Shown here one piece after another: positions 1 to 64,000 of a DNA stretch of 64,000 nucleotides. The stretch is taken from assembly GCF_000407365.1 (NCBI RefSeq), contig NZ_ASVU01000001.1:1211501-1275500 (forward strand), given 5' to 3'. Position 1 is the stretch's first letter. Each line of letters begins with the position of its first letter. The notes under the pieces were generated by a model. That model had not been told where the DNA came from and did not search any database. It was given only the letters and a program-made list of their open reading frames with translations. The translations under genes were made by a program, and so were the position numbers. Origin of the DNA: Enterococcus asini ATCC 700915. GTDB taxonomy: Bacteria > Bacillota > Bacilli > Lactobacillales > Enterococcaceae.

Positions 1-490
1 GGGCGAAGCTAGTTTCATCATCTTCCCCTTGTTCCCATTCCACAAAGCCGGGAAAAAGACTGCGACAAGCCGAACCGGAACCCCGACGTGCCAAACGAGA
101 AAGGCCCCGATCGTCTAAGCCGAGGTTTAGCGCGGCATTGCTGGCCGTAGCCAAGGCTGCTAAACCACTGGCAGAAGAGGCCAGACCGGCTGCGGTGGGG
201 ACAAAATTGCGACTTTCGACTACGGCACCCCAGTTGACTTGGGCTTTTTCTCTTGCTAAGTCCAGAAAGCGACTGATTTTTTTTGTCGCTTTTTCGTCTT
301 GCACAACCCCGTCCAAGACAAAGTGGTCGGCGGTTTGATTAGGCTCAAAGGTGACACTGGTTTCCGTGTAGAAAGCATCCAGTGTCAATGAGAGACTGTT
401 GTTCATAGGGAGGATTAATTCTTCATTTTTCTTGCCCCAATATTTGATTAAGGCGATATTGGTATACGCCCGGGCGCTTCCTTTATACAT
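1..490 (-). CDS. mvaD: Diphosphomevalonate decarboxylase, 5' part (runs off window)
   Basis: The enzyme decarboxylates mevalonate diphosphate to isopentenyl diphosphate with ATP, the last step of the mevalonate pathway, in the cytoplasm. The visible N-terminal 163 codons read MYKGSARAYTNIALIKYWGK and then the GHMP-kinase-type stretch VPTAAGLASSASGLAAL, which is diagnostic for this family. The ATG at 490-488 lies inside the end of mvk, an 8-base overlap, so the two genes are translationally coupled and mvk comes first. The C-terminal half lies beyond the left edge. Identity is clear from the motifs. Only the missing part is unseen. Confidence 0.95.
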   Translation of the reverse strand, partial: MYKGSARAYTNIALIKYWGKKNEELILPMNNSLSLTLDAFYTETSVTFEPNQTADHFVLDGVVQDEKATKKISRFLDLAREKAQVNWGAVVESRNFVPTAAGLASSASGLAALATASNAALNLGLDDRGLSRLARRGSGSACRSLFPGFVEWEQGEDDETSFA

Positions 491-1418
491 ACTGACAAAC
501 TCCTAATTCTTGGATCCAAGTCGCCTTGGCTCCTGCATTTTCTAATTGATTGGCGATGATGGCGGCTGTGTGGCGGTCTTTGGCTAAGGCAATCATACAG
601 CCGCCGCGGCCGCCACCGGTAAGTTTCGCTCCTAAAGCGCCGTTATGGCGGGCAACTTGCACCAAGTGATCCAAGCTGGCGTCACTGACGGAAAGCTGCT
701 GCAACAACGTTTGGGCTTGATTCATCAATTCACCTAGTGTGGCCGGTTGATTGTCACTAATGGCGATTCGGGCTGCCCGGGTTAATTGACCTAATTCCCC
801 AATGGCTGCCCGGGTTTTCTCTGGTTGTAGGCGCAATAAAGTCGCCACGTCTTGCACCGTGTCTCGGGTTTTGCCCTTAACGCCGGTGTCCGCCACGATT
901 AGCGCCCCGGTTAAGTTTAATTGAAACGGCTCTAAGGGCTGCTCTTTCTGGAAAAAGACCGGCTGCTGGCCACTCGTGGCCGCCGCATCGATGCCGCTGG
1001 GATTGCCATGGGCGATTTGTTCTGCGCCATTGACGTAGTTCAAAACCCGTGCTTGATCAGTGGGGATTTCTTGCCAAGCAAAAAAAGCCCGGGTGACCGC
1101 CACCGCCACCGCTGCGCTGGAACCCATGCCACGCTCAGCGGGGATGGTGCTCACAATGCGACAGTCCACAGGTGGGGCGTCAAAATCCTGGCGCAGTTTG
1201 CCAATCAAGTTTTGCAAGTTCAGTAAGTTAGCGGGGGCTTCGGCTAAGCTCCCGCTATAATAGTTGGATGTCAATTGATCCTGGGAAGCCTCTTGCATGG
1301 TGGCCGTAATCTTAGTAGCCGCAAAAGGCATGGCAATCGCCGGTTCCCCGTAGACCACGGCGTGTTCGCCCATTAGGATGATTTTACCGCTGGCCGCTCC
1401 TTCGGCAATGACCTTCAC
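483..1418 (-). CDS. mvk: Mevalonate kinase
   Basis: Phosphorylates mevalonate to 5-phosphomevalonate (GHMP kinase superfamily, cytoplasm). At 311 aa it has normal length. Visible motifs: N-terminal GKIILMGEHAVVYGEPAIAM, the ATP loop PAERGMGSSAAVAVA near residues 92-106, and the C-terminal GHMP motif KLTGGGRGGCMIAL near 265-278. The start is a GTG at 1418, preceded on the minus strand by AGAGGTG about 6 bases upstream. No better ATG exists before the essential N-terminal strand. The gene precedes mvaD with overlap. A phosphomevalonate kinase would be expected next but lies outside the window. A perfect inverted repeat sits just upstream of its ribosome binding site. Confidence 0.96.
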   Translation of the reverse strand: MKVIAEGAASGKIILMGEHAVVYGEPAIAMPFAATKITATMQEASQDQLTSNYYSGSLAEAPANLLNLQNLIGKLRQDFDAPPVDCRIVSTIPAERGMGSSAAVAVAVTRAFFAWQEIPTDQARVLNYVNGAEQIAHGNPSGIDAAATSGQQPVFFQKEQPLEPFQLNLTGALIVADTGVKGKTRDTVQDVATLLRLQPEKTRAAIGELGQLTRAARIAISDNQPATLGELMNQAQTLLQQLSVSDASLDHLVQVARHNGALGAKLTGGGRGGCMIALAKDRHTAAIIANQLENAGAKATWIQELGVCQYV

Positions 1419-1797
1419 AATTCACACCTCTTTCTCAAATGGAAAGCTGACAAAATTGTCAGCTTTCTGCTCGCCTTACCATTCTACTAGAAATTTTCAT
1501 TTACGTTAATAGTTTCGAATAAAGAAAGGAAGAATCCCGAGATTTCTTAATACTTTATTGGAAAAAGTGGACGCTTTGGCGGTTTGATCCCGGTGGGTGA
1601 GACTTTTGGAAAAAGAAGAAGGAATCCTTACAAAAGCCTGCTACAATCGCATTTTTAACCGTTTTTTAGCGAGTGAAAAGGTCGGGATGTGACCCTCTGC
1701 TTTCATTTGACCGCAAAACGTTTTCTGATGTATAGTGTGGCAAGTGACTTCAAAAAGAGCACAATAATTAGACGAATGAGAGTTGGAGGCAATGAGT
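1419..1797. other. Divergent intergenic region with palindrome
   Basis: 379 bases between mvk (minus) and the deoxynucleoside kinase (plus). It contains a perfect 12-base inverted repeat, GAAAGCTGACAA at 1442-1453 and TTGTCAGCTTTC at 1456-1467, with only two bases between the arms. A hairpin this tight is awkward as RNA, and there is no T tract on either strand, so a protein-binding operator or a 5' UTR hairpin of mvk is more likely than a terminator. I see no convincing gene in the stretch. The promoter of the downstream kinase is listed separately. Confidence 0.6.
1707..1736 (+). promoter_or_regulatory. Promoter of deoxynucleoside kinase
   Basis: TTGACC (1707-1712), an 18-base spacer, then TATAGT (1731-1736) with a TG just upstream. 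It lies about 60 bases ahead of the kinase start and fits a vegetative sigma factor promoter. Confidence 0.7.
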
Positions 1798-2451
1798 GTG
1801 ATCGTATTAGCGGGCACGATTGGTGCAGGGAAATCAAGTTTAACAGAGATGATTGCGAATCATTTAGGCAGTGAGGCCTTTTATGAATCCGTGGACAACA
1901 ATGAAGTTTTGCCATTGTTTTACGCAGATCCTAATAAATATGCGTTTTTGCTACAAATTTATTTTTTGAACAAGCGGTTTGACAGTATCAAGCAGGCTTT
2001 GCGCAATGAGGACAATGTCTTGGACCGTTCGATTTACGAAGATTCCTTGTTGTTTCATCTAAATGCGGACTTAGGCCGGGCCACTGAAACCGAGGTTAAA
2101 GTCTATGATGAACTCTTAGAAAATATGTTGGAAGAACTACCTTACGCCGCTCACAAAAAACACCCAGACTTATTGGTGCACATCAAAGTTTCCTTTGAAA
2201 CTATGTTGTCTCGCATCGAAAAACGGGGCCGTCCTTATGAACAATTGGACTACGATCCGACTTTGTATGACTACTACAAAGAGCTAAATGGCCGCTACGA
2301 TGCCTGGTTTGACGCCTACGAAGAAAGCCCTAAGATTCAAATCAATGGGGACTTGCTGAACTTTGTGGAAGATGAAAAAGCCGCTGAAGAAGTTCTGAAA
2401 TTGATTGATGATAAATTAGCCGAAATTCGCCAAGAAAGTCCGGTGGCGTAA
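1798..2451 (+). CDS. Deoxyadenosine/deoxyguanosine kinase family
   Basis: A cytoplasmic deoxynucleoside kinase that salvages purine deoxynucleosides to monophosphates. The P-loop GTIGAGKSS is at residues 6-14. DRSIYEDSLLF (DRS motif, base and sugar binding) and EKRGRPYEQ (LID region) follow at the usual spacing. The sequence closely follows the Lactobacillus acidophilus dAK/dGK type as I remember it. Start choice: GTG at 1798 has GGAGG 8 bases upstream, whereas ATG at 1792 leaves only two bases. The GTG start also gives the family-like N-terminus MIVLAGTIGAGKS. Lactobacilli carry a pair of such kinases, but only one is seen here. A strong terminator follows directly. Confidence 0.93.
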   Translation: MIVLAGTIGAGKSSLTEMIANHLGSEAFYESVDNNEVLPLFYADPNKYAFLLQIYFLNKRFDSIKQALRNEDNVLDRSIYEDSLLFHLNADLGRATETEVKVYDELLENMLEELPYAAHKKHPDLLVHIKVSFETMLSRIEKRGRPYEQLDYDPTLYDYYKELNGRYDAWFDAYEESPKIQINGDLLNFVEDEKAAEEVLKLIDDKLAEIRQESPVA

Positions 2452-2460
2452 TTGGATTAA

Positions 2461-2499
2461 AAGACCCCCTCCGCCTGTTTTAGGTGGAGGGGGTCTTTG
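2461..2499 (+). terminator. Rho-independent terminator
   Basis: The stem AAGACCCCCTCC / GGAGGGGGTCTT with a short loop ends the kinase transcript. Because the flanking A and T runs are symmetrical it can also serve the convergent DUF4230-like gene. Confidence 0.85.
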
Positions 2500-2501
2500 T
2501 G

Positions 2502-3131
2502 TTATTGTTCAGGATAAATAATTTCGAGTTCGATTTCTTCATCAAGTGGTTTGAAAAGTGATTCATAGTATTCTTTTGCAGAATTATTGAGTTGTTCTTG
2601 ATATTGTTCAAGGTACCGCTCTTGTTGTTTTGTTGATAATTTCTGCGTGACAAGTTTTCCAGTATCGACATCTTTAGTGGAATAACTTAGCAATTCCCCG
2701 CTAGTATCATAAAGGGTATAGGGATGTTCTTCATCTAGCTCCACCCCGATAACCTCGTATTTAGGAATTTCAATACGAAGCTTTTTTGGGGAGATTTCTT
2801 TTATAGATACAGGTTGCTTGATGCCTAATTTAGCATCATAAGTTAAGATAATAATTGATTTTTTTTTTGAGAGAGGCACATCAGCTTTAATCCAAGGAAT
2901 CTGGGTTTTTTCAGTTTTTGTTTCCACACTTTCAATGCCCACATTTAAAAATACGTGTTCATTAACTTCTTTTAGATATTTTACCATTGAAACAGATTGC
3001 GAATCTGCTTGAGATGTGGTGAATGGTTGGATTAAACTCACCACAATTATGACAATTCCAATAAACAAGACAGTCCATACAGGAACTTTCCACTTAAAGA
3101 ACTTGCTACTAACTTTCTTAAATACAACCAT
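2502..3131 (-). CDS. Membrane-anchored protein, DUF4230-like
   Basis: A 209-residue protein with one N-terminal membrane helix (about residues 15-38, VPVWTVLFIGIVIIVVSLI) and a mostly extracytoplasmic domain. That domain is rich in beta-strand-like stretches, then Gln/Glu-rich (KQQERYLEQYQEQLNNSAKE), and ends in an acidic tail. Layout and length resemble DUF4230 proteins, but I cannot confirm the family. The function is unknown. The ATG at 3131 has AAGGGG five bases upstream and overlaps the stop of the preceding small gene (TGATG), so the two are coupled. Base composition is clearly more AT-rich than the mvk or leu regions, suggesting transfer together with the neighbouring insertion sequences. 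Confidence 0.75.
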   Translation of the reverse strand: MVVFKKVSSKFFKWKVPVWTVLFIGIVIIVVSLIQPFTTSQADSQSVSMVKYLKEVNEHVFLNVGIESVETKTEKTQIPWIKADVPLSKKKSIIILTYDAKLGIKQPVSIKEISPKKLRIEIPKYEVIGVELDEEHPYTLYDTSGELLSYSTKDVDTGKLVTQKLSTKQQERYLEQYQEQLNNSAKEYYESLFKPLDEEIELEIIYPEQ

Positions 3132-3250
3132 CAATGCCCCTTCTTTCTCCACAATATTCCAACACCTATAAGTCCAATTACAATAATAGGGTTTAAAAAG
3201 GCTAAACCTATCAATACTATTAATCCTAAAATTAGGCCAACTTTTTTCAC
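3131..3250 (-). CDS. Small hydrophobic membrane peptide, 39 aa
   Basis: A short gene starting at GTG (3250-3248) behind a strong AAAGGAGG 6 bases upstream. It starts MKKVGLILGLIVLIG and ends ILWRKKGH. It is essentially two hydrophobic stretches around an Asn-Pro, with a positive C-terminus, so it should sit in the membrane. Its TGA overlaps the ATG of the DUF4230-like gene, which argues that it is really translated and co-made with that protein. I do not recognise a family. It might be a partner subunit, or a leader needed for coupled translation. The upstream promoter is interrupted by an IS1380 element. Confidence 0.65.
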   Translation of the reverse strand: MKKVGLILGLIVLIGLAFLNPIIVIGLIGVGILWRKKGH

Positions 3251-3286
3251 TGTGTCCTCCTTTATTCTTTCTTAATGTTTAAGCTA

Positions 3287-3292
3287 ATTATA
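3287..3292 (-). promoter_or_regulatory. -10 element of a promoter split by IS1380
   Basis: On the minus strand the bases read TATAAT, 37 bases ahead of the 39-aa gene start. The matching -35 (TTGATA on the minus strand, 4992-4997) now lies on the far side of the IS1380 copy. Removing the element and one TTTTAG repeat restores exactly TTGATA, 17 bases, TATAAT. Confidence 0.7.
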
Positions 3293-3303
3293 TAGCTTTT
3301 TAG

Positions 3304-4979
3304 CCTGAATAATTCATACTTTGACTTCAAACCGTCTGAAACTGCCTAACGGCAGTCTTCATTTTCTTTTTCATTTTCACCTGTTAAGTGATGCAAAAAG
3401 AACCCCATTCTGATATGGTAAAGGTGTCGAAACCAACCATAAGAAAGGAGTTCTTCTCATGACTAGCTTACACAAAAACCAGGTAAAATTCAATTCAAAT
3501 TTGACTATTTCACATACAGGTGGTCGCTTATCGAGTGATTCGGGTTTGGTCTTAGTTCAAGAGGTGATGAATACCTTCGACTTTTCACACGTAGCTAAAC
3601 AGTGGCTCCATATTAAAGACAAACGTGTTTACTTCACACATGATAACTTAGCGATATTAGAACAACTCATTATGCAGTTAATTGCTGGGTACTCGGCAGA
3701 CTCATCAGCTAATCTATTAAGACAGGATCCAGTCTTTCAAGCTGTACTCGGTAAAAAAGAGTTGGCCTCACAATCGTCAATCTCACGGTTTTTAGATCGT
3801 TTCACCGAGGAGAACATGGATCAACTCCAAGCATTAAATCAGTCGCTGATTGATAAAGCGCGTTTGATTCGCAATGACACCGAGTTAATCATTGATGTCG
3901 ATTCCACACATTCGGATACCTTTGGACGCCAAGAACAAACAGATTATAATGCCCATTATCAAACCTACGGCTATCACCCATTAGTTGCATTTGACGGATT
4001 GACCGGAGATTTCCTAAAAGCTGAACTGCGTTCAGGCAATCAGTACACGTCTAAAGGGGTAAAAGCCTTTATCGACCCGCTGTTACACCACTACAAGAGC
4101 ACGTTACCTCATACCGAGATATTGGTTCGGGGTGACAGCGGCTTCGCCACACCAGAGGTGTATGAATCTTGTGAAGCAACTGAAAGCCAGTACGTTATCC
4201 GATTAAAGAGCAATCGGAGGTTAAGTCAGTTAGCTGAACACTCTGTTCTTTATGGGGATAATAAAAAATGGGAAGACCGAGAAATACAGTATTTTTCACT
4301 CCCTTATCAAGCACAATCCTGGTCAAAACCCCGTCGCGTTTGTATTCGATCAATCCGTGAAGCAGGAGAGCTTCTTTTTCACCACGCATTCATTGTGACG
4401 AATCTATCCGATAATGTCTCGCCTGAAGTCATATTCTCTCTTTACGGCAAGCGTGGAACAATGGAAAATTTCATCAAAGAAGCGAAATCAGGCTTTTATT
4501 TTGACAAAACAGATAGTCCGCGTTTCCTGGAAAATCATGTCAGAATGATGATCAGTGTCCTGGCTTACAACCTCGTCAATTTTTTAAAGACCATTGGATT
4601 TGAACAAGTGAATCGGGGGATGACGATTCATTCTATACGATTGACATTGCTTAAAGTTGCCGGAAAACTCGTTAAAACAGGTAGACAAGTCTATCTCAAA
4701 CTGTCGAGTTATCATGTGTATCAAACTGAATTTTATAAGGTTTTTGAACGCCTACGGCGATCTAGGCAATGGATTTAGGCTAGTTATCGTAAAAATTTTT
4801 AACCTATTTTTCCAAGGGGTCAGTCTGCCCTTAAATAGACAAATAATTTTTATTATAGCCTTCTTCCGTATATATCCTGTTCGAAAACACATTATTTTGG
4901 GAGAATGTATCTGCCTAATTTAAATATAGGCACTTTGTTCAAAAAAATAGCTTAAATTTAGAGCTATGAATTATTCAGG
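3304..4979 (+). mobile_element. IS1380-family insertion sequence, complete
   Basis: A 1676-bp element bounded by perfect 15-base inverted repeats, CCTGAATAATTCATA at 3304-3318 and its complement at 4965-4979. It carries one transposase gene. The directly repeated TTTTAG on both sides (3298-3303 and 4980-4985) looks like the target duplication. The family usually makes 4-5 base repeats, so one or two of the six may be chance. Intact ends, an open transposase and a matching duplication suggest a recent insertion. Confidence 0.9.
3459..4778 (+). CDS. IS1380-family transposase
   Basis: 439 residues, full length for the family. This is a DDE transposase with the pattern ELIIDVDSTHSDTFG (first Asp, near residue 147), ILVRGDSGFATPEVYE (second Asp, near 225) and the C-terminal RGTMENFIKEAKSGF (Glu, near 345). 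The start ATG follows AAAGGAG by 8 bases. It acts on the ends of the surrounding element. The gene is uninterrupted and probably active. Codon use is AT-richer than that of the host genes around it. Confidence 0.95.
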   Translation: MTSLHKNQVKFNSNLTISHTGGRLSSDSGLVLVQEVMNTFDFSHVAKQWLHIKDKRVYFTHDNLAILEQLIMQLIAGYSADSSANLLRQDPVFQAVLGKKELASQSSISRFLDRFTEENMDQLQALNQSLIDKARLIRNDTELIIDVDSTHSDTFGRQEQTDYNAHYQTYGYHPLVAFDGLTGDFLKAELRSGNQYTSKGVKAFIDPLLHHYKSTLPHTEILVRGDSGFATPEVYESCEATESQYVIRLKSNRRLSQLAEHSVLYGDNKKWEDREIQYFSLPYQAQSWSKPRRVCIRSIREAGELLFHHAFIVTNLSDNVSPEVIFSLYGKRGTMENFIKEAKSGFYFDKTDSPRFLENHVRMMISVLAYNLVNFLKTIGFEQVNRGMTIHSIRLTLLKVAGKLVKTGRQVYLKLSSYHVYQTEFYKVFERLRRSRQWI

Positions 4980-5060
4980 TTTTAGTGTTAGTATCAAATC
5001 TTAGACATCTTTTCGTAGAGACAGAAATAAATTAAACTTATCTACGAGAGGATGGATTTT

Positions 5061-5315
5061 ATGACCCGATATGAAGAAAATTTTAAACAGATGATTGTTG
5101 AACTAAATCAAACTGGACGTTCTGTTCGAGGGTTGGCGAAAGAATATGGCTTAGCTGAAGCGACGATTTATAAGTGGAAGAATTTATACTTACCTGATCC
5201 GTCCACAGGACTAACCGGAAAAGAAGCGGCTGATTTGAGAAAAGAAAATGCTCGTTTGAAAGAGGAACTTGAAATATTAAAAAAAGCCGCAGCCATATTC
5301 TCTCGAAAGACCTGA
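5061..5315 (+). CDS. IS3 transposase OrfA (helix-turn-helix part)
   Basis: 84 residues with a helix-turn-helix (SVRGLAKEYGLAEATIYKWK, residues about 20-39) followed by a leucine-zipper-like helix (ADLRKENARLKEELEILKKA). The ATG at 5061 is preferred because the purine-rich ribosome site lies 10 bases upstream. An in-frame ATG at 5052 is too close. Near its end a run of seven A followed by G (5279-5286) is a typical slippery site. A -1 shift there enters the orfB frame and gives the OrfAB transposase. Confidence 0.88.
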   Translation: MTRYEENFKQMIVELNQTGRSVRGLAKEYGLAEATIYKWKNLYLPDPSTGLTGKEAADLRKENARLKEELEILKKAAAIFSRKT

Positions 5316-5365
5316 AGTCACTTGTCCGATTCATTGAAAAATGGTGTAAGGATTACACTGTTTCT

Positions 5366-6187
5366 TTGTTGTGTCGGTTATTAGAAATTCCTAGAAGCGT
5401 CTACTATTTTTATAAAAATAAATCGTTAACAGCTACAGAAGTCAGAAATAACCAATTGAAAAAGAAGATTTCAACGATCTTTTTTGATCATAAACAGAGA
5501 TATGGTGCAACAAAAATCCATCAAGTGTTGCTAAAAGAAGGAATTTCAGTATCTCTTAAGCATGTTCAAAAATTGATGAAACAATTAAATCTAAGGTCAA
5601 TTGTGGTTAAGAAATACAGACCTCAACGGTCTGTTCAGCCGGTTGTTTTAAAAGAGAACATCTTAAATCAGGACTTTTCTACTAAAACTATCTGTGAAAA
5701 ATGGGTAGCTGATATCACCTACATTCCAACTAAGAAAAATGGTTGGTGTTACTTATCTTCAATTATGGATTTACACACGAAAAAGATTATTAGCTATACA
5801 TTTTCTAAGCGAATGACTGTCGATTGTGTGTTACAAACACTCAATCAAGCGAAACAACGGTACCACATTCCAGAAGGAATGATTCTACACACCGATTTAG
5901 GTAGTCAATATACAGCAATCGAAGTGGAAAGTTGGCTTGAAAACAATAAAATAAGACATTCCTATAGTCGCAAAGGAACACCCTATGATAATGCAGGAAT
6001 TGAGTCCTTCCATGCATCATTGAAAAAAGAAGAAGTATACACGACGACTTACTCAGACTTCGAAGAAGCGAATCGAGCACTATTTAGTTACATTGAAGGA
6101 TTTTATAACCGGAATCGAATTCACAGCTCGATTCACTATCTAACCCCTCAGGAGTTTGAAGAGTTAGCAAAAGAAAAAATGGCGTAA
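5366..6187 (+). CDS. IS3 transposase OrfB (DDE catalytic part)
   Basis: 273 residues with the retroviral-integrase-like core: WVADITYIPT (first Asp), ILHTDLGSQYTA (second Asp) and NAGIESFHASLKKE (Glu). These are D-D-E at the spacing of the IS3 family. The frame is -1 relative to orfA and stays open back to the A7G slippery site at 5279-5286. The upstream part reads KSLVRFIEKWCKDYTVSLL, so the natural product is an OrfAB fusion of about 360 residues. All catalytic residues are present and the gene is uninterrupted. It is probably active. Confidence 0.92.
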   Translation: MLCRLLEIPRSVYYFYKNKSLTATEVRNNQLKKKISTIFFDHKQRYGATKIHQVLLKEGISVSLKHVQKLMKQLNLRSIVVKKYRPQRSVQPVVLKENILNQDFSTKTICEKWVADITYIPTKKNGWCYLSSIMDLHTKKIISYTFSKRMTVDCVLQTLNQAKQRYHIPEGMILHTDLGSQYTAIEVESWLENNKIRHSYSRKGTPYDNAGIESFHASLKKEEVYTTTYSDFEEANRALFSYIEGFYNRNRIHSSIHYLTPQEFEELAKEKMA

Positions 6188-6211
6188 CCGTCTCTACTAA
6201 AATGTGTCCAA

Positions 6212-6710
6212 GATATTGACTCAAATCCAAGATAACGGAATAACTGGCTTCTAACGTTCTTTCTTTAAATGCTAAAACGTCTTCAGACACGAGTTTACTC
6301 ATGTTGGAGATCGTTTGTGGCGTATAGTGATGCCCATACATTTTTTCAATTAATTCGGAAATTTCAGCCATCGTAATGCCTTTTTGAAATAATTGGATAA
6401 CGGTCGTTTCTAACGAATCATTGGTTCTCTTATATGCTGGGAGTGTTTGTTGAGAAAATTCGCCATTCCGATCTCTAGGAATAGTTAAATTTAGCTCTCC
6501 ATATTCTGTTTTAAATGTACGTGAATAATTCCCGTTACGGGAATTTCCTGAATTGAATCCATTTCGATCATATTTTTCGTAGTCTAAAAAAGCAGTTAGC
6601 TCTGCTTGTAGAAGTGAATTAATCGCTCGTTCTAAATGATCCCGAAATAATTCATCTAAATCGCCTTTATTGAGTAGTGTTTGCATAATTTCTGTAGTAA
6701 AATTAGTCAT
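6212..6710 (-). pseudogene. IS256-family transposase, N-terminal remnant
   Basis: The first ~160 codons of an IS256-type (Mutator) transposase. It begins MTNFTTEIMQTLLNKGDLDE, includes the characteristic RNGNYSRTFKTEYGELNLTIPR stretch in part, and continues to FKERTLEASYSVI. Just after that the family sequence stops, where the catalytic Asp region should begin, and the frame runs into the IS3 right end. About 60% of the protein, including the DDE core, is gone and is not found left of the IS3. A good AGGAGG precedes the ATG at 6710. The gene cannot encode an active transposase. Confidence 0.9.
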
Positions 6711-6817
6711 GAGAAAGTCCTCCTATAAAATTTCGGTGTCGTAACTTTAATTTTACAGAATGGACTTTCTCTTTTTCTACCCTAAATTTCTATTTACACA
6801 AAATATTTTACACTCTC
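6212..6817 (-). mobile_element. IS256-family element, 5' remnant
   Basis: The transposase fragment plus its upstream end. The outer tip around 6791-6817, read on the minus strand, begins GAGAGTGTAAAATATTTTGTG, which resembles the terminal repeats of this family. The other end is lost at the IS3 junction. A CCAAGATA repeat flanks the short junction (6208-6215, and again about 23 bases downstream), hinting at deletion or rearrangement there. Confidence 0.7.
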
Positions 6818-7045
6818 TGATTTTTCTAGTCTAAGCTTATCTCTATTATAGAGTGTGTAAAATATGCGCATTAAATTAATACCGTCATTTTCCAAAAGCT
6901 AGAAATATCTTTGGGTGTAGTTTTAAGATAATATATTGCTTAAGTAGGATAGAATTGAGAAAAATCAAAGATGTCCTATTTTTTCTGACGAGTAGTTTTA
7001 AACGGAGATACTAGTCATTCGTAAAAAAGTGAAAAGAGGTGACCC
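6711..7045. other. AT-rich gene-free stretch beside IS256 remnant
   Basis: 335 bases without a credible gene. The left part is the IS256 leader and tip. At 6851-6865 a second sequence, AGAGTGTGTAAAATA, resembles an IS256 tip pointing the other way, 33 bases from the first. It could be the last trace of another copy. The remainder up to the GNAT gene shows only AT-rich sequence and no firm promoter. Confidence 0.45.
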
Positions 7046-7513
7046 ATGGAATTTCAAACTCAGCGTTGTTGCGTGCGCGCTTTTGAAGAAAAAGATCTGG
7101 AGCGGTTTATGGCTTACCGCAACAATGTGGAATGGATGCAGTATCAAGGGTTTAAGGGCTTGAGTAAAGAGGCGTATGCCGAAAGCTTGCTGGGGCCAGC
7201 AAATCTGGAGAGTGGCCAGCAGTTTGCCATTGTGGATAAAGCGAGCGATTTACTAATCGGGGATGTCTATCTGCAAAAAGCAGGCAGCGAGTATTGGCTA
7301 GGTTATACGATTCATCCAGATTTTGCCCGGCAAGGTTTGGCTAAGGAAGTCACTCTCGGTGTCTTGGCGTGGCTTAAAGCCCACGGGGCCACTAAGGTGA
7401 AAGCAGGTGTTTTGCCGGAAAATCAAGCGTCCATTGGATTGTTGAAGACTTTAGGGTTCACGTATTTCGCAGAGGAAGCAGGAGAGTGGCTTTTTGTCCA
7501 TAAACTTGGCTAG
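7046..7513 (+). CDS. GNAT N-acetyltransferase (RimJ/RimL type)
   Basis: 155 residues with the acetyl-CoA-binding signature near residues 90-103 (IHPDFARQGLAKEV, the Q/RxxGxA loop). The C-terminal pattern VLPENQASIGLLKTLGF is typical for the RimJ/RimL/SpeG-like branch that acetylates protein N-termini, polyamines or small amines. The ATG follows AGAGGTGA by a few bases. It stands alone between the IS islet and the CorA-like gene. The substrate cannot be told from sequence. Confidence 0.88.
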   Translation: MEFQTQRCCVRAFEEKDLERFMAYRNNVEWMQYQGFKGLSKEAYAESLLGPANLESGQQFAIVDKASDLLIGDVYLQKAGSEYWLGYTIHPDFARQGLAKEVTLGVLAWLKAHGATKVKAGVLPENQASIGLLKTLGFTYFAEEAGEWLFVHKLG

Positions 7514-7587
7514 CGCGGTCCCTGGGGCATTTTTTTCCTCCTTCTGGTACACTGAATGTAAGTAGTTTGCGTAAAGGAGTGGGCCGA

Positions 7588-8493
7588 GTGGAAAAAATGC
7601 GCAGTTTTAATGAGGGCAAGAGCACCTGGGTTCAAGTGGATGAGCGGGATATGACGCGGATTGGGAATTTGCAGGAAAAGTACCACCTTTCCGATGAGAT
7701 GGTCCTGTATTCTTTGGATACTCACGAGCGGGCCCGGGTGGAGTACGATAGCGAAACTGCCGCGGTGTTGGTGATTTTCAATGTCCCTCAGCGGCAAAAA
7801 GTGGAAAATCACTACGAGACCAGTCCCATGGCGTTTATTTTAAAAGAGGGCCGGCTGTTTACTTTTACCAATGGGGACACGAACTATGTCAATGAAATGA
7901 TTGAAAGACTGCTTCATCATAATCCATCCCAGAGTCCGTACAGCTTGTTATTTCATACGCTGTTTTTGATCAGCAGTGCCTTTTATCCCTTGATTGAAGA
8001 GGTCAATAACGAACGCACTCGGTTGAATAAAAAGTTGCGGGAGAAGACGACGAATAAAAGCTTGATTGCCATGAGCGACTTGGATATTGGGCTGATTTAT
8101 TTGCTGACGGCTACGAAGCAAAATGCCGCCCTTTTGCAACAAATGGGCATTCAGCGCATGCATCGGATGTTAAACGATACGGAAAAAGAACAGCTGGAAG
8201 ACGCCTTGATCGAGGCCAATCAGGCCATGGAAATGACCCAGCTGGCATCACAAATCTTGGAACAGCTCTCAGGCACGTACAACAATCTGCTGAATAACAA
8301 TCTGAACGACACCATGAAATTTTTAACGGTGTGGTCGTTGATTTTAACGGTGCCCACCATCGTTACAGGCTTCTTTGGCATGAATGTGCCCCTGCCGTTT
8401 TCCGATTCGACCTTTGGCGCGGCGATTGCCATGCTGATCAGTTTGGTGTTGGCGATATGGATGCTCGTGGCCATGTGGCGGCGGATAAAATGA
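7588..8493 (+). CDS. CorA-family divalent cation transporter
   Basis: 301 residues. A long cytoplasmic alpha/beta and helical domain is followed by two C-terminal membrane helices. Between these comes the pore signature GMN in FFGMNVPLPF (about residue 269), the hallmark of CorA Mg2+/Co2+ (or efflux) channels. The C-terminal WRRIK is the positive cluster usual for the family. The GTG at 7588 is chosen because AAAGGAG lies 8 bases upstream, and the earlier in-frame TTG lacks a site. It is short for a CorA, closest to the compact YfjQ-like forms in lactic acid bacteria. Ion and direction are not determined. Confidence 0.9.
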   Translation: MEKMRSFNEGKSTWVQVDERDMTRIGNLQEKYHLSDEMVLYSLDTHERARVEYDSETAAVLVIFNVPQRQKVENHYETSPMAFILKEGRLFTFTNGDTNYVNEMIERLLHHNPSQSPYSLLFHTLFLISSAFYPLIEEVNNERTRLNKKLREKTTNKSLIAMSDLDIGLIYLLTATKQNAALLQQMGIQRMHRMLNDTEKEQLEDALIEANQAMEMTQLASQILEQLSGTYNNLLNNNLNDTMKFLTVWSLILTVPTIVTGFFGMNVPLPFSDSTFGAAIAMLISLVLAIWMLVAMWRRIK

Positions 8494-8525
8494 AATCGGG
8501 CGTGTAGTTTTAGAAGGTAACATAA

Positions 8526-8583
8526 AAAAATCAGACGGTTCTTCCTTGCACACGGTGGCAAGAAAGGCGGTCTGATTTTTTTG
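8526..8583. terminator. Bidirectional terminator
   Basis: The arms AAAAATCAGAC (8526-8536) and GTCTGATTTTT (8570-8580) enclose a smaller hairpin. It ends both the CorA-like gene (plus) and the pentapeptide gene (minus). Confidence 0.8.
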
Positions 8584-8588
8584 TTTTA

Positions 8589-9230
8589 TTATTCAATTAT
8601 CAACCCCAGATTAGCCGCAATCACTAATGCCTGAGCGGGATCGACTTTAAGTCCTCGGAGCTGGTCCGGGGAGAGGCCGATTTTTTCGAAGGGATTGCTG
8701 GTGAAATCCAGGCCTTTTAAAGAAGTGTGGAGCCAGTTGGTGCCTTGCAGGTCGTTTTCTTTTAACTGCAGATTTTTCCAAGTCAAATCGTAAAACTCGG
8801 CTTCTTTCAGGCGGCAGTTGGCAAAGCGGACATTCTTAAAATCGGCGTTGGCAAAAGTACCGTAGTCGAGCATGCAGTCTTCGAAAGTGACATCCCGCAG
8901 ATAGCTCTCGGCAAAATTAGTGCCGGTGAGTTTGCATTGGCGAAAGGTCACTTGATGAAGACTGGCGCCAAACAGCTCGCTATTGGACAGGTCACACTTT
9001 TCCCACAGGGTGTTGCTGGCCTCAAAGCGCTCCAAGCGATTGTGGAGCAAGGTGACTTTCTCCAAGTGACACTGGCGCAAAACCAGATTGCGACAGGTCA
9101 GGTAGCTCTGGTCGCTGTCTTGGAAGAACAAGTCTTGGTAAAAGGCCTCGTCGTCTAGAAATAAATCACCGGGTGTTAGTGCAACTAGCTGAGGGGGGAT
9201 GATGCGTGGGGGCTTTTTCATGGGTTTCAT
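8589..9230 (-). CDS. Pentapeptide-repeat protein
   Basis: 213 residues with repeated five-residue units of the A(D/N)LXX kind from about residue 60 to 180, for example CDLSNSELFGASLHQVTFRQ, TNFAESYLRDVTFEDC and ADFKNVRFANCRLKEAEFYD. These predict a right-handed quadrilateral beta-helix. Some relatives (Qnr, MfpA) mimic DNA and protect gyrase, but many have no known role and nothing here shows gyrase binding. ATG 9230 is preferred because AAAGGA lies about 9 bases upstream. Possible earlier starts lack a site. It is a single gene, convergent with the CorA-like gene. Confidence 0.88.
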   Translation of the reverse strand: MKPMKKPPRIIPPQLVALTPGDLFLDDEAFYQDLFFQDSDQSYLTCRNLVLRQCHLEKVTLLHNRLERFEASNTLWEKCDLSNSELFGASLHQVTFRQCKLTGTNFAESYLRDVTFEDCMLDYGTFANADFKNVRFANCRLKEAEFYDLTWKNLQLKENDLQGTNWLHTSLKGLDFTSNPFEKIGLSPDQLRGLKVDPAQALVIAANLGLIIE

Positions 9231-9413
9231 AGGGTATGTTCCTTTCCAGTGAAATTCGTGCTTCCAGTGTACCACGAAGGGCTAACGTGTGCCGGGAGTT
9301 TTGTGACAAGGAAGAACTACCCATGCCATGAGAAAAAACGAGACTGTTCTTTTCTGCGTAACTAGAAGTAGCAGGGGTTTTCTTAAGGAAGAGTCAGCTA
9401 GGAGGTTTTTTCG

Positions 9414-9884
9414 ATGATTGTGACGTTTAATCAAATCGCTTATTTCAAACCGGCTACCACCGCTCGCCGGCTGAAAGCCTATTATCATAGTGAAACCATG
9501 CGTCCGGAAGTCTTTTTGAATTACTTGCGGTTGATCAATCTCGTAGCCACACTTTGTCCTAATGTGGCTCAGTTGTCAGTGGACTTGTATCGAGAGGAAG
9601 TGCGGGAGTTGTTCTTTTTGCAGAAGGATAATCCAGCAATCATCAAGCATTTATGGCGGTTTCGGCGCTTTTTTACGGCGGCGGAATGCTGTGCTTTGCT
9701 TCAAAAAGTGGTGTTAGAGACCGGAGCAGCCGCCGGGAAAAACGAAAAAAGTGTCTTTCCGATTGTCCCAGGGGCGCAGTCTGCCCTGATTTTCGTTGAT
9801 TTTTATAGGATAGATGGTGAAAAACCGAAAATTTCCGCCCATTTTCCAGCAAAAGAGCCGTTGTTTTTCGGTCAATCTTCCTAG
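9414..9884 (+). CDS. Unknown protein, 156 aa
   Basis: I do not recognise this protein. It starts MIVTFNQIAYFKPATTARRL behind a textbook AGGAGG 8 bases upstream, so it is very likely translated. It looks helical and basic in the middle (KHLWRFRRFFTAAECCALLQ), with no signal peptide, no membrane helix and no familiar active-site motif. The C-terminal 40 residues are less ordered. It stands alone between the pentapeptide gene (divergent) and the leu leader. No terminator of the usual kind separates it from the leu promoter. Confidence 0.7.
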   Translation: MIVTFNQIAYFKPATTARRLKAYYHSETMRPEVFLNYLRLINLVATLCPNVAQLSVDLYREEVRELFFLQKDNPAIIKHLWRFRRFFTAAECCALLQKVVLETGAAAGKNEKSVFPIVPGAQSALIFVDFYRIDGEKPKISAHFPAKEPLFFGQSS

Positions 9885-9911
9885 AATATTCTGAAAATTA
9901 AGAAAAAACTG

Positions 9912-9940
9912 TTGACATCGAAGGGGCTTTTCGGTATTTT
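9912..9940 (+). promoter_or_regulatory. leu operon promoter
   Basis: TTGACA (9912-9917), a 17-base spacer, TATTTT (9935-9940). It lies 40 bases ahead of the leader peptide start, as expected for an attenuated operon. Confidence 0.8.
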
Positions 9941-9981
9941 TGTACTAACGAGAAACCGACAACGAAGAATAGGTGATGAAA

Positions 9982-10023
9982 ATGAGGGAAGTTACAGCGA
10001 TTTTCGGCTTATTATTATTATAA
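9982..10023 (+). CDS. leu leader peptide with four Leu codons
   Basis: A 13-residue peptide, MREVTAIFGLLLL, ending in four consecutive TTA leucine codons and TAA. An AGGTGA lies five bases upstream of the ATG (an in-frame ATG at 9976 would add MK). The position between promoter and attenuator and the run of regulatory codons are the classic design of ribosome-mediated attenuation: when charged leucyl-tRNA is scarce the ribosome stalls at the Leu run and downstream folding changes. A leader-peptide attenuator is known for the Lactococcus lactis leu-ilv operon. The assignment here rests on the sequence design alone. Confidence 0.88.
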   Translation: MREVTAIFGLLLL

Positions 10024-10027
10024 AAGT

Positions 10028-10103
10028 GGACTCTTTTGTATCATTAAAAGAAGAGTCCTATTCGCATTGCATAAAGGAAAGTCCTTTGTGGAATGCTTTT
10101 TTT
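10028..10103 (+). terminator. leu attenuator (pause hairpin and terminator)
   Basis: The first hairpin is GGACTCTT (10028-10035) with AAGAGTCC (10051-10058), just after the leader stop. The terminator hairpin is GCATTGCATAAAGGA (10064-10078) with TCCTTTGTGGAATGC (10082-10096), followed by seven T. The strand AAAGGAAAGTCC, shared with the terminator, could pair back with GGACTCTTTT of the first hairpin and act as an antiterminator. The exact alternative fold was not computed. Confidence 0.85.
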
Positions 10104-10158
10104 ATACTTTTTTAAGGGGAAATCAGGATTCGTCGGTTTTTAAAAGGGGGAGAAATTC

Positions 10159-11673
10159 ATGCGGAAGATCCAATTTTTTGATACGACTTTGCGGGACGGG
10201 GAGCAGACGCCGGGAGTCAATTTTAATACGAAGGAAAAGGTTCAAATTGCTTTACAACTGGAAAAATGGGGCATCGACACGATTGAGGCTGGTTTTCCCA
10301 TCGCTTCACAAGGGGACTTCGAAGCGGTTCAGGCCATTAGCCGGGCAGCGCAAAAGATGACGGTGGCGGGGTTAGCCCGTTGCCAGAAAAAAGACATCGA
10401 CCGGGCTTACGAGGCGTTGAAAGAGGCCAAACACCCACAGATTCACGTGTTTTTAGCTACGAGTCCCGTGCACATGGAGTACAAGCTGAAGATGACGGAA
10501 ACAGAAGTCTTGGCTTCGATTAAAGAGCACGTGGCCTATGCGAAAGAACGTTTTGAAAAAGTCCAGTTTTCCCCGGAAGACGCCACCCGCACGGAAAAAG
10601 CGTTCTTGTTAAAGGCGGTGCAGACCGCCATTGATGCGGGAGCGACGATTATCAATATCCCGGACACGGTGGGCTACACCAATCCGACCGAGTACGGCGC
10701 TTTGTTTGCTTATTTGATCGGCAATATCCAAGCCCAAGAGGAGATTATTTTTTCTTCCCATTGCCATGATGATTTGGGCATGGCCACGGCTAATGCACTG
10801 GCGGCCATTGAAAATGGGGCGAACCGGGTGGAAGGCACGGTAAATGGCATCGGGGAGCGGGCTGGGAATACGGCGCTAGAAGAAGTGGTGGTGGCGCTAC
10901 ATATCCGCAAAGACTATTACCAAGCGACTTCCGGCATTACTTTGGCTGAAACCAAGCACACTTCGGATATCGTGGCTCGCCTGTCCGGGGTGGCGGTGCC
11001 TCGGAACAAAGCGGTGATTGGGGCTAATGCGTTTGCCCATGAGTCCGGCATTCACCAAGATGGGGTGCTGAAAAATCCCGAAACCTATGAAATCATCACG
11101 CCGCAATTAGTCGGAGTCAAAAACAATGCCCTGCCTCTAGGTAAACTCTCCGGGCGCCATGCTTTTGTCACCAAACTGGGAGAGCTGGGGTATCAGTTGT
11201 CCGAGGAAGCCTTGAAGGCGGCCTTCAAGCGCTTTAAGGATTTGGCAGATAAGAAAAAGCAGATTACCGATCAGGATTTGATTGCTTTAGTAGCCGACGA
11301 GGTGCGGGGGGAAACCGACAGCGCCCACTTAACCGGCTTGCAGTTGCAGTATGTTTCGGCCGGGCGTCAAGGAGCCATCGTCAGCGTGGAACAAGAGGGG
11401 CAAACCCATGTGGCCTCGGCCGTGGGGGCCGGCTCGATTCAAGCGATTTACAATTCCATCGACCAGATTTTTGAACAACAGCCGATTTTAGTGAACTATG
11501 AAATCAACGCGCTAACCGCCGGAGAAGACGCCCAAGCAGAAGTGCTCGTCTTTCTGGAATGTCCGCAAACGGGCAAGCGCCTTAACGGCATCGGAGTGGA
11601 CTTCGACGTCTTGGAGGCCTCGGCCAAAGCCTACGTCCAAGCCAGCGCACTATTGAAAAAGGGGGCCAACTAG
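10159..11673 (+). CDS. leuA: 2-isopropylmalate synthase
   Basis: Condenses acetyl-CoA with 2-ketoisovalerate, the committed step of leucine synthesis. 504 residues, the usual bacterial length. N-terminal TIM barrel with the HMGL signature [14 protein letters not shown] (residues 9-22) and metal ligands in [16 protein letters not shown] (about 199-214). [12 protein letters not shown] follows, then the C-terminal LeuA dimer domain (from about 390) that binds leucine for feedback control. The start follows AAGGGGGAG. It is the first gene of leuABCD, behind the attenuator. No ilv genes are in the window, so the 2-ketoisovalerate must come from elsewhere or from valine breakdown. Confidence 0.97.
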
Positions 11674-11676
11674 ACA

Positions 11677-12723
11677 ATGAAGAAAAAAATCGTGATTTTA
11701 GCCGGTGACGGCATTGGACCAGAGATTATGGCGGCGGCTTTAGCCGTTTTAGAAGCGGCAGCTCCGGAAACTTTTGAGTTTATCGAAAAACCTTTTGGGG
11801 GTGCGGGAATTGAAGCTGCGGGAGTGGGCTTACCAGAAGATACCTTAGCCGCTTGTCAGGAAGCCGATGCCATTTTACTAGGGGCGATTGGGGGGCCGGC
11901 GGGATCACCTTGGGAGCAGGCCAGCCAAACCCCGGAACAAGGCTTGTTGGCTTTACGCAAAGAGCTAAATCTCTTTGCCAATATCCGGCCGATTGCGGTG
12001 CCGGATGCGCTCTTGCCGTTATCTCCGGTAAAAGAAGCCATCGTTCAAGGAACGGATTTTGTAGTGGTACGGGAGTTGACCAGTGGGATTTACTTTGGGG
12101 AACCCCGGGAGCTAGGGGTATCGGAAGCCTATGATACTTGTCGCTACACGGTAAAAGAAATTACGCGAATCGCCAAAATCGCTTTTGATATTGCCATGAC
12201 CCGGAAAAAACACGTGACCTCCGTGGACAAGGCCAATGTGCTAGCCACCAGTAAGCTGTGGCGCCAAACTGTGGAAACTGTGGCCCAAGATTATCCAGAA
12301 GTCACATTGACCCATCAGTTGGTGGACTCTTGTGCCATGCGAATCGTCCAACAGCCCACGGAATTTGACGTGATTCTCACGGAGAACTTATTTGGGGACA
12401 TCTTAAGCGATGAGGCTTCAGTTTTGCCGGGGACGCTAGGGGTTTTACCCAGTGCCAGTCATTCCGATTCCGGAGTTTCCTTATACGAACCGATTCACGG
12501 CTCGGCCCCGGATATCGCCGGACAAAACATTGCCAATCCAGCGTCCATGATTTTATCCGCGGTTTTGATGTTGCGGCAAAGTTTTAATTTACCTGATTTA
12601 GCGGATCAGATTGAAAGTGCGGTCTATCATGTGATGAATGAAGGCATCGTCACCGGGGACTTAGGCGGGAAGGCAACGACCAGTGAGTTTACCCAAGCGG
12701 TAATCGCGGCACTAGGCAAATAA
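11677..12723 (+). CDS. leuB: 3-isopropylmalate dehydrogenase
   Basis: NAD-dependent oxidative decarboxylation of 3-isopropylmalate. 348 residues with N-terminal [12 protein letters not shown], substrate-binding [15 protein letters not shown] (about 131-145), and the Mg/NAD region [16 protein letters not shown] with [19 protein letters not shown]. The ATG lies only three bases behind the leuA stop. The GGGGG within the leuA end (AAAGGGGGCC) probably serves as the ribosome site, so translation is likely coupled. All expected residues are present. It is the second gene of the operon. Confidence 0.97.
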
Positions 12724-12749
12724 GTTTCGGGCACAAGGGAGGAAATAAA

Positions 12750-14132
12750 ATGGGAAAAACACTTTTTGACAAAGTTTGGGAGCGCCATGTAATCAAAGGA
12801 GCAGAAGGGGAGGCCCAACTGCTGTACATCGATTTGATGCTGATCCACGAGGTGACGTCGCCCCAAGCCTTTGAAGGACTGCGAGAAGCTGGGCGCACCG
12901 TACGCTGTCCGGAGAAAATCTTCGGCACCATGGACCACAATGTACCCACGGTGGACATTCACAATATTACCGATCTGATTGCGAAAAAGCAGATTGATAC
13001 CTTGCGGGAGAATTGTGCCGAGTTTGGGGTGGAACTTTGTGACAATGGCTCGGAAGGCCAAGGCATCGTCCACATGGTGGGACCGGAAATGGGCCTGACC
13101 CAGCCCGGGAAGACCATCGTCTGTGGGGATTCCCACACGGCGACCCATGGAGCATTTGGAGCGTTGGCTTTTGGGATTGGCACCAGTGAAGTGGAGCACG
13201 TCTTTGCCACTCAGACGATTTGGCAGAAAAAGCCCAAACGCATGGGCATCGAGATTAACGGGAAATTGCAGCCAGGGGTCTATGCCAAAGATGTGATTTT
13301 GGCTTTGATTGCCAAGTACGGCACGGATTTTGGCGTGGGCTATGGGGTGGAATTTTTCGGGGAGACGATTTCTGCCATGAGCATGGACGAGCGCATGACC
13401 ATTTGCAACATGGCCATTGAAGGGGGCGCGAAGATGGGGATGATTGCCCCGGATCAAAAGACCTTCGACTATGTAGCGAACCGGCGCTTTGCTCCAAAAG
13501 ACTGGCAGGCGGCGGTGAGTGATTGGCAGACCCTGTACACCGATGAAGACGCGGAATTCGACCGTTTGTTGACTCTGGATGCCGGAAGTCTGGCACCGTT
13601 TGTCACCTGGGGCACCAATCCGGAAATGGGCGTCGCCGTCCACGAAGAATTTCCAGCAATTGCCGATCACAATGACGAGCTGGCTTATCAGTATATGGAT
13701 CTAGCTCCGGGGCAAAAGCCCACCGATATCCCCGTGGAGTATGTCTTTATCGGCTCTTGTACCAACGGGCGCCTGTCGGATTTAAAAGAAGCTGCCAAGA
13801 TTGTCCAAGGGCAAAAGATTAAAGACTCGGTGACGGGGATTGTGGTTCCCGGCTCCCGACCGGTGAAAAAAGCCGCGGAGGCACTAGGCTTGGACGAAAT
13901 CTTTAAAGCAGCAGGCTTTGAATGGCGGGAACCCGGTTGTTCCATGTGCCTGGGGATGAACCCGGACAAAGTGCCGGAATTTGTCCACTGCGCTTCCACC
14001 TCTAATCGGAACTTCGTGGGCCGCCAAGGGAAAAACTCCCGGACGCACTTGTGCTCCCCGGCTATGGCGGCTGCGGCTGCGCTTCATGGAACTTTTGTAG
14101 ACGTGCGGGAACTTGTAAAGGAGGGTGCTTAG
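12750..14132 (+). CDS. leuC: 3-isopropylmalate dehydratase, large subunit
   Basis: The aconitase-type subunit that holds the [4Fe-4S] cluster and isomerises 2- to 3-isopropylmalate together with LeuD. 460 residues, standard length. Cluster cysteines appear in [13 protein letters not shown] (about Cys336) and [12 protein letters not shown] (about Cys397 and Cys400). The [20 protein letters not shown] motif lies near residue 128. A good GGGAGG precedes the ATG. Its stop TAG is followed at once by the leuD ATG. A 347-codon open stretch on the opposite strand is only a by-product of codon use here. Confidence 0.97.
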
Positions 14133-14723
14133 ATGGAAGCATTTACGGTATATACAGGCAAGACCGTGCCTTTTATGAACGACAATGTGGATACGGATCA
14201 GATCATTCCGAAAAGCTACTTGAAACGGGTGGATAAAAAAGGCTTCGGGGAATTCTTATTCGACGATTGGCGTTATCTAGCAGATCGCACCGCCAATCCC
14301 GACTTTGTGCTAAACGAACCCCAATACAAAGAAGCGACGATTTTGATCTCTGGGGACAATTTTGGCTCTGGTTCTTCTCGGGAACACGCAGCCTGGGCCT
14401 TGATGGATTACGGCTTTAAAGCGGTCATCGCCGGCAGTTTCAGCGATATCTTCTATATGAATGCCACGAAAAATGGCCTCTTGCCGATTGCTTTGCCAAA
14501 AGACGCCCGGGATACGTTGGCGGCCTTGCCGGCAGAGGCAGTTATCGAGATTGATTTGCCCGCCCAAGCAGTGCGCGCTGGAGAGGCGGTTTGGCCTTTT
14601 GAAATCGACAGTACTTGGAAAGAAAAACTGGTCAAAGGCTTGGACGAGATCGGCATTACTTTACAAGACGCGGCCTTGATTGCGGACTATGAGGCGAAGC
14701 GGGTGCCGGCGTACTGGCGCTAA
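14133..14723 (+). CDS. leuD: 3-isopropylmalate dehydratase, small subunit
   Basis: Swivel-domain partner of LeuC. 196 residues with [14 protein letters not shown] (residues 13-26) and the substrate loop [18 protein letters not shown] (about 72-89), both typical. It starts in the base after the leuC stop, with AAAGGAGGG within the leuC end as ribosome site, so subunit production is coupled. It is the last gene of the operon and is followed by a strong terminator. Confidence 0.97.
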
Positions 14724-14730
14724 CAAAAAG

Positions 14731-14763
14731 CGGCTGAATGAATAGGGATTCAGCCGTTTTTTT
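14731..14763 (+). terminator. Terminator of leuABCD
   Basis: CGGCTGAAT (14731-14739) and ATTCAGCCG (14748-14756) followed by seven T. It closes the leu operon 8 bases after leuD. Confidence 0.9.
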
Positions 14764-14807
14764 GCTATACTCATCAAAAAGAAAGCAAACCTGACAGGAG
14801 GATTTGG

Positions 14808-15338
14808 ATGATTGAGATACGATTGTTAACGGAGCAAGATGAACAGGCTTTGGCGCTTCCTAATGAGGCCTTTTCCTTATTTGGCCGCCTACAAGTCCGC
14901 TATGACGAGATGGGCTGGCAGGCAAAAGAGGAGCGCTTTGCTCCGGAAGACGTGAGCCAGCAGATCTTCCCTGAGGAACATTATGTGATGGCAGACATAC
15001 TGAAACAAGGCTTTGCAGTAGGGGCCTTTGATGGAGAAGCTTGCGTCGGCTTGGGGATTTTTACCGATGATTGGTTGAAATATATGTATCTGGCGGATTT
15101 AAAAGTCGCCGGTGCTTATCGAGGACAAGGCATTGCCGAGAAGCTGCTTCAATTTGCGTTAAAGGCCGCTCAAGAAAAAGGCTATGCCGGTCTGTGGACC
15201 ATTGGCCAAGACAACAACTTAGGAGCTTGTCGTTTTTATTTGAAGACAGGCTTTGTGATTGGCGGCCTGAATACTCGTAGCTACACCCATACCCAGCAAG
15301 AAGGCAAGGCAGATGTGTATTTTTATTGGGAAGGCTAA
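14808..15338 (+). CDS. GNAT acetyltransferase, streptothricin-acetyltransferase-like
   Basis: 176 residues. The acetyl-CoA loop is VAGAYRGQGIAEKLLQFAL (about residues 103-121). The preceding YLADLKVAG strand and following GLWTIGQDNNLGACRFYLKT are reminiscent of SatA-type streptothricin acetyltransferases, but this subgroup also contains enzymes of unknown substrate, so resistance should not be assumed. AGGAGG lies 7-8 bases upstream. An extended -10 (TGCTATACT, about 14764-14771) just after the leu terminator may drive it. Single gene with its own terminator. Confidence 0.82.
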   Translation: MIEIRLLTEQDEQALALPNEAFSLFGRLQVRYDEMGWQAKEERFAPEDVSQQIFPEEHYVMADILKQGFAVGAFDGEACVGLGIFTDDWLKYMYLADLKVAGAYRGQGIAEKLLQFALKAAQEKGYAGLWTIGQDNNLGACRFYLKTGFVIGGLNTRSYTHTQQEGKADVYFYWEG

Positions 15339-15362
15339 GCCGTAACTTTAGAATGAAACTTT

Positions 15363-15392
15363 GAAAAAGAGCCGGATTGCCGGCTCTTTTTC
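15363..15392. terminator. Terminator after GNAT gene
   Basis: A perfect 13-base stem, GAAAAAGAGCCGG / CCGGCTCTTTTTC, around ATTG. The A and T flanks make it usable in both directions. Confidence 0.88.
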
Positions 15393-15450
15393 CATAGCAA
15401 GTCCCAAGCCTACCTCCTAAATCAGCTACTGAAGTTTTCATGAAAAACCC

Positions 15451-15479
15451 TTGACATCATTTCCAAAATCCCGTATACT
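15451..15479 (+). promoter_or_regulatory. infC operon promoter
   Basis: TTGACA (15451-15456), 17 bases, TATACT (15474-15479): close to consensus, as expected for a translation operon. Confidence 0.85.
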
Positions 15480-15484
15480 GTAAA

Positions 15485-15611
15485 AGTTGAGAAATAAAGA
15501 AGGAGCACCCGCTTCTCGCCTGAGTGAAAAATTTTGCTGGGCTGATAGGTTTCAGACTACATAGGTGTAGTGTGAGTTTGGGTGCGAGTTCGAATGTGAA
15601 CTCGTTTTTTT
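15485..15611 (+). promoter_or_regulatory. L20-type leader with terminator
   Basis: The 5' leader of infC-rpmI-rplT. It holds GCACCCGCTTCTCGCC near its start and GGGTGCGAG near its end, which can pair, and finishes with the hairpin CGAGTTC/GAACTCG (15585-15604) and seven T. In Firmicutes this operon is known to be controlled by ribosomal protein L20 through such a leader, by premature termination. I infer the same here from position and layout. Confidence 0.75.
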
Positions 15612-15637
15612 GTTTCTCTGAATATACCTGGAGGTGA

Positions 15638-16162
15638 ATGACCATAGCAAAGGACATGATGGTAAACGACGGCATTCGAGCACGCGAGTTACGTTTGATC
15701 GATCAAAACGGTGAACAGTTAGGTGTGAAATCCAAAGCAGAAGCCTTGTCAATCGCAGAGCGTTCCAACTTGGACGTAGTATTAGTAGCACCAAACGCAA
15801 AACCCCCGGTTGCCCGGATCATGGATTATGGGAAGTACCGCTTCGAACAACAGAAGAAGGATCGGGAAGCCCGTAAGAAACAAAAAGTGATCAGCATTAA
15901 AGAAGTTCGCTTAAGCCCAACGATTGATGTAAATGATTTTAATACGAAGCTACGGAATGCACGTAAATTCCTTGAAAAAGGGGACAAGGTGAAAGCCTCA
16001 ATCCGTTTTAAAGGTCGTGCCATTACCCATAAAGAGATTGGTCAGAAAGTCTTGGATCGTCTAGCAGAAGAAACTAGTGATCTTGCGACAGTGGAACAAA
16101 AACCAAAAATGGACGGTCGTAGCATGTTTCTCGTATTGGCTCCTAAAGCCGATAATAAATAA
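15638..16162 (+). CDS. infC: Translation initiation factor IF-3
   Basis: Binds the 30S subunit, prevents premature 50S joining and proofreads the start codon. 174 residues with the N-domain [20 protein letters not shown], Lys-rich linker ([20 protein letters not shown]) and C-domain ([20 protein letters not shown]). Start choice is open. The ATG at 15638 lies two bases from GGAGGTG, which is too close. An in-frame ATA at 15644 is 9 bases from GGAGG and could be the real, rare start codon. infC genes often use such codons (AUU) for autoregulation. ATG at 15656 is a third option. It is first of infC-rpmI-rplT. Confidence 0.95.
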
Positions 16163-16255
16163 ACTGTCCCACGTACGATTTTTATTTGAGAATGCCAGCG
16201 CTGTTCAGTGATCTGTGCAGAATGCATATGCAATGAAATGTAGGAGGAATTAGTC

Positions 16256-16456
16256 ATGCCAAAACAAAAAACACACCGCGGATTAGCAAAACGTGTAAAA
16301 CGCACTGGCGGCGGAGGATTGAAACGTCACAGCGCCTTCACAAGCCACCGTTTCCACGGCAAAACCAAAAAACAACGTCGTCAATTGCGTAAAGCAAGCA
16401 TGGTGTCAGCTGGCGATTACAAACGTATTCGTCAACAATTGTCACAAATGCGTTAA
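16256..16456 (+). CDS. rpmI: 50S ribosomal protein L35
   Basis: 66 residues, very basic, beginning [20 protein letters not shown] with the L35 signature [20 protein letters not shown]. It has a strong AGGAGG eight bases upstream. It is the middle gene of infC-rpmI-rplT, in the conserved order, and binds 23S rRNA in the large subunit. Confidence 0.98.
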
Positions 16457-16510
16457 GACAACCTTTCAAAGCAACAATACAATTTGATTTAAATCTAGGA
16501 GGAATTCAAC

Positions 16511-16870
16511 ATGGCACGTGTTAAAGGTGGAACCGTAACTCGTCAACGTCGTAAAAAAGTGCTTAAGTTAGCGAAAGGCTACTACGGCTCAAAACATACA
16601 TTATTCAAAACAGCTAAAGAACAAGTAATGAAATCTTACAGCTACGCATACCGGGATCGTCGTCAAAAGAAACGCGACTTCCGTAAATTGTGGATCGCTC
16701 GGATCAACGCAGCAGCTCGTATGAACGGCTTGAGCTACTCTAAAATGATGCACGGCTTGAAAGTCGCTGAAATCGACATCAACCGCAAAATGTTGGCTGA
16801 TCTTGCTGTCAACGACGCAGCAGCTTTCACTGCTCTAGCTGACCAAGCAAAAGACGCTTTGAACAAATAA
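16511..16870 (+). CDS. rplT: 50S ribosomal protein L20
   Basis: 119 residues with the L20 features [20 protein letters not shown] near the N-terminus, [20 protein letters not shown] and [13 protein letters not shown]. It assembles early on 23S rRNA and in Firmicutes also binds its own operon leader. AGGAGG lies seven bases ahead of the ATG. It is the last gene, followed by a strong terminator. Confidence 0.98.
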
Positions 16871-16876
16871 GCAAAG

Positions 16877-16909
16877 AAAAACCCCCGCTCCTTGTGAGTG
16901 GGGGTTTTT
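16877..16909 (+). terminator. Terminator of infC operon
   Basis: The stem AAAAACCCCCGCTC / GAGTGGGGGTTTTT with a short loop and T tail, directly behind rplT. Confidence 0.9.
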
Positions 16910-17000
16910 GTTTGCCTAAAACTCACTCAAGCTAGATTAAGTGCAGAAAAAAAGCGCGGCGGCTATGATGGAAGTAGTAAAATCAGAGGAGGTCACACGA

Positions 17001-18038
17001 ATGTCTGAAAACGAAATGATGCCGGCCGTTGGTTTTTTTGAAGGCTTGCCCTTGGAGACTCCTGATAGTTTTCTCGATGTCAAAAAAGCAATTCCAAAGG
17101 TCAGTGGTCGCGATCTCTTGGTCAAAGTTCAATCTGTGTCCGTCAACCCTGTGGATACGAAATTGCGACAAACCACCCCTAAAAGTGACTCTTTACGGGT
17201 GTTGGGCTTTGACGCAGTGGGGGAAGTGGTGGCCCTGGGCTCTGAGGTTCGCAATTTTAGTCGAGGGGACCGGGTCTTTTATGCTGGGACGCCCACTCGC
17301 CCGGGAAGCAATCAAGCCTTTCAACTGGTGGATGAACGCATTGTGGCCAAAGCGCCCCAACGGCTCACTATAGAAGAGGCCGCATCCTTACCTTTAACCG
17401 CTTTGACGGCCTATGAATTGTTATTTGACAAGTTCAATATCCTACCTGAAAAAGATGCCGCAAAAGGAAAAAGCATTTTAGTCATCAATGGTGCTGGGGG
17501 TGTCGGCTCTATTTTGAATCAATTGGCCAACTGGGTGGGCTTAGACGTCTTTGCTACGGCCAGTCCGAAAAACTTCGACTGGTTGACTAAGATGGGCGTG
17601 AGTCATCCCCTTGATTACCATCAAGACTTACAGGTGCAATTAGCAGCAAGTGGCACAGAGGCGGTGGACTATATCGCTGTTTTGTATGATATCACCAAGT
17701 ATTTTGACCGCATTAAGTCGCTGGTCAAACCTTTTGGTCATGTGGGAACCATCGTGGGCATCAATGAACCTTTAGACCTATCCCAGTGGAAAAATAAATC
17801 CGTCTCCTTTGACTGGGAGTATATGTTTGCGAAGACCGATTTTGGCTACGACCTTGAGTCGCAAGGTGCGGCGTTAGCCCAGATTGCCGCGTTAGCCGAT
17901 GCCGGTAGCGTGCTGCCCACCGTCAGTCGCATCTATGACACAGGGATCAATGCAAAGAATTTGAAGTTGGCAACCAAGGATGTGGAGTCTGGTCATATGC
18001 TAGGAAAAGTCGTGGTCAGCGGGGAATTTAACGGCTGA
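17001..18038 (+). CDS. Zinc-type alcohol dehydrogenase-like / quinone oxidoreductase (MDR)
   Basis: 345 residues, a medium-chain dehydrogenase/reductase. It has an N-terminal GroES-like domain (VKVQSVSVNPVDTKLRQ, LGFDAVGEVVALGSEV), then a Rossmann fold with INGAGGVGSILNQLANWVGL (about residues 160-179) for NAD(P)H. Catalytic zinc ligands of true alcohol dehydrogenases are not evident, so it belongs with the YogA/quinone-reductase-like members that reduce enones or quinones. ATG 17001 has AGGAGG 9 bases upstream. An earlier in-frame GTG has none. Single gene with a terminator. The physiological substrate is unknown. Confidence 0.88.
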   Translation: MSENEMMPAVGFFEGLPLETPDSFLDVKKAIPKVSGRDLLVKVQSVSVNPVDTKLRQTTPKSDSLRVLGFDAVGEVVALGSEVRNFSRGDRVFYAGTPTRPGSNQAFQLVDERIVAKAPQRLTIEEAASLPLTALTAYELLFDKFNILPEKDAAKGKSILVINGAGGVGSILNQLANWVGLDVFATASPKNFDWLTKMGVSHPLDYHQDLQVQLAASGTEAVDYIAVLYDITKYFDRIKSLVKPFGHVGTIVGINEPLDLSQWKNKSVSFDWEYMFAKTDFGYDLESQGAALAQIAALADAGSVLPTVSRIYDTGINAKNLKLATKDVESGHMLGKVVVSGEFNG

Positions 18039-18072
18039 AAGGCCGGCGTATAAAGAATCTGCTGCACAAACA

Positions 18073-18103
18073 AAGCCTCACTTTTCCTAAGTGGGGTTTT
18101 TGT
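18073..18103 (+). terminator. Terminator after MDR gene
   Basis: AAAGCCTCACTT (18073-18084) pairs with AAGTGGGGTTTT (18090-18101), with one G-T and one mismatch, followed by T. Confidence 0.7.
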
Positions 18104-18144
18104 TATTGGGCGTGGAGCCCTGTTGAGGTCGCACAGCGTCCGAA

Positions 18145-18865
18145 ACAAAAAACTACCCGCTATGCGGGTAGAGAATCAGAGGCTATGCCACCAAAAATCC
18201 CATTCCTGTCGTACAATTGGGTTGTTCAGGCTCAATTGAAAGGAATGGGATTTTTGGCAAATAAAACAAACAGCTTAGCGCATACAAAATGGATGTGTAA
18301 GTATCATATTGTATTTACACCAAAGTATAGACGGAAACTAATTTACAATCAAGTACGGCGAGATTTAATTGAGATCTTCCAACTCTTGTGCAAGTACAAA
18401 GGAGTCGAAATTATCGAAGGACATATGATGCCAGATCATGTTCATATATTGGTAAGTATTCCACCCAAAATTAGTATCTCTTCATTTGTTGGCTATTTAA
18501 AGAGCAAAAGTGCCTTACAAATTTTTGATCGTCATGCCAACTTGAAATATAAGTATGGCAATCGAAAATTTTGGGCAGAAGGATATTATGTTAGTACCGT
18601 GGGATTAAACGAAAAAACAATCGCAAAGTATATTCGGGAACAGGAATCACACGATATCGCACTCGATAAATTGAGTGTACGAGAATATGAAGACCCATTT
18701 TCAGATGGTGGCTTCAGAAAAAAATAAACCGGTTTGACCGGTAAGTGAAAGTGCCAAGGGCATTGAGCCTGAACAAAGTGAAGGATAACGTCTTTAGGCG
18801 TAGCCATAGCAACGAGGGGTTACACCCGCAGAGCAAACCACCCGTTAGACGGGTGGTAATGATTT
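18145..18865 (+). mobile_element. IS200/IS605-family element (tnpA only)
   Basis: A single-strand-transposing element recognised by subterminal hairpins instead of inverted ends: left CTACCCGC-TAT-GCGGGTAG (18153-18171) and right CCACCCGT-TAG-ACGGGTGG (18838-18856). It holds only tnpA, no tnpB. Ahead of tnpA a 16-base inverted repeat, CCAAAAATCCCATTCC (18191-18206) and its complement (18242-18257), folds over the start codon, as in IS200 where such a structure blocks translation. About 110 non-coding bases lie between tnpA and the right hairpin. The outer limits are approximate, since these elements leave no target duplication. Confidence 0.85.
18245..18727 (+). CDS. IS200/IS605-family transposase TnpA (Y1 HUH)
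   Basis: 160 residues, the length of single-domain Y1 transposases. MMPDHVHILVSIP carries the HUH metal-binding pair (His-Val-His, about residues 79-81) and NEKTIAKYIREQESHD the catalytic tyrosine (about 139). The N-terminal NSLAHTKWMCKYHIVFTPKY is typical. The start is either ATG 18245 or TTG 18254. The AAGGA at 18240-18244 is better spaced for the TTG. Both lie inside the long inverted repeat, so translation is probably repressed. The gene is intact and looks functional. Confidence 0.93.
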   Translation: MGFLANKTNSLAHTKWMCKYHIVFTPKYRRKLIYNQVRRDLIEIFQLLCKYKGVEIIEGHMMPDHVHILVSIPPKISISSFVGYLKSKSALQIFDRHANLKYKYGNRKFWAEGYYVSTVGLNEKTIAKYIREQESHDIALDKLSVREYEDPFSDGGFRKK

Positions 18866-18956
18866 TGGGAGGAAATCGGCACCACATTTCCGGCGTAAAT
18901 TTTGCGGCACCTTTTTCTTTTGTCGGGTATAATGGAAAAAATGAGAGGGTGACGAG

Positions 18957-19268
18957 ATGGCGAAGATGAATGAGGAGTTTGCGTTTTTGGTGTTGTCCAT
19001 TGTGGCGGAAATTCCCCCAGGACAGGTGGCAACCTATGGACAGGTTGCCGATTTGGCAGGCTATCCGAAAAATGCTCGCTTGGTCGGTCGCGTCTTGCAC
19101 CAGGCGGAATATTACGGTGACTATCCATGCCACCGGGTGGTCAACAGCCAAGGGGCCTGTGCGCCCAACTGGTAACGGCAACCGGAATTATTGGCTAGAG
19201 AAGGTGTGGGCTTCAAACCCAATGGCCGGGTAGACTTGGGACAGTTTCAATGGCAAGGGGATTTTTAA
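18957..19268 (+). pseudogene. MGMT-family DNA-binding protein, broken by in-frame stop
   Basis: A small O6-alkylguanine-DNA alkyltransferase-like protein (single C-terminal domain). It reads EIPPGQVATYGQVADLAG, then the active-site region DYPCHRVVNSQG with the cysteine kept (ATL proteins have Trp there). After CAPNW a TAA at 19173-19175 stops the frame, but the same frame continues RQPELLAREGVGFKPNGRVD to a natural TAA at 19268. The continuation is what the family needs. A single C-to-T change (CAA to TAA) explains it. The truncated 72-residue product keeps the Cys but lacks the end of the domain. It could also be a sequencing error. Confidence 0.82.
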
Positions 19269-19283
19269 GTTAGGGGTGTCTAC

Positions 19284-19925
19284 ATGAGTATCACGAGACA
19301 GGACTATCTTGATTTTTTGATTGATGTGGCTTTTGTAGGACAGGTGACAGAAGCGGAGAGTAGCTACGGGTTTGCCTATCAGAAAGCCATTAATACTGCA
19401 TATCGTGATGTCCAAAGAACGATTGTTTATAAGGAACTACGACCAGAGGAAATTAGCGATTTCAAAAATAAGTGTCGTAACCAAATTGCCAACAGCTTGC
19501 AAATGCTTTTGAGCCTGGCTCCTTTGAACGAAGACGTTTTTGATGCGTGGCATCAAGCGCTGTGTGAAAACTTGACCCAAAATGGCATTTTGTCGATTGG
19601 TCAAGCGCAGAAATGGGTCAATATGACTTTGAAAAATCTGTGTGTATTAGAAGCTCTGGGAGTTGAGGGGGTATCTGGCTTTACGGAAAAAACGGATTTG
19701 TTTCATGTACCCATTGATACCTATGTGGTGGAACTTGTGAGAAAAGAACAGTTAGGCATTTTGATTGAAGCAGAGATCAAGCGTTCAAGGGGCGGTGCTT
19801 CAAGTGCTTGGAGTAAATGGCATGATTATGCTTCCTATCTGAAGGTTCAAAAAGCATTTCGCAGTCGGCTAAAAGGTGGCCAGTCTCCCTTTGAATGGGA
19901 GTTAAAAGGGTGGAAACGAAAGTAG
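19284..19925 (+). CDS. Unknown protein, 213 aa
   Basis: I do not recognise a family. It is a soluble, mostly helical protein with no signal peptide or membrane segment. The centre contains SIGQAQKWVNMTLKNLCVLE, then a phrase FHVPIDTYVVELVRKEQLG, and near the end SAWSKWHDYASYLKVQKAFR. The middle faintly recalls helix-hairpin-helix glycosylase folds (helix, helix, conserved Pro-x-Asp), but I would not call it that. It begins 16 bases after the broken MGMT gene with AGGGGTG as ribosome site, so the two could share a transcript and perhaps a DNA-related role. Confidence 0.65.
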   Translation: MSITRQDYLDFLIDVAFVGQVTEAESSYGFAYQKAINTAYRDVQRTIVYKELRPEEISDFKNKCRNQIANSLQMLLSLAPLNEDVFDAWHQALCENLTQNGILSIGQAQKWVNMTLKNLCVLEALGVEGVSGFTEKTDLFHVPIDTYVVELVRKEQLGILIEAEIKRSRGGASSAWSKWHDYASYLKVQKAFRSRLKGGQSPFEWELKGWKRK

Positions 19926-20072
19926 TCTGAGCTTGATTCCTTAGACCAAGGATTTTGGCGATAAGTAGTGGGAGCTTTAACGCAATAAGTCGTCAGTTTT
20001 ACTCCTGGAATCTAAAACAATTCCACCGGTAATTTGTCTATGCTGTTTACAAATTGACAACTTTCATTTAAG

Positions 20073-20084
20073 ATATGTGTATAC
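20073..20084. promoter_or_regulatory. Putative GntR operator, regulator copy
   Basis: ATATGTGTATAC (20073-20084), continuing into ATAT to form a near-palindrome centred on GTATAC. It lies 25 bases ahead of the gntR start and overlaps the likely promoter (TTGACA at 20054-20059). The same 12 bases occur in opposite orientation before the PTS gene. Confidence 0.65.
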
Positions 20085-20109
20085 ATATTTTGTGGGGAGG
20101 AACAAATCG

Positions 20110-20814
20110 ATGCCGAAGTACAAAGAAATTGCGTTGTCCCTGAAAGAAAAAATCATCGAAGGCGAGTATCAAGAAGGAGCGCTACTACCGGATCAAGAAA
20201 CCTTAGCTAAGTTATACGATACTAGCCGGGTGACCGTGAGAAAAGCCATTCAGCTTTTAATCGATGAGGGCTTACTTTATACGCGCCGGGGTTCTGGGAC
20301 CTATGTCCGCAACGATATTAAGAAAAATAATGCCAACGTCACCCAGTTTAACAGCGTGTTTGGGACTTCCTTGCTGGAAGAAGGGGAAGTGACTAGTAAG
20401 ATTATCCGCTTCGACGTGCGCTTTCCTAGTGAATACGAGCAAGAAACCTTGAAGATAAAAAGCACTAATCCTGTGTACGACATCAAGCGGGTGCGTTATG
20501 TGGGGGAGGAAGCCCGCAGTATCGAAACTTCGATTATGCCTTTGAAATACATCACCGATTTGGACGAAAGTATCTTGGAAGGTTCGATTTACAACTACAT
20601 TCGCAACGAATTAGGCTATGTTATCAGTGCTGCCAAACGGGTGATTATCGCCTCAAAGGCCAATGAGCTAGATAGCAAGGAGTTTCATATTAAACTCGGG
20701 GATCCGATCCTCGAAACCAATCAAGTCGTCTTTTTTGATGACGGCACACCCTTTGACTTATCGAAGACCCGTTACCCTTATACCTCCGGGAAAATCGTGG
20801 CAGATATCAATTAA
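20110..20814 (+). CDS. GntR-family regulator, HutC/UTRA type
   Basis: 234 residues. N-terminal winged helix-turn-helix of the GntR type (residues 1-70: PKYKEIALSLKEKIIEGEYQ, LPDQETLAKLYDTSRVTVRK, then the wing LLYTRRGSGTYV) and a C-terminal UTRA ligand domain (about 85-230). ATG 20110 follows GGAGG by about 10 bases. The UTRA branch usually senses phosphorylated sugars. Position and the shared ATATGTGTATAC sites suggest that it represses itself and the PTS IIC-esterase-GH1 genes, released by a phospho-beta-glycoside. The ligand is inference. Confidence 0.9.
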   Translation: MPKYKEIALSLKEKIIEGEYQEGALLPDQETLAKLYDTSRVTVRKAIQLLIDEGLLYTRRGSGTYVRNDIKKNNANVTQFNSVFGTSLLEEGEVTSKIIRFDVRFPSEYEQETLKIKSTNPVYDIKRVRYVGEEARSIETSIMPLKYITDLDESILEGSIYNYIRNELGYVISAAKRVIIASKANELDSKEFHIKLGDPILETNQVVFFDDGTPFDLSKTRYPYTSGKIVADIN

Positions 20815-20820
20815 CGTTCG

Positions 20821-20856
20821 AAAAGACCTTATCGACTAACGATAGGGTCTTTTCTT
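20821..20856 (+). terminator. Terminator after gntR
   Basis: AAAAGACCTTATCG (20821-20834) and CGATAGGGTCTTTT (20840-20853) around ACTAA, with a T-rich tail. Confidence 0.85.
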
Positions 20857-20870
20857 TTTTAAAATAATTA

Positions 20871-20882
20871 GTATACACATAT
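20871..20882. promoter_or_regulatory. Putative GntR operator, PTS copy
   Basis: GTATACACATAT, the exact complement of the ATATGTGTATAC ahead of gntR. It lies just upstream of the -35 of the PTS promoter. Confidence 0.65.
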
Positions 20883-20893
20883 TATAATTAGTG

Positions 20894-20922
20894 TTTACAA
20901 AAACGTTTACAGATGTTACTAT
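20894..20922 (+). promoter_or_regulatory. PTS operon promoter with overlapping cre-like site
   Basis: TTTACA (20894-20899), 17 bases, TACTAT (20917-20922). On the minus strand TGTAAACGTTTTTG (20911-20898) matches the left half of the CcpA cre consensus but not the last two positions. Catabolite repression is therefore possible but not certain. Confidence 0.6.
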
Positions 20923-20965
20923 ATAGTCAAAGCTAACGCGTGGCTGAAAAATGGAGGTAAAGAAA

Positions 20966-22294
20966 ATGAATGAGGAAAAGAATCAGAAAAGTGAGGCACG
21001 GATCGAGAAATTTGTAACGATTGCTCAAAAGGTCGGTAACCAAATCCATTTGCGTTCCTTACGCGACGGTCTGGCGCCGATGATGCCCCTATTTATCTTA
21101 GCCGGGATTGCGGTGTTAATTAACAGTGTTTTTCTAGATCCATCAGGTTTTATGAACAATGTTTTAAGTGAATCCACCATGGTCACTTGGCAAGGGTTTG
21201 GCAATCTTATTATCAATGCGACGTTAAATGTAGCAGCCATTTTATTTGTGATTTCCCTGTCGTATCAGCTTTCTAAAAATCGTGGCTACACCAACCCAAT
21301 CGGTGCGGCTATGGCAGTTTTACCAGCCTTTTTCACCTTTTTACCGATGCTGGTGACGGTCACCGTGGACGAAAAAGCAACCCAAATCGGTGGCATGATT
21401 GCGTACTCTAATGTAGGAACTTCCGGGGTTTTTGCGGCGATTCTCGTGGGGATTATCGGCACCGAACTCTTTATCAAATTAACCACAGTCAAACGTTTAC
21501 AGATTTCATTGGGGGAAAATGTCCCACCAGCAGTTGCCAATTCCTTTAACGTGATGCTGCCAGCGATTATCACGGTTTCCTTGTTTGCCCTACTTTCTTT
21601 CTTAATTCAACTTGGTGGCTCTGATCTGATGTCTTTGATTTCCCGCTTTATCCAAGAACCATTGCGGGCAGTGGGCACCAGTCTACCGGGCTACCTCTTA
21701 TTGGTTTGCTTGGGGAATCTGTTGTTCTCCTTTGGGATTCACCAGTCTGTTATTGCCGGTCCGATTTTGGATCCCTTGTTGCTTTTAAATATGAATGACA
21801 ATATGGCGGCAAAAGCGGCAGGCACGGAGCCTCCCCACATTATCACCAATGCGTTCCACCAAGTCTTTGGCTCGTTGAACATGGCTTCCGGGAGCACCGT
21901 AGCTTTGATTATTGCGATTTTCATCTTCAGTAAATACCAACCGTACCGTAACTTAGCGAAATTGTCATTGGGACCCAATCTTTTCAATATCAATGAACCG
22001 ATTATCTTCGGTTTACCGATTGTCTTTAACTTACCAATGATCATTCCTTTTGTACTTTCCCCAATTATCGGTACCGTGATTGGCTATGCGGCGACGTCAT
22101 TGGGCTTAGTTAGCAAAACCGTGGTGATGATTCCTTGGACCACGCCGACTTTGATCAGCGGCTATTTGGCCACTGCCGGCGATTGGCGAGCACCGGTTAT
22201 CCAAGTCTTAATCATCGTGATTTTGGTATTCTTCTACTTACCGTTCTTGAAGATCAGTGAAAAAGTAGCGATTGCCAACGCAGAAAAAGCTTAA
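20966..22294 (+). CDS. PTS EIIC, lactose/cellobiose family
   Basis: 442 residues, an integral membrane permease of the glucose-superfamily Lac branch (CelB-like) that imports and phosphorylates beta-glycosides with EIIA and EIIB. Typical segments: HLRSLRDGLAPMMPLFILAG near the N-terminus, FSFGIHQSVIAGPILDPLLL, EPPHIITNAFHQVFGSLNMA, and FNINEPIIFGLPIVFNLPMI carrying the NEP motif. ATG 20966 has GGAGG eight bases upstream. No EIIA or EIIB gene lies beside it, so it must borrow these from elsewhere. A GH1 glycosidase follows, which fits phospho-beta-glucoside use. Confidence 0.93.
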   Translation: MNEEKNQKSEARIEKFVTIAQKVGNQIHLRSLRDGLAPMMPLFILAGIAVLINSVFLDPSGFMNNVLSESTMVTWQGFGNLIINATLNVAAILFVISLSYQLSKNRGYTNPIGAAMAVLPAFFTFLPMLVTVTVDEKATQIGGMIAYSNVGTSGVFAAILVGIIGTELFIKLTTVKRLQISLGENVPPAVANSFNVMLPAIITVSLFALLSFLIQLGGSDLMSLISRFIQEPLRAVGTSLPGYLLLVCLGNLLFSFGIHQSVIAGPILDPLLLLNMNDNMAAKAAGTEPPHIITNAFHQVFGSLNMASGSTVALIIAIFIFSKYQPYRNLAKLSLGPNLFNINEPIIFGLPIVFNLPMIIPFVLSPIIGTVIGYAATSLGLVSKTVVMIPWTTPTLISGYLATAGDWRAPVIQVLIIVILVFFYLPFLKISEKVAIANAEKA

Positions 22295-22337
22295 TTTTGC
22301 CAGGAGCAGTTGGATTACGAAAAACAGGAGTAAAACG

Positions 22338-23090
22338 ATGCCGATTTTAAGAATGAATTACTTTTCCCATGTATTAGAATTAACCACCACTTGTAGCATT
22401 ATTTTGCCGCAAAAACTGAACGCTGAGCCGGTACCGGTGTTGTATTTGCTCCACGGGTATTCCGACAATGATGAAGCTTGGCTATTGAATTCGCGGATTG
22501 CCAAACTGGTGGAAGAGCTGAATCTGGCGGTGGTGATGCCCCACGGCTACAACGGGTATTACACCGATTCGGTAAGTGGCTTTAAAATTTACAGCTACTT
22601 AACGAAGGAACTCTTCCCGTATCTGGACCAGCTCTTTCACTTCTCCCAAAAGCCCGCCGAGCGTTATTTGGCGGGGCTTTCCATGGGGGGGTACGGCGCG
22701 TTTAAGCTAGGTTTGCGCCAAAAAAATCGGTATGGCAAAGTGTATTCCTTGTCTGGTGCCCTAGATATTGGGGCTTTGTATGAGGAGGGCTTCAAGCGGG
22801 TGCTGCAATTCTTGCCTTTATTTGGGGACAAAGACGATTTCTTGAACTCAGAAAATAATTTGTTGAAGTTGGTTACAGAACAGGCAGATCAGGACGTTAC
22901 GACCGAGTTTATCATGACTTGTGGTCGTCAAGATTTTCTGTTTGAAAACAACAATGGTTTTTACGCCGCAACGCAGGCACTGTTGCCTTTGCGTTATCGC
23001 GTCTTTGATGAGGCTCACGATTGGGCGTTTTGGGACAGTCAGATTGAGCAGGTTGTCAATGAAATAAAAAAGGATCAGGATAATGGGTGA
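22338..23090 (+). CDS. Alpha/beta-hydrolase esterase (EstA / esterase D-like)
   Basis: 250 residues, cytoplasmic serine hydrolase. LYLLHGYSDNDEAWL forms the oxyanion region, GLSMGGYGAFKLGLR carries the nucleophile Ser (about 117), and FDEAHDWAFWD the catalytic His (about 229). A candidate Asp lies in TCGRQDFLFE. The fold is that of tributyrin esterase EstA and S-formylglutathione hydrolases. ATG 22338 with CAGGAG seven bases upstream is preferred over an earlier start inside the PTS gene. It sits between a PTS permease and a GH1 enzyme, so it may deacetylate imported acetylated glycosides. That role is inferred. Confidence 0.87.
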   Translation: MPILRMNYFSHVLELTTTCSIILPQKLNAEPVPVLYLLHGYSDNDEAWLLNSRIAKLVEELNLAVVMPHGYNGYYTDSVSGFKIYSYLTKELFPYLDQLFHFSQKPAERYLAGLSMGGYGAFKLGLRQKNRYGKVYSLSGALDIGALYEEGFKRVLQFLPLFGDKDDFLNSENNLLKLVTEQADQDVTTEFIMTCGRQDFLFENNNGFYAATQALLPLRYRVFDEAHDWAFWDSQIEQVVNEIKKDQDNG

Positions 23091-24462
23091 TTTCATGAAG
23101 AATACATTTTTTTGGGGGGATTCCTCCTCTAGTATGCAAACGGAAGGGGCCTGGAACGAAGGGGGCAAAGGGCCTTCTGTCTATGATGTCCGCAGTGCCA
23201 CGGAGACTACTTCGGATTGGAAGCACGGCATCGATCGTTACCACCGCTACGAAGAAGACTTGGACTTACTCCAAGAAATGGGCCTGAATTTCTATCGCTT
23301 CCAGATTTCCTGGTCCCGGGTGAATCCCCAAGGAGACGGCGAATTCAACGAAGAAGGGCTGGCTTTTTATGATTGCTACATCGACGCCATGCTAGCACGA
23401 GGCATCGAGCCCATGCTGTGTCTGTATCATTTCGACATGCCCTTACATTTGGCCGAAAAGTACGAAGGCTTCATGAGCAAACACGTGGTGGAAGCTTTTG
23501 TGACTTATGGGAAAAAAATGGTGGATCGCTACCAAGGAAAAGTCAAATACTGGGTCACTTTTAACGAGCAAAATCTCTACTCGACCCCTTTGGCTTTACA
23601 ATACGGGGGGACGTTAAAAACAGGAAACACCCCGGAAAACATCCACCAGATTAGCCACAATATCATGGTGGCTCATGCCGAAATCGCCAACTACATCCAT
23701 GACACTACAACGGGGCAAATCGGGGGGATGCTGGCTTACTCCAACATCTATCCCGAAACCAATCATCCCCAAGACGTCTTGGTGGCTAGAGAATGGGATG
23801 AATTCATCAATCAAAATCTACTGGATGCCTTTTGCGGCAGGGGTTACTCCCACCAAGTCCGCCAGTACCAAAAGCAGTATTTGTCCTTGGACATACTCCC
23901 GGAAGAAATCGCGGCCATTCAGCGCTTGAAAAGTGATTTCTTGGCCTTTAGTTATTACTGTTCTGGCTCCATTAGTCATAAGCAGATTCCCGACCACACC
24001 GCGCCTAATTACTACCTGACCTTTGGAGAAGTGGAAAACCCCTACGTGAAAGAAAACAAATGGGGGCTGGGTATCGATCCTCTGGGCTTTCGGGATATCA
24101 TCAATAAACTTTATCAAAACTATCACGTGCCGGTCTTTCCCGTGGAAAACGGCATCGGGGTGCCGGAAGTGTGGAATGAGGAAAATCCGATTGCCGATGA
24201 TTACCGGATTTATTACCACGAGCAGCATATTCAAGCGCTCTTTGATGCCATACAGCTAGACGGCTGTGAAGTCTTGGGCTATCTAGGTTGGGGCTTGATT
24301 GACTTACCTAGTTCCACCGGGGACATGGAAAAACGCTATGGCATGATCTACGTCAATCGTGGCAACCATGACTTGCGAGATATGCGCCGAGTACCGAAAA
24401 AGAGCTTTTACTGGTTTAAAGACTATTTGGCGGAACTAAAGCAAGGAAAACAGGAAGGCTGA
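23083..24462 (+). CDS. GH1 family beta-glycosidase / 6-phospho-beta-glucosidase
   Basis: 459 residues, a complete GH1 TIM barrel. N-terminal FFWGDSSSSMQTEGAWNEGG, the motif FYRFQISWSRVNPQG, acid/base Glu in VTFNEQN (about 161; the usual Pro after NE is Gln here), nucleophile Glu in FPVENGIGVPE (about 355) and C-terminal GYLGWGLIDLPSSTGDMEKRYG. The S.S and KRYG pattern near the end is common in 6-phospho-beta-glucosidases, in line with the PTS gene. It overlaps the esterase by 8 bases. ATG 23095 is an alternative start. It is the last gene of the GntR-controlled set. Confidence 0.93.
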   Translation: MGDFMKNTFFWGDSSSSMQTEGAWNEGGKGPSVYDVRSATETTSDWKHGIDRYHRYEEDLDLLQEMGLNFYRFQISWSRVNPQGDGEFNEEGLAFYDCYIDAMLARGIEPMLCLYHFDMPLHLAEKYEGFMSKHVVEAFVTYGKKMVDRYQGKVKYWVTFNEQNLYSTPLALQYGGTLKTGNTPENIHQISHNIMVAHAEIANYIHDTTTGQIGGMLAYSNIYPETNHPQDVLVAREWDEFINQNLLDAFCGRGYSHQVRQYQKQYLSLDILPEEIAAIQRLKSDFLAFSYYCSGSISHKQIPDHTAPNYYLTFGEVENPYVKENKWGLGIDPLGFRDIINKLYQNYHVPVFPVENGIGVPEVWNEENPIADDYRIYYHEQHIQALFDAIQLDGCEVLGYLGWGLIDLPSSTGDMEKRYGMIYVNRGNHDLRDMRRVPKKSFYWFKDYLAELKQGKQEG

Positions 24463-24515
24463 AGACATGAGTCACCGTCCTATGTACTAAATCCTATCAA
24501 ACGTCATACGCACGT

Positions 24516-24563
24516 AAAAGATGGCTAGTTTCCAAGGATTTTAATGGAAGCTAGCCGTCTTTT
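24516..24563. repeat. 48-base hairpin repeat, copy A (terminator-like)
   Basis: AAAAGATGGCTAG with CTAGCCGTCTTTT, extended by TTCC/GGAA, around the loop AAGGATTTTAAT. It acts as a bidirectional terminator after GH1. 41 of its 48 bases match a hairpin at 43991-44038. Differences in the stem are mostly compensated. Confidence 0.75.
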
Positions 24564-24644
24564 CATTGTTATAAATTTTAAAGACTAGCTGTTTGTTTCT
24601 AGGCGTAAGTTTATAATCAGGGCGCACTACTTTAAAGGGTATGC

Positions 24645-24650
24645 TACAAT
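24645..24650 (+). promoter_or_regulatory. Extended -10 of riboswitch transcript
   Basis: TGCTACAAT (TACAAT at 24645-24650) lies 22 bases ahead of the riboswitch P1 stem. No good -35 is seen at 17 bases, so the TG extension may compensate. Confidence 0.5.
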
Positions 24651-24671
24651 GAAGAAAATTCAATAATGGCA

Positions 24672-24812
24672 CAAAAGTCAGCGGGAACGAGGTGCAACTC
24701 CTCGACAGTCCCTTTCTACTGTAACACGGACGAACGCTCACCACTCACTGGGTATAAGCTTGGGAAGAGGAGCAAGTAGGAGGAAGTGAAGTCAGGATAC
24801 CGCTGATTTTTG
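24672..24812 (+). promoter_or_regulatory. Cobalamin riboswitch
   Basis: Conserved aptamer pieces in order: GGGAACGAGGTGCAACTCC, then CAGTCCC and CTACTGTAA, and the B12 box AAGTCAGGATACC (24789-24801). The closing stem P1 is CAAAAGTCAGCGG (24672-24684) with CCGCTGATTTTTG (24800-24812), 13 pairs with one G-T. This matches the AdoCbl riboswitch consensus as I know it. The expression platform downstream has a terminator hairpin at 24904-24934 before the start of the lipoprotein gene, so ligand binding most likely shuts transcription off. Confidence 0.9.
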
Positions 24813-24903
24813 GCACTGGGCATGATAACAGGGGGAGCTGTCCAGCAACCATTGTTTAACTACTCCTACGAATGGTAGGCGTCTTTTTAAACATGGCTGC
24901 TGG

Positions 24904-24934
24904 AGGCACTCTGTAAAACCAGGGTGCCTTTTTT
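24904..24934 (+). terminator. Riboswitch-controlled terminator
   Basis: AGGCACTCTG (24904-24913) and CAGGGTGCCT (24920-24929) followed by T. It lies between the cobalamin aptamer and the lipoprotein gene. A smaller CCTAC/GTAGG hairpin (24865-24879) with CTTTTT lies ahead of it and may be part of the switch. Confidence 0.8.
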
Positions 24935-24962
24935 GTGTGAAAAAAAGAAAAGAGGAATTATG

Positions 24963-25367
24963 ATGAAAAAAGCAAAACGATTGATGGTCTTTGTGCTGGC
25001 GTTCTTAGTGGTAGTGGGATTAGGCGCTTGTGGCCAAAAGGCGGACACGACAGCCTCCTCTTCTTCGACTACGGCTTCCACTACGGCGGCAGTCAAAGCC
25101 ACGGTGATCATCCAGGAAGATGGCAAAGAAAGTGACAAACAAGAGGTCGCTTTGGCCAAGGATACCAGCTTGTTTGATGCCATGAGTGAAAACTTCGATA
25201 TCAAAGATGACAATGGCTTTATCACCAGTATCGACGGCAAGGAACAAGACAAAGCGGCCAATAAATATTGGACCTTCACGATTAACGACGAACAAGTCAA
25301 TGTGGGGGCCAAAGATGTCACCGTGGCCGATGGGGATAAAATCATCTTCAATCTGGCTGGCTTCTAA
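24963..25367 (+). CDS. DUF4430 (transcobalamin-like) lipoprotein
   Basis: 134 residues. Signal peptide with lipobox GLGAC (Cys about 21), a Ser/Thr-rich spacer (ADTTASSSSTTASTTAA), then a small beta domain with the DUF4430 features SLFDAMSENFDIKDDNGFIT, YWTFTINDEQVNVGA and DGDKIIFNLAG. DUF4430 resembles the C-terminal domain of transcobalamin and intrinsic factor. The gene sits behind a B12 riboswitch, so an extracellular, lipid-anchored cobalamin-binding or uptake-aiding role is a strong inference. The ATG at 24963 has AGAGG seven bases upstream (ATG 24960 is possible too). Its transporter is not adjacent. Confidence 0.88.
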   Translation: MKKAKRLMVFVLAFLVVVGLGACGQKADTTASSSSTTASTTAAVKATVIIQEDGKESDKQEVALAKDTSLFDAMSENFDIKDDNGFITSIDGKEQDKAANKYWTFTINDEQVNVGAKDVTVADGDKIIFNLAGF

Positions 25368-25440
25368 GCAGTTAAACGTAATTGAGAAACAAGTGGTAAG
25401 TGCGTAGGGCAACCTTTGATACGCACAACTGGCCTAAAAT

Positions 25441-25489
25441 AAAAAGCAACGTCGCTTCTATGAATTCATGGAAGCGACGTTGCTTTTTT
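25441..25489. terminator. Bidirectional terminator
   Basis: An 18-base stem, AAAAAGCAACGTCGCTTC / GAAGCGACGTTGCTTTTT, around a 12-base loop. It ends the lipoprotein gene and also the convergent GNAT gene, whose last codons lie inside it. Confidence 0.92.
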
Positions 25490-25987
25490 ATGTGCTAAGG
25501 TTTTCGCAAATTTAATAACGGTATAGGACTGCTGATTAAGCAAAACACTGCTTTTACCGCAGGGGTGAAAGCCTTGCGCCGTCCAAAAGGCCAAAGCCGG
25601 GGTATTGTGCTCCAAAACGCCTAGCTCTAGGCGCTGAAAGCCTTGATCTCGCAGCCAGTCTTCCAATTGAGCTAGAATCTTTTGACCGTGACCTTGCCGG
25701 TGCTCAGCGATTAACAAGAGTCCTAAGTAACCACTAGCATCTTCCGGGTAGCCAGTTAAAAGATCCACGACCGCCATAGGACGGTTTTCGAACGTGACTA
25801 AGAAAAAATGCTTTTGCTCCGGGTCAAGCTGTGGGGGACAGGCGGCTCGATCTTGAGCCACACTGGCAAGACTAGGAATTTCAGCGGTTAAAGCAAAATA
25901 ATCCAGGTTTTGGTGGTAGACCTCTAAGGCAGCTTTCTGATTGTGGGGAGTAATTTTTTCAAAGTGGTAGGCCGAAGTTTTCTTCAT
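25466..25987 (-). CDS. GNAT N-acetyltransferase
   Basis: 173 residues with the acetyl-CoA motif LLLIAEHRQGHGQKILAQLE (about residues 90-109) and the C-terminal LGVLEHNTPALAFWTAQGFH typical of GNAT enzymes. ATG 25987 follows AAAGGAG by 8 bases on the minus strand. The stop lies inside the shared terminator hairpin. It is convergent with the DUF4430 lipoprotein and alone on its strand. The substrate is unknown. Confidence 0.87.
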   Translation of the reverse strand: MKKTSAYHFEKITPHNQKAALEVYHQNLDYFALTAEIPSLASVAQDRAACPPQLDPEQKHFFLVTFENRPMAVVDLLTGYPEDASGYLGLLLIAEHRQGHGQKILAQLEDWLRDQGFQRLELGVLEHNTPALAFWTAQGFHPCGKSSVLLNQQSYTVIKFAKTLAHKKATSLP

Positions 25988-26143
25988 CTGGGACTCCTTT
26001 CAGCGTTTTCTCTTATCATACCAAGATTAACCGCTTTAAGCCTCAGAAATTACTGGGGGCTTTTTTAGAGGCTACTTTTGCGAAATAAGCTTATGAAAAA
26101 CGCCGCTTTTTCACGAAAAATCAGAGTATCTTACAAAAAAATA

Positions 26144-26200
26144 TTGCTTTTTGCAAGGAATTTGCCTAAACTAAAGAAACGAGACTGATAATCATTCTCA
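26144..26200 (+). promoter_or_regulatory. Siderophore operon promoter with Fur box
   Basis: TTGCTT (26144-26149), 17 bases, TAAACT (26167-26172), then TGATAATCATTCTCA (26186-26200), which matches 13 of 15 positions of the Bacillus Fur consensus TGATAATNATTATCA. The box covers the start region of the transcript, so iron repression by Fur is likely. Confidence 0.85.
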
Positions 26201-26219
26201 TTTAGAAAGGAGGACCGCC

Positions 26220-27161
26220 ATGAAAAAATTTCTACGAGGGCTGATTCTATTCGTTGTCGTGATGCTTTCGTTATTTATCGGGGTTAAGGATTTGGATTGG
26301 CGGGTCTTTTTTCAAGGGGAACAGCAATTGATCTTCTGGGCGACCCGCTTGCCCCGCACCGTGAGTCTGTTAGTAGCCGGGAGCACCTTAAGCGTGTGTG
26401 GTTTGGTGATGCAGCAGCTGACCCAAAATAAATTTGTATCCCCAACTACGGCAGGAACCATGGACAGTGCCCGTTTAGGCATTCTCGTGGTGATGATTTT
26501 CTTGCCCAATGCGCCTTTATTACTACGCTCGACCGTGGCTTTTCTCTTTGCTTTTGGTGGGACCCTTTTATTTTTGCAGCTGACCCGCTTTCTTCCCGGA
26601 AAAAACCAAGTCATGGTGCCCTTAATCGGGGTTATGTTTGGCAACATCATCGGTTCCATTGCGACCTTTTTTGCCTATCAACTGCAATTGGTGCAAAATA
26701 TGTCCTCTTGGTTACAGGGCAATTTTGCCACCGTCATGCGGGGGAGCTATGAACTGTTGTATCTAGCAATTCCTTTGTTAGTCATTATTTATTATTTCGC
26801 CTATCACTTTACCGTGGCAGGCATGGGAGAAGACGTGGCCCAAAACCTCGGCTTGAACTTTCGCCGGGTGCAGTTTCTGGGGTTAGGCCTAGTGGCTTTG
26901 GCCAGTAGTTTGGTGCTAATTATGGTGGGCACGGTACCTTTTCTCGGAGTCATCGTCCCGAACTTGGTTTCCTTGCGTTATGGAGATCAGATGAAAAACA
27001 CATTGGGCTTAACCGCTTGGCTAGGCAGCGTCTTTTTGATTGTCTGTGATATTATCGCTCGGATCGTGATTCCCCCTTACGAAATTCCCGTAAGTGTCAT
27101 CGTCGGGGTGATCGGCAGTCTGCTCTTCATTTTTCTTTTGGTTAGGAGGCAGGCGGCATGA
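26220..27161 (+). CDS. Ferric-siderophore ABC transporter permease 1 (FecCD family)
   Basis: 313 residues with about eight to nine membrane helices and FecCD signatures: FWATRLPRTVSLLVAGSTLS near residues 39-58, LVMQQLTQNKFVSPTTAGTM, and GTVPFLGVIVPNLVSLRYGD near 240. It forms the membrane channel with the second permease. The arrangement of two different permeases, an ATPase and a binding lipoprotein resembles the petrobactin system YclNOPQ of Bacillus. The start has AGGAGG, and the Fur box lies just upstream. The stop overlaps the next start (ATGA). Confidence 0.92.
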   Translation: MKKFLRGLILFVVVMLSLFIGVKDLDWRVFFQGEQQLIFWATRLPRTVSLLVAGSTLSVCGLVMQQLTQNKFVSPTTAGTMDSARLGILVVMIFLPNAPLLLRSTVAFLFAFGGTLLFLQLTRFLPGKNQVMVPLIGVMFGNIIGSIATFFAYQLQLVQNMSSWLQGNFATVMRGSYELLYLAIPLLVIIYYFAYHFTVAGMGEDVAQNLGLNFRRVQFLGLGLVALASSLVLIMVGTVPFLGVIVPNLVSLRYGDQMKNTLGLTAWLGSVFLIVCDIIARIVIPPYEIPVSVIVGVIGSLLFIFLLVRRQAA

Positions 27162-28111
27162 AACGAAAAATATGGGGGGCTTTTGTCCTTTTAGGGGTGC
27201 TAGCAGTGGGGGCAATCCTGTTATTTCTCACTTACCGCACCTATGGCAATTGGGATTTTGCTTTGAAGCTCCGGGGCAAGAAGCTAGCGGCTTTAGCCTT
27301 GGTGGGTATCTTGACCAGCTTTGCTACGATTAGCTTTCAAACGGTGACGGAAAATCACTTTTTGACGCCGAATATTCTGGGCCTAGACTCGCTGTACGTT
27401 TTGATTCAAACCGTTTCCTTTTTTGTCTTCGGCGGGGCCCAAATGCTCAGTCAGCAAAGTCTGGCACAATTTCTCGGGAATATCTTTTTGGTCACTTTGC
27501 TGAGTACGCTACTAGCCAAAGCCTTACTGAAAAATCGCAACCTGTTTTTGTTATTAATGGTGGGGATGATTCTCGGCACCTTTTTTAGTAGTATTAGCAC
27601 TTTTTTGCAGGTCATCATGGATCCCAATGAATACGACTTGCTCCAAGGCAAACTCTTCGCTAGCTTCGGCAATGTGGACAGCCAGTTTTTAGGCATTGCT
27701 GCAGTGTTGGGTCTAGTTTTAATCAGCTTATTGTGGTACTGGGCGCCGAAATTGGATGTTTTGCATCTAGGTCGGGACCAAGCGATTAATCTAGGCATTC
27801 AAGTGGATCACTTCCAGCTTGTGCTACTGATTATCGTCAGTATGTTAGTGGCGATTTCCACAGCACTAGTGGGCCCGGTGACCTTTTTAGGCTTTATCGT
27901 GGTCAATGTCAGCTACCAACTCTTTGCCACTTACGAACATCGAATACTTTTTAGCGGTGGGGCACTCTTGGCCTTGGTCGCTTTAGTGGGCGGTCAGTTT
28001 TTAGTGGAACAAGTCTTTTCTTTAAACACCACGCTCAGTGTGGTAATCGAATTTGTCGGCGGTATTTATTTTGTAGCAAAAATCATTCAAGAAAGGGGCA
28101 AACAAGCATGA
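27158..28111 (+). CDS. Ferric-siderophore ABC transporter permease 2 (FecCD family)
   Basis: 317 residues, second membrane subunit. Typical pieces: AALALVGILTSFATISFQTV, NHFLTPNILGLDSLYVLIQT and TALVGPVTFLGFIVVNVSYQ. It overlaps permease 1 by four bases and the ATPase gene by four bases, so the three are translated together. By order it corresponds to YclO of the YclNOPQ type. It has no signal of damage and belongs to the Fur-controlled operon. Confidence 0.92.
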   Translation: MKRKIWGAFVLLGVLAVGAILLFLTYRTYGNWDFALKLRGKKLAALALVGILTSFATISFQTVTENHFLTPNILGLDSLYVLIQTVSFFVFGGAQMLSQQSLAQFLGNIFLVTLLSTLLAKALLKNRNLFLLLMVGMILGTFFSSISTFLQVIMDPNEYDLLQGKLFASFGNVDSQFLGIAAVLGLVLISLLWYWAPKLDVLHLGRDQAINLGIQVDHFQLVLLIIVSMLVAISTALVGPVTFLGFIVVNVSYQLFATYEHRILFSGGALLALVALVGGQFLVEQVFSLNTTLSVVIEFVGGIYFVAKIIQERGKQA

Positions 28112-28866
28112 TGGAAATGAAAGAAATAAGCAAAAGTTACGGCAAAAAACAGGTGGTGCAAGACATTGACTTACACATTGCCACCGAGAAGCTGACGGCT
28201 TTTATCGGACCAAATGGCGCCGGCAAGAGTACGTTACTTTCCATCGCCAGCCGCTTGATTGAAAAAGATCGAGGGGAAATCTATCTGGATGGCAGTGAGG
28301 TCAAGACGTGGAAGTCCAATGAACTAGCGCAAAAGCTGTCGATTTTAAAGCAATCCAATGGCGTTTCCTTGAATATTACGGTGGAAGAGTTAGTCAACTT
28401 CGGCCGTTTCCCCTATTCAAAGGGGCGCCTGACGAAAAAAGACCGGCTAAAAGTCAAAGAGGCACTCTTGGCTCTCGGGCTGATGGATTTGGCAGAACAG
28501 CCGATCAATACCTTATCCGGGGGCCAGCTGCAACGGGCGTATATCGCCATGATTTTGGCTCAAGACACGGATTATATCCTCTTAGATGAACCTTTGAACA
28601 ATTTAGATATGAATTACGCAGTCCAAATGATGCAAACTTTGCGCAGTCTGGTGGATGATTACGGCAAGACGGTCTTGATCGTCTTACACGATATTAATTT
28701 CGCCGCCAGTTACGCAGACGAAGTGGTGGCCATGAAAGACGGCAAGCTCTTTGCCCAAGGCCCCACGGAAGAAATTATCCAAAGCTCGGTGTTGAATCGT
28801 TTATATAATATGGAAATCAAGATTTGCGAAATCGAAGGAAAACGATTTTGTATGTATTTCCGTTAA
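28108..28866 (+). CDS. Ferric-siderophore ABC transporter ATPase
   Basis: 252 residues. Walker A GPNGAGKST (residues 33-41), signature LSGGQLQRAYIAMILAQD (about 136-153), Walker B YILLDEPLNNLD and H-loop VLHDINFAASYADE. It powers siderophore import through the two permeases. It overlaps permease 2 (ATGATG at the junction), and the binding-protein gene starts 20 bases later. It corresponds to YclP-like ATPases. Confidence 0.95.
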   Translation: MMEMKEISKSYGKKQVVQDIDLHIATEKLTAFIGPNGAGKSTLLSIASRLIEKDRGEIYLDGSEVKTWKSNELAQKLSILKQSNGVSLNITVEELVNFGRFPYSKGRLTKKDRLKVKEALLALGLMDLAEQPINTLSGGQLQRAYIAMILAQDTDYILLDEPLNNLDMNYAVQMMQTLRSLVDDYGKTVLIVLHDINFAASYADEVVAMKDGKLFAQGPTEEIIQSSVLNRLYNMEIKICEIEGKRFCMYFR

Positions 28867-28886
28867 AAAAACTTAGGAGGAAGTTT

Positions 28887-29837
28887 ATGAAAAAAGTAGT
28901 GTATACCCTGTTGGCCCTAGTGGCAGTCACCTTGGCAGGCTGTGGCAGTAATCAAAAGACAGCTAGCAGTAATAGTGAAACCACCAGTAACAGTCGTGCT
29001 GCCAGTATCATGGTCAAAGATAGCGACGGTGCTGAAGTCAAAGTCCCTACAAATCCTGAAAAGGTCGTGGTCTTTGACAATGGCTCACTGGACACCATGG
29101 ATGCTTTAGGCGTCGGGGATGCGGTGATCGGTGCCCCAACGGAAAACTTGCCAGAATACCTAGCTACTTACAGCGATGTGGAAAATGCTGGGGGCATCAA
29201 AGAACCAGACTTGGAAAAAATCAATCAACTGCAACCGGACTTGATCATCATCTCAGGGCGCCAAAGTGACTTTAAGGAAGACTTGAGCGCCATTGCACCG
29301 ACTTTGTATCTAGCCGTAGATGGCAGCGACCCTTGGAACTCCACGAAAGAAAATATCACTACTTTGGCAAAAATCTTCCAAAAAGAAGAGGAAGCCAAAA
29401 CGCAAATCGCTGACTTAGAAGATGAAATCGCAGAACTGAAAACCGGTGCAGCCAAAGCAGGGAAAGCGTTAGTCGTCCTCGTCAATGAAGGACAACTTTC
29501 CGCATACGGTGCCGGTTCACGCTTTGGCATCATCCACGACACCTTTGGCTTTGCTCAAGCAGATGATCAAATCGAAGCTTCGACACACGGGCAAAGTGTT
29601 TCCTATGAATACGTCTTGGAAAAAAATCCCGATGTGCTCTTCGTAATCGACCGCACCCAAGCCATTGGTGGGGATGATACGAACAACAACGTGGCAGACA
29701 ATGAACTGGTGAAAGAAACCAACGCCGGGAAAAATGGCAAGGTGATTACTTTGCAACCAGATGTCTGGTACTTGAGCGGTGGGGGACTCGAATCTACCCA
29801 AACCATGCTAGAAGATGTGCAAAAAGCACTGGAGTAA
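28887..29837 (+). CDS. Siderophore-binding lipoprotein
   Basis: 316 residues. Signal peptide with lipobox LAGC (Cys about 18), then a short Ser/Asn linker and a periplasmic-binding-protein fold of the FecB/FhuD class: NPEKVVVFDNGSLDTMDALG, EPDLEKINQLQPDLIIISGR and NPDVLFVIDRTQAIGGDDTN. The last matches the YclQ/FatB style. It is anchored outside the membrane and delivers the ferric chelate to the permeases. AGGAGG lies six bases ahead of ATG 28887. It is the last gene of the operon. Confidence 0.93.
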   Translation: MKKVVYTLLALVAVTLAGCGSNQKTASSNSETTSNSRAASIMVKDSDGAEVKVPTNPEKVVVFDNGSLDTMDALGVGDAVIGAPTENLPEYLATYSDVENAGGIKEPDLEKINQLQPDLIIISGRQSDFKEDLSAIAPTLYLAVDGSDPWNSTKENITTLAKIFQKEEEAKTQIADLEDEIAELKTGAAKAGKALVVLVNEGQLSAYGAGSRFGIIHDTFGFAQADDQIEASTHGQSVSYEYVLEKNPDVLFVIDRTQAIGGDDTNNNVADNELVKETNAGKNGKVITLQPDVWYLSGGGLESTQTMLEDVQKALE

Positions 29838-29880
29838 TAGCGTGAAAACGCTAAAATCTTTCTCATAAGTTTATCAAGTT

Positions 29881-29969
29881 AGAGTCTGAAATTTCTCATG
29901 CTTTTCTAGGTGTAACGGTGAAAACCAAGCCGTTATCATCTGAAAAATGGCAGAGAATTTTCAGGCTCT
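29881..29969. repeat. Long inverted repeat
   Basis: AGAGTCTGAAATTTCTC (29881-29897) and GAGAATTTTCAGGCTCT (29953-29969), 15 of 17 paired, enclosing a smaller AACGG/CCGTT hairpin. It is followed by ATTTTCTT and may terminate the siderophore operon. Its size is also like the short mobile palindromes found between genes in lactic acid bacteria. Confidence 0.55.
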
Positions 29970-30082
29970 ATTTTCTTAGGAAAAATATTCCATCCACACC
30001 AAAATAGTGAAAGTAAACGCCAAGATAGTGGCTAGGAAAATCGCTTTCCTGAGTGTAAGATTACCAACGTGATAACCGTTTC

Positions 30083-30098
30083 ATGTAAACGATTGCAA
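30083..30098 (+). promoter_or_regulatory. cre site (CcpA)
   Basis: ATGTAAACGATTGCAA fits the WTGNAANCGNWNNCAW consensus at every position. It lies 34 bases ahead of the symporter gene, so glucose repression of the transporter and GH28 genes is likely. Confidence 0.8.
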
Positions 30099-30131
30099 TT
30101 ATTCTGTTTCAATTATTAGGAGGGAAACACT

Positions 30132-31553
30132 ATGTTACACGTGGAAGACAAAAACAAAGAAGTAGCCGCTAGTTCAGTCCCAGCATTTGGTATGAAGGAC
30201 AAAATCGGCTATATGTTTGGGGACCTGGGGAATTGTTTTATACTCGGGCTTGTGAATAGTTTCTTAATGATTTATTACACCAATGTTTTGGGAATTGCCG
30301 GAGGAATCGTCGGCGTACTCTTTTTAATTTCCCGAATTGTGGATGCGGTTGCTGACGTGACAGTCGGTCGGTTAAGCGATTTATCGCCATTGACCAAAGA
30401 AGGCCGTTTTAGCCCGTGGATTCGCCGGATGAAATATCCATTCACCTTGGCTTGTGTCGTTTTATTCTTGCCCTTTGTGCAAAACTTCCCAGATACATTG
30501 AAGATCGTCTACATCTTCGTTTCTTACATCGTCTATGGGATTTTCTTATCCACCATCAACATTCCTTATGGTTCCATGGCTTCTGCAATCAGCTCTGATC
30601 CAAGTGATCGGGTGTCCTTGTCTACTTACCGTAGCGTGGGTTCTGCTATCGGGGGTTCCACTACTGGGTTCTTGATTCCAATCTTGATGTACACCACTTT
30701 GGACAATGGCGACCGGGTAATCTCTGGGATGCACTTCTTCTGGATTGCTATCGGTTGTGCAGCGATTGCTTTTATCGCGTACATCTTGACTTGCAAATTG
30801 ACTACTGAACGGGTACGGGTAGAAAAGAAAGAAGAAGCTTCTACTAAACAATTGCTACAAGGTCTCAGCAAAAACCGGGCATTGGTCGTTTTGGTTATCG
30901 TGGACTTGTTCATCGTTATCAACCAAATCTTGGCCGGCACCAACTTGACGTACTTGTTTAATGATTACTTCCAAAATGAAAAAGCAATGTCCGTGGCTTT
31001 GTTGTTCAACTACGGGACAGTCATCGTCTTGGCACCCTTTGCAAAACGTTTAACTGAACGCTTCGGGAAAAAAGAAGCCAGCGTTTGCGCTTTGTTGTTC
31101 TCCGCTGTGATGTATTTGATTATGTACTTCATGCACATTACGAGTCCTTGGATTTACTTGGTTGTCTTGTTTATCGCTACATTAGGCGCTGGTTTATTCA
31201 ACTTGATGGTGTGGTCTTTCATTACCGACGTAATCGACTACCACCAATATGTAACCGGTGACCGGGAAGACGGTACGGTTTACGGCGTGAATTCCTTTGC
31301 TCGTAAAGTAGGTCAAGCATTGGCCGGCGCAGTAGGCGGTTTCATGTTACAATTGATTGGCTACCACGAATCCGCTGCTGGCGGTGTGATCCAAACCGCT
31401 GTGGTACGCGATCGTATCTATGCTATGGCCAATTTAGTACCAGTAGTCTGCTTGGTCATTGCCGCAGTAACCTTGTTAATCGGCTACCCATTGACCAAGA
31501 GCAAAACCATTAAAATGGGTGAAGAATTGAAGAAAATCAACGAAGGTAACTAA
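30132..31553 (+). CDS. GPH-family glycoside/pentoside/hexuronide symporter
   Basis: 473 residues, twelve membrane helices, of the sodium- or proton-coupled GPH type (melibiose carrier fold). The N-terminal KIGYMFGDLGNCFILGLVNS and SRIVDAVADVTVGRLSD are diagnostic, and NIPYGSMASAISSDPSDRVS follows helix 4. There is no C-terminal EIIA domain of the LacS kind. AGGAGGG precedes the ATG. A GH28 enzyme without a signal peptide follows 25 bases later, so the symporter probably brings in galacturonate-containing or rhamnogalacturonan oligosaccharides. A cre site lies upstream. Confidence 0.92.
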   Translation: MLHVEDKNKEVAASSVPAFGMKDKIGYMFGDLGNCFILGLVNSFLMIYYTNVLGIAGGIVGVLFLISRIVDAVADVTVGRLSDLSPLTKEGRFSPWIRRMKYPFTLACVVLFLPFVQNFPDTLKIVYIFVSYIVYGIFLSTINIPYGSMASAISSDPSDRVSLSTYRSVGSAIGGSTTGFLIPILMYTTLDNGDRVISGMHFFWIAIGCAAIAFIAYILTCKLTTERVRVEKKEEASTKQLLQGLSKNRALVVLVIVDLFIVINQILAGTNLTYLFNDYFQNEKAMSVALLFNYGTVIVLAPFAKRLTERFGKKEASVCALLFSAVMYLIMYFMHITSPWIYLVVLFIATLGAGLFNLMVWSFITDVIDYHQYVTGDREDGTVYGVNSFARKVGQALAGAVGGFMLQLIGYHESAAGGVIQTAVVRDRIYAMANLVPVVCLVIAAVTLLIGYPLTKSKTIKMGEELKKINEGN

Positions 31554-31578
31554 TTTTTTATCACATAGGAGGAGACTG

Positions 31579-32880
31579 ATGGAGCAACTCAATGTTCAAG
31601 CCTTTGGGGCGGATTCCACGGGGGCCACATTAGCCACCGTCGCTATCCAGACCGCCATCGACCAAGGCGCGGAAAAAGGCCAAGTCGTCTACGTGCCAAA
31701 AGGCGTGTATCTGGTAGGTTCACTGTTTTTACGCAACCACAGCCAACTGCATTTTGAAGAAGGGGCGACCTTGCTAGGTTCCCCGGACATCCAAGATTAT
31801 CCCGAGGTTTTCGCTCGGGTGGCCGGTGTGGAAATGGACTGGCCCGCTGCCATTTTAAACGGCTTGGCGATTACGGATGTCTCCATCACCGGTAAAGGCA
31901 TCATCGACGGTCAAGGGCCGTTGTGGTGGGCCTTGTACTGGGGCCAAGATCAAACCGGCGGCAAGCGGGCTGAATTCGACGCCCAAGGCTTGCGCTGGAT
32001 TGCTGATTACGCCATTAAGCGTCCCCGGGCCCTCCTCTTTCAAGGGTCAAAAGACCTGCACATAGCGGATATCACGTTGCAACGTTCCGGTTTTTGGAAC
32101 TTACAGCTGACTTATTGTGAAAACGTCTTGGTCAAAGGCATCAAGATTCACGATAACCATGGGCCCAGCACAGATGGTATCGACATCGATTCCTCCCGCC
32201 ACGTACGGGTAACCGAATGTCACTTAGCCTGTGGCGACGACTGTATCGCCGTAAAATCTGGCCGAGACGGGGATGGACGTCGGGTGAATTTGCCTAGTGA
32301 AGACATCGAAGTCGACCACTGCCACGTGTACTCCGGCTACGGTATCACCATCGGCAGTGAAGTCGCCGGCAGTGTTCGCAACGTCCGCATCCATGACAAT
32401 GTCTTTGAAAACTCCGACTGTGGCCTACGCATGAAGTCCTCCAAAGAACGAGGGGGAGTCATTGAAGACATTCATGTGAACCATTTGACCATGAAAAACG
32501 TTCAATTTCCTTTTTCTTGGATCATGGACTGGCACAATGCTTACAATCGCAAAGACTTAACCGGCCTCGCCGATATGCCGAAAGCTTGGCAAGCCGTGGC
32601 TGCAGAAATCCCTGAGTCAGAGCAAATGACCTTGGTTAAAGATGTGGTGGTAGAAAACGTGGTTGCGACATTGAGTCCAGACTACACGTTACCAGCCCGT
32701 GCTTTTGATTTAGTGGCTTTTCCAGAAAATCCCATGACAGATGTGACTTTCCGCAACTGCCAACTAACCGCCAAAGAATTTGGCCGCATCGAAGCGGTGA
32801 CCGGCTTGGTCTTTGATCAAGTCACCGTCTCCGTAGCCCAAGGGAATCAGGGGGAGAATGATTCCTTTGATAATCGGTAG
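31579..32880 (+). CDS. GH28 polygalacturonase-family glycosidase, intracellular
   Basis: 433 residues, a right-handed parallel beta-helix. GH28 signatures: STDGIDIDSS (the NTD position; about 201), CGDDCIAVKSGRDGDG (catalytic Asp pair, about 221), and SGYGITIGSEVAGSV. KNCG-like repeats follow. No signal peptide is present, so it acts in the cytoplasm on imported oligosaccharides, unlike secreted plant-tissue polygalacturonases. Such cytoplasmic forms include exo-polygalacturonases and RG hydrolases. AGGAGG precedes the ATG. It shares a transcript with the GPH symporter. Confidence 0.9.
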   Translation: MEQLNVQAFGADSTGATLATVAIQTAIDQGAEKGQVVYVPKGVYLVGSLFLRNHSQLHFEEGATLLGSPDIQDYPEVFARVAGVEMDWPAAILNGLAITDVSITGKGIIDGQGPLWWALYWGQDQTGGKRAEFDAQGLRWIADYAIKRPRALLFQGSKDLHIADITLQRSGFWNLQLTYCENVLVKGIKIHDNHGPSTDGIDIDSSRHVRVTECHLACGDDCIAVKSGRDGDGRRVNLPSEDIEVDHCHVYSGYGITIGSEVAGSVRNVRIHDNVFENSDCGLRMKSSKERGGVIEDIHVNHLTMKNVQFPFSWIMDWHNAYNRKDLTGLADMPKAWQAVAAEIPESEQMTLVKDVVVENVVATLSPDYTLPARAFDLVAFPENPMTDVTFRNCQLTAKEFGRIEAVTGLVFDQVTVSVAQGNQGENDSFDNR

Positions 32881-32897
32881 GGAGTAAGGAATAGATA

Positions 32898-32936
32898 AAA
32901 GAAACCGCCTGGGAGGGAGTCCCGGGCGGTTTCTTT
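32898..32936. terminator. Bidirectional terminator
   Basis: AAAGAAACCGCC (32898-32909) and GGCGGTTTCTTT (32925-32936). It ends the GH28 gene and lies close to the end of the convergent AraC gene. Confidence 0.88.
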
Positions 32937-32966
32937 GTGTGGTGAATATCAATACTACGTGGCGTC

Positions 32967-33779
32967 TCACCCCCGCCTAAACCGCCCCGGCGTAACCCCA
33001 TTCTTCTCTTTAAATACTTGCACAAAGCGACTGACCGAGCTGAAGCCGACTTGGCTGGCGATGGTTTCTACCGAGCGTTCCTGATGATACATCAGGAACG
33101 CTTTTGCTTTGTTGAGGCGGGTGTCTAGGAGGTATTGCTGGGTGGTTTTGCCGGTGAAGCGCCGAAAGAGGCGGGTCAGGTATTGGGGCGTGATGAAGAC
33201 TTCGGCGGCTAGGCGTTCCACGGTAAGGTCTTCGGCATAGGCTGTTTCGATTTTTGTGATTGTGGGTGAGATGTACTGTTGAAACAAAGGGTGGCTTGTG
33301 GCCAGCTGATTTTCGTAGCCTTTGGAAAGGTACATCAATAGTTGGTAGCAGGCTCCTGAGGTTTGAGCGGTGTCTAGGGTACGGTTCTCCAGCAGGTTGA
33401 CGATTTGGTCGATCCAGAAAGAGTAAGAAAATTCCGGGTTGTCCTTGGCGAAAATCGGCTGATTGGTGCCGAGGATTTTGGGAAATTGGTCGGCTAATAA
33501 GCCGTTTAAAGTCACGAAACGGGTGCGCCAAGTTTCGCCAGTACCGGTATCAGGAAAGTAGGCGTGGGGGGTAAATGGAGGCAAGAGCACTCCCTCCCCA
33601 GGCGCCAAGGGGATGAGTTGCCCCGCCAGCTGGATTTGTCCTTGACCGCTTTCAGTTTGGAGCCAGTGGTAGTGGGCGTACCCCAGCTTGCGGGAGACGC
33701 TGTCTTGGAGCCAATGATTGCCGATGGATTCCAGTGAGAAAGGTAGATTTTCGCTAATAGGTTGAAAATAGATGGGCAT
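32967..33779 (-). CDS. AraC-family regulator
   Basis: 270 residues. The N-terminal half looks like a cupin sugar-sensing domain (PLAPGEGVLLPPFTPHAYFP). The C-terminal half holds two helix-turn-helix units: LTVERLAAEVFITPQYLTRL and RSVETIASQVGFSSVSRFVQ, ending VFKEKNGVTPGRFRRG. ATG 33779 has AGAGGTG behind it. It is divergent from the GH42 gene across 153 bases, so it most likely activates the beta-galactosidase genes, possibly also GH28. The inducer is unknown. Confidence 0.92.
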   Translation of the reverse strand: MPIYFQPISENLPFSLESIGNHWLQDSVSRKLGYAHYHWLQTESGQGQIQLAGQLIPLAPGEGVLLPPFTPHAYFPDTGTGETWRTRFVTLNGLLADQFPKILGTNQPIFAKDNPEFSYSFWIDQIVNLLENRTLDTAQTSGACYQLLMYLSKGYENQLATSHPLFQQYISPTITKIETAYAEDLTVERLAAEVFITPQYLTRLFRRFTGKTTQQYLLDTRLNKAKAFLMYHQERSVETIASQVGFSSVSRFVQVFKEKNGVTPGRFRRG

Positions 33780-33932
33780 TTGTCACACCTCTTGTTTCGA
33801 TTTCTGCTATTTTTTGGTTTGGGACTTTATACTATCAAAGTGTGAGAGCCTTTACAATAGGGGGACAACGAAGGACCGGCTAAGAGGCCAGATGTCTCAG
33901 GCGGTTTTCAATCACGTAAAGGAGTGGCGGCG

Positions 33933-35951
33933 ATGTTTCAACGAATTTTGTACGGTGGGGACTACAATCCAAATCAGTGGCCAAAGGAGATTTGGTCGGA
34001 GGATATGCGGATATTCAAGGAGGCCCATATTAATTCGGCGACGATTAATGTCTTTTCTTGGGCGAAGATTCAACCTAGTGAACACGAGTATTACTTTGAT
34101 GAGCTAGATGAGATGATTGAGATGCTTTCTAAGGAAAACTACGACATTGTCTTGGCGACTTCCACGGCGGCCATGCCGGCTTGGATGTACAAGCGCTACC
34201 CGGAAGTGGGCCATGTGGACTATGAGGGACGGCGGCATAAATTCGGCGCCCGGCACAATAACTGCCCTTCCAGCGAGATTTTCCGGAAGTACGCTGCTCG
34301 TCTGGCGGGAAAATTAGCGGAGCGCTACGGGGACAATCCTCATGTGACTTGTTGGCACGTGAACAATGAATACGGCAACTACTGCTACTGCGACCAGTGT
34401 GAGGCGGCATTTCGGGTGTGGGTGAAGGACAAGTATCAGACCATCGAAGCCGTGAATAAAGCATGGAACATGGAATTTTGGGGGCACACTTTGTACGACT
34501 TCGATGAAATCGTGGTGCCCAATGCTTTGTCCGAGGGAATTTCGGTGTTGAATGTTTTGACCGGGGAAACGGCACACAAGACAGCCTTTGCGGGAATTTC
34601 TTTGGATTACTGTCGCTTTATGTCCGACAGTCGCTTGGAGACATTTAAACTGGAAAAAGCGGCGATCCGAGCTTTTGATCAAGCGACGCCGATTACCACA
34701 AACTTAATGGGTACGTATAAAGGGCTGGATTATTTCAAGTGGGCCAAGGAGTTGGATATCGTCTCATGGGACAACTATCCTTCCTACGATACCCCGTGGA
34801 GCAAGGTAGCCATGACCCACGATTTGATGCGAGGAGTCAAAGACCAACAGCCTTTTATGCTAATGGAACAAACCCCTTCGCAACAAAACTGGCAGGCTTA
34901 CAATTCCTTGAAGAAACCGGGGCAAATGCGGGCCCAAAGCTATCAAACCATCGCTCACGGTGCCGACACGATTCAATTCTTCCAATTGCGCCGGAGCATT
35001 GGGGCTTGTGAGAAGTTCCATGGAGCGGTGATTGAGCACGTGGGCACGGAAAATACTCGGGTCTTCCGGGAAACCGCAGAACTAGGGGAAGAACTGTCCC
35101 GACAAACAGAAATCATCGACGCTCGCAGTATCTCAGAAGTTGGTCTGCTTTTTGACTGGGACAACTACTGGGCTTTGGAATACACTTCGGGGCCTAGTGT
35201 GGACTTGACCTATGTGGATCAGATTCATCAGTATTATCGTTATTTCTATGAGCAGAATATCAGCGTGGATTTACTAGGCGTGGAAGCGGACTTCTCTTCT
35301 TATAAGGTCTTGGTGGCGCCGGTCTTGTACATGGTGAAAGAGGGCATGGCTGAAGCCTTGGAAGCTTTTGTAAAACAAGGAGGCATCTTAATCACCGGCT
35401 TTATGAGTGGGATTGTCGATCAGTCGGATAACGTCCATCTGGGAGGCTACCCGGGACCGTTACGGGAGCTGTGTGGCATTTGGGCGGAAGAAATCGACGC
35501 TTTGGCATCGGAACAAAAAAATGGCGTGCGCTTTACCGATGGCACTACCGGATCGGCGCGTTTGTTATGCGATATCTTGCATTTAGAAGGAGCGGAGTGT
35601 CTGGCTAGCTATACCACGAACTTTTACGCGGATACACCTGCAGTCACCCTGAATCAGTTTGGTGAAGGCTACGTGTATTATGTGGGTACGGAGTTGGAGC
35701 CAAAACTCTTAGCAAAAGTCTTGGCGGGGGCGACAGCACAAGCGCAAGTGTCTCCGGTCATTGCCGAGGCGACGCAGTTGGAAATCACCCGGCGGCAAAA
35801 AGAAGGGGTGAATTATTACTTTATTATGAACTTCACCGAAGAAGCCCAACCGCTACCGGCTTACTTTGTGGGCAAGACTGATTTGTTGCAAGGCAAGACT
35901 TTAGCCGCCCATGATTTGCCACAGTACACCACCTATTTGGTGAAAGAATAA
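33933..35951 (+). CDS. GH42 beta-galactosidase
   Basis: 672 residues. GH42 features: the start ILYGGDYNPNQWPKEIWSED, the acid/base Glu in WHVNNEYGNYCYCDQCEAAF (about 146) within a zinc-binding Cys cluster, the nucleophile Glu in PFMLMEQTPSQQNW (about 311), then the trimerisation domain and a small C-terminal beta domain. No signal peptide. ATG 33933 is preferred, since AAAGGAG lies 8 bases upstream and the in-frame GTG overlaps it. GH42 enzymes in gut bacteria act on galacto-oligosaccharides from galactan. It is followed by a GH35 gene, with AraC divergent. Confidence 0.94.
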   Translation: MFQRILYGGDYNPNQWPKEIWSEDMRIFKEAHINSATINVFSWAKIQPSEHEYYFDELDEMIEMLSKENYDIVLATSTAAMPAWMYKRYPEVGHVDYEGRRHKFGARHNNCPSSEIFRKYAARLAGKLAERYGDNPHVTCWHVNNEYGNYCYCDQCEAAFRVWVKDKYQTIEAVNKAWNMEFWGHTLYDFDEIVVPNALSEGISVLNVLTGETAHKTAFAGISLDYCRFMSDSRLETFKLEKAAIRAFDQATPITTNLMGTYKGLDYFKWAKELDIVSWDNYPSYDTPWSKVAMTHDLMRGVKDQQPFMLMEQTPSQQNWQAYNSLKKPGQMRAQSYQTIAHGADTIQFFQLRRSIGACEKFHGAVIEHVGTENTRVFRETAELGEELSRQTEIIDARSISEVGLLFDWDNYWALEYTSGPSVDLTYVDQIHQYYRYFYEQNISVDLLGVEADFSSYKVLVAPVLYMVKEGMAEALEAFVKQGGILITGFMSGIVDQSDNVHLGGYPGPLRELCGIWAEEIDALASEQKNGVRFTDGTTGSARLLCDILHLEGAECLASYTTNFYADTPAVTLNQFGEGYVYYVGTELEPKLLAKVLAGATAQAQVSPVIAEATQLEITRRQKEGVNYYFIMNFTEEAQPLPAYFVGKTDLLQGKTLAAHDLPQYTTYLVKE

Positions 35952-35984
35952 GCCCAATAGCCCCAAGAGAAAGGAAGAATGACC

Positions 35985-37730
35985 ATGGACTTTACCATTC
36001 AAGAGGAATTTTATTTAGACGATCAGCCATTTAAAATTATCAGTGGCGCGATTCACTATTTCCGGGTGGTGCCGGAGTATTGGCGAGACCGCTTGGAAAA
36101 ACTGCGCCTTATGGGCTGTAACACCGTGGAGACTTATGTGCCTTGGAATCTCCATGAGCCCCAAGAAGGCCAGTTTCATTTTGAAAAAGGCTTGGATTTG
36201 CGCCACTTTATCGAAATCGCCCAAGAAGTCGGGCTGTATGTAATTTTACGCCCGGCGCCATACATTTGTGCGGAGTGGGAATTCGGTGGACTGCCTTATT
36301 GGCTCTTGCAAGATCCAAAGATGAAACTGCGCTTTTCCTATCCAAACTTTATGGCGAAAATCCAGCGGTACTTCGCCCAACTTTTGCCGCAAGTCACGGA
36401 CTTACAGATTCAGAGTGGGGGACCGATTATCCTGATGCAGGTGGAAAACGAGTACGGCGGCTACAGCAATGACAAGGCCTACTTGCGGCAAATGGCTCAA
36501 CTGATGCGGGACAACGGGGTGACGGTACCCTTGGTGACTTCCGATGGCCCCTGGCACGACATGTTGGACAATGGTTCGATTCCCGACATCGCTTTGCCGA
36601 CGATTAACTGTGGTTCCGATATTAAGAAGTGGTTCCAGCGCTTGCGGGCCTTTCACGGGACGAAGAAGCCGTTAATGGTCATGGAGTTTTGGATTGGTTG
36701 GTTTGATGCTTGGGGGGATGAAGCCCACCACACAACTTCGGTGGCCTCTGCTACAAAAGAGCTACGGGACATTTTGGCAGAGGGCAGTGTCAATATTTAC
36801 ATGTTCCACGGGGGCACGAACTTTGGCTTTACTTCCGGAGCGAATTACTATGAAAAACTAGCCCCGGACGTGACGAGCTACGACTACGATGCCCTGTTGA
36901 CAGAGTGGGGGGATATCACGGAAAAGTACACCGCCTTCCAAGAAGTTATCAGTGAATACACGGAGTTGCCTCAGTTCCCGTTGTCCACAGAGATTAAGAA
37001 AAAAGCTTATGGAACGTTACAAGCCAAAGAACGGGTTTCCTTGTTTGCTACTTTGGAAAAATTGGCTAAGCCGACCCGCTCGCCGTATCCATTGACCATG
37101 GAAGAGCTCAATCAGGCCACGGGCTACGTGTACTATCGTTCCCAATTAGGCAAAGCCCGGCCGGTGGAAGACTTCCGCTTGATTTCTTGCATGGACCGGG
37201 TGAATGTCTTCGTCAATGAAACCTTAGCCATGACTCAGTACGACCAAGAAATCGGCGTCAAACAACCTTTGAGCTTAACCGCAGAGGAAAATGAGCTCGG
37301 CCTATTGGTGGAAAACATGGGCCGGGTGAATTACTCCGTGAAGATGAATCACCAGCGCAAGGGCATCCAAGACGGGGTAATCGTCAACGAAGCCTTCCAA
37401 GCAGACTGGGAAATCTTCAGCTTGCCTATGGACAATCTGGAACAAGTGGACTTTAGCGCAGGCTACGAAAAGGGTCAGCCAAGCTTTACCCGCTTTGAAC
37501 TCTTAGTGGAAGAAGTCGGGGATACCTTTGTGGAACTTTCCGGCTGGGGCAAGGGCTTTGTCACCGTGAACGGCTTTAATCTTGGACGTTTCTGGGAAGT
37601 GGGCCCGCAAAAACGTCTCTATGTGCCGGGACCTGTTTTGAAAGAGGGCGTCAATGAAGTCATCGTCTTTGAGTCTGATGGCAAGCTTACCGATGAAATT
37701 TGCTTTTACGCCGAGGCGGATTTAGGGTAA
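35985..37730 (+). CDS. GH35 beta-galactosidase
   Basis: 581 residues. GH35 marks: IISGAIHYFRVVPEYWRDRL at the N-terminus, the acid/base Glu in GGPIILMQVENEYGGYSND (about 154), the nucleophile in KPLMVMEFWIGWFDAWG (about 234) and the C-terminal jelly-roll with VTVNGFNLGRFWEVGPQ. It is cytoplasmic. ATG 35985 has AAGGA nine bases upstream (ATG 35979 is too near). GH35 cleaves terminal beta-galactose, and with GH42 this gives two complementary galactosidases for beta-1,3/1,4-galactan or galacto-N-biose-like substrates. A terminator follows. Confidence 0.94.
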   Translation: MDFTIQEEFYLDDQPFKIISGAIHYFRVVPEYWRDRLEKLRLMGCNTVETYVPWNLHEPQEGQFHFEKGLDLRHFIEIAQEVGLYVILRPAPYICAEWEFGGLPYWLLQDPKMKLRFSYPNFMAKIQRYFAQLLPQVTDLQIQSGGPIILMQVENEYGGYSNDKAYLRQMAQLMRDNGVTVPLVTSDGPWHDMLDNGSIPDIALPTINCGSDIKKWFQRLRAFHGTKKPLMVMEFWIGWFDAWGDEAHHTTSVASATKELRDILAEGSVNIYMFHGGTNFGFTSGANYYEKLAPDVTSYDYDALLTEWGDITEKYTAFQEVISEYTELPQFPLSTEIKKKAYGTLQAKERVSLFATLEKLAKPTRSPYPLTMEELNQATGYVYYRSQLGKARPVEDFRLISCMDRVNVFVNETLAMTQYDQEIGVKQPLSLTAEENELGLLVENMGRVNYSVKMNHQRKGIQDGVIVNEAFQADWEIFSLPMDNLEQVDFSAGYEKGQPSFTRFELLVEEVGDTFVELSGWGKGFVTVNGFNLGRFWEVGPQKRLYVPGPVLKEGVNEVIVFESDGKLTDEICFYAEADLG

Positions 37731-37744
37731 AGTGAAAGAAAACG

Positions 37745-37787
37745 AAATCGTTGCCAAAGCCGACTGTTAGACTAGGCAACGATTTTT
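37745..37787 (+). terminator. Terminator after GH35
   Basis: AAATCGTTGCC (37745-37755) and GGCAACGATTT (37775-37785), then T. Confidence 0.85.
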
Positions 37788-37804
37788 AATCAAAGGAGCT
37801 CTTT

Positions 37805-38983
37805 ATGTATTCCCTTTTACTCATGATTATTTACCTGGCTTTTATCAGTCTCGGCTTGCCAGACTCGTTATTGGGTTCTGCTTGGCCGGTGATGCAAGGT
37901 CAGCTGGACGTGCCTGTGTCCTATGCGGGGCTTGTGACCATGATTATTTCTGTGGGGACGATTGTCTCTAGCCTTTTATCCGATCGTCTGACCCGGCGCT
38001 TTGGGGCGGGGCTAGTCACCGGTTTTAGCGTGCTTTTGACGGCGGTGGCTTTGTTTGGCTTTTCTTTCAGTACGGCCTTTTGGCAGCTGTGTTTGTGGGG
38101 AATTCCCTATGGATTAGGCGCCGGGGCCGTGGATGCTTCCTTGAATCTCTACGTGGCCTTGCATTATCCTAGCCGTCATATGAGCTGGCTTCATTGCTCT
38201 TGGGGCGTGGGGGCGGCCATTAGTCCTTACATCATGGGGCATTACTTGACCCAGCAAAACTGGCAAGGAGGCTATCGGGCGGTGGGCTTCTTGCAGTTAG
38301 GGTTAACGGCGGTATTGTTTTTGAGTCTGCCCTTGTGGCGGATGCAACAAACCCGGCGCCAAAGTCAGCAAACAGAGCCACTGCCTACTAGTAAACACTT
38401 GCGCTTTCAGGAAATCTTTCGCCTGCGGGGGATTCCCTATGTTTTGGTAACCTTCTTGGCTTATTGTGCCTTGGAGTCCACTACTGGTTTGTGGGCTAGT
38501 ACTTATTTGGTACAAGCCCGGCAAGTAGACCCGGAAATCGCCGCCCGCTTTGCTTCCTTCTTCTTTTTAGGGATTACCTTTGGGCGCTTTCTCAGTGGGT
38601 TTTTCGCAGACCGCTTGGGAGACCGCCAGTTGATTCGGTTCGGCACGGTGATTTTACTAGGCGGAATTCTCTGTGTTTTGTTGCCCGTCAAAACGGATGG
38701 ACTGGCCTTAGCTGGTCTTTTGATTATCGGCTTTGGTTGTGCGCCGATTTATCCAGCGATTATCCACGCCACCCCGGATCACTTTGGGGCCGAGCATTCC
38801 CAGTCAGTTATCGGGGTACAAATGGCGGCGGCCTACGTGGGGACGACTTTCTTGCCACCTTTGTTTGGGGTCTTAGTGGAGTATGTCTCCATTAGCCTGT
38901 ATCCGGTGTACTTGCTCTTTTTCGGTCTATTGATCTGGGTGACCTCCGAGCGTTTGCGCAAAGTCTTGCCTCCAGTGAAATAA
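37805..38983 (+). CDS. MFS transporter (FHS-like)
   Basis: 392 residues, twelve membrane helices. SLGLPDSLLGSAWPVMQGQL at the N-terminus and GIPYGLGAGAVDASLNLYVA in helix 4 resemble the FHS (fucose permease-like) and related MFS families. HCSWGVGAAISPYIMGHYL follows. AAAGGAG precedes the ATG. It lies after the galactosidase genes but behind a terminator, so it may have its own promoter and task. The substrate is unknown, a sugar being the obvious guess. Confidence 0.85.
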   Translation: MYSLLLMIIYLAFISLGLPDSLLGSAWPVMQGQLDVPVSYAGLVTMIISVGTIVSSLLSDRLTRRFGAGLVTGFSVLLTAVALFGFSFSTAFWQLCLWGIPYGLGAGAVDASLNLYVALHYPSRHMSWLHCSWGVGAAISPYIMGHYLTQQNWQGGYRAVGFLQLGLTAVLFLSLPLWRMQQTRRQSQQTEPLPTSKHLRFQEIFRLRGIPYVLVTFLAYCALESTTGLWASTYLVQARQVDPEIAARFASFFFLGITFGRFLSGFFADRLGDRQLIRFGTVILLGGILCVLLPVKTDGLALAGLLIIGFGCAPIYPAIIHATPDHFGAEHSQSVIGVQMAAAYVGTTFLPPLFGVLVEYVSISLYPVYLLFFGLLIWVTSERLRKVLPPVK

Positions 38984-38989
38984 AAGCAA

Positions 38990-39028
38990 AAAACCTGCCA
39001 TTTCCGTTTGGGGAAGTGGCAGGTTTTG
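38990..39028. terminator. Bidirectional terminator
   Basis: AAAACCTGCCA...TTCC with GGAAGTGGCAGGTTTT. It separates the MFS gene from the convergent ECF S gene, whose stop begins at the next base. Confidence 0.85.
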
Positions 39029-39547
39029 TTAGTGTTTCACAAAAAAGCGATGAAACAAGGTTTGGAACACGGGATAAAGCAGCAGATAGAAGACCAGATT
39101 TCCCCCTGCATGGAGGGCATCAAAGGGCAGGCCTTGGAGCCAATAGGGCCAAAAGACGCTCATACCATAGAGAAAATAATTGAAAATCGAATAGAGAAAG
39201 CCGTATAAAAAGCCCATGGCACCAGCTAAAATGCCTTGTAGCCACAGATGTTTATGAACCAGGGGCAGACGGGCCAGGGTGGAAAAGACCAAAAGGATGC
39301 CCAGATAGCTCAAAAACTGGCCCAAGGTCCAAATGTCGAAGCCCACAAAAAGATTGGTGACGACTAAGGAAATGGCCATGACTAAAAGAGCTTCCGGTAA
39401 ACTTAAGAAGAGACTCAAAAAGAGCAAAATGGCGGTCATTGGCTGAACATTTGGCAAAAAAGTAAAGGAAAGGCGACCTACCACACAGGCGGCGCTGAGT
39501 AAAGCCAGATAGGAAATCCGGCGGGCGTTTAAACTGGATTTGGACAA
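39029..39547 (-). CDS. ECF transporter S component (possibly cobalamin, CblT/CbrT-like)
   Basis: 172 residues, about six membrane helices, the substrate-binding subunit of an energy-coupling-factor importer. The pattern LPNVQPMTAILLFLSLFLSL, then TNLFVGFDIWTLGQFLSYLG (Asn-Pro-x-Gln-Pro and W-T-x-x-Q) recalls the CblT branch predicted to carry vitamin B12. This is memory-based and not proven. The best start is TTG at 39547 with GAGGTGA six bases upstream. Earlier in-frame codons lack a site. The ECF ATPases and EcfT must be elsewhere. It is divergent from metF-metH, whose MetH needs B12. A structured leader precedes it. Confidence 0.75.
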   Translation of the reverse strand: MSKSSLNARRISYLALLSAACVVGRLSFTFLPNVQPMTAILLFLSLFLSLPEALLVMAISLVVTNLFVGFDIWTLGQFLSYLGILLVFSTLARLPLVHKHLWLQGILAGAMGFLYGFLYSIFNYFLYGMSVFWPYWLQGLPFDALHAGGNLVFYLLLYPVFQTLFHRFFVKH

Positions 39548-39601
39548 AGAAATCACCTCAAAGGTTGATAGCAACAGACTAGTTTTAGAAGAAGTCTGCC
39601 G

Positions 39602-39690
39602 GGATATTGGGTCAAGGAAGGGCTTTGTTTTCGCAAGCTTTCAAGGCTCCTGGCCATCAGTGCGCATTACCTAGCCCAATTTTTCTTTAC
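39602..39690 (-). promoter_or_regulatory. Structured leader of ECF S gene, riboswitch candidate
   Basis: On the minus strand an extended -10 (TGTGCTACAGT, about 39698-39688) is followed by RNA whose ends pair as ATTGGG and CCCAAT around some 75 bases. Inside are GGGCT...AGCCC, GGC-CAGGA-GCC and GCTTGCG...AAAGC. GGCCAGGAGCC resembles part of a B12 box, but the other cobalamin elements are missing, so no known class is assigned. In the plus direction the same sequence ends in CCCAATTTTTCTTT and could be a terminator. Confidence 0.45.
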
Positions 39691-39794
39691 TGTAGCACAC
39701 CCTTTTGTAAGATGGAAGGCGGAATTTTCTGAAAATTGTGTTGGCAATCTGAAAAACGTGGTAAAATAGGAAAAACTTGGGAGGAGTTGGGGGA

Positions 39795-40658
39795 ATGAAA
39801 ATTAGGGAGCTGTTTCAAGAAAATAAAACCGTGATGTCTTTGGAGGTCTTTCCGCCGAAAAAGGAAAGCGGGTTGGAGACGATTTACGACACGTTACAGG
39901 CTTTGGGGAGTCTGGCGCCGGATTTTGTCAGCATTACCTACGGGGCCGGGGGCAGTGGGGGCTGCAATCAGACATTGGAGCTGGCGGCGACCATTAAAGA
40001 ACGTTACGGTATTGAGCCTTTGCATCATTTGACTTGTGTCAATAACGGTACGGAGGACTTATCAGAGCTTTTAGCAGGGATGAAGGCGGCCGATGTGAAA
40101 AATATCTTGGCCTTACGAGGGGATTTGCCAGAGACGGGGGCACCTCGTGAGGATTTTTGCTATGCCAAAGATTTAGTGGCGGCGATTAAGCGTGACCCGG
40201 ACTTTTGTGTGGGAGCGGCCTGTTATCCAGAAGGGCATATTAGCCAAGCCGAGGATCAGGAAAACTATCAACATTTACTGGAAAAAGAACAGGCAGGCGC
40301 GGACTTTTTCATCTCCCAGTTGTTTTTTGATAACGATTGCTTCTATCGTATGGTGGAAGAAGCTAGAAAGGCTGGGGTCACCAAGCCTTTGGTGGCGGGG
40401 ATCATGCCGATTTTATCCAAAGCTCAGGTGCAGAAGATGATTTTCATGTGTGGCTCTTCTTTGCCTTCAAAACTGATAAAATTGATTCATCGCTACGGGG
40501 ACAATCCCCAAGATTTGCAAAAGGCCAGCTTGGAATATGCGTGGCAACAGCTAGGGGATTTGGTGGCTCATGGAGTGGATGGGGTGCACTTGTATACCAT
40601 GAACCGACCGGAAATCGCCCTGCAAACTTTTGATTATTTGCGAGGAGGGAGCTTATGA
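39795..40658 (+). CDS. metF: 5,10-methylenetetrahydrofolate reductase
   Basis: Makes 5-methyltetrahydrofolate, the methyl donor for MetH, using FAD and NAD(P)H. 287 residues. MSLEVFPPKKESGLETIYDT at the N-terminus, FVSITYGAGGSGGCNQTLEL, ALRGDLPETGAP and the folate/FAD region ADFFISQLFFDNDCFYRMVE are all family signatures. ATG 39795 has GGGAGGAG 8 bases upstream. A TAAAAT -10 lies at about 39761-39766. It overlaps the next gene by four bases (ATGA). It is first gene of a compact B12-dependent methionine operon. Confidence 0.95.
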   Translation: MKIRELFQENKTVMSLEVFPPKKESGLETIYDTLQALGSLAPDFVSITYGAGGSGGCNQTLELAATIKERYGIEPLHHLTCVNNGTEDLSELLAGMKAADVKNILALRGDLPETGAPREDFCYAKDLVAAIKRDPDFCVGAACYPEGHISQAEDQENYQHLLEKEQAGADFFISQLFFDNDCFYRMVEEARKAGVTKPLVAGIMPILSKAQVQKMIFMCGSSLPSKLIKLIHRYGDNPQDLQKASLEYAWQQLGDLVAHGVDGVHLYTMNRPEIALQTFDYLRGGSL

Positions 40659-41332
40659 ACAGCGACTTACCAGACGTACCATTAGAACAGCGGGAAATCT
40701 TGCGCTATTTAGGCTACAAACGCCAACACGAATTAACCCCGGAGCTAGTCGAACTAGTAGCAGAAGTCATGGGAGAAGTGCAAAAGGTCAGCCAAGTGCG
40801 CAGCCATTATCAGTTTTTCGATTTGGCGGAAACAAGGACGGGGATCCAAGTTGTTGGTAGTGACTTGGTCTTAAGTGGCACCGCCATTAGCCGCCATTTG
40901 CAAGGAGCGACTTCAGTGGCACTGTTTGCATTGACCTTGGGTAGTGGCGTGGAGCAGGTTATTCGACGCTACGAGATTACCGATTTGACCCACGCTTTGG
41001 TTTTGGAAGCGGCTTGTACGGAATACGTGGAAAAACTTTGTGACCTAACGGAAGCTCGGATTGCCAAGGAGGCACAGGAAAAGGGATTGACGGCTAATCG
41101 CCGCTTTTCCCCGGGCTACGGGGACTTGCCCTTAGCGATTCAGCCGACGTTTTTGGCGACTTTACAAGCCGAGCGTACAGTGGGCATTACGGTAACTGAG
41201 GACTTTTTGATGATTCCCCGAAAATCGGTGACGGCGATCGTCGGCCTGTTTCCTGCTGGGACCACAGCGAAACCTACCCGCAAAGAACCGGACTGGTGTC
41301 AAGCATACTTGTCCAAGGAGGAAAGCAAATGA
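40655..41332 (+). CDS. Free-standing MetH reactivation domain (Met_synt_B12)
   Basis: 225 residues. In E. coli the reactivation domain is the C-terminal part of MetH. Here it is a separate protein. RRFSPGYGDLPLAIQPTFLA (about 150-169) is the signature that binds S-adenosylmethionine and remethylates inactive cob(II)alamin. LTLGSGVEQVIRRYEITDLT and FLMIPRKSVTAIVGLFP support the fold. It overlaps metF and metH by four bases each, so it is made in step with them. It presumably docks on MetH with an electron donor such as flavodoxin. Confidence 0.9.
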   Translation: MNSDLPDVPLEQREILRYLGYKRQHELTPELVELVAEVMGEVQKVSQVRSHYQFFDLAETRTGIQVVGSDLVLSGTAISRHLQGATSVALFALTLGSGVEQVIRRYEITDLTHALVLEAACTEYVEKLCDLTEARIAKEAQEKGLTANRRFSPGYGDLPLAIQPTFLATLQAERTVGITVTEDFLMIPRKSVTAIVGLFPAGTTAKPTRKEPDWCQAYLSKEESK

Positions 41333-43767
41333 AGCTGAAAGAAGCATTGCAAACCGGATTTTTATTGTTCGATGGCGCCATGGGCACCATGCTCCAGGAA
41401 AAAGGACTAGCAGCGGGGATGCAGCCGGAGTATTTTAATCTGACTCATCCGGAAGTCGTCACCGAGATTCATCGGCAATACGTGGCAGCCGGGGCCGATA
41501 TCATCACCGCCAATACGTTTCAGGCCAATGGGCACAAAATTCCGGAAGCCGAATTGCCAAAAATCATCACCGCCGCCGTGAAGTTAGCCAAAGACAGTGG
41601 CGCTCGCTTTGTAGCTTACGATATGGGGCCGATTGGGGCGCTTTTGGCTCCATTGGGCACCTTGAGTTTTGATGAGTCCTATAAATTATTTGCCCAGCAG
41701 GCTCGCTTAGCGGAGCGTGCCGGAGCAGATTTGGTGATTTTGGAAACGGTCAGTGATCTTTTGGAGGCGAAGGCGGCCATTTTGGCGATTAAGGAAAACA
41801 CCGACTTGCCGGTTTTCGTCACTATGACTTATCAAGCAGACGGCCGCACTTTTGTGGGCTGTGACTCGGTGACGGCGACCTTGACCTTGCAGGCGTTAGG
41901 GGTGGATGCTCTAGGCGTCAACTGTTCCCTAGGGCCAAAAGAGCTTTTGCCCGTGGTAGAAGTGATCACTCGCTATGCGCAAGTCCCGGTGGTAGTCCAG
42001 GCCAATGCAGGCTTACCGGAAATGGAAAACGGGGTGACGGTTTACCGCCTGACCCCGGCAGCATATCTGGCAGCCATCGCGCCGATGCTAGATCTAGGGG
42101 TGACCGTAGTAGGGGGCTGTTGCGGCACCACCCCGGCCTTCACTAGCGGCTTGCGAGAACTTTTGGACAGCCGTCAACCGGTCGTGCCAGTAGCGGAAAA
42201 AGTAACCGCCGTGACCTCAGGGGTGCAGACGGTGATCCTAGATGAGCGCTTGACCGTAATCGGGGAACGCCTGAATCCGACAGGGAAAAAACGCCTTCAA
42301 GCCGCGATTCGCCAAAAGGATTTGGGGTATCTCTTAAAAGAAGGCATCCAACAAGTCACTGACGGTGGGGATATTTTAGATGTGAATGTGGGTTTGCCGG
42401 AAATCGATGAGGCGGCCATGATGCAAGAGGTGATTCCTGCCTTGCAAAGCGTAGTCAACGTGCCATTGCAAATCGACTCTTCTTCGGTGGCGGCCATTGA
42501 AGCCGGGGCGCGGATTTACAATGGCCGGCCCTTGATTAATTCCGTTAACGGCAAGCCGGAAACCATGCAGGCGATTTTCCCGATTGCCAAGAAATATGGG
42601 GCGCTGGTGTTAGGCTTGACCTTGGATGAGACGGGGATTCCCAAAACGGCAGCCGGACGCTTACAAGTAGCCCGGCGGATTGTGGAAACCGGAGCCAGCT
42701 ACGGCATCCCCAAAGAAGACATCTTAATCGATCCTTTGGTTTTGACCGCCTCGGCCCAACAGGATCAAGTGCAAGTGACTTTGGACACGCTGAAATTGGT
42801 GAAAGCCGAGCTTGGGGTGCAAACCGTAGCCGGAGTCAGCAATGTGTCCTTTGGTTTACCCAATCGGCCCTTGTTAAACAGTACCTTTTTAGCGGCGGCC
42901 GTGGGGGCAGGCTTGTCTGCGCCAATTTTAAATCCCGGTAGCCAGCAGATGATGGCCACCGTGGCGACACTGCGAGTGATTAATCACCAAGATAAAGACG
43001 CTCAAACTTACATCGACAAAAGTCAAGACTGGCAATTTGGCCCGGGAAATCAATCGGGGACCGGGTCAACGTCAAAGGCAAAAGAGTCTGGAAGCGAGAC
43101 ACCAGCAAACACAGTGCCTAAAACTCAGACGGAGCAATTGCGCCAGTTGATTTTACAAGGACGTAAAGAAGAAACGCCGAATCTGACCCGGCAGTTATTG
43201 GCTGCGAAAACTCCTTTGGAAATCGTCAACGAGGCTTTTATTCCTGCCTTAGACGAAGTGGGGCAAAAATTCGAGGCCGGCAGCTTGTTCTTACCACAAC
43301 TGATGCAAAGCGCCGAGGCGGTGAAAGGTGCCCAAGAAGTGCTGAAGGATTACACTGCAGCTCAAGGAGAAACTGCCAGCAACCAAGGCCGCATTCTTTT
43401 GGCTACGGTGGCCGGGGACATCCACGACATCGGTAAAAATATCGTCAAGATGATAATGGAAAACTACGGCTTTCAAGTGGTCGATTTAGGCAAGGATGTG
43501 CCGATTGAAAGAGTCGTGGCAACCATTCAAAAAGAAGACATCAAGTTGGTGGGCCTGTCTGCCTTAATGACTACCACTGTGCAAAATATGAAAGCCACCA
43601 TTAAAGCAGTGGGAGATGCGGGCCTGGAATGCACCTTTATCGTAGGCGGCGCAGTCTTAAACGAAGACTATCGGGAGTTTGTCGGAGCGGATTACTACGC
43701 CAAAGACGCTCTAGAGTCGGTGAAATACGCCCAAGCATTTTTCGAACAACATCCGGAGTGGGTGTAA
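41329..43767 (+). CDS. metH: Cobalamin-dependent methionine synthase (short form)
   Basis: 812 residues, against about 1230 for E. coli MetH. Domains: homocysteine S-methyltransferase (1-290; zinc Cys in GVNCSLGPKE and VGGCCGTTP), pterin-binding (about 310-560; VIGERLNPTGKKRL, INSVNGKPETMQ), a Ser/Thr/Gly/Lys linker (about 567-600), the helical cap and the B12-binding Rossmann fold with cobalt ligand His in GDIHDIGKNIVKMIM (about 700). The SAM-binding reactivation part is absent and supplied by the gene just upstream. AGGAGG precedes the ATG at 41329. It is the last gene of the operon. Confidence 0.95.
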   Translation: MKLKEALQTGFLLFDGAMGTMLQEKGLAAGMQPEYFNLTHPEVVTEIHRQYVAAGADIITANTFQANGHKIPEAELPKIITAAVKLAKDSGARFVAYDMGPIGALLAPLGTLSFDESYKLFAQQARLAERAGADLVILETVSDLLEAKAAILAIKENTDLPVFVTMTYQADGRTFVGCDSVTATLTLQALGVDALGVNCSLGPKELLPVVEVITRYAQVPVVVQANAGLPEMENGVTVYRLTPAAYLAAIAPMLDLGVTVVGGCCGTTPAFTSGLRELLDSRQPVVPVAEKVTAVTSGVQTVILDERLTVIGERLNPTGKKRLQAAIRQKDLGYLLKEGIQQVTDGGDILDVNVGLPEIDEAAMMQEVIPALQSVVNVPLQIDSSSVAAIEAGARIYNGRPLINSVNGKPETMQAIFPIAKKYGALVLGLTLDETGIPKTAAGRLQVARRIVETGASYGIPKEDILIDPLVLTASAQQDQVQVTLDTLKLVKAELGVQTVAGVSNVSFGLPNRPLLNSTFLAAAVGAGLSAPILNPGSQQMMATVATLRVINHQDKDAQTYIDKSQDWQFGPGNQSGTGSTSKAKESGSETPANTVPKTQTEQLRQLILQGRKEETPNLTRQLLAAKTPLEIVNEAFIPALDEVGQKFEAGSLFLPQLMQSAEAVKGAQEVLKDYTAAQGETASNQGRILLATVAGDIHDIGKNIVKMIMENYGFQVVDLGKDVPIERVVATIQKEDIKLVGLSALMTTTVQNMKATIKAVGDAGLECTFIVGGAVLNEDYREFVGADYYAKDALESVKYAQAFFEQHPEWV

Positions 43768-43933
43768 GGAAGACAATCGAAATGAGGCTGTGATATAAGT
43801 AGTTTTTAATTCTTAAACAGCAAATCTTTAACTACGAACAATAAAAAATACGAATGAAGAACATTTGTAGCGATGCTTGTGTCTTAGTCCGAAGAGGGAA
43901 CAGTACCATACGTGTAAAGAGAAAAAGCAAATT

Positions 43934-43972
43934 ACGCTGACTTAGCTTGATGAAATCAAGGTTAGTCAGCGT
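43934..43972. repeat. Two-tier perfect hairpin
   Basis: The outer arms ACGCTGACT and AGTCAGCGT and inner arms CTTGAT and ATCAAG are separated by three-base internal loops, with GAA as the terminal loop. It is followed by TTGAGATTTTT. It could terminate metH or be a protein- or RNA-binding structure. Confidence 0.6.
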
Positions 43973-43990
43973 TTGAGATTTTTAGCAATG

Positions 43991-44038
43991 AAAAGAAGGC
44001 TATCTTCCAATGACTTTAATGGAAGATAGCCTTCTTTT
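43991..44038. repeat. 48-base hairpin repeat, copy B (terminator-like)
   Basis: AAAAGAAGGCTATCTTCC and GGAAGATAGCCTTCTTTT, an 18-base perfect stem, around the loop AATGACTTTAAT. It is the partner of the hairpin at 24516-24563 and works as a bidirectional terminator for metH and the Crp/Fnr gene. Confidence 0.8.
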
Positions 44039-44113
44039 GCTTGCGTCTCACGTTTGGTATTGTTCGGTTCGTAGGACGGTGACTAAATTATCGTTACTGT
44101 TCTGTTTTTTTTG

Positions 44114-44770
44114 TTAAAAAATAATATTTTCCTTGATTTTCTCCAAATCGCGAATCAAGATTTTGTGGTTTTCGATGCAAATGGCGTTCATTTCCCGAAG
44201 TTGTTGGAGCATCCGAGAGACAGAAGAGGCGGTGGTGATGCCGCAAAAACGGGCGATTTCCTCGTTGGTCACCACAAAATCAATCAAGATGCCTTCTTCC
44301 GTGGGGACGCCGAAGAGTTCTTGAAATTCGTAGAGCTGACTACAAACGGCGCCGAATTTGCCGTTCATCAACATTTGTTGCAGTTTTTTCATATTGTGCA
44401 ACAGGCGCACCCGGTAGTAATCCTTCACATACAGCTGCAAGTCCATGCTGCGATTGATGTCTTTCCAAAATTGCACCCGGTCGATACGGTACAGCTCTGC
44501 TTCGGGGGACTCGATACGAATGTTAAAGGGAGCGTCGATGTACTGAGAGTATTCGTCTTTTAATAAGGAGACGATTTCCAGCTGATTAATATAGCGGAGG
44601 TTGAACTGGCGGCCGTCTTTGGAGATGACGCTAGTTTTGATGACGCCATTTTTCAATATGTACACATAACTGTCCTGAATGCCTTCGTAGGTCAGGTATT
44701 TTTTGTAGGTCTTCTTGACCACGGGAAATTGATGGGCGGTGAGATATTCTTGCAAGACATGATGATCCAT
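44114..44770 (-). CDS. Crp/Fnr-family regulator, Ers/PrfA-like
   Basis: 218 residues. N-terminal cyclic-nucleotide-binding-like beta roll without the cAMP-contact pattern (YVYILKNGVIKTSVISKDGR), a long dimer helix, and a C-terminal winged helix-turn-helix (VVTNEEIARFCGITTASSVS, RMLQQLREMNAICIENHKIL). The size and the PrfA-box-like site next to it suggest the Ers branch of enterococci, which governs stress and sugar genes and a neighbouring MFS transporter in E. faecalis. That link is from memory. ATG 44770 has AAGGAG behind it. Divergent from the MFS gene across 241 bases. Confidence 0.85.
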   Translation of the reverse strand: MDHHVLQEYLTAHQFPVVKKTYKKYLTYEGIQDSYVYILKNGVIKTSVISKDGRQFNLRYINQLEIVSLLKDEYSQYIDAPFNIRIESPEAELYRIDRVQFWKDINRSMDLQLYVKDYYRVRLLHNMKKLQQMLMNGKFGAVCSQLYEFQELFGVPTEEGILIDFVVTNEEIARFCGITTASSVSRMLQQLREMNAICIENHKILIRDLEKIKENIIF

Positions 44771-44866
44771 TTGGTCTAACTCCTTGTAAATCGCGCCTTT
44801 TTCCAGGCTGAAATTTTTCAGAAAACAATGCTGTTCTAATTAAACCCTCTCAAAAACCAAAACGCA

Positions 44867-44880
44867 ATAACAAATGTTAA
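44867..44880. promoter_or_regulatory. Ers/PrfA-box-like operator
   Basis: ATAACAAATGTTAA differs from the PrfA box TTAACANNTGTTAA at one position and contains AACAAATGTT, the complement of AACATTTGTT reported as the Ers box. It lies midway between the Crp/Fnr gene and the MFS gene. Confidence 0.7.
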
Positions 44881-45011
44881 TGTTTTAGGTTTTTTTCTTT
44901 TGTGAATAGCAAATTTGCTATTTTTTACTGAAAGTTTTCATTAAACTGTCAACATGTCAATGAGATAACTGTCATTGTTGGTTGCACTTATTCATATTCA
45001 GGAGGAATTTT

Positions 45012-46247
45012 ATGGAAACGCAGGCTGCAGAAACACCTACAAAATTGTTTAACAAAAATTTCATCAGCATCACGGTGATTAATTTCATCGTCTACTTGGT
45101 TTACTACTTGCTGATGGTCATCATCGCCGTGATTGCTCAGGATAGCTTAAATGCTACGTTGAGTCAAGCCGGTTTGGCATCAGGAATTTACATTATTGGG
45201 ACTCTTTTGGCCCGCCTGATCATGGGGAAAAAATTGGAAATCTACGGTCGTAAAGCGGTCTTGCGTTACGGTGCGTTGTTTTACCTGGCGACTACCGTGG
45301 CATACTTAATGATGCCTACCATCGCCGTGATGTACATCGTGCGCCTGTTAAATGGGATTGCTTATGGGACGGTTTCCACGGCGACAAACGCCATCGTCAC
45401 CGCCTATATTCCGGAAAATAAAAAAGGGGAAGGCATTAACTATTACGGGCTTTCCACTAGTTTGGCCGCTGCCATTGGGCCCTTTATCGGCATGATTTTA
45501 TTGAACTTAACCAGCTTCTACGTGATTATCGGCTTTTCCATTGCGTTGATTTTGGCGATTACCATTGCTTGTTTTGCTTTCCCAGTGAGAAATATCGAAT
45601 TAACAGAAGAACACCGGGAAGCTTTGATGGCAAAAGGTTTGAGCAGCTACATCGAAAAGAAAGCTTTGTTCATTACCTTTATCGCTTTTTGGATGGGCTT
45701 GGCTTACTCCACCGTCTTGTCCTTCTTGTCTTCTTACGCCAAAGTGATTCACTTGGTAGACACTGCCAGCTTCTTCTTTGTCGTTTACGCTTTAGTCATC
45801 ACCGCTACTCGTCCTTTGTCCGGTCGCATCTTTGACGACAAAGGGGAAAACTACGTCATGTATCCAAGCTACTTCTTCTTGGCTGCTGGCCTGTTGGTTC
45901 TAAGTGTGACCCATTCAAGTTGGGTCTTGTTAGTCGCCGGAGCTTTGGTAGGGTTAGGCTATGGTACCTTTATGTCAAACGGCCAAGCGGTTTGCTTGAA
46001 AACTTGTGAACCACACCGCATTGGGATTGCTCTTTCCACTTATTTTGTCGGCTTGGACTTAGGCCTTGGGGTTGGTCCTTATGTCTTTGGGATCTTGCGG
46101 GACCACATCAGCTTCCAACAAATGTACTTGGTAGCTGCCATCTTGCCAGTGGCCTGTGCCATTGTGTATGCCTTGTTCTATAAAAAAGACGATGGCAAAC
46201 CTTATGAAATCGAAGAAGACGTCATTACCAGTGAAAGTGCTGAATAG
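45012..46247 (+). CDS. MFS transporter
   Basis: 411 residues, twelve membrane helices. The A-motif-like loop LIMGKKLEIYGRKAVLRYGA lies between helices 2 and 3, and NGIAYGTVSTATNAIVTAYI in helix 4, as in drug- or metabolite-exporting MFS members. AGGAGG precedes ATG 45012. The divergent Crp/Fnr gene and box suggest direct control. In E. faecalis the Ers regulon includes a similar MFS gene, recalled and not checked here. A short coiled-coil gene follows 12 bases after the stop. The substrate is unknown. Confidence 0.88.
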   Translation: METQAAETPTKLFNKNFISITVINFIVYLVYYLLMVIIAVIAQDSLNATLSQAGLASGIYIIGTLLARLIMGKKLEIYGRKAVLRYGALFYLATTVAYLMMPTIAVMYIVRLLNGIAYGTVSTATNAIVTAYIPENKKGEGINYYGLSTSLAAAIGPFIGMILLNLTSFYVIIGFSIALILAITIACFAFPVRNIELTEEHREALMAKGLSSYIEKKALFITFIAFWMGLAYSTVLSFLSSYAKVIHLVDTASFFFVVYALVITATRPLSGRIFDDKGENYVMYPSYFFLAAGLLVLSVTHSSWVLLVAGALVGLGYGTFMSNGQAVCLKTCEPHRIGIALSTYFVGLDLGLGVGPYVFGILRDHISFQQMYLVAAILPVACAIVYALFYKKDDGKPYEIEEDVITSESAE

Positions 46248-46259
46248 GAGGAAAAACAA

Positions 46260-46436
46260 ATGGATGAAAAAATGGTTGGTATTATGGAAGAAACGTTGCA
46301 CAAATTAGAAGAAATCACCAATAAATTGGAACACATTGAAGACAACACGCACCAAATGGAAGATGAACAAGTGGCGCTAAAAGGGGCCATTCAACAACTA
46401 AGCCGCAGCGTGCGCAATGATAATATTATTGGGTAA
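46260..46436 (+). CDS. Small coiled-coil protein, 58 aa
   Basis: A short gene with AGGAGG eight bases ahead of its ATG and a clean stop. The protein starts MDEKMVGIMEETLHKLEEIT and continues in heptads (NKLEHIEDNTHQMEDEQVAL) with hydrophobic positions spaced 3-4. It is predicted as one acidic amphipathic helix that may form a coiled coil. It has no membrane segment. It lies 12 bases after the MFS gene and ahead of a terminator, so the two form an operon and it may bind or regulate the transporter. I do not recognise a family. Confidence 0.75.
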   Translation: MDEKMVGIMEETLHKLEEITNKLEHIEDNTHQMEDEQVALKGAIQQLSRSVRNDNIIG

Positions 46437-46481
46437 GTAACTACTTAGCCAATCGGGTCAATCAAACAGGAATGACCAGCC

Positions 46482-46519
46482 AAAAGGCGTCTCCCACAAG
46501 TTTGTGGGGGCGCCTTTTT
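46482..46519 (+). terminator. Terminator after coiled-coil gene
   Basis: AAAAGGCG (46482-46489) and CGCCTTTTT (46511-46519), with CCCAC/GTGGG inside. Confidence 0.85.
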
Positions 46520-46581
46520 CCATGTCTAAAGGGGTGACTTGGCAGAAGGATTCAACACTTTCATAAATAGTCAGAAAAATC

Positions 46582-46610
46582 TTGACAATTTTCAAGAGAC
46601 AGCGTAACAT
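46582..46610 (+). promoter_or_regulatory. Promoter of T-box transcript
   Basis: TTGACA (46582-46587), 17 bases, TAACAT (46605-46610). It is about 20-25 bases ahead of the T-box leader. Confidence 0.7.
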
Positions 46611-46629
46611 ATGACAAAACAAACAAGTA

Positions 46630-46906
46630 AAAGCTGTGATAAGAACTAGTACACCCAGGACAAATGACAGAGAGTGGCCGGTAGTTGAGAGGCGCGTGCT
46701 GTCTTAGGTGGAATTCCTCTTTGAGCTTCCCGCGGAAATCAAGTAGGCGGTGACGGATGGTGGCCTTCGTTAACCGGCCAGGGTATCGATGGCACTAGGG
46801 TCCATCCGTACTTGTTGAGGCGTTCTGATGCGAGTCAGGCGCAAAAAAAGGTGGTAACACGAGCATCCAGCTTCGTCCTTTCCGATGGGGAGGAGGGAGC
46901 TTTTTT
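46630..46906 (+). promoter_or_regulatory. T-box leader of DAHP synthase
   Basis: A tRNA-sensing leader. Stem I is marked by GACAGAGAG and AAGTAGGCGGTGACGG, stem III by the following helices, and the antiterminator bulge by AAGGTGGTAACACGAGC (46848-46864), a variant of the usual GGTGGNACCGCG. It ends in the terminator AGCTTCGTCCTTTCC / GGGAGGAGGGAGCT with six T (46869-46906). In the specifier region GGAATTCCTCTTTGAG the triplet TTC is the best placed, suggesting tRNA-Phe, but this reading is tentative. Confidence 0.85.
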
Positions 46907-46963
46907 CATACCTTGCTTTCGGAAATGGCACAAAGGCTGTGCAAAGGGAAGGGAGTAATCAAC

Positions 46964-47992
46964 ATGAGTTTTACCAAAATTAGTCAAAAAATCAACACGG
47001 ATACGGTGAAGTCCGTCACCAAGCTAGAACCTGAAGTGGCGGCAAAAAAAGCAGCCCGGGATAAGGAATTAGAAGCGGTGATCACGGGGGCTGATCAGCG
47101 GATCTTATTGATCATCGGTCCTTGTTCGGCCCATGACGAAGAAGCGGTCATGGAGTACGCCCACCGACTTGCGAAATTACAGGAAAAAGTGGCGGACAAG
47201 ATTTTCATGGTACCGCGGATTTATACCAATAAACCCCGGACCAATGGGGATGGCTACAAAGGCTTGTTGCACCAACAAAACATGGAAGAAGGACCGAACT
47301 TGATCCGGGGGATTCTGGCGGTGCGGAAACTCCACAAGCGGGTGATTACCGAAACCGGCTTGACCACGGCAGATGAAATGCTCTATCCAGAAAATTTGGA
47401 ACTGGTGGAAGACTTGGTGAGCTATGTGGCCATTGGCGCGCGTTCTGTGGAGGATCAGCAACATCGCTTTGTGGCTTCCGGGATCGATCAGCCCACGGGA
47501 ATGAAAAATCCGACTAGCGGCAATCTTTCCGTGATGTTTAATTCGCTTTATGCGGCTCAACAAAAGCAAGAATTCATCTACAATGGGGCAGAAGTAGAGA
47601 CGAGCTCCAATCCCTTGGCCCACGTGGTCTTGCGGGGGGCTTTAAACGATGCCGGGAAAAATGTGCCCAACTACCATTACGAAGACCTAATGGCTGTTTT
47701 GAAGTTTTACCAAGACGGGACTTTCAAAAATCCTTTTATCGTGGTGGACACCAATCACGACAACTCTGGCAAACAGTGGGCGGAACAAGTGCGCATCGTG
47801 AAAGAAACCATGACCAATCGCACCTACCATGCAGACTTGCACAAATACGTGCGGGGCTTCATGATTGAAAGCTACTTAGAAGACGGTCGCCAAGAACCTG
47901 ACGGCCAAGTCTTCGGCCAATCCATCACCGACCCTTGTCTAGGCTGGGAAAAGACGGAAGAACTAGTGAACTGGATTTATGAACAGGCATAA
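46964..47992 (+). CDS. DAHP synthase, class I (AroF/G/H type)
   Basis: 3-Deoxy-7-phosphoheptulonate synthase, the first step of aromatic amino acid synthesis (phosphoenolpyruvate plus erythrose 4-phosphate). 342 residues. IIGPCSAHDEEAVMEYAHRL, the PEP-binding RIYTNKPRTNGDGYKGLLHQ, ARSVEDQQHRFVASG and metal/substrate sites in VVDTNHDNSGKQW. FMIESYLEDGRQ ends the barrel. ATG 46964 has AAGGGAG eight bases upstream. Transcription is governed by the T-box upstream. Single gene with its own terminator. Which of the AroF/G/H forms of feedback applies is not clear. Confidence 0.95.
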   Translation: MSFTKISQKINTDTVKSVTKLEPEVAAKKAARDKELEAVITGADQRILLIIGPCSAHDEEAVMEYAHRLAKLQEKVADKIFMVPRIYTNKPRTNGDGYKGLLHQQNMEEGPNLIRGILAVRKLHKRVITETGLTTADEMLYPENLELVEDLVSYVAIGARSVEDQQHRFVASGIDQPTGMKNPTSGNLSVMFNSLYAAQQKQEFIYNGAEVETSSNPLAHVVLRGALNDAGKNVPNYHYEDLMAVLKFYQDGTFKNPFIVVDTNHDNSGKQWAEQVRIVKETMTNRTYHADLHKYVRGFMIESYLEDGRQEPDGQVFGQSITDPCLGWEKTEELVNWIYEQA

Positions 47993-48011
47993 AAGAATGC
48001 GGGTAAGCGAC

Positions 48012-48049
48012 AATAGGACTTGGAACATTTTTGTTCCAAGTCCTATTTC
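48012..48049 (+). terminator. Terminator after DAHP synthase
   Basis: A 16-base perfect stem, AATAGGACTTGGAACA / TGTTCCAAGTCCTATT, around TTTT. Confidence 0.88.
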
Positions 48050-48097
48050 CTATCCCTAAAATGTATAGACCTATGATACAATGAGAATGATGAGTTG

Positions 48098-48111
48098 TGA
48101 AAACGATTTAA
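48098..48111 (+). promoter_or_regulatory. cre-like site
   Basis: TGAAAACGATTTAA matches 13 of 14 positions of TGWNANCGNTNWCA. It lies after a TACAAT -10 (48077-48082) and before the ROK gene, so catabolite control of the gene is possible. Confidence 0.6.
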
Positions 48112-48151
48112 ACTTGCCGGGAACACCGGCTTGATTCAAGGAGGAAGATCG

Positions 48152-49012
48152 ATGAAATTAGCGGTTTTTGATATTGGGGGTTCTTTTGTAAAATACGGGT
48201 TGTGGGACGGTGAGTTGCGCCAAACGAGTAAATTCCCCACGCCTAAAAGCTACGAAGAAATGCAAGCGGAACTCACTAAAGTAGTGAAAAGCTTTGGCCC
48301 AGAAATTGAAGGAGTGGCCTTTAGTGCCCCGGGAGCGGTCAATGTAGCCGAACGGCGGATCGACGGCATCAGTGCGGTACCGTATATTCACCACCGGCCG
48401 ATTTTCGATGAATTAGCAGCCAGCTTTGGCTTGCCGGTGACCATGGAAAATGACGCCAACTGTGCCGGAATTGCAGAAGTCCAAATCGGTGCTGGACGTC
48501 AGGCGGAAAATGCGGTCTTCGTAGTGATCGGAACCGGTGTCGGTGGGGCGATTTTTATCGATCGTAAGCTTTACAAGGCCAGTCATTTATTCGGAGGCGA
48601 GTTTGGTTTGATGAAGCCTCGCGGGGAAAAGACCTTGAGTCAGCAAGGAACGGCTGTGAAGGCGGCGGAACGTTACAGTGAGATCAAAGGGGAAGCCGTG
48701 GATGGCCAACAACTCTTTGCTTTACAAGAAGAAGGGGACGTATTGGCGGACTTAATCATCAATGAACTGTACGATCAAATCGCATTGACTTTGTACAACA
48801 TCCAAGTTTCCATCGATCCCGATACCATCATCTTAGGCGGCGGCATCTCTGCCAGACCTGAGTTGGCAACGGCTTTGAGTAATCGCCTGCACAAGTTATT
48901 GGCAGAAGAAGGGGTGGCAGAAATCATGCCAAAAGTCACCACCTGTGAATTCCAAAATGATGCCAATCTACTAGGGGCGGCACTGAACTTCGAATTGTTG
49001 CATCAAAAATAA
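48152..49012 (+). CDS. ROK-family sugar kinase
   Basis: 286 residues. N-terminal phosphate loop VFDIGGSFVKYGLWDG (residues 4-19), VTMENDANCAGIAEVQIGAG (about 98-117), the nucleotide loop VVIGTGVGGAIFIDRKL, and GEFGLMKPRGEK at the place where many ROK kinases have the zinc motif CGxxGCxE. That motif is missing, so it belongs to the zinc-free branch that includes beta-glucoside or N-acyl-sugar kinases. No DNA-binding domain is present, so it is a kinase, not a repressor. AAGGAGG precedes ATG 48152. The sugar cannot be named. Confidence 0.88.
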   Translation: MKLAVFDIGGSFVKYGLWDGELRQTSKFPTPKSYEEMQAELTKVVKSFGPEIEGVAFSAPGAVNVAERRIDGISAVPYIHHRPIFDELAASFGLPVTMENDANCAGIAEVQIGAGRQAENAVFVVIGTGVGGAIFIDRKLYKASHLFGGEFGLMKPRGEKTLSQQGTAVKAAERYSEIKGEAVDGQQLFALQEEGDVLADLIINELYDQIALTLYNIQVSIDPDTIILGGGISARPELATALSNRLHKLLAEEGVAEIMPKVTTCEFQNDANLLGAALNFELLHQK

Positions 49013-49016
49013 GAAA

Positions 49017-49055
49017 AAAAGCCATCAGGAAAGCTCAACTTTCCTGATGGCTTTT
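49017..49055. terminator. Bidirectional terminator
   Basis: AAAAGCCATCAGGAAAG / CTTTCCTGATGGCTTTT around CTCAA. It serves the ROK gene and the convergent TDT gene. Confidence 0.9.
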
Positions 49056-49062
49056 GCTTTGC

Positions 49063-50049
49063 TTAAAACTTATTTGCTTCTTCGGCTTCCAATTTGTCGG
49101 TAGCTTGGTGTTGTCGGATGCTTTGAGCTTCTTTGTATAAGAAATGAGCGTAGTGAGCAAGGACAAAGAAGACGGCAACCGTGGCTACGATTGTTTCCAA
49201 AACACTAAGGATACTGATGATGCTGCCTAAAACGCCGGCAGGAGCAAAGACCAATTTAAAAGTGGTAATGGCCATGGCGGAAATCACCAAGGGGAAGGTG
49301 AAGGCCGCAAAGCTTGGGTAGAAGTCTAAGCGCAGCCGGGTGATTTTTGAGAGCATCACGAAGTACAGGATTTGGGAAACAATCAAAAGAGCAACTGCCA
49401 AGGCAACGTTTGGTTCGCTAAAGGATTTCAAGTAACCGGTCAGACACAAGGAACCAGGGGCAGCCACGATCGTCATCAAGGGCAAGGTTGCTTCTGGCAT
49501 TTGTTTGTGGACAAACACTCGGTACAAGATGATCGGTAGTAACAAAACGTAGAAGACTAGAGCAATCCAGAAGCTGATTTGACCTAAAAGAATGGAGAAG
49601 CTTGGGCTCGTTACGGCTACCACGCCCATACCTACATAAACGATAAACCAGCTTGGAAAGACGTGCTGGATGCCCACTTGCGGTTTGATGACAAAGACAT
49701 AGGTGAAGTACAAGACCAAGGCGTAGTGGATGACTACGGCGGCTAGCCAGATGATGGTAGCCAAAGTGGTCAAGCCTGGTGTGATGGTCAAATACGTGCA
49801 AAGGACCATGAGCGCCATGGTGAAGGTAGGCGCCACAGAGGCTACAATCGGATTTTTTAAATCATTTAAACTGTGTAAAGGTAAGAACAAGATGCGTGCT
49901 AAGATCAAGAGCATCATGGCACCGGCGACGATGCCCATTGCGTTGCCCACCGTTACAAAATTAAAAGCTTTCATTAGGTTTCCCAGGGAAGCGAGGCCGA
50001 GGATTAATCCACACATGGGAATCGGCACTGCTTTCAGAAAATGTTTCAT
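49063..50049 (-). CDS. TDT-family transporter (TehA/Mae1-like)
   Basis: 328 residues, about ten membrane helices, of the tellurite-resistance/dicarboxylate transporter family. MKHFLKAVPIPMCGLILGLA at the N-terminus is typical (the P-x-P-M-x-G-L-x-L-G pattern). Phe-rich helices such as RLDFYPSFAAFTFPLVISAM follow. Known members carry malate, sulfite or anions through an SLAC1-like pore. The start has AAGGAG nearby on the minus strand. It is divergent from a YeiH-type exporter, also an anion carrier. Substrate unknown. Confidence 0.88.
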   Translation of the reverse strand: MKHFLKAVPIPMCGLILGLASLGNLMKAFNFVTVGNAMGIVAGAMMLLILARILFLPLHSLNDLKNPIVASVAPTFTMALMVLCTYLTITPGLTTLATIIWLAAVVIHYALVLYFTYVFVIKPQVGIQHVFPSWFIVYVGMGVVAVTSPSFSILLGQISFWIALVFYVLLLPIILYRVFVHKQMPEATLPLMTIVAAPGSLCLTGYLKSFSEPNVALAVALLIVSQILYFVMLSKITRLRLDFYPSFAAFTFPLVISAMAITTFKLVFAPAGVLGSIISILSVLETIVATVAVFFVLAHYAHFLYKEAQSIRQHQATDKLEAEEANKF

Positions 50050-50387
50050 TCAGTATCACTCCTTCGTTTGTAAGTATAGTTCATTTTCATTCATTTGAAA
50101 AATAAATCTTTCGAATAATTGTTATTAAGGAATGCAATGGATAATCTTCTGTTAAAATTCACAAATTAGGTCGGTTTCATAGGCAAAAGACCGCTAACAT
50201 TAGCTTTTTCGATAGTTAGTATTACAAAACACAATCGGCAATTAACTTGCGCTTTTGAAACAGCCTGTACGATAATGAACTGTCTTTTGCTACTTTTGCC
50301 AAAGGTCGGTCGCTGAATTGACCCCTTGTTGGTCACATTGGCAAAGTACGAAAGACGTTGTTTCATATTAAAGAGGAGGTTGTGTGG
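50050..50387. other. Divergent intergenic region
   Basis: 338 bases between the TDT and YeiH-type genes. TGACC-CCTTGTT-GGTCA (about 50313-50331) is an inverted repeat of the size bound by LysR-type regulators, and GCTAACATTAGC (50192-50203) is a second palindrome. A 66-codon open stretch on the minus strand lacks a ribosome site and does not look like a protein. No regulator gene is adjacent. Confidence 0.4.
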
Positions 50388-51386
50388 ATGTTTGCTATTT
50401 TTCGTAAAAGGAGTTTTTGGATTGCGTTTGCCAGTACGCTGGTTTGTTCATTATTAGGGAAGTACTTGTCTGGCTTTCCGGGATTAAATTTAATTGGGGC
50501 TTTGGTGATTGCCCTTTTGATTGGGATGTTGTGCCAGATTAGTCAACCGTTGATTTATTCCAGCACGGAAGGGATTGGCTTTATTTCAAATAAATTTTTG
50601 CGGTTCGGCATTATTTTATTAGGTTTTCGCTTAAACTTGGTCACATTGGCCCACTCGGGGATTAAGACGATTTTATTAGCCTTCGTGGCGGTTTCTTTTA
50701 CAATCGCAGTAGTCTACTTTTTCTGTCGCCTTTTGAAAGTGGACAAGGAATTGAGCTTTTTGGCCAGTTTTGGTTGTGCGATTTGTGGTGCGGCCGCGGT
50801 GATGGGGATTTCCCCACAAGTCAAAGCAGACAAAGATAATTCTGTTTTGGCGGTGGCCGTTGTGTGCATTATGGGAACTGTTTTTACTTTGGTAGAAGTT
50901 GCTTTACTGAAAGTATTGCCCTTTGACAGTGTTCAGTTTGGGATCATGAATGGAGCTTCTCTCCATGAAATCGCCCATGCGGTAGCTGCCGGAGAAGCCG
51001 GTGGTGCGGTTGCTTTGGACAATGCCATTATCATGAAGCTTTCTCGGGTATTGTTATTAGCACCGGCTGCTTTAATCGTGGGGGCGATTTATCAGAAGCG
51101 CCACCAAAAAACTACGGATGAAAAACAAAAATTGCCAATTCCTTGGTTTATGTTGGGCTTTTTGCTAACCAGTGCATTTGGTAGCTTTGGTCCTTTGTCT
51201 CAAGGCGTGATTGATCAATTGGTTGCTTTGGCCTATATCTTTTTGGGTATGGCAATGGCTGCTTTAGGCATGAGTGTCAACTTCAAAGTAATCATCGCCC
51301 GGGGGCGCAATGTTTTTATCGCCTCATTCTTGGGTTCGGTGTGCTTGCTACTTTTGGCCGCAACTAGTGCTTATCTATTTTTCTAG
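50388..51386 (+). CDS. YeiH/YadS-type putative sulfate exporter family
   Basis: 332 residues, about ten membrane helices, of the UPF0324 (PSE) family. Family marks: GLNLIGALVIALLIGMLCQI, FGCAICGAAAVMGISPQVKA (about 131-150) and GASLHEIAHAVAAGEAGG (about 195-212). Members are annotated as putative sulfate exporters, but the transport role is poorly tested. ATG 50388 follows AGAGGAGGT. A UspA-like gene follows 18 bases later in the same transcript. Confidence 0.88.
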   Translation: MFAIFRKRSFWIAFASTLVCSLLGKYLSGFPGLNLIGALVIALLIGMLCQISQPLIYSSTEGIGFISNKFLRFGIILLGFRLNLVTLAHSGIKTILLAFVAVSFTIAVVYFFCRLLKVDKELSFLASFGCAICGAAAVMGISPQVKADKDNSVLAVAVVCIMGTVFTLVEVALLKVLPFDSVQFGIMNGASLHEIAHAVAAGEAGGAVALDNAIIMKLSRVLLLAPAALIVGAIYQKRHQKTTDEKQKLPIPWFMLGFLLTSAFGSFGPLSQGVIDQLVALAYIFLGMAMAALGMSVNFKVIIARGRNVFIASFLGSVCLLLLAATSAYLFF

Positions 51387-51404
51387 GAAGGGGTATCAAA
51401 TAAG

Positions 51405-51842
51405 ATGAATATTTTAGTAACGCTGGATTCATTACATGATTCCGGGGCTTATTTAGAAAAAAGCTTCAAACTGATTCAAAAATTGCAAGGCAAGCAAGTC
51501 TTGCTCTTAGATGTCGTGGATACCGCAGAATTGGAAACGATCGAAGCCGTAGCTGCCACTTTTGATGAAGAACTCGTGGCTAGTAAAAAAGTAGCGTTAG
51601 CCGACTTGGTAAAAGAGTTGCAAGGACGATATCCCGCACTTGCGATCACCGGCAGCATCAAAACAGGCAATCCTAAGAGCTGCATTGTAAAAGCGGCCAA
51701 GGATAGCCAAGCGGATTTAGTAATTAGTGGGAGTCATCACTATTCTAATGTAGAGTATTTACTCTATCATGGTTCAGTTTCGGCTTATTTAGCCAAGCAC
51801 TTGCCTTGTGATTTATTTATCATCAAAAATCCCGCAGACTAA
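51405..51842 (+). CDS. Universal stress protein (UspA family)
   Basis: 145 residues with the Usp alpha/beta fold: NILVTLDSLHDSGAYLEKSF at the start and the C-terminal LVISGSHHYSNVEYLLYHGS with SAYLAKHLPCDLFIIKNP. The ATP-binding Gly-rich loop (G-2x-G-9x-G-S/T) is only partly kept, so ATP binding is uncertain. It is co-transcribed with the YeiH-type exporter (18-base gap), a pairing that suggests a role in controlling that transporter. A terminator follows. Confidence 0.8.
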   Translation: MNILVTLDSLHDSGAYLEKSFKLIQKLQGKQVLLLDVVDTAELETIEAVAATFDEELVASKKVALADLVKELQGRYPALAITGSIKTGNPKSCIVKAAKDSQADLVISGSHHYSNVEYLLYHGSVSAYLAKHLPCDLFIIKNPAD

Positions 51843-51854
51843 TCAAAAAGTTGT

Positions 51855-51894
51855 GCCCACTGAGTTAGTATGAGCTAGCTTAGTGGGCTTTTTT
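51855..51894 (+). terminator. Terminator after usp gene
   Basis: GCCCACT (51855-51861) and AGTGGGC (51882-51888) with a partial inner stem, then six T. Confidence 0.8.
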
Positions 51895-52058
51895 ATAGGA
51901 AAGTAACCTTGGTAAATAAGCATAATTCGATAAAATAATCTATTTTGTTGCTTCTTTTGGAAAAATATACATTTTTTAGTTAAATTGCCCCGGCTTTGTT
52001 GTATAATAGCCAAAGTGAGATTTTCTTACAGACTTCGAACCAAGGAAGGAAGAACAAC

Positions 52059-53786
52059 ATGGCAGCAACGAGTAAAAAACGCGATTTGACCAAGATGAAA
52101 ACGCCTCATACGTATGTGATCATCTTTGGCGTCGTCATCATGGCGTGGATTTTGACCTTTTTGATTCCAGCCGGAAAATTCAGTACCGAGGAAGTGGCCT
52201 ATCAGGATGCCAACGGGGAGACCAGCACCCGGACCGTCTTGCGTCAGGATACTTTCCGGTATGATTATGCTTTGGACAAAAGCTTTGTCTATGACCAGTT
52301 GGAAGACTTGGCCAATGACCCCGCTGAACTAGACGAGTTGGGCATTGCCAAAGCGGACGTGGAAGCGGTCTTGGCAGAAGGGGAAGCCAACCTTACCCAA
52401 AGCCAGCTAGATGAACTGTCTTTAACCGACGATGTTTTGTACGACATGTACGGGAACAAGATTTATGCCACTTCGGAAAAACTCCACAAGACGGCGAGAG
52501 TCTGGGGAACGGATGATTTCGGTGGCTTTGGCTTCTTGAACTTCGTCTTTGAAGGCTTGGTTTCCGGGGACAAATACGGTTCTGCCGTAGGGATTGCCGC
52601 TTTGATCTTAGTGGTCGGGGGTGCCTTTGGGATTATCATGCGTACCGGGGCCATCGATGCGGGGATTTATGCGTTTATCAGTAAGACCAAAGGCTTGGAG
52701 CGTTTGGCGATTCCCTTATTGTTTTTCGCGTTCTCCTTTGGGGGCGCAACATTCGGGATGGCCGAAGAAGTCATTCCTTTTTCCATGGTCATGGTGCCTT
52801 TTGTGATCGCTTTGGGGTATGACTCCATCGTGGCGGTGACGGTGACCTATGTGGCCAGTCAGGTGGGGAATGCCGCCAGCTGGATGAGTCCTTTCTCTGT
52901 TGCGGTAGCTCAAGGGATTGCCGGGGTTCCGGTTCTATCCGGTGCTACTTTCCGTTTGATCATGTGGTTTGTGATTACCGCTTTGTCTGCCGGCTACTTA
53001 AGCTTGTATGCGGAACGAATTCGCAAAAATCCGCTGAAATCTGCGGTTTATGATTCCGACGAATACTTCCGGACTCATATCGAAAAAACAGCGGAAGAAC
53101 AAAAACCTTTCTTATTAGGACATAAATTAATCTTAGTGGAAATGTTGGCGGTCTTGATTTGGATCGTCTGGGGGGTAACTCAAAAAGGTTACTACATCCC
53201 AGAAATTGCCTCCCAGTTCTTCGTCATGGGCTTGGCTGCAGGGATTATTGCGGTCATCTTCAAACTCGACGACATGGGGGTCAACGACATTGCCAAATCT
53301 TTCCAAAGCGGTGCGGCCGACCTTGCCGGAACTGCGATTGTGGTGGGGATGGCCAAAGGGATCTTGCTTGTTCTCGGTGGTTCAGAACCAACCATGCCAT
53401 CTGCTTTGAACACGATTTTACACAGCATCGGCAGTTTGTTAAGCAATGTGCCAGCGATTATCGGCGCCTGGGCGATGTACATCTTCCAAAGCTTGTTTAA
53501 TTTAGTCGTGACCTCAAACTCCGGTCAAGCAGCTTTGACCATGCCAATCATGGCGCCATTAGCCGACTTGGTAGGTGTTTCTCGTCAGGTAGCGGTCTTG
53601 GCTTACCAATTAGGGGCAGGCTTTGTGGATGCCTTCACACCGGTTTCAGCCAGCTTGATTGGGGTCTTAGGTGTTGCCCGTATTGAATGGGCGAAATGGG
53701 CGAAATTCCAAATCAAGATGCAAGGATTCTTCTTCGTCTTGGGAACGATCTTTATCGTAATCGCCGTAGCCATTGGCTTGCAATAA
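52059..53786 (+). CDS. YfcC-family membrane transporter (C4-dicarboxylate carrier-like fold)
   Basis: 575 residues, about twelve membrane helices. YfcC signatures: YVIIFGVVIMAWILTFLIPAGKF, ALILVVGGAFGIIMRTGAID, FGGATFGMAEEVIPFSMVMV and NLVVTSNSGQAALTMPIMAP. Relatives include arginine/ornithine-type antiporters and putative basic amino acid carriers, so the substrate is uncertain. After helix 1 comes an acidic soluble insert (about residues 35-150), longer than in the YfcC proteins I know. ATG 52059 follows AAGGAAGG. A promoter with extended -10 (TGTATAATAG, TATAAT 52002-52007) is upstream. Single gene. Confidence 0.88.
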   Translation: MAATSKKRDLTKMKTPHTYVIIFGVVIMAWILTFLIPAGKFSTEEVAYQDANGETSTRTVLRQDTFRYDYALDKSFVYDQLEDLANDPAELDELGIAKADVEAVLAEGEANLTQSQLDELSLTDDVLYDMYGNKIYATSEKLHKTARVWGTDDFGGFGFLNFVFEGLVSGDKYGSAVGIAALILVVGGAFGIIMRTGAIDAGIYAFISKTKGLERLAIPLLFFAFSFGGATFGMAEEVIPFSMVMVPFVIALGYDSIVAVTVTYVASQVGNAASWMSPFSVAVAQGIAGVPVLSGATFRLIMWFVITALSAGYLSLYAERIRKNPLKSAVYDSDEYFRTHIEKTAEEQKPFLLGHKLILVEMLAVLIWIVWGVTQKGYYIPEIASQFFVMGLAAGIIAVIFKLDDMGVNDIAKSFQSGAADLAGTAIVVGMAKGILLVLGGSEPTMPSALNTILHSIGSLLSNVPAIIGAWAMYIFQSLFNLVVTSNSGQAALTMPIMAPLADLVGVSRQVAVLAYQLGAGFVDAFTPVSASLIGVLGVARIEWAKWAKFQIKMQGFFFVLGTIFIVIAVAIGLQ

Positions 53787-53800
53787 AAAAGCAATCACAA

Positions 53801-53836
53801 AAAATACCCTCTCGCGGCTGCGGGAGGGTATTTTTA
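53801..53836. terminator. Bidirectional terminator
   Basis: AAAATACCCTCTCGC and GCGGGAGGGTATTTTT, with one mismatch, between the YfcC gene and the convergent unknown gene. Confidence 0.88.
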
Positions 53837-53869
53837 TTTCTAATTATAGGTTGAATGGGCTGAGGCAGG

Positions 53870-55045
53870 CTACTGATCCGGGAGCCAATAGCTGGAAGGA
53901 ACTTGGCAAACAGCCAAAGCGGCCACGGCTTCCGGCAAGTTTTCCTGAAAGAAAAGGTACCAAAAGTAGCGCATTTCCCCGTTGTCTGTCACTTGTGGCG
54001 CTTGTTTTGGCACGGTGACCAGGAGCGCTAGCGCTTCTAGGAGATGCCCTGCGTCTAATTGGGGTAGAAACAACGGAGGATAAGCCGTCACAGCATTAGT
54101 TAAAAAGTGGACCAGTGCTTCGTGATAAGGAAAGTTTTTCAAACGCTCTTCACTGGCTAACAAGCGGGTGGCAAATTCTTCCGGAGACTCCTGCTCACTT
54201 TTTGCCAAAGGACGAAAGTCGCGCTTCGATAATAAATGCCGCTGAGCAAGGGCAGCTTCCGGATCAAAGGTATCCAGATTTTCAAAAAGATCATCGATTT
54301 CCCCCATGAACTCTTTGGTAATCTGATCGATCATGGCCTCTTCATCCTCGGTTTCCTGAAATTCGGCAATCAGATTTTGGATGAAATCCGCGCCTACTTC
54401 CAGTAAGAATTGCTCCCACTGCTCAACCGATTGTTGCTTGCGCCGTTGGAGTTGTTCTTGGGACAAATTCACAGGTAAAAGGCACAAGGGAAACCAGGCA
54501 TCGTCTAAAGGCAAGAGCCAGGCGGTGGCTTGTTCTCCTTCCTCTAAAGAATCCACCAAGTCCAAGTGGTAAGCCGGCAAGGTGTAGCTGGTGTCGTGGT
54601 AAAGGTCTTGTAAGACCAAGTCATTTTTTTGCCAATGGGCGACAAAGTGACTCAAATGGGCGCCTTGCCCCCAGAAATTAACCTGTTGGCGCTGGCGTAA
54701 GTCCATGGGCAACCATTTGAGGATTTCTTGCCACAATGACGCCCCCTGAGGCATGCGCCATAGGTAGTAGGCCAAGAGGACGCCGGCAAACTGAGCTCGG
54801 GTGTCTTGGACTTCTGGCTCATCCGGGGCCCCTAATTCATCGTAAGGACCGTAACGGTAGCTTTCCATATACCGCAAAAGCGCCTTGTCCTGATTGAAGC
54901 TTTGGGTCAATCCCGTGTAATTCAAAATGCTCAAGGCATACATTAAATAGGGCTTAGCTCCATGCTTGACGGCGTTTAACAATTCTTTTTTGAGTCGCTC
55001 GGTCATCAAGGTGAAATTTTTTTCCCGTCCAGTCTTCCTCGTCAT
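53870..55045 (-). CDS. Unknown protein, 391 aa
   Basis: I do not recognise a family. It is a soluble, helical, strongly acidic protein. Residues such as FQETEDEEAMIDQITKEFMG and EIDDLFENLDTFDPEAALAQ form an acidic centre. The rest is rich in Leu, Trp and Gln (LLAYYLWRMPQGASLWQEIL) and looks like helical repeats. There is no signal peptide or membrane segment. The ATG at 55045 has GGAAAG about 10 bases upstream, and later in-frame ATGs lack a site. It is divergent from ppx-ppk. Typical of LAB proteins of unknown function. Confidence 0.7.
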   Translation of the reverse strand: MTRKTGREKNFTLMTERLKKELLNAVKHGAKPYLMYALSILNYTGLTQSFNQDKALLRYMESYRYGPYDELGAPDEPEVQDTRAQFAGVLLAYYLWRMPQGASLWQEILKWLPMDLRQRQQVNFWGQGAHLSHFVAHWQKNDLVLQDLYHDTSYTLPAYHLDLVDSLEEGEQATAWLLPLDDAWFPLCLLPVNLSQEQLQRRKQQSVEQWEQFLLEVGADFIQNLIAEFQETEDEEAMIDQITKEFMGEIDDLFENLDTFDPEAALAQRHLLSKRDFRPLAKSEQESPEEFATRLLASEERLKNFPYHEALVHFLTNAVTAYPPLFLPQLDAGHLLEALALLVTVPKQAPQVTDNGEMRYFWYLFFQENLPEAVAALAVCQVPSSYWLPDQ

Positions 55046-55125
55046 GGCTTGCCAACTTTCCAAAGGTTTTTGTTACTTTTATTGTAATCCAAAGTCTGCC
55101 ATTTGGATAGATGAAAGCGGTTGTT

Positions 55126-55154
55126 TTGGTCTGAAGACGGCACTAGCGTATAAT
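55126..55154 (+). promoter_or_regulatory. ppx-ppk promoter
   Basis: TTGGTC (55126-55131), 17 bases, TATAAT (55149-55154), 30 bases ahead of the ppx start. Confidence 0.7.
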
Positions 55155-55184
55155 GAAAGAAAAGCATTGCAAGGGGGCCTTTGG

Positions 55185-56777
55185 ATGAAAGAACGACAGG
55201 TAGTGGTAGTGGATATCGGCTCAAATACCGTGCGATTGGTTATTTATCGCATTACGGAGCTAAATGATTTTCATGAATTGCAAAATGTGAAGTTGCCGGC
55301 GCAGCTGTATCAATATTTGGAAGCAGACGGCAATCTCAGTGAGGCCGGGATCAAGCAATTAATCGAAGTGATCCAGCTCTTTCAAAAAGTCATGGCCCAT
55401 TACGAATTGGATCACGTGATTGCCACGGCCACAGCGGTGATTCGCCAAGCGCAAAACCAAGTTGCGATTTTAGCAGAAGTCGCAGAAACTACGGGGCTGA
55501 CCTTGCGCTTGTTAACTGGGGAAGAAGAAGCGCGCTATGGGCAATACGCCGTGGCCCGCTCCACGGAATTTTCGGAAGGCTATACCGTGGACATGGGGGG
55601 CGGCAGTACTGAAGTCACGTATTTTAAAGACAGTGTGGTGAAAAAGGTCCACAGTTTTCCTTTTGGCGTGGTGACCTTAAAGGAGCGTTTTTACGACCCT
55701 TTAGTGGAGCATAAAGGTGGCAACAAATTAACCCCCAAAGAAATCGCTAAAAACAATGAAAAAGCCAACCAAGCCGCCAAAAAATTCGTAACTGAACAAC
55801 TGGCTGCTTACGATTGGGTGAAACCACGGAAGCTGCCATTGATTGTAGTAGGCGGGACCGCCCGCAATATCGCCAATGTCTACCAGCGCATGACCGAGTA
55901 CCCCATGAACGGCATTCACGAATACCAGATGGATCAAAAAGGCTTAGCCGCCACTTTTGACTGTTTCAATACGTTGACGGTGAAAGAAAAGCAAAACTTG
56001 GACGGTCTCAGCCGGGAGCGAGCGGAGACGATTTTACCGGGGAACTTGGCGTATTTGTGTTTATTTGAAGCCGTGAAAGCGGAGCAGTTGGTCTTTTGCC
56101 ATCGAGGCTTGCGAGAAGGCTTATTAATGGAATGGTTGAATCAAGAAAATCCCGAAGCTTACACGCCGGAAAATGTCCGGATTATGCAAGTGGAGCGCTT
56201 AGGGCATTTGTACTTGGCGGATACGAAAGGGTCCAATCAGCGCTTGGCGATTGCCCGACGATTGATCGAAGAGTTGGCCAAAAGTGAGCTGCTCTTTCCT
56301 TCCGAACGAGCCTTGAAATACTTACAGGCGGGCACGTATTTGTACCATTTGGGCAATTACATCGCCGCTGAAGACAGCTCCATGCATTCCTTTTACCTAG
56401 TAGCCAATACTAATTTAAATGGCTTTTCCCACCCGGCCCGCTTAGTTTTGGCTTTGGTGGCAAGCTACAAAAACAAATCCTTGTTCAATCAATACGTGGA
56501 ACAGTACCCCAGCTGGCTGGATGAAGAGAGCTTGCAAGCGATACGAGAAGTGGGGAGTATCATTAAGTTTTGTGATGCTTTGGCGATTACCAAGGTCAAT
56601 GAAATTCGGCAAATGGCATTTATCAAGGAAAGTCCCGATACCTATCGCCTGAAAATCACCTGGAGTTTTGATCCTTTGGCGGAGTACTACCGGGCATTAC
56701 GTCAGAAGAAAAATTTGGAATTTGTCCTAGGGAAGAAGCTGACCTTAGATTTCGCCTTGGAGGAGGGAGGCCAATGA
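55185..56777 (+). CDS. ppx: Exopolyphosphatase (Ppx/GppA family)
   Basis: 530 residues. N-terminal ASKHA fold: VVVVDIGSNTVRLVIYRI (phosphate loop 1), ATATAVIRQAQNQ, LTGEEEARYGQYAVA and YTVDMGGGSTEVTYFKD (phosphate loop 2, about 138-154). IVVGGTARNIANV follows, then a helical C-terminal domain from about 320. It releases phosphate from polyphosphate or pppGpp. ATG 55185 is preferred, with AAGGGGG 6-8 bases upstream and the promoter between it and earlier in-frame codons. It overlaps ppk by four bases. Confidence 0.93.
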   Translation: MKERQVVVVDIGSNTVRLVIYRITELNDFHELQNVKLPAQLYQYLEADGNLSEAGIKQLIEVIQLFQKVMAHYELDHVIATATAVIRQAQNQVAILAEVAETTGLTLRLLTGEEEARYGQYAVARSTEFSEGYTVDMGGGSTEVTYFKDSVVKKVHSFPFGVVTLKERFYDPLVEHKGGNKLTPKEIAKNNEKANQAAKKFVTEQLAAYDWVKPRKLPLIVVGGTARNIANVYQRMTEYPMNGIHEYQMDQKGLAATFDCFNTLTVKEKQNLDGLSRERAETILPGNLAYLCLFEAVKAEQLVFCHRGLREGLLMEWLNQENPEAYTPENVRIMQVERLGHLYLADTKGSNQRLAIARRLIEELAKSELLFPSERALKYLQAGTYLYHLGNYIAAEDSSMHSFYLVANTNLNGFSHPARLVLALVASYKNKSLFNQYVEQYPSWLDEESLQAIREVGSIIKFCDALAITKVNEIRQMAFIKESPDTYRLKITWSFDPLAEYYRALRQKKNLEFVLGKKLTLDFALEEGGQ

Positions 56778-58951
56778 GTACCCAACCCACCAAACGGTAT
56801 TTTCACCGGGATTTGAGCTGGTTGTTGTTCAATCGCCGAGTGATTCAAGAAGCCCAAGAGACAGACACGCCTCTTTTGGAGCGATTGCGTTTTTTAGCCA
56901 TTGCCGCTAATAATTTGGATGAATTTTACATGGTACGAGTGCCTCGCCTGCAATCTCGGGCGCGCTTGGGGCTGGGGGCATCCCCAAAATTCAGCGTCAC
57001 AGCCAAAAAGCAAGAAAAGCCCAAAGTCAGTGAGCCAGATAGGGGAAAAGAAGCCCCCCGAGAAGCACCTGCCGATCAAAGTCCCCAAGAATTATTAGAG
57101 GAGCTTAGGCAGCGCAATCGAGTGAACCTTCAGTTACAATACCAGCTGTTTGAAGAATTACGGGAAACGTTGGCCAAACGCCAGTATCTTTTGAAAACAT
57201 TCAATCAACTAACGGTGCGGGAAGCCAAAAAGATGAGCCAACTTTTTAAAGAGACGATTTTTCCGACTTTGGCGCCGGTGGGAGTGGACGCCTACCATGC
57301 GTTTCCCCGGTTGCTGGAAAAAGCCTTGCATCTTTGGGTGGAGCTAGAAGACGAGTTTGGAGAGCGCCGGGAAGCCATTTTGCCCATTTCTCTAGGCTTG
57401 CCTCGCTTGTTGAAACTCTCTGCTCGACGTTTTTTGTTGATGGAAGAAGTCATCGCCCACTATCTTCACAAGGTTTTTGTAGGGCATAAAATCAAAGAGG
57501 TCTTTGTGTTTCGCATTACCTATGATCGGGATTTGGCCTTTCAAGAAGATCCGGAAGAAGACCTCTCTTTACAAATGAGTGAATACTTGGAGCTAAGAAA
57601 AGAAGGCCGTCCCTCACGCTTGGAAGTAGGACCGGTGGGAGCTGAGCCCTTGTCAGAAAAATCTGCAGAGCAGTTACGGGAAATCTTAGGCTTGGAATCT
57701 GGGGATGTCTATCGCTTTAATGGCCCTTTGGATTTGCGCTTTTTGTTTTCTTGGGTAGAAGAATTGGCACCAAAGAACCCCCAAGATTTGTATCCAAAAT
57801 TTCAGCCTTTGTATGAGACTCGCTGGCAGTCCCGGCACATTTTGAATACCTTGGATCACGAGGATCTCTTGTTGCACCACCCCTATGATTCCTTTGCCGG
57901 GGTCTTGGCCTTCTTAAAAGCGGCGGTTAAAGATCCCACCACCGTGGCGATTAAGCAGACTTTGTATCGCTTGGCAGCAGACTCGGAAGTGGTGGCCCTA
58001 CTGAAAAAAGCCGCCAAAAAAGGCATCCAAGTCACCGTCTTGGTGGAAATCAAAGCCCGCTTTGACGAGGCCAATAACCTTCACTGGGTCACGGAGTTGG
58101 AAGAAGCCGGCTGTTTTGTCAGCTACGGTTTTCCCAATATGAAAACCCACAGCAAAGCCATTTTAGTGGTGCAAAACAAAGGCGGGGAAATCAAACGCTA
58201 CGCCCAGTTTGGCACGGGAAATTACAACGAAAAGAACAGTCAGATCTACACGGACTTGAGCTTTTTCACTTCCCGGGAAGAGTACGTCAGCGATCTGACG
58301 GACTTTTTCAACTACTTAACCGGCTACCGCAATCGTCCCACTTACCAAAAAATCACCACTTCGCCGGATAATTTGCGGGAACTCTTTTTGACCCAGACAG
58401 AAGAGGTCATGGCCTTTAGCCGTGCTGGGGGAGAGGGCAAGATTTTTGCCAAGGTCAATGGATTAACGGACAAAGCAATCATCGACAAATTGTATGAAGC
58501 CAGTAATGCCGGGGTGACGATTCAACTGGTAGTGCGAGGGGCTTGTTGTCTAGTACCCGGGATACCGGGGCAAAGCGAGCATATCCAAGTGAAAAGCATT
58601 GTGGGTCGCTTTTTGGAACACAGTCGGATTTACGCTTTTACCACCAATACAGGGACGAGTACGTGGCTTTCTTCGGCGGATTTGATGACTCGCAATCTCA
58701 GTTCCCGGGTGGAAATCGCCGTGCCAATGACAGATACTAGCGTGGAAGCGGCAATGACTCATTTGATGGAAGTCTACGAAAGCGACCGGGCCAAGGCGTA
58801 CTTTTTGGACGCTCAGGAAAACTATCGTCGCCAGGAAACGAATGGCATCTCCGCTCAAAAGGTCTTTACCACCGAAGCCTTGCGGAAAACTACGAATTTG
58901 GTAGCTCGCAGACAATTGTTGCTAGATCAATTGCGCAGGGCACCTCAATAA
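56774..58951 (+). CDS. ppk: Polyphosphate kinase 1
   Basis: 725 residues, standard family length with a small addition. It polymerises phosphate from ATP into polyphosphate at the membrane. Features: YFHRDLSWLLFNRRVIQEAQ at the N-terminus, LEDEFGERREAILPISL, TLYRLAADSEVVALLKKAAK, the autophosphorylated His in FPNMKTHSKAILVV (about 460) and FGTGNYNEKNSQIYTDLSFF. Residues about 75-115 form a Lys/Pro/Glu-rich insert (KKQEKPKVSEPDRGKEAPRE). ATG overlaps ppx (ATGA), so synthesis and breakdown enzymes are coupled. Confidence 0.95.
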   Translation: MSTQPTKRYFHRDLSWLLFNRRVIQEAQETDTPLLERLRFLAIAANNLDEFYMVRVPRLQSRARLGLGASPKFSVTAKKQEKPKVSEPDRGKEAPREAPADQSPQELLEELRQRNRVNLQLQYQLFEELRETLAKRQYLLKTFNQLTVREAKKMSQLFKETIFPTLAPVGVDAYHAFPRLLEKALHLWVELEDEFGERREAILPISLGLPRLLKLSARRFLLMEEVIAHYLHKVFVGHKIKEVFVFRITYDRDLAFQEDPEEDLSLQMSEYLELRKEGRPSRLEVGPVGAEPLSEKSAEQLREILGLESGDVYRFNGPLDLRFLFSWVEELAPKNPQDLYPKFQPLYETRWQSRHILNTLDHEDLLLHHPYDSFAGVLAFLKAAVKDPTTVAIKQTLYRLAADSEVVALLKKAAKKGIQVTVLVEIKARFDEANNLHWVTELEEAGCFVSYGFPNMKTHSKAILVVQNKGGEIKRYAQFGTGNYNEKNSQIYTDLSFFTSREEYVSDLTDFFNYLTGYRNRPTYQKITTSPDNLRELFLTQTEEVMAFSRAGGEGKIFAKVNGLTDKAIIDKLYEASNAGVTIQLVVRGACCLVPGIPGQSEHIQVKSIVGRFLEHSRIYAFTTNTGTSTWLSSADLMTRNLSSRVEIAVPMTDTSVEAAMTHLMEVYESDRAKAYFLDAQENYRRQETNGISAQKVFTTEALRKTTNLVARRQLLLDQLRRAPQ

Positions 58952-58966
58952 ACACGAAAAAAAGGA

Positions 58967-59014
58967 CACTTGAGAAACAAGGCAGCTTCGAGTCTTGTTT
59001 CTCAAGTGTTTTTT
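58967..59014. terminator. Bidirectional terminator
   Basis: A perfect 15-base stem, CACTTGAGAAACAAG (58967-58981) / CTTGTTTCTCAAGTG (58994-59008), then T. The stop of the convergent AraC gene lies at its edge. Confidence 0.92.
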
Positions 59015-59966
59015 AGTTCGTAGCAATTTCGGGAGAATAGTGTTGGCGATAGTCATTTGGCGTTTGTCGGTACCATTTTTTAAAGATTTTGTGGAAGTGA
59101 CTGTAACTTTGATACCCTACTTCCAAAGCAATCTCATTTACGGAAAGGTCGGTGTTTTGTAGTAGCAAGCCGGCCTTTTCCATTTTTTTTCCCATGATAA
59201 TTTTGCTGATCTGCTGTCCGGTCTGTTTTTTTACAAAACGGGATAAGTAGCTTTCACTGTAATTGAATTCTTGGGCGAGCTCAGCTAGTGAAACGGTGGC
59301 GTAATGTTTTTCGACAAAATCCAGAAGTTCCATGACCCGATTGTTGACGCCCCAGTAACTGTACTCATTTAAGTCCACCAGTTCCCCTAAGAGTTGCATC
59401 ACTTCACTGGCTAGCAAAAAAGGCATCCCTGCGGATTTGCGGGCATGAGTCGTGAGCATAGTTTGAATCAGCTGAGCCAAGCGCAGACTGCCGTTACTGG
59501 GAAAATAAAGATAATCCAGATCTTCTTTTTCCCGCAAGAAATTGCCTAAAAAAGAGGTGGAACGATAGATGTTCTTGAAGGTGCCAGACTCCATTTCCGT
59601 GGCTTCGATGCCGATATTAAAGACGATTGCTTGGGGGTCCACGACTTTTAAGGAATGACTGCTGGCAAGATTCATGATGCAAATATCACCACTGCCCATG
59701 TAAAAGGTGCTCTTTTTGGTGCAGTTTTCCACCAAGCCATTTAGCACACAGACGATTTCGTAAAAGCTATGACTGTGGAAAGGGGCATCTTGGCTCATTC
59801 GGTGGCCGATAAAAAAGACGGGGTGATCCTTGGCAAGGTCCACGGCTTTTAATTGCTTGTCCAAAGAGATTTTGCCGTCTTGCCAGATACGATCGTATTC
59901 TTTCAATTCGGGCACGAAATCATCAATCAAGACCTCTTCATAATTTTGAAATAAAAAAGGTTTCAT
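59013..59966 (-). CDS. AraC-family regulator of rhamnosidase locus
   Basis: 317 residues. N-terminal cupin-like half with SQDAPFHSHSFYEIVCVLNG (His-x-His metal or ligand pocket) and YMGSGDICIMNLASSHSLKV. C-terminal two-part helix-turn-helix: VSLAELAQEFNYSESYLSRF and LSVNEIALEVGYQSYSHFHK, ending KWYRQTPNDYRQHY. ATG 59966 follows TAGGAGG by six bases. Divergent from the GH78 gene over 171 bases, so it probably activates it in response to rhamnose or a rhamnoside. The inducer is inferred. Confidence 0.92.
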   Translation of the reverse strand: MKPFLFQNYEEVLIDDFVPELKEYDRIWQDGKISLDKQLKAVDLAKDHPVFFIGHRMSQDAPFHSHSFYEIVCVLNGLVENCTKKSTFYMGSGDICIMNLASSHSLKVVDPQAIVFNIGIEATEMESGTFKNIYRSTSFLGNFLREKEDLDYLYFPSNGSLRLAQLIQTMLTTHARKSAGMPFLLASEVMQLLGELVDLNEYSYWGVNNRVMELLDFVEKHYATVSLAELAQEFNYSESYLSRFVKKQTGQQISKIIMGKKMEKAGLLLQNTDLSVNEIALEVGYQSYSHFHKIFKKWYRQTPNDYRQHYSPEIATN

Positions 59967-60075
59967 TTTAATTCCTCCTAAGTCAAAAAAACGCATATTT
60001 GTGACAGAAAGGCGCGTTGTTAGCGCATTCATTCGCTGATATAGTGAGTGTTGTAAATGATTGGTTGGTGTTGTG

Positions 60076-60094
60076 TGATTATTTGAATAAATCA
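60076..60094. promoter_or_regulatory. Imperfect palindrome, possible AraC operator
   Basis: TGATTATTTGAATAAATCA, largely self-complementary, lies 44 bases before the GH78 start in the divergent AraC/GH78 region. It may be the regulator's site. This is only positional evidence. Confidence 0.4.
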
Positions 60095-60137
60095 TAGCAA
60101 GATTTTGAACAGGCGACAAGTATTGGAGGAAACTAGG

Positions 60138-62501
60138 ATGAGTAAAATTTGGCAAGGCAAATGGATCGAGCCGCAGCAAGAAGCGACCCACAAAGAACCT
60201 ATGTTTACGCTAGAGGAGATGTTTTCTGGTAAAACGGCGCCTCAAGCTCCAGTAGAGGAACGCTTGCTACCCGTTCAGTTTTTAAAACGGGTCTTTGAAA
60301 GCGCTCCAGGTAAAAAGGTAGAAAAAGCCCAGTTGACCATGACTGCCCATGGGATTTATCAAGTAAAGCTCAATGGTCAGCAGATTACGGAGGCATTATT
60401 TACGCCGGATTACACCAGTTATGAACATTTTTTACAGTATCAGACTTACGATGTAACCGACTATCTAGCCGAAAAAAATGTGTGGACGGTGCTTGTGGCG
60501 GATGGCTGGTATGCCGGTCGCGTCAGTGTGAATGGTGGGAGTGCCCAGTTTGGCGATCGCTTAGGGATTTTAGGGGAGTTGGTGATTACTTATCAAGATG
60601 GTAGCAAAACCGTGATCCCGACTGATGAGCACTTTGGTAGTAAAACCGCTGAGTTTCGCTACAGTGACATTTTCATCGGGGAAAAGCAAGATTTGCGTTT
60701 GAAAGATGAGGATTGGGAAACTAGTTTCACTACAGCAGATCTGACCCCGGTGGAAGTCGTAACCTATCCCATGAACAACTTAGCCCCTCAGAGTGGACCT
60801 TACGTGAAACGAATGGCGGAAATTCAGCCTGTAGCAATTTGGCAGCAAGGGGATGCTTGGATCGTGGACTTAGGGCAGGTGATTGCCGGGCGCTTGCGAT
60901 TAGACGTCTTTTTAGCAACTGATCAGCAGATTACATTGGAACACAGTGAAGTCCTCAATGAAGAGGGCCAGTTTTTCCACAATATCGTTGGTCGCAATAA
61001 GGATCAAAGAGATATCTTCATCGGTCGGGGACGGCGAGAAGTGTTGGAACCACAGTTTACCTTCCACGGATTCCGTTATGTGCAGATTACCGGACTGACG
61101 GAACCTTTGGAAAAAGATCAGGTAACGGGGATTGTCCTGTATTCGGATCTAAAGAAGACGGGGTATCTGACGACAGACAATGCCAAGGTCAATCAACTAC
61201 TGGCAAATATCGAGTGGAGTCAAAAAGGCAATTTGCTCTCGATTCCGACTGACTGTCCTCAACGAGAACGGGTTGGTTGGACCGGGGATATGCAGGTCTT
61301 TGCGCCCACGGCTAGTTTCTTTATGGACGTATCACAATTCATAACTCGTTGGTTGACTAATGTGCGCCTAGAACAGTTGCCAAATGGTGAGGTGATTGAC
61401 TATTCTCCGGCACCAAGTGATTACTTCAATTCGCCTTCTTTAACAGGAACCAATTCTTCAGCTGGTTGGGGCGATGCTATCGTCATGGTGCCGTGGTTGT
61501 TGTACCAACGTTATGGGCAAACAGCCGTTTTGGAAGAAAACTATCAAGCAATGGTGAAATGGCATGAATTTAGTAAGACGAGTGCGGCAGGTGAGAAAAC
61601 CGGTGCGGCCCGCTACTTGTGGGATACGAAATTCCATTTTGGCGACTGGATGTTTCCAAGCTTCATGATGGGGCCCGATTTTAAAGGTCCCATTGCAACT
61701 TCGGATGAAACCAAAGAGATTTTCGGTACGGCCTTTTTAGCTCATTCCAGTCAATTACTCGGGGAGATTGCTACCGTTTTAGGACGAGTTGATGAAGCAC
61801 AAGGATACTTTGCTTACGCCCAAGAGGTAAAAAAAGCTTTCGAGGAAGCCTATTTCAAAGAGGGGCGATTGATTCGGGATTATCAAGGTTGCTACGTGAT
61901 CGCGTTAGCCTTTGAGATGTTAAGCATGGAGAATCAACCAAAAGCTTTGACCCGGCTGGTGACATTGATCAAAGACAACGGCTATCGTTTGGACACTGGA
62001 TTCTTATCTGTGCCGTATCTGCTCGATGTGCTCGTGAATTACGGGGAAAGTGAAACTGCTCGCCGGGTCTTCTTACAAGAAGAATGTCCATCTTGGCTCT
62101 ATGAAGTGAACCAAGGAGCGACGACGATTTGGGAGTCATGGGCAGGCATTCAGCCAGATGGTACCGTGGGGAATTTCTCTTTTAATCATTATGCTTTCGG
62201 TTGCGTTGGGGACTGGATCGTTCGCCAAATCGCTGGTTTGACGACGAGAACACCGGGCTTTGAAACCTTCTATATCCAACCTAATTTGCAATTAGGTATT
62301 CAAGAATTTGACTTACGTTACGAGTCAGCTTATGGCCCGATCGAGATCCAAGTTCAGAAGCGCGAGCTGCACCTTAACGTACCTGAAAACACGCAAGCCT
62401 ATATCAATCTGACACCGGCTACACCGGAAACGGAGTTCGTCGTCCCTGCTGGTAGTTACTGTTTCCCATTGAAGCAAGAGGTTCAATTAGTCAATGTTTA
62501 G
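60138..62501 (+). CDS. GH78 alpha-L-rhamnosidase
   Basis: 787 residues, cytoplasmic (no signal peptide). N-terminal beta domains (QLTMTAHGIYQVKLNGQQIT, TVLVADGWYAGRVSVNGGSA) and an (alpha/alpha)6 catalytic barrel with IPTDCPQRERVGWTGDMQVF (about 373-392; DCPQRER and general-acid Asp/Glu) and later GATTIWESWAG (second Glu). It removes terminal alpha-L-rhamnose from plant glycosides or rhamnogalacturonan pieces. ATG 60138 follows GGAGG. The next gene is an MFS carrier. The AraC regulator is divergent. Confidence 0.94.
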   Translation: MSKIWQGKWIEPQQEATHKEPMFTLEEMFSGKTAPQAPVEERLLPVQFLKRVFESAPGKKVEKAQLTMTAHGIYQVKLNGQQITEALFTPDYTSYEHFLQYQTYDVTDYLAEKNVWTVLVADGWYAGRVSVNGGSAQFGDRLGILGELVITYQDGSKTVIPTDEHFGSKTAEFRYSDIFIGEKQDLRLKDEDWETSFTTADLTPVEVVTYPMNNLAPQSGPYVKRMAEIQPVAIWQQGDAWIVDLGQVIAGRLRLDVFLATDQQITLEHSEVLNEEGQFFHNIVGRNKDQRDIFIGRGRREVLEPQFTFHGFRYVQITGLTEPLEKDQVTGIVLYSDLKKTGYLTTDNAKVNQLLANIEWSQKGNLLSIPTDCPQRERVGWTGDMQVFAPTASFFMDVSQFITRWLTNVRLEQLPNGEVIDYSPAPSDYFNSPSLTGTNSSAGWGDAIVMVPWLLYQRYGQTAVLEENYQAMVKWHEFSKTSAAGEKTGAARYLWDTKFHFGDWMFPSFMMGPDFKGPIATSDETKEIFGTAFLAHSSQLLGEIATVLGRVDEAQGYFAYAQEVKKAFEEAYFKEGRLIRDYQGCYVIALAFEMLSMENQPKALTRLVTLIKDNGYRLDTGFLSVPYLLDVLVNYGESETARRVFLQEECPSWLYEVNQGATTIWESWAGIQPDGTVGNFSFNHYAFGCVGDWIVRQIAGLTTRTPGFETFYIQPNLQLGIQEFDLRYESAYGPIEIQVQKRELHLNVPENTQAYINLTPATPETEFVVPAGSYCFPLKQEVQLVNV

Positions 62502-62547
62502 CATTTACTTGTTACACAGGAATTGAAAACAGAAAGGAACGAAAAAA

Positions 62548-63771
62548 ATGAAAAATGCAAAAATCAAACTAGGAATTTTAAGCATGTCACTTTTAACCAT
62601 GAGCGCATTGGTCATCACCAGCGCTTTTGGTGCAATCATGGAGACTTTCCCTGAGGAGCCGGTTTCCAAAATTCAAATGATCGGCACGGTTCCAAGCCTA
62701 GGTGCGTTACTCATCACTTTGGTAGTGGGCGTTTTAGCGATGAAAGTACCGAAGAAAGCCTTGGCCTTGTTAGGAATTGCCGGAGTCGGCCTAGGTGGCT
62801 TGCTACCCATCGTTTTTCACTCCAGTGTGAATGTCTTACTCGTTTGTGCTTTGTTAATGGGATTAGGCCTAGGTTTTATTAATACGGTCAGCCCGATGTT
62901 ATTGTCCATGTACTTTGAAGGTGAGGAACGGGCTTCATTGATGGGAGCGGGGACGGCCATTAATTCCCTAGGTTCCATGGTGATGATGCTCGTTGGCGGG
63001 ATGCTAGGAGCTAAAGTCTGGTCCAACACGTACTATGTTTTCTTGATTACGATTCTGATTTTCTTCGTAGTAATGCTTTGCTTGCCCCTGGACAAAGTAG
63101 CTCCTGTTCAACAAACTGGTAAGCCAAAGCAGTCTGCCAGTGAAGCAATTCGTGAAATGAACAAATATGTGTATTTAGTAGCCTTTTTAGCTTTCGTGAT
63201 TTCATTCTTATACACTATTTTCCCAAGTAATCTTTCTATCCTTGTAGCTAGTAAAAACTTCGGCGGAACCGCAATTACAGGGCTGGTTAATGCCTTAGGT
63301 ACCGTTGGGGGATTGATTGCCGGATTCACAATTAGTAAGATCAATCGCGTGTTAAAGGATAAATCACTGGCAATCGGCTTTGTATTAATGGCTTGCTCTT
63401 TCTTACTTGTCTGGTATGCACCAAATGTAGCCGTAATGGTTGTTGGCGCAGCGCTATCCGGTGTTGCGATGGCGATGATTTTCTCCACGATTCCATTTTA
63501 TGTATCGATCATCTCCAAGCCGTTCCAAATCGCCGTGGCCATGTCCATCTTCCAATTCCTTAATTCGCTTGGGGGGATTGTTTCGCCAATTCTTTTGGCC
63601 CAATTCGGTATCGAATCAGGAGCAAATGCGATTTTATTTGGGGGAGTTTGCTGCTTAGTCGTAGGGGGTGTGTTGTTCGTGACGAACTTTGGTAAGAAGG
63701 CACTGGCGAATCGCTATGATGCTAGCCAAGAGACGGTTGCTGTCGCACCAGAAACAGAAGTAGCGAACTAA
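62548..63771 (+). CDS. MFS transporter, rhamnoside locus
   Basis: 407 residues, twelve membrane helices. ILSMSLLTMSALVITSAFGA in helix 1, the loop KVPKKALALLGIAGVGLGGL and LMGLGLGFINTVSPMLLSMY in helix 4 are typical of the MFS. It starts behind AAAGGAAC and lies 46 bases after GH78 with no terminator between, so both share a transcript. Import of rhamnosides or rhamnose is the likely job. It is followed by a terminator. Confidence 0.87.
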   Translation: MKNAKIKLGILSMSLLTMSALVITSAFGAIMETFPEEPVSKIQMIGTVPSLGALLITLVVGVLAMKVPKKALALLGIAGVGLGGLLPIVFHSSVNVLLVCALLMGLGLGFINTVSPMLLSMYFEGEERASLMGAGTAINSLGSMVMMLVGGMLGAKVWSNTYYVFLITILIFFVVMLCLPLDKVAPVQQTGKPKQSASEAIREMNKYVYLVAFLAFVISFLYTIFPSNLSILVASKNFGGTAITGLVNALGTVGGLIAGFTISKINRVLKDKSLAIGFVLMACSFLLVWYAPNVAVMVVGAALSGVAMAMIFSTIPFYVSIISKPFQIAVAMSIFQFLNSLGGIVSPILLAQFGIESGANAILFGGVCCLVVGGVLFVTNFGKKALANRYDASQETVAVAPETEVAN

Positions 63772-63780
63772 ACAAAAAAA

Positions 63781-63834
63781 GAACCTCTCCTAGAGGCTCA
63801 GCTAGTGAGCATTTAGGAGCCGGTTCGTTTTTTT
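63781..63834. terminator. Terminator between MFS and convergent gene
   Basis: GAACC with GGTTC and CTCCTA with TAGGAG enclose a GCTCAGCTAGTGAGC hairpin. It is followed by seven T. The stop of the convergent minus-strand gene lies inside it. Confidence 0.8.
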
Positions 63835-64000
63835 GTTTTTTGATGATAGCGTCGGCGGAAAAGAGACATGTCGACGATTTTGTCTTCGTTTGCTTTTGAA
63901 TGAGCCTTTTTAGCCGTAGGGACAGGGAGTAAAGTGTCCTTAGCCGTCATTTTGTTGGCGGCTTTTTTGGCTTTTTCTTCTTTAATCAAGGCTTTGAAAT
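63813..64000 (-). CDS. Unknown protein, C-terminal part (runs off window)
   Basis: The last 62 codons of a gene on the minus strand, entering from the right edge and ending at TAA (63815-63813). The visible tail is very rich in Lys and Ala (KEEKAKKAANKMTAKDTL, then DMSLFRRRYHQKTKKRTGS). It is basic and probably flexible, such as a nucleic-acid- or membrane-facing tail. Too little is visible for an identification. The frame is convincing because it stays open over the whole stretch and its stop lies in a shared terminator. Confidence 0.6.
   Translation of the reverse strand, partial: FKALIKEEKAKKAANKMTAKDTLLPVPTAKKAHSKANEDKIVDMSLFRRRYHQKTKKRTGS

Follow-up and report, generated by a model that had tools for sequence, protein, structure and literature searches.

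Described cobalamin carriers and ECF transporters

ECF transporters have been described with the S component as the substrate-binding protein (PMC5997447). ECF-CbrT of L. delbrueckii (6FNP), composed of an ECF module and CbrT, supported cobalamin-dependent growth of E. coli, and the word lipoprotein is absent from the text of that report (PMC5997447). As ECF-CbrT alone supports growth, a lipoprotein is not essential for transport. A lipoprotein of Lacticaseibacillus rhamnosus, K8Q211 (LRHMDP2_2713, LGG_02295), is named ‘Additional lipoprotein component of putative cobalamin ECF transporter’ in the accessible part of a study in which it decreased by 1.8 log2 with aeration and RtpR by 2.0, and where a riboswitch is not mentioned (PMC9963975). 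K8Q211 is a DUF4430 protein of 14.3 kDa encoded near the AdoCbl-dependent rtpR, an arrangement that recurs at several of the loci described below. As far as the accessible sources extend, the role of such a lipoprotein has been published just as a label and a functional test of the role is apparently absent; none was seen in the open-licence literature on DUF4430, cobalamin and CbrT, which is weak evidence. The names CbrU and CbrV (PMC6722938, PMC8123684) are not tied to the lipoprotein in the accessible text and are hence not used here.

Two E. durans plasmids carry homologues annotated ‘cobalamin ECF transporter’. On one of them, CP012367, a cassette (L133, 2230-6405) comprises an S component, a ribonucleotide reductase, an adenosyltransferase and a DUF4430 lipoprotein, the first and last of which bear that annotation; transposase and integrase genes are annotated nearby. 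Numerous plasmids of enterococci carry a DUF4430 lipoprotein gene (40 Enterococcus plasmid records), and on pCR1A of Enterococcus gilvus the gene order is queG, DUF4430, ECF S component.

A DUF4430 domain has been placed in the C-terminal region of the TCN proteins, according to the accessible part of the source (PMC4350170). The isolated human beta domain has been crystallised with CNCbl and with cobinamide, both bound, the former being represented by 5np4, and extensive washing was needed to strip it of cobalamin (accessible part of PMC5599065). Since the isolated domain holds cobalamin until extensively washed, a beta domain is capable of binding on its own.

The locus described here lies in a stretch of 64,000 nucleotides, referred to as the window, from the 2.57-Mb genome of Enterococcus asini ATCC 700915 (C1:1211501-1275500; G+C content 46.5%). 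Its DUF4430 lipoprotein belongs to the same family as that of the CP012367 cassette; whereas the cassette genes lie together on a plasmid, the window gene stands alone behind a riboswitch, and, in a further difference from K8Q211, it is separated from all cobalamin transporter genes.

The riboswitch and its gene

A cmscan search of the whole window returned two RNA families, a ribosomal protein L20 leader (RF00558, 66.3 bits) at 15491-15619 and a cobalamin riboswitch (RF00174) on the forward strand at 24647-24818. The latter scored 65.5 bits (E 6.3e-14), where the gathering score is 31.5, and spanned the model end to end, positions 1-189. A first-pass annotation, made from the sequence alone, had proposed a cobalamin riboswitch with a 13-base P1 and a terminator, followed by a single gene, and each of these elements was recovered. 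P1 is formed by 13 bp between 24672-24684 and 24800-24812 with a mean pair probability of 0.91 in the partition function. The aptamer stretch 24664-24820 by itself had no more than a moderate folding advantage over shuffled versions, 6 of 200 of which did equally well (z -1.93), so that it is the covariance score that constitutes the evidence for the aptamer. The expression platform holds an intrinsic terminator, a stem at 24902-24931 (+) followed by T's; the stretch 24896-24936 has a folding energy of -18.3 kcal/mol, matched by 1 of 200 shuffled sequences (z -3.49).

A Shine-Dalgarno-like AGAGGA, read off the sequence at 24951-24956, precedes the DUF4430 gene at 24963-25367 (+), which encodes 134 amino acids and has an alternative in-frame ATG at 24960. 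The unit consists of this one gene, as had been annotated: a strong terminator with a 20-pair stem (25443-25486) follows, and the next gene, encoding a GNAT acetyltransferase, is on the opposite strand.

Further downstream, at 26220-29837, lies an ABC importer made up of an ATPase, two permeases of FecCD-like type and a binding protein that most resembles SstD, a lipoprotein for catecholamine-iron (231.5 bits, short of the cut-off of 450). It was considered as a partner of the DUF4430 lipoprotein and rejected. The first permease matched the BtuC model at 135, far below the cut-off of 334. The sequence TGATAATCATTCTCA, which we take to be Fur-box-like, stands ahead of these genes, and the region 26187-29837 probably encodes an iron-catechol importer.

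Predicted operation of the switch

Directly 3' of P1 lies a hairpin at 24816-24845 (24816-24822 paired with 24839-24845, -8.0 kcal/mol) that resembles P13. Such a hairpin has a kissing-loop role in class I cobalamin switches. Here it competes for the 5' strand of a predicted antiterminator. In minimum-energy folds of the growing transcript a long helix formed at 24842-24903, and once the transcript had reached 24918 and 24924, and to some extent already at 24912, about 24828-24847 paired with 24898-24914. This extended antiterminator helix occupies the terminator's 5' half; the two predicted structures share 24904-24913 and are mutually exclusive. With the full leader, the terminator prevailed in the energy model both with and without P1 formed. 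The layout is as expected for a transcriptional OFF switch, ligand control being beyond the reach of energy folding alone. At low cobalamin the leader would form the antiterminator and the gene would be transcribed; with cobalamin on the aptamer, P1 and the following hairpin would form, the antiterminator would be lost, and the terminator would form and switch the gene off. The leader of a riboswitch-led DUF4430 gene in another genome of the genus (G005, L034) has a similar hairpin following P1, and a terminator as well, as judged by eye in the computed fold.

The lipoprotein and its likely ligand

DUF4430 (PF14478, 74.6 bits against a cut-off of 23.8) was the only Pfam domain found in the product, which carries a lipobox, LGAC, with its cysteine at residue 23. 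In an alignment of 30 of 35 lipoproteins (those of 34 relatives and the window), Cys23 was invariant in 30 of 30 rows, as were G92, Q95, W103, N108, G115 and A116. The protein would be exported and lipid-anchored through Cys23. Its lipobox and its homology to lipoproteins encoded beside S components would place it, judging from the sequence, with the accessory components of cobalamin ECF transporters.

An AlphaFold model obtained from the 30 aligned rows had a pLDDT above 90 over most of residues 41-134 (25083-25364, +). Over these residues it has the fold of the beta domains of transcobalamin, haptocorrin and intrinsic factor (5np4, 2bb5, 2pmv, 4kki), with Z of 13.5-14.8 against 8.4 for the next fold, which was MoaD/Urm1-like; entries for the three carriers occupied Foldseek ranks 3-19 (E 3e-6 to 5e-5). 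The suggestion of a surface lipoprotein with a transcobalamin-like domain is thus borne out at the level of a predicted model, the vertebrate carriers being out of reach when the lipoprotein was compared with PDB sequences alone. In contrast to those carriers, with which it shares 14-20% identity, the window protein is bacterial, bears a lipobox and lacks an alpha domain in the same chain. As it consists of 134 amino acids with a beta domain only, and not of the two domains of transcobalamin and intrinsic factor, it was not filed as a transcobalamin.

The closest solved structure by both sequence (E 1e-4) and fold (Z 15.4) was 3u7z, RUMGNA_00854 of Ruminococcus gnavus, which is titled ‘putative metal binding protein’ and has no established function. 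That title would suit a domain binding a ligand other than cobalamin, whether peptide, metal or glycan, with the riboswitch reflecting a general B12-stress regulon. Genomic context offers this reading one further point: among the named loci described below, seven of eight from Lactococcus had neither an S component nor any other cobalamin marker searched for near the DUF4430 gene. The reading is nevertheless very unlikely, since apart from 3u7z the top group of structures consisted entirely of vertebrate cobalamin carriers, matched over the beta domain, and since the genes found around DUF4430 elsewhere include S components, cobalamin adenosyltransferases, ribonucleotide reductases and eut genes. 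In the seven Lactococcus loci themselves (L075, L077, L080, L082, L084, L085 and L115) the ligand may differ from that of the other lipoproteins; the three of them viewed gene by gene (L077, L080 and L115) have a nitroreductase-like gene, as judged from its sequence, close to the DUF4430 gene.

Linkage to ECF S components in relatives

Among 105 genomes of the Enterococcaceae, the family of the window, DUF4430 was found in 82, a CbrT-like S component in 83, QueG in 85, the MetH cap domain in 12 (one a weak match with an internal stop) and RF00174 in 30, of which 27 were above the cut-off. DUF4430 matches numbered 106; 12 in open frames of at least 250 amino acids were set aside and the 94 in shorter frames are referred to as small. 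Within 1 kb of a same-strand CbrT-like S gene lay 58 of the 94 small genes, from 55 genomes and nine genera; 36 did not lie so. A strong CbrT-like gene followed the DUF4430 gene in 30 of the 58 and preceded it in 8, while in 20 a weaker S component (22-50 bits to the S component at 39029 of the window) preceded it. Named loci arranged in this last manner carry a dedicated EcfT and EcfA. By genome, 79 possessed both a small DUF4430 gene and an S component, three DUF4430 only, four the S component only and 19 neither (Fisher 3e-14); the corresponding counts for small DUF4430 against QueG or MetH were 78, 4, 8 and 15 (Fisher 2e-9). The genomes share ancestry, so that both Fisher values overstate independence and describe the tables only.

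A contig search found 158 relatives, from which 80 named loci were kept; these partly repeat the family genomes and the two sets of counts are not additive. An S gene lay on the same strand and no more than 1 kb away in 57 loci and otherwise within 4.5 kb in 7, another cobalamin marker was present in 4, and 12 had none of the genes searched for. Recurrent neighbours in several other loci, identified on representatives, were cobalamin adenosyltransferase (PF01923), ribonucleotide reductase (PF02867), EutQ and ethanolamine-use genes, and a PocR-type regulator. The window gene had been described as stand-alone, with no adjacent transporter. Locally this holds, as no cobalamin transporter gene lies beside it; it does not extend to most of its relatives, given the 58 of 94 family genes and 57 of 80 named loci with an adjacent S gene. 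The window gene belongs to a widespread set, from which it stands detached.

Riboswitches recur in front of these genes. Nine small DUF4430 genes of the family carry the domain 263-346 bases behind an RF00174 match, leaving out two that lie further behind (gaps of 1960 in G012 and 3597 in G094). In eight of the nine a CbrT-like match starts 26-65 bases after the domain, the exception being the window gene. Four of the nine RF00174 matches reached the Rfam cut-off, namely those of the window's genome (65.5 bits), G005 (69.1), G039 (44.1) and G022 (31.6), and five were below the gathering score at 24.6-29.4 bits (E at most 1e-3); the riboswitch of G039 is better fitted by the AdoCbl family RF01482 (81.7 bits). 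RNA families were also scanned for in 28 of the 80 named loci. RF00174 stood directly before the DUF4430 and S genes in all seven Bacillaceae loci (L078, L081, L087, L094, L121, L128, L130) and RF01482 did so in both Desemzia loci (L117, L119), while scanning the other 19 at gathering score returned no cobalamin riboswitch. Matching the B12 box as a text pattern picked out six of the 80 loci and missed L117, L119 and L130, which cmscan detected; it was dropped. A scan of 12 loci at gathering scores, which returned one tRNA only, gave no riboswitch at the DUF4430 loci of two genomes of the window's genus (G002, G004). The survey of DUF4430 genes behind cobalamin riboswitches called for in the first-pass annotation has thus been run in part, and the arrangement recurs in Enterococcaceae, Bacillaceae and Carnobacteriaceae, with an S gene nearly always next.

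The riboswitches and neighbouring genes of many relatives lend good support to a role in cobalamin uptake of the ECF type, and the window lipoprotein is probably a cobalamin-repressed capture protein for ECF-type B12 import. Its beta domain would bind a corrinoid at the membrane and pass it to an ECF S component. A lipoprotein that binds corrinoid and only stores it, shields it or competes for it at the surface, with no part in transport, would be in keeping with the performance of ECF-CbrT in E. coli without a lipoprotein (accessible part of PMC5997447) and with the DUF4430 genes that have no S gene nearby; the operon linkage and co-occurrence with S components argue against it, and we regard it as unlikely.

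Candidate partners in the genome

The window's genome encodes two CbrT-like S components, at 39029-39574 of the window and at 1.41 Mb, both of which matched the S subunit of ECF-CbrT. The capture protein might serve either or both.

The product of 39029-39574 (-), 14 kb from the lipoprotein gene, matched 6fnp_A over residues 9-165 (E 1.1e-29 to 1.2e-29) and is a CbrT homologue, in agreement with the ECF S component annotated there. On the other strand, at 39777-43767, are genes for a 293-aa protein, presumably MetF as named from its sequence, a MetH activation-domain protein (PF02965) and MetH (PF02574, PF00809, PF02310, PF02607). The B12-dependent methionine synthase is accordingly split, with a separate activation-domain protein, and its genes diverge from the CbrT-like gene. 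Cobalamin riboswitches, MetH and QueG are present in the genome despite the absence of a PduO-type adenosyltransferase (PF01923), the one type searched for among the PduO, BtuR and EutT types; as no PduO-type enzyme was found, AdoCbl synthesis is not claimed for this genome.

It had been suggested that the lipoprotein hands B12 to the S component at 39029. Delivery to this CbrT homologue, which would feed MetH, is a reasonable possibility, though it falls short of being the best-supported one. MetH, a B12 user, adjoins the S component; a general EcfT-type gene is present at 972280; and as an S gene follows eight of the nine riboswitch-led small DUF4430 genes, 39029 could be the partner that became detached. 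Against this, no RNA family was found before 39029, a cobalamin riboswitch included, at E up to 5, and the lipoprotein groups with kin from a different type of system, described below. A hidden riboswitch was also considered and rejected, the leader folding no better than its shuffles (z +1.32). In G002 and G004, of the same genus, the DUF4430 and CbrT-like genes also lie apart, which is neutral in this respect.

The second cobalamin-riboswitch locus of the genome, at C1:1407893-1417968 (L006 11894-19512 and L007 36-2068), consists in order of the riboswitch, a 1672-aa DUF4430 and toroid protein, a 429-aa DUF4430 lipoprotein, EcfT, EcfA and an S component (E 1.5e-10 to the 6FNP S subunit). The chance that the window lipoprotein is the missing last piece of this dedicated-module system is, in our estimate, about even. 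Four related loci (L043, L044, L046 and L048, the last with no giant protein seen) have a small DUF4430 gene after that of the S component, and at the 1.41-Mb locus this place is empty. Cobalamin riboswitches were found at two places in the genome, this locus and the window gene. In a tree of the small lipoproteins the window protein stands with those of L061 and L047, both of which have that dedicated-module system (support 99/78, not starred). Its closest match, at 58% identity, is from G061 (L030), a genome which likewise has the dedicated-module system with no small lipoprotein in place and an unlinked small lipoprotein elsewhere, and no strong CbrT-like gene. The domain is short, however, and the tree, computed from 97 different rows of 117 (identical rows dropped) and 96 columns, has open forks and resolves little; moreover, in G005, of the same genus, the riboswitch-led DUF4430 gene lies directly before a CbrT-like gene. 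The placement among kin, of moderate support, and the shared kind of riboswitch control tip the balance slightly to the dedicated 1.41-Mb system over 39029 as the partner, and the two are not mutually exclusive.

The 1672-aa protein combines DUF4430 with two toroid-like domains (matches to Pfam prenyltransferase just under the cut-off) and a C-terminal hydrophobic segment, a two-domain layout resembling that of intrinsic factor. A modelled toroid (pLDDT 75) matched the alpha domains of haptocorrin, transcobalamin and intrinsic factor with Z of 15.4-16.4, terpene cyclases and sugar epimerases being tied or higher (15.4-18.0). Homologues are encoded in L043, L044, L045 and L047. In L046 (1516-4421, G028) two shorter open frames, of 381 and 564 amino acids, stand in place of the protein, so that the gene may be decaying there.

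Implications

Little is understood of how B12 auxotrophs among Gram-positive bacteria acquire corrinoids when these are scarce. The conserved lipoprotein poses the question of whether it binds cobalamin and speeds uptake through CbrT-type transporters. We put it as an evenly balanced proposition that ECF B12 importers have a dedicated capture protein, a lipid-anchored beta domain loading the S component, joined in some Enterococcaceae by giant surface proteins with DUF4430 and two toroids behind a riboswitch. If this is true, the architecture of intrinsic factor would have a working bacterial counterpart. A conserved, often riboswitch-controlled beta-domain lipoprotein also bears on the origin of the vertebrate B12 carriers.
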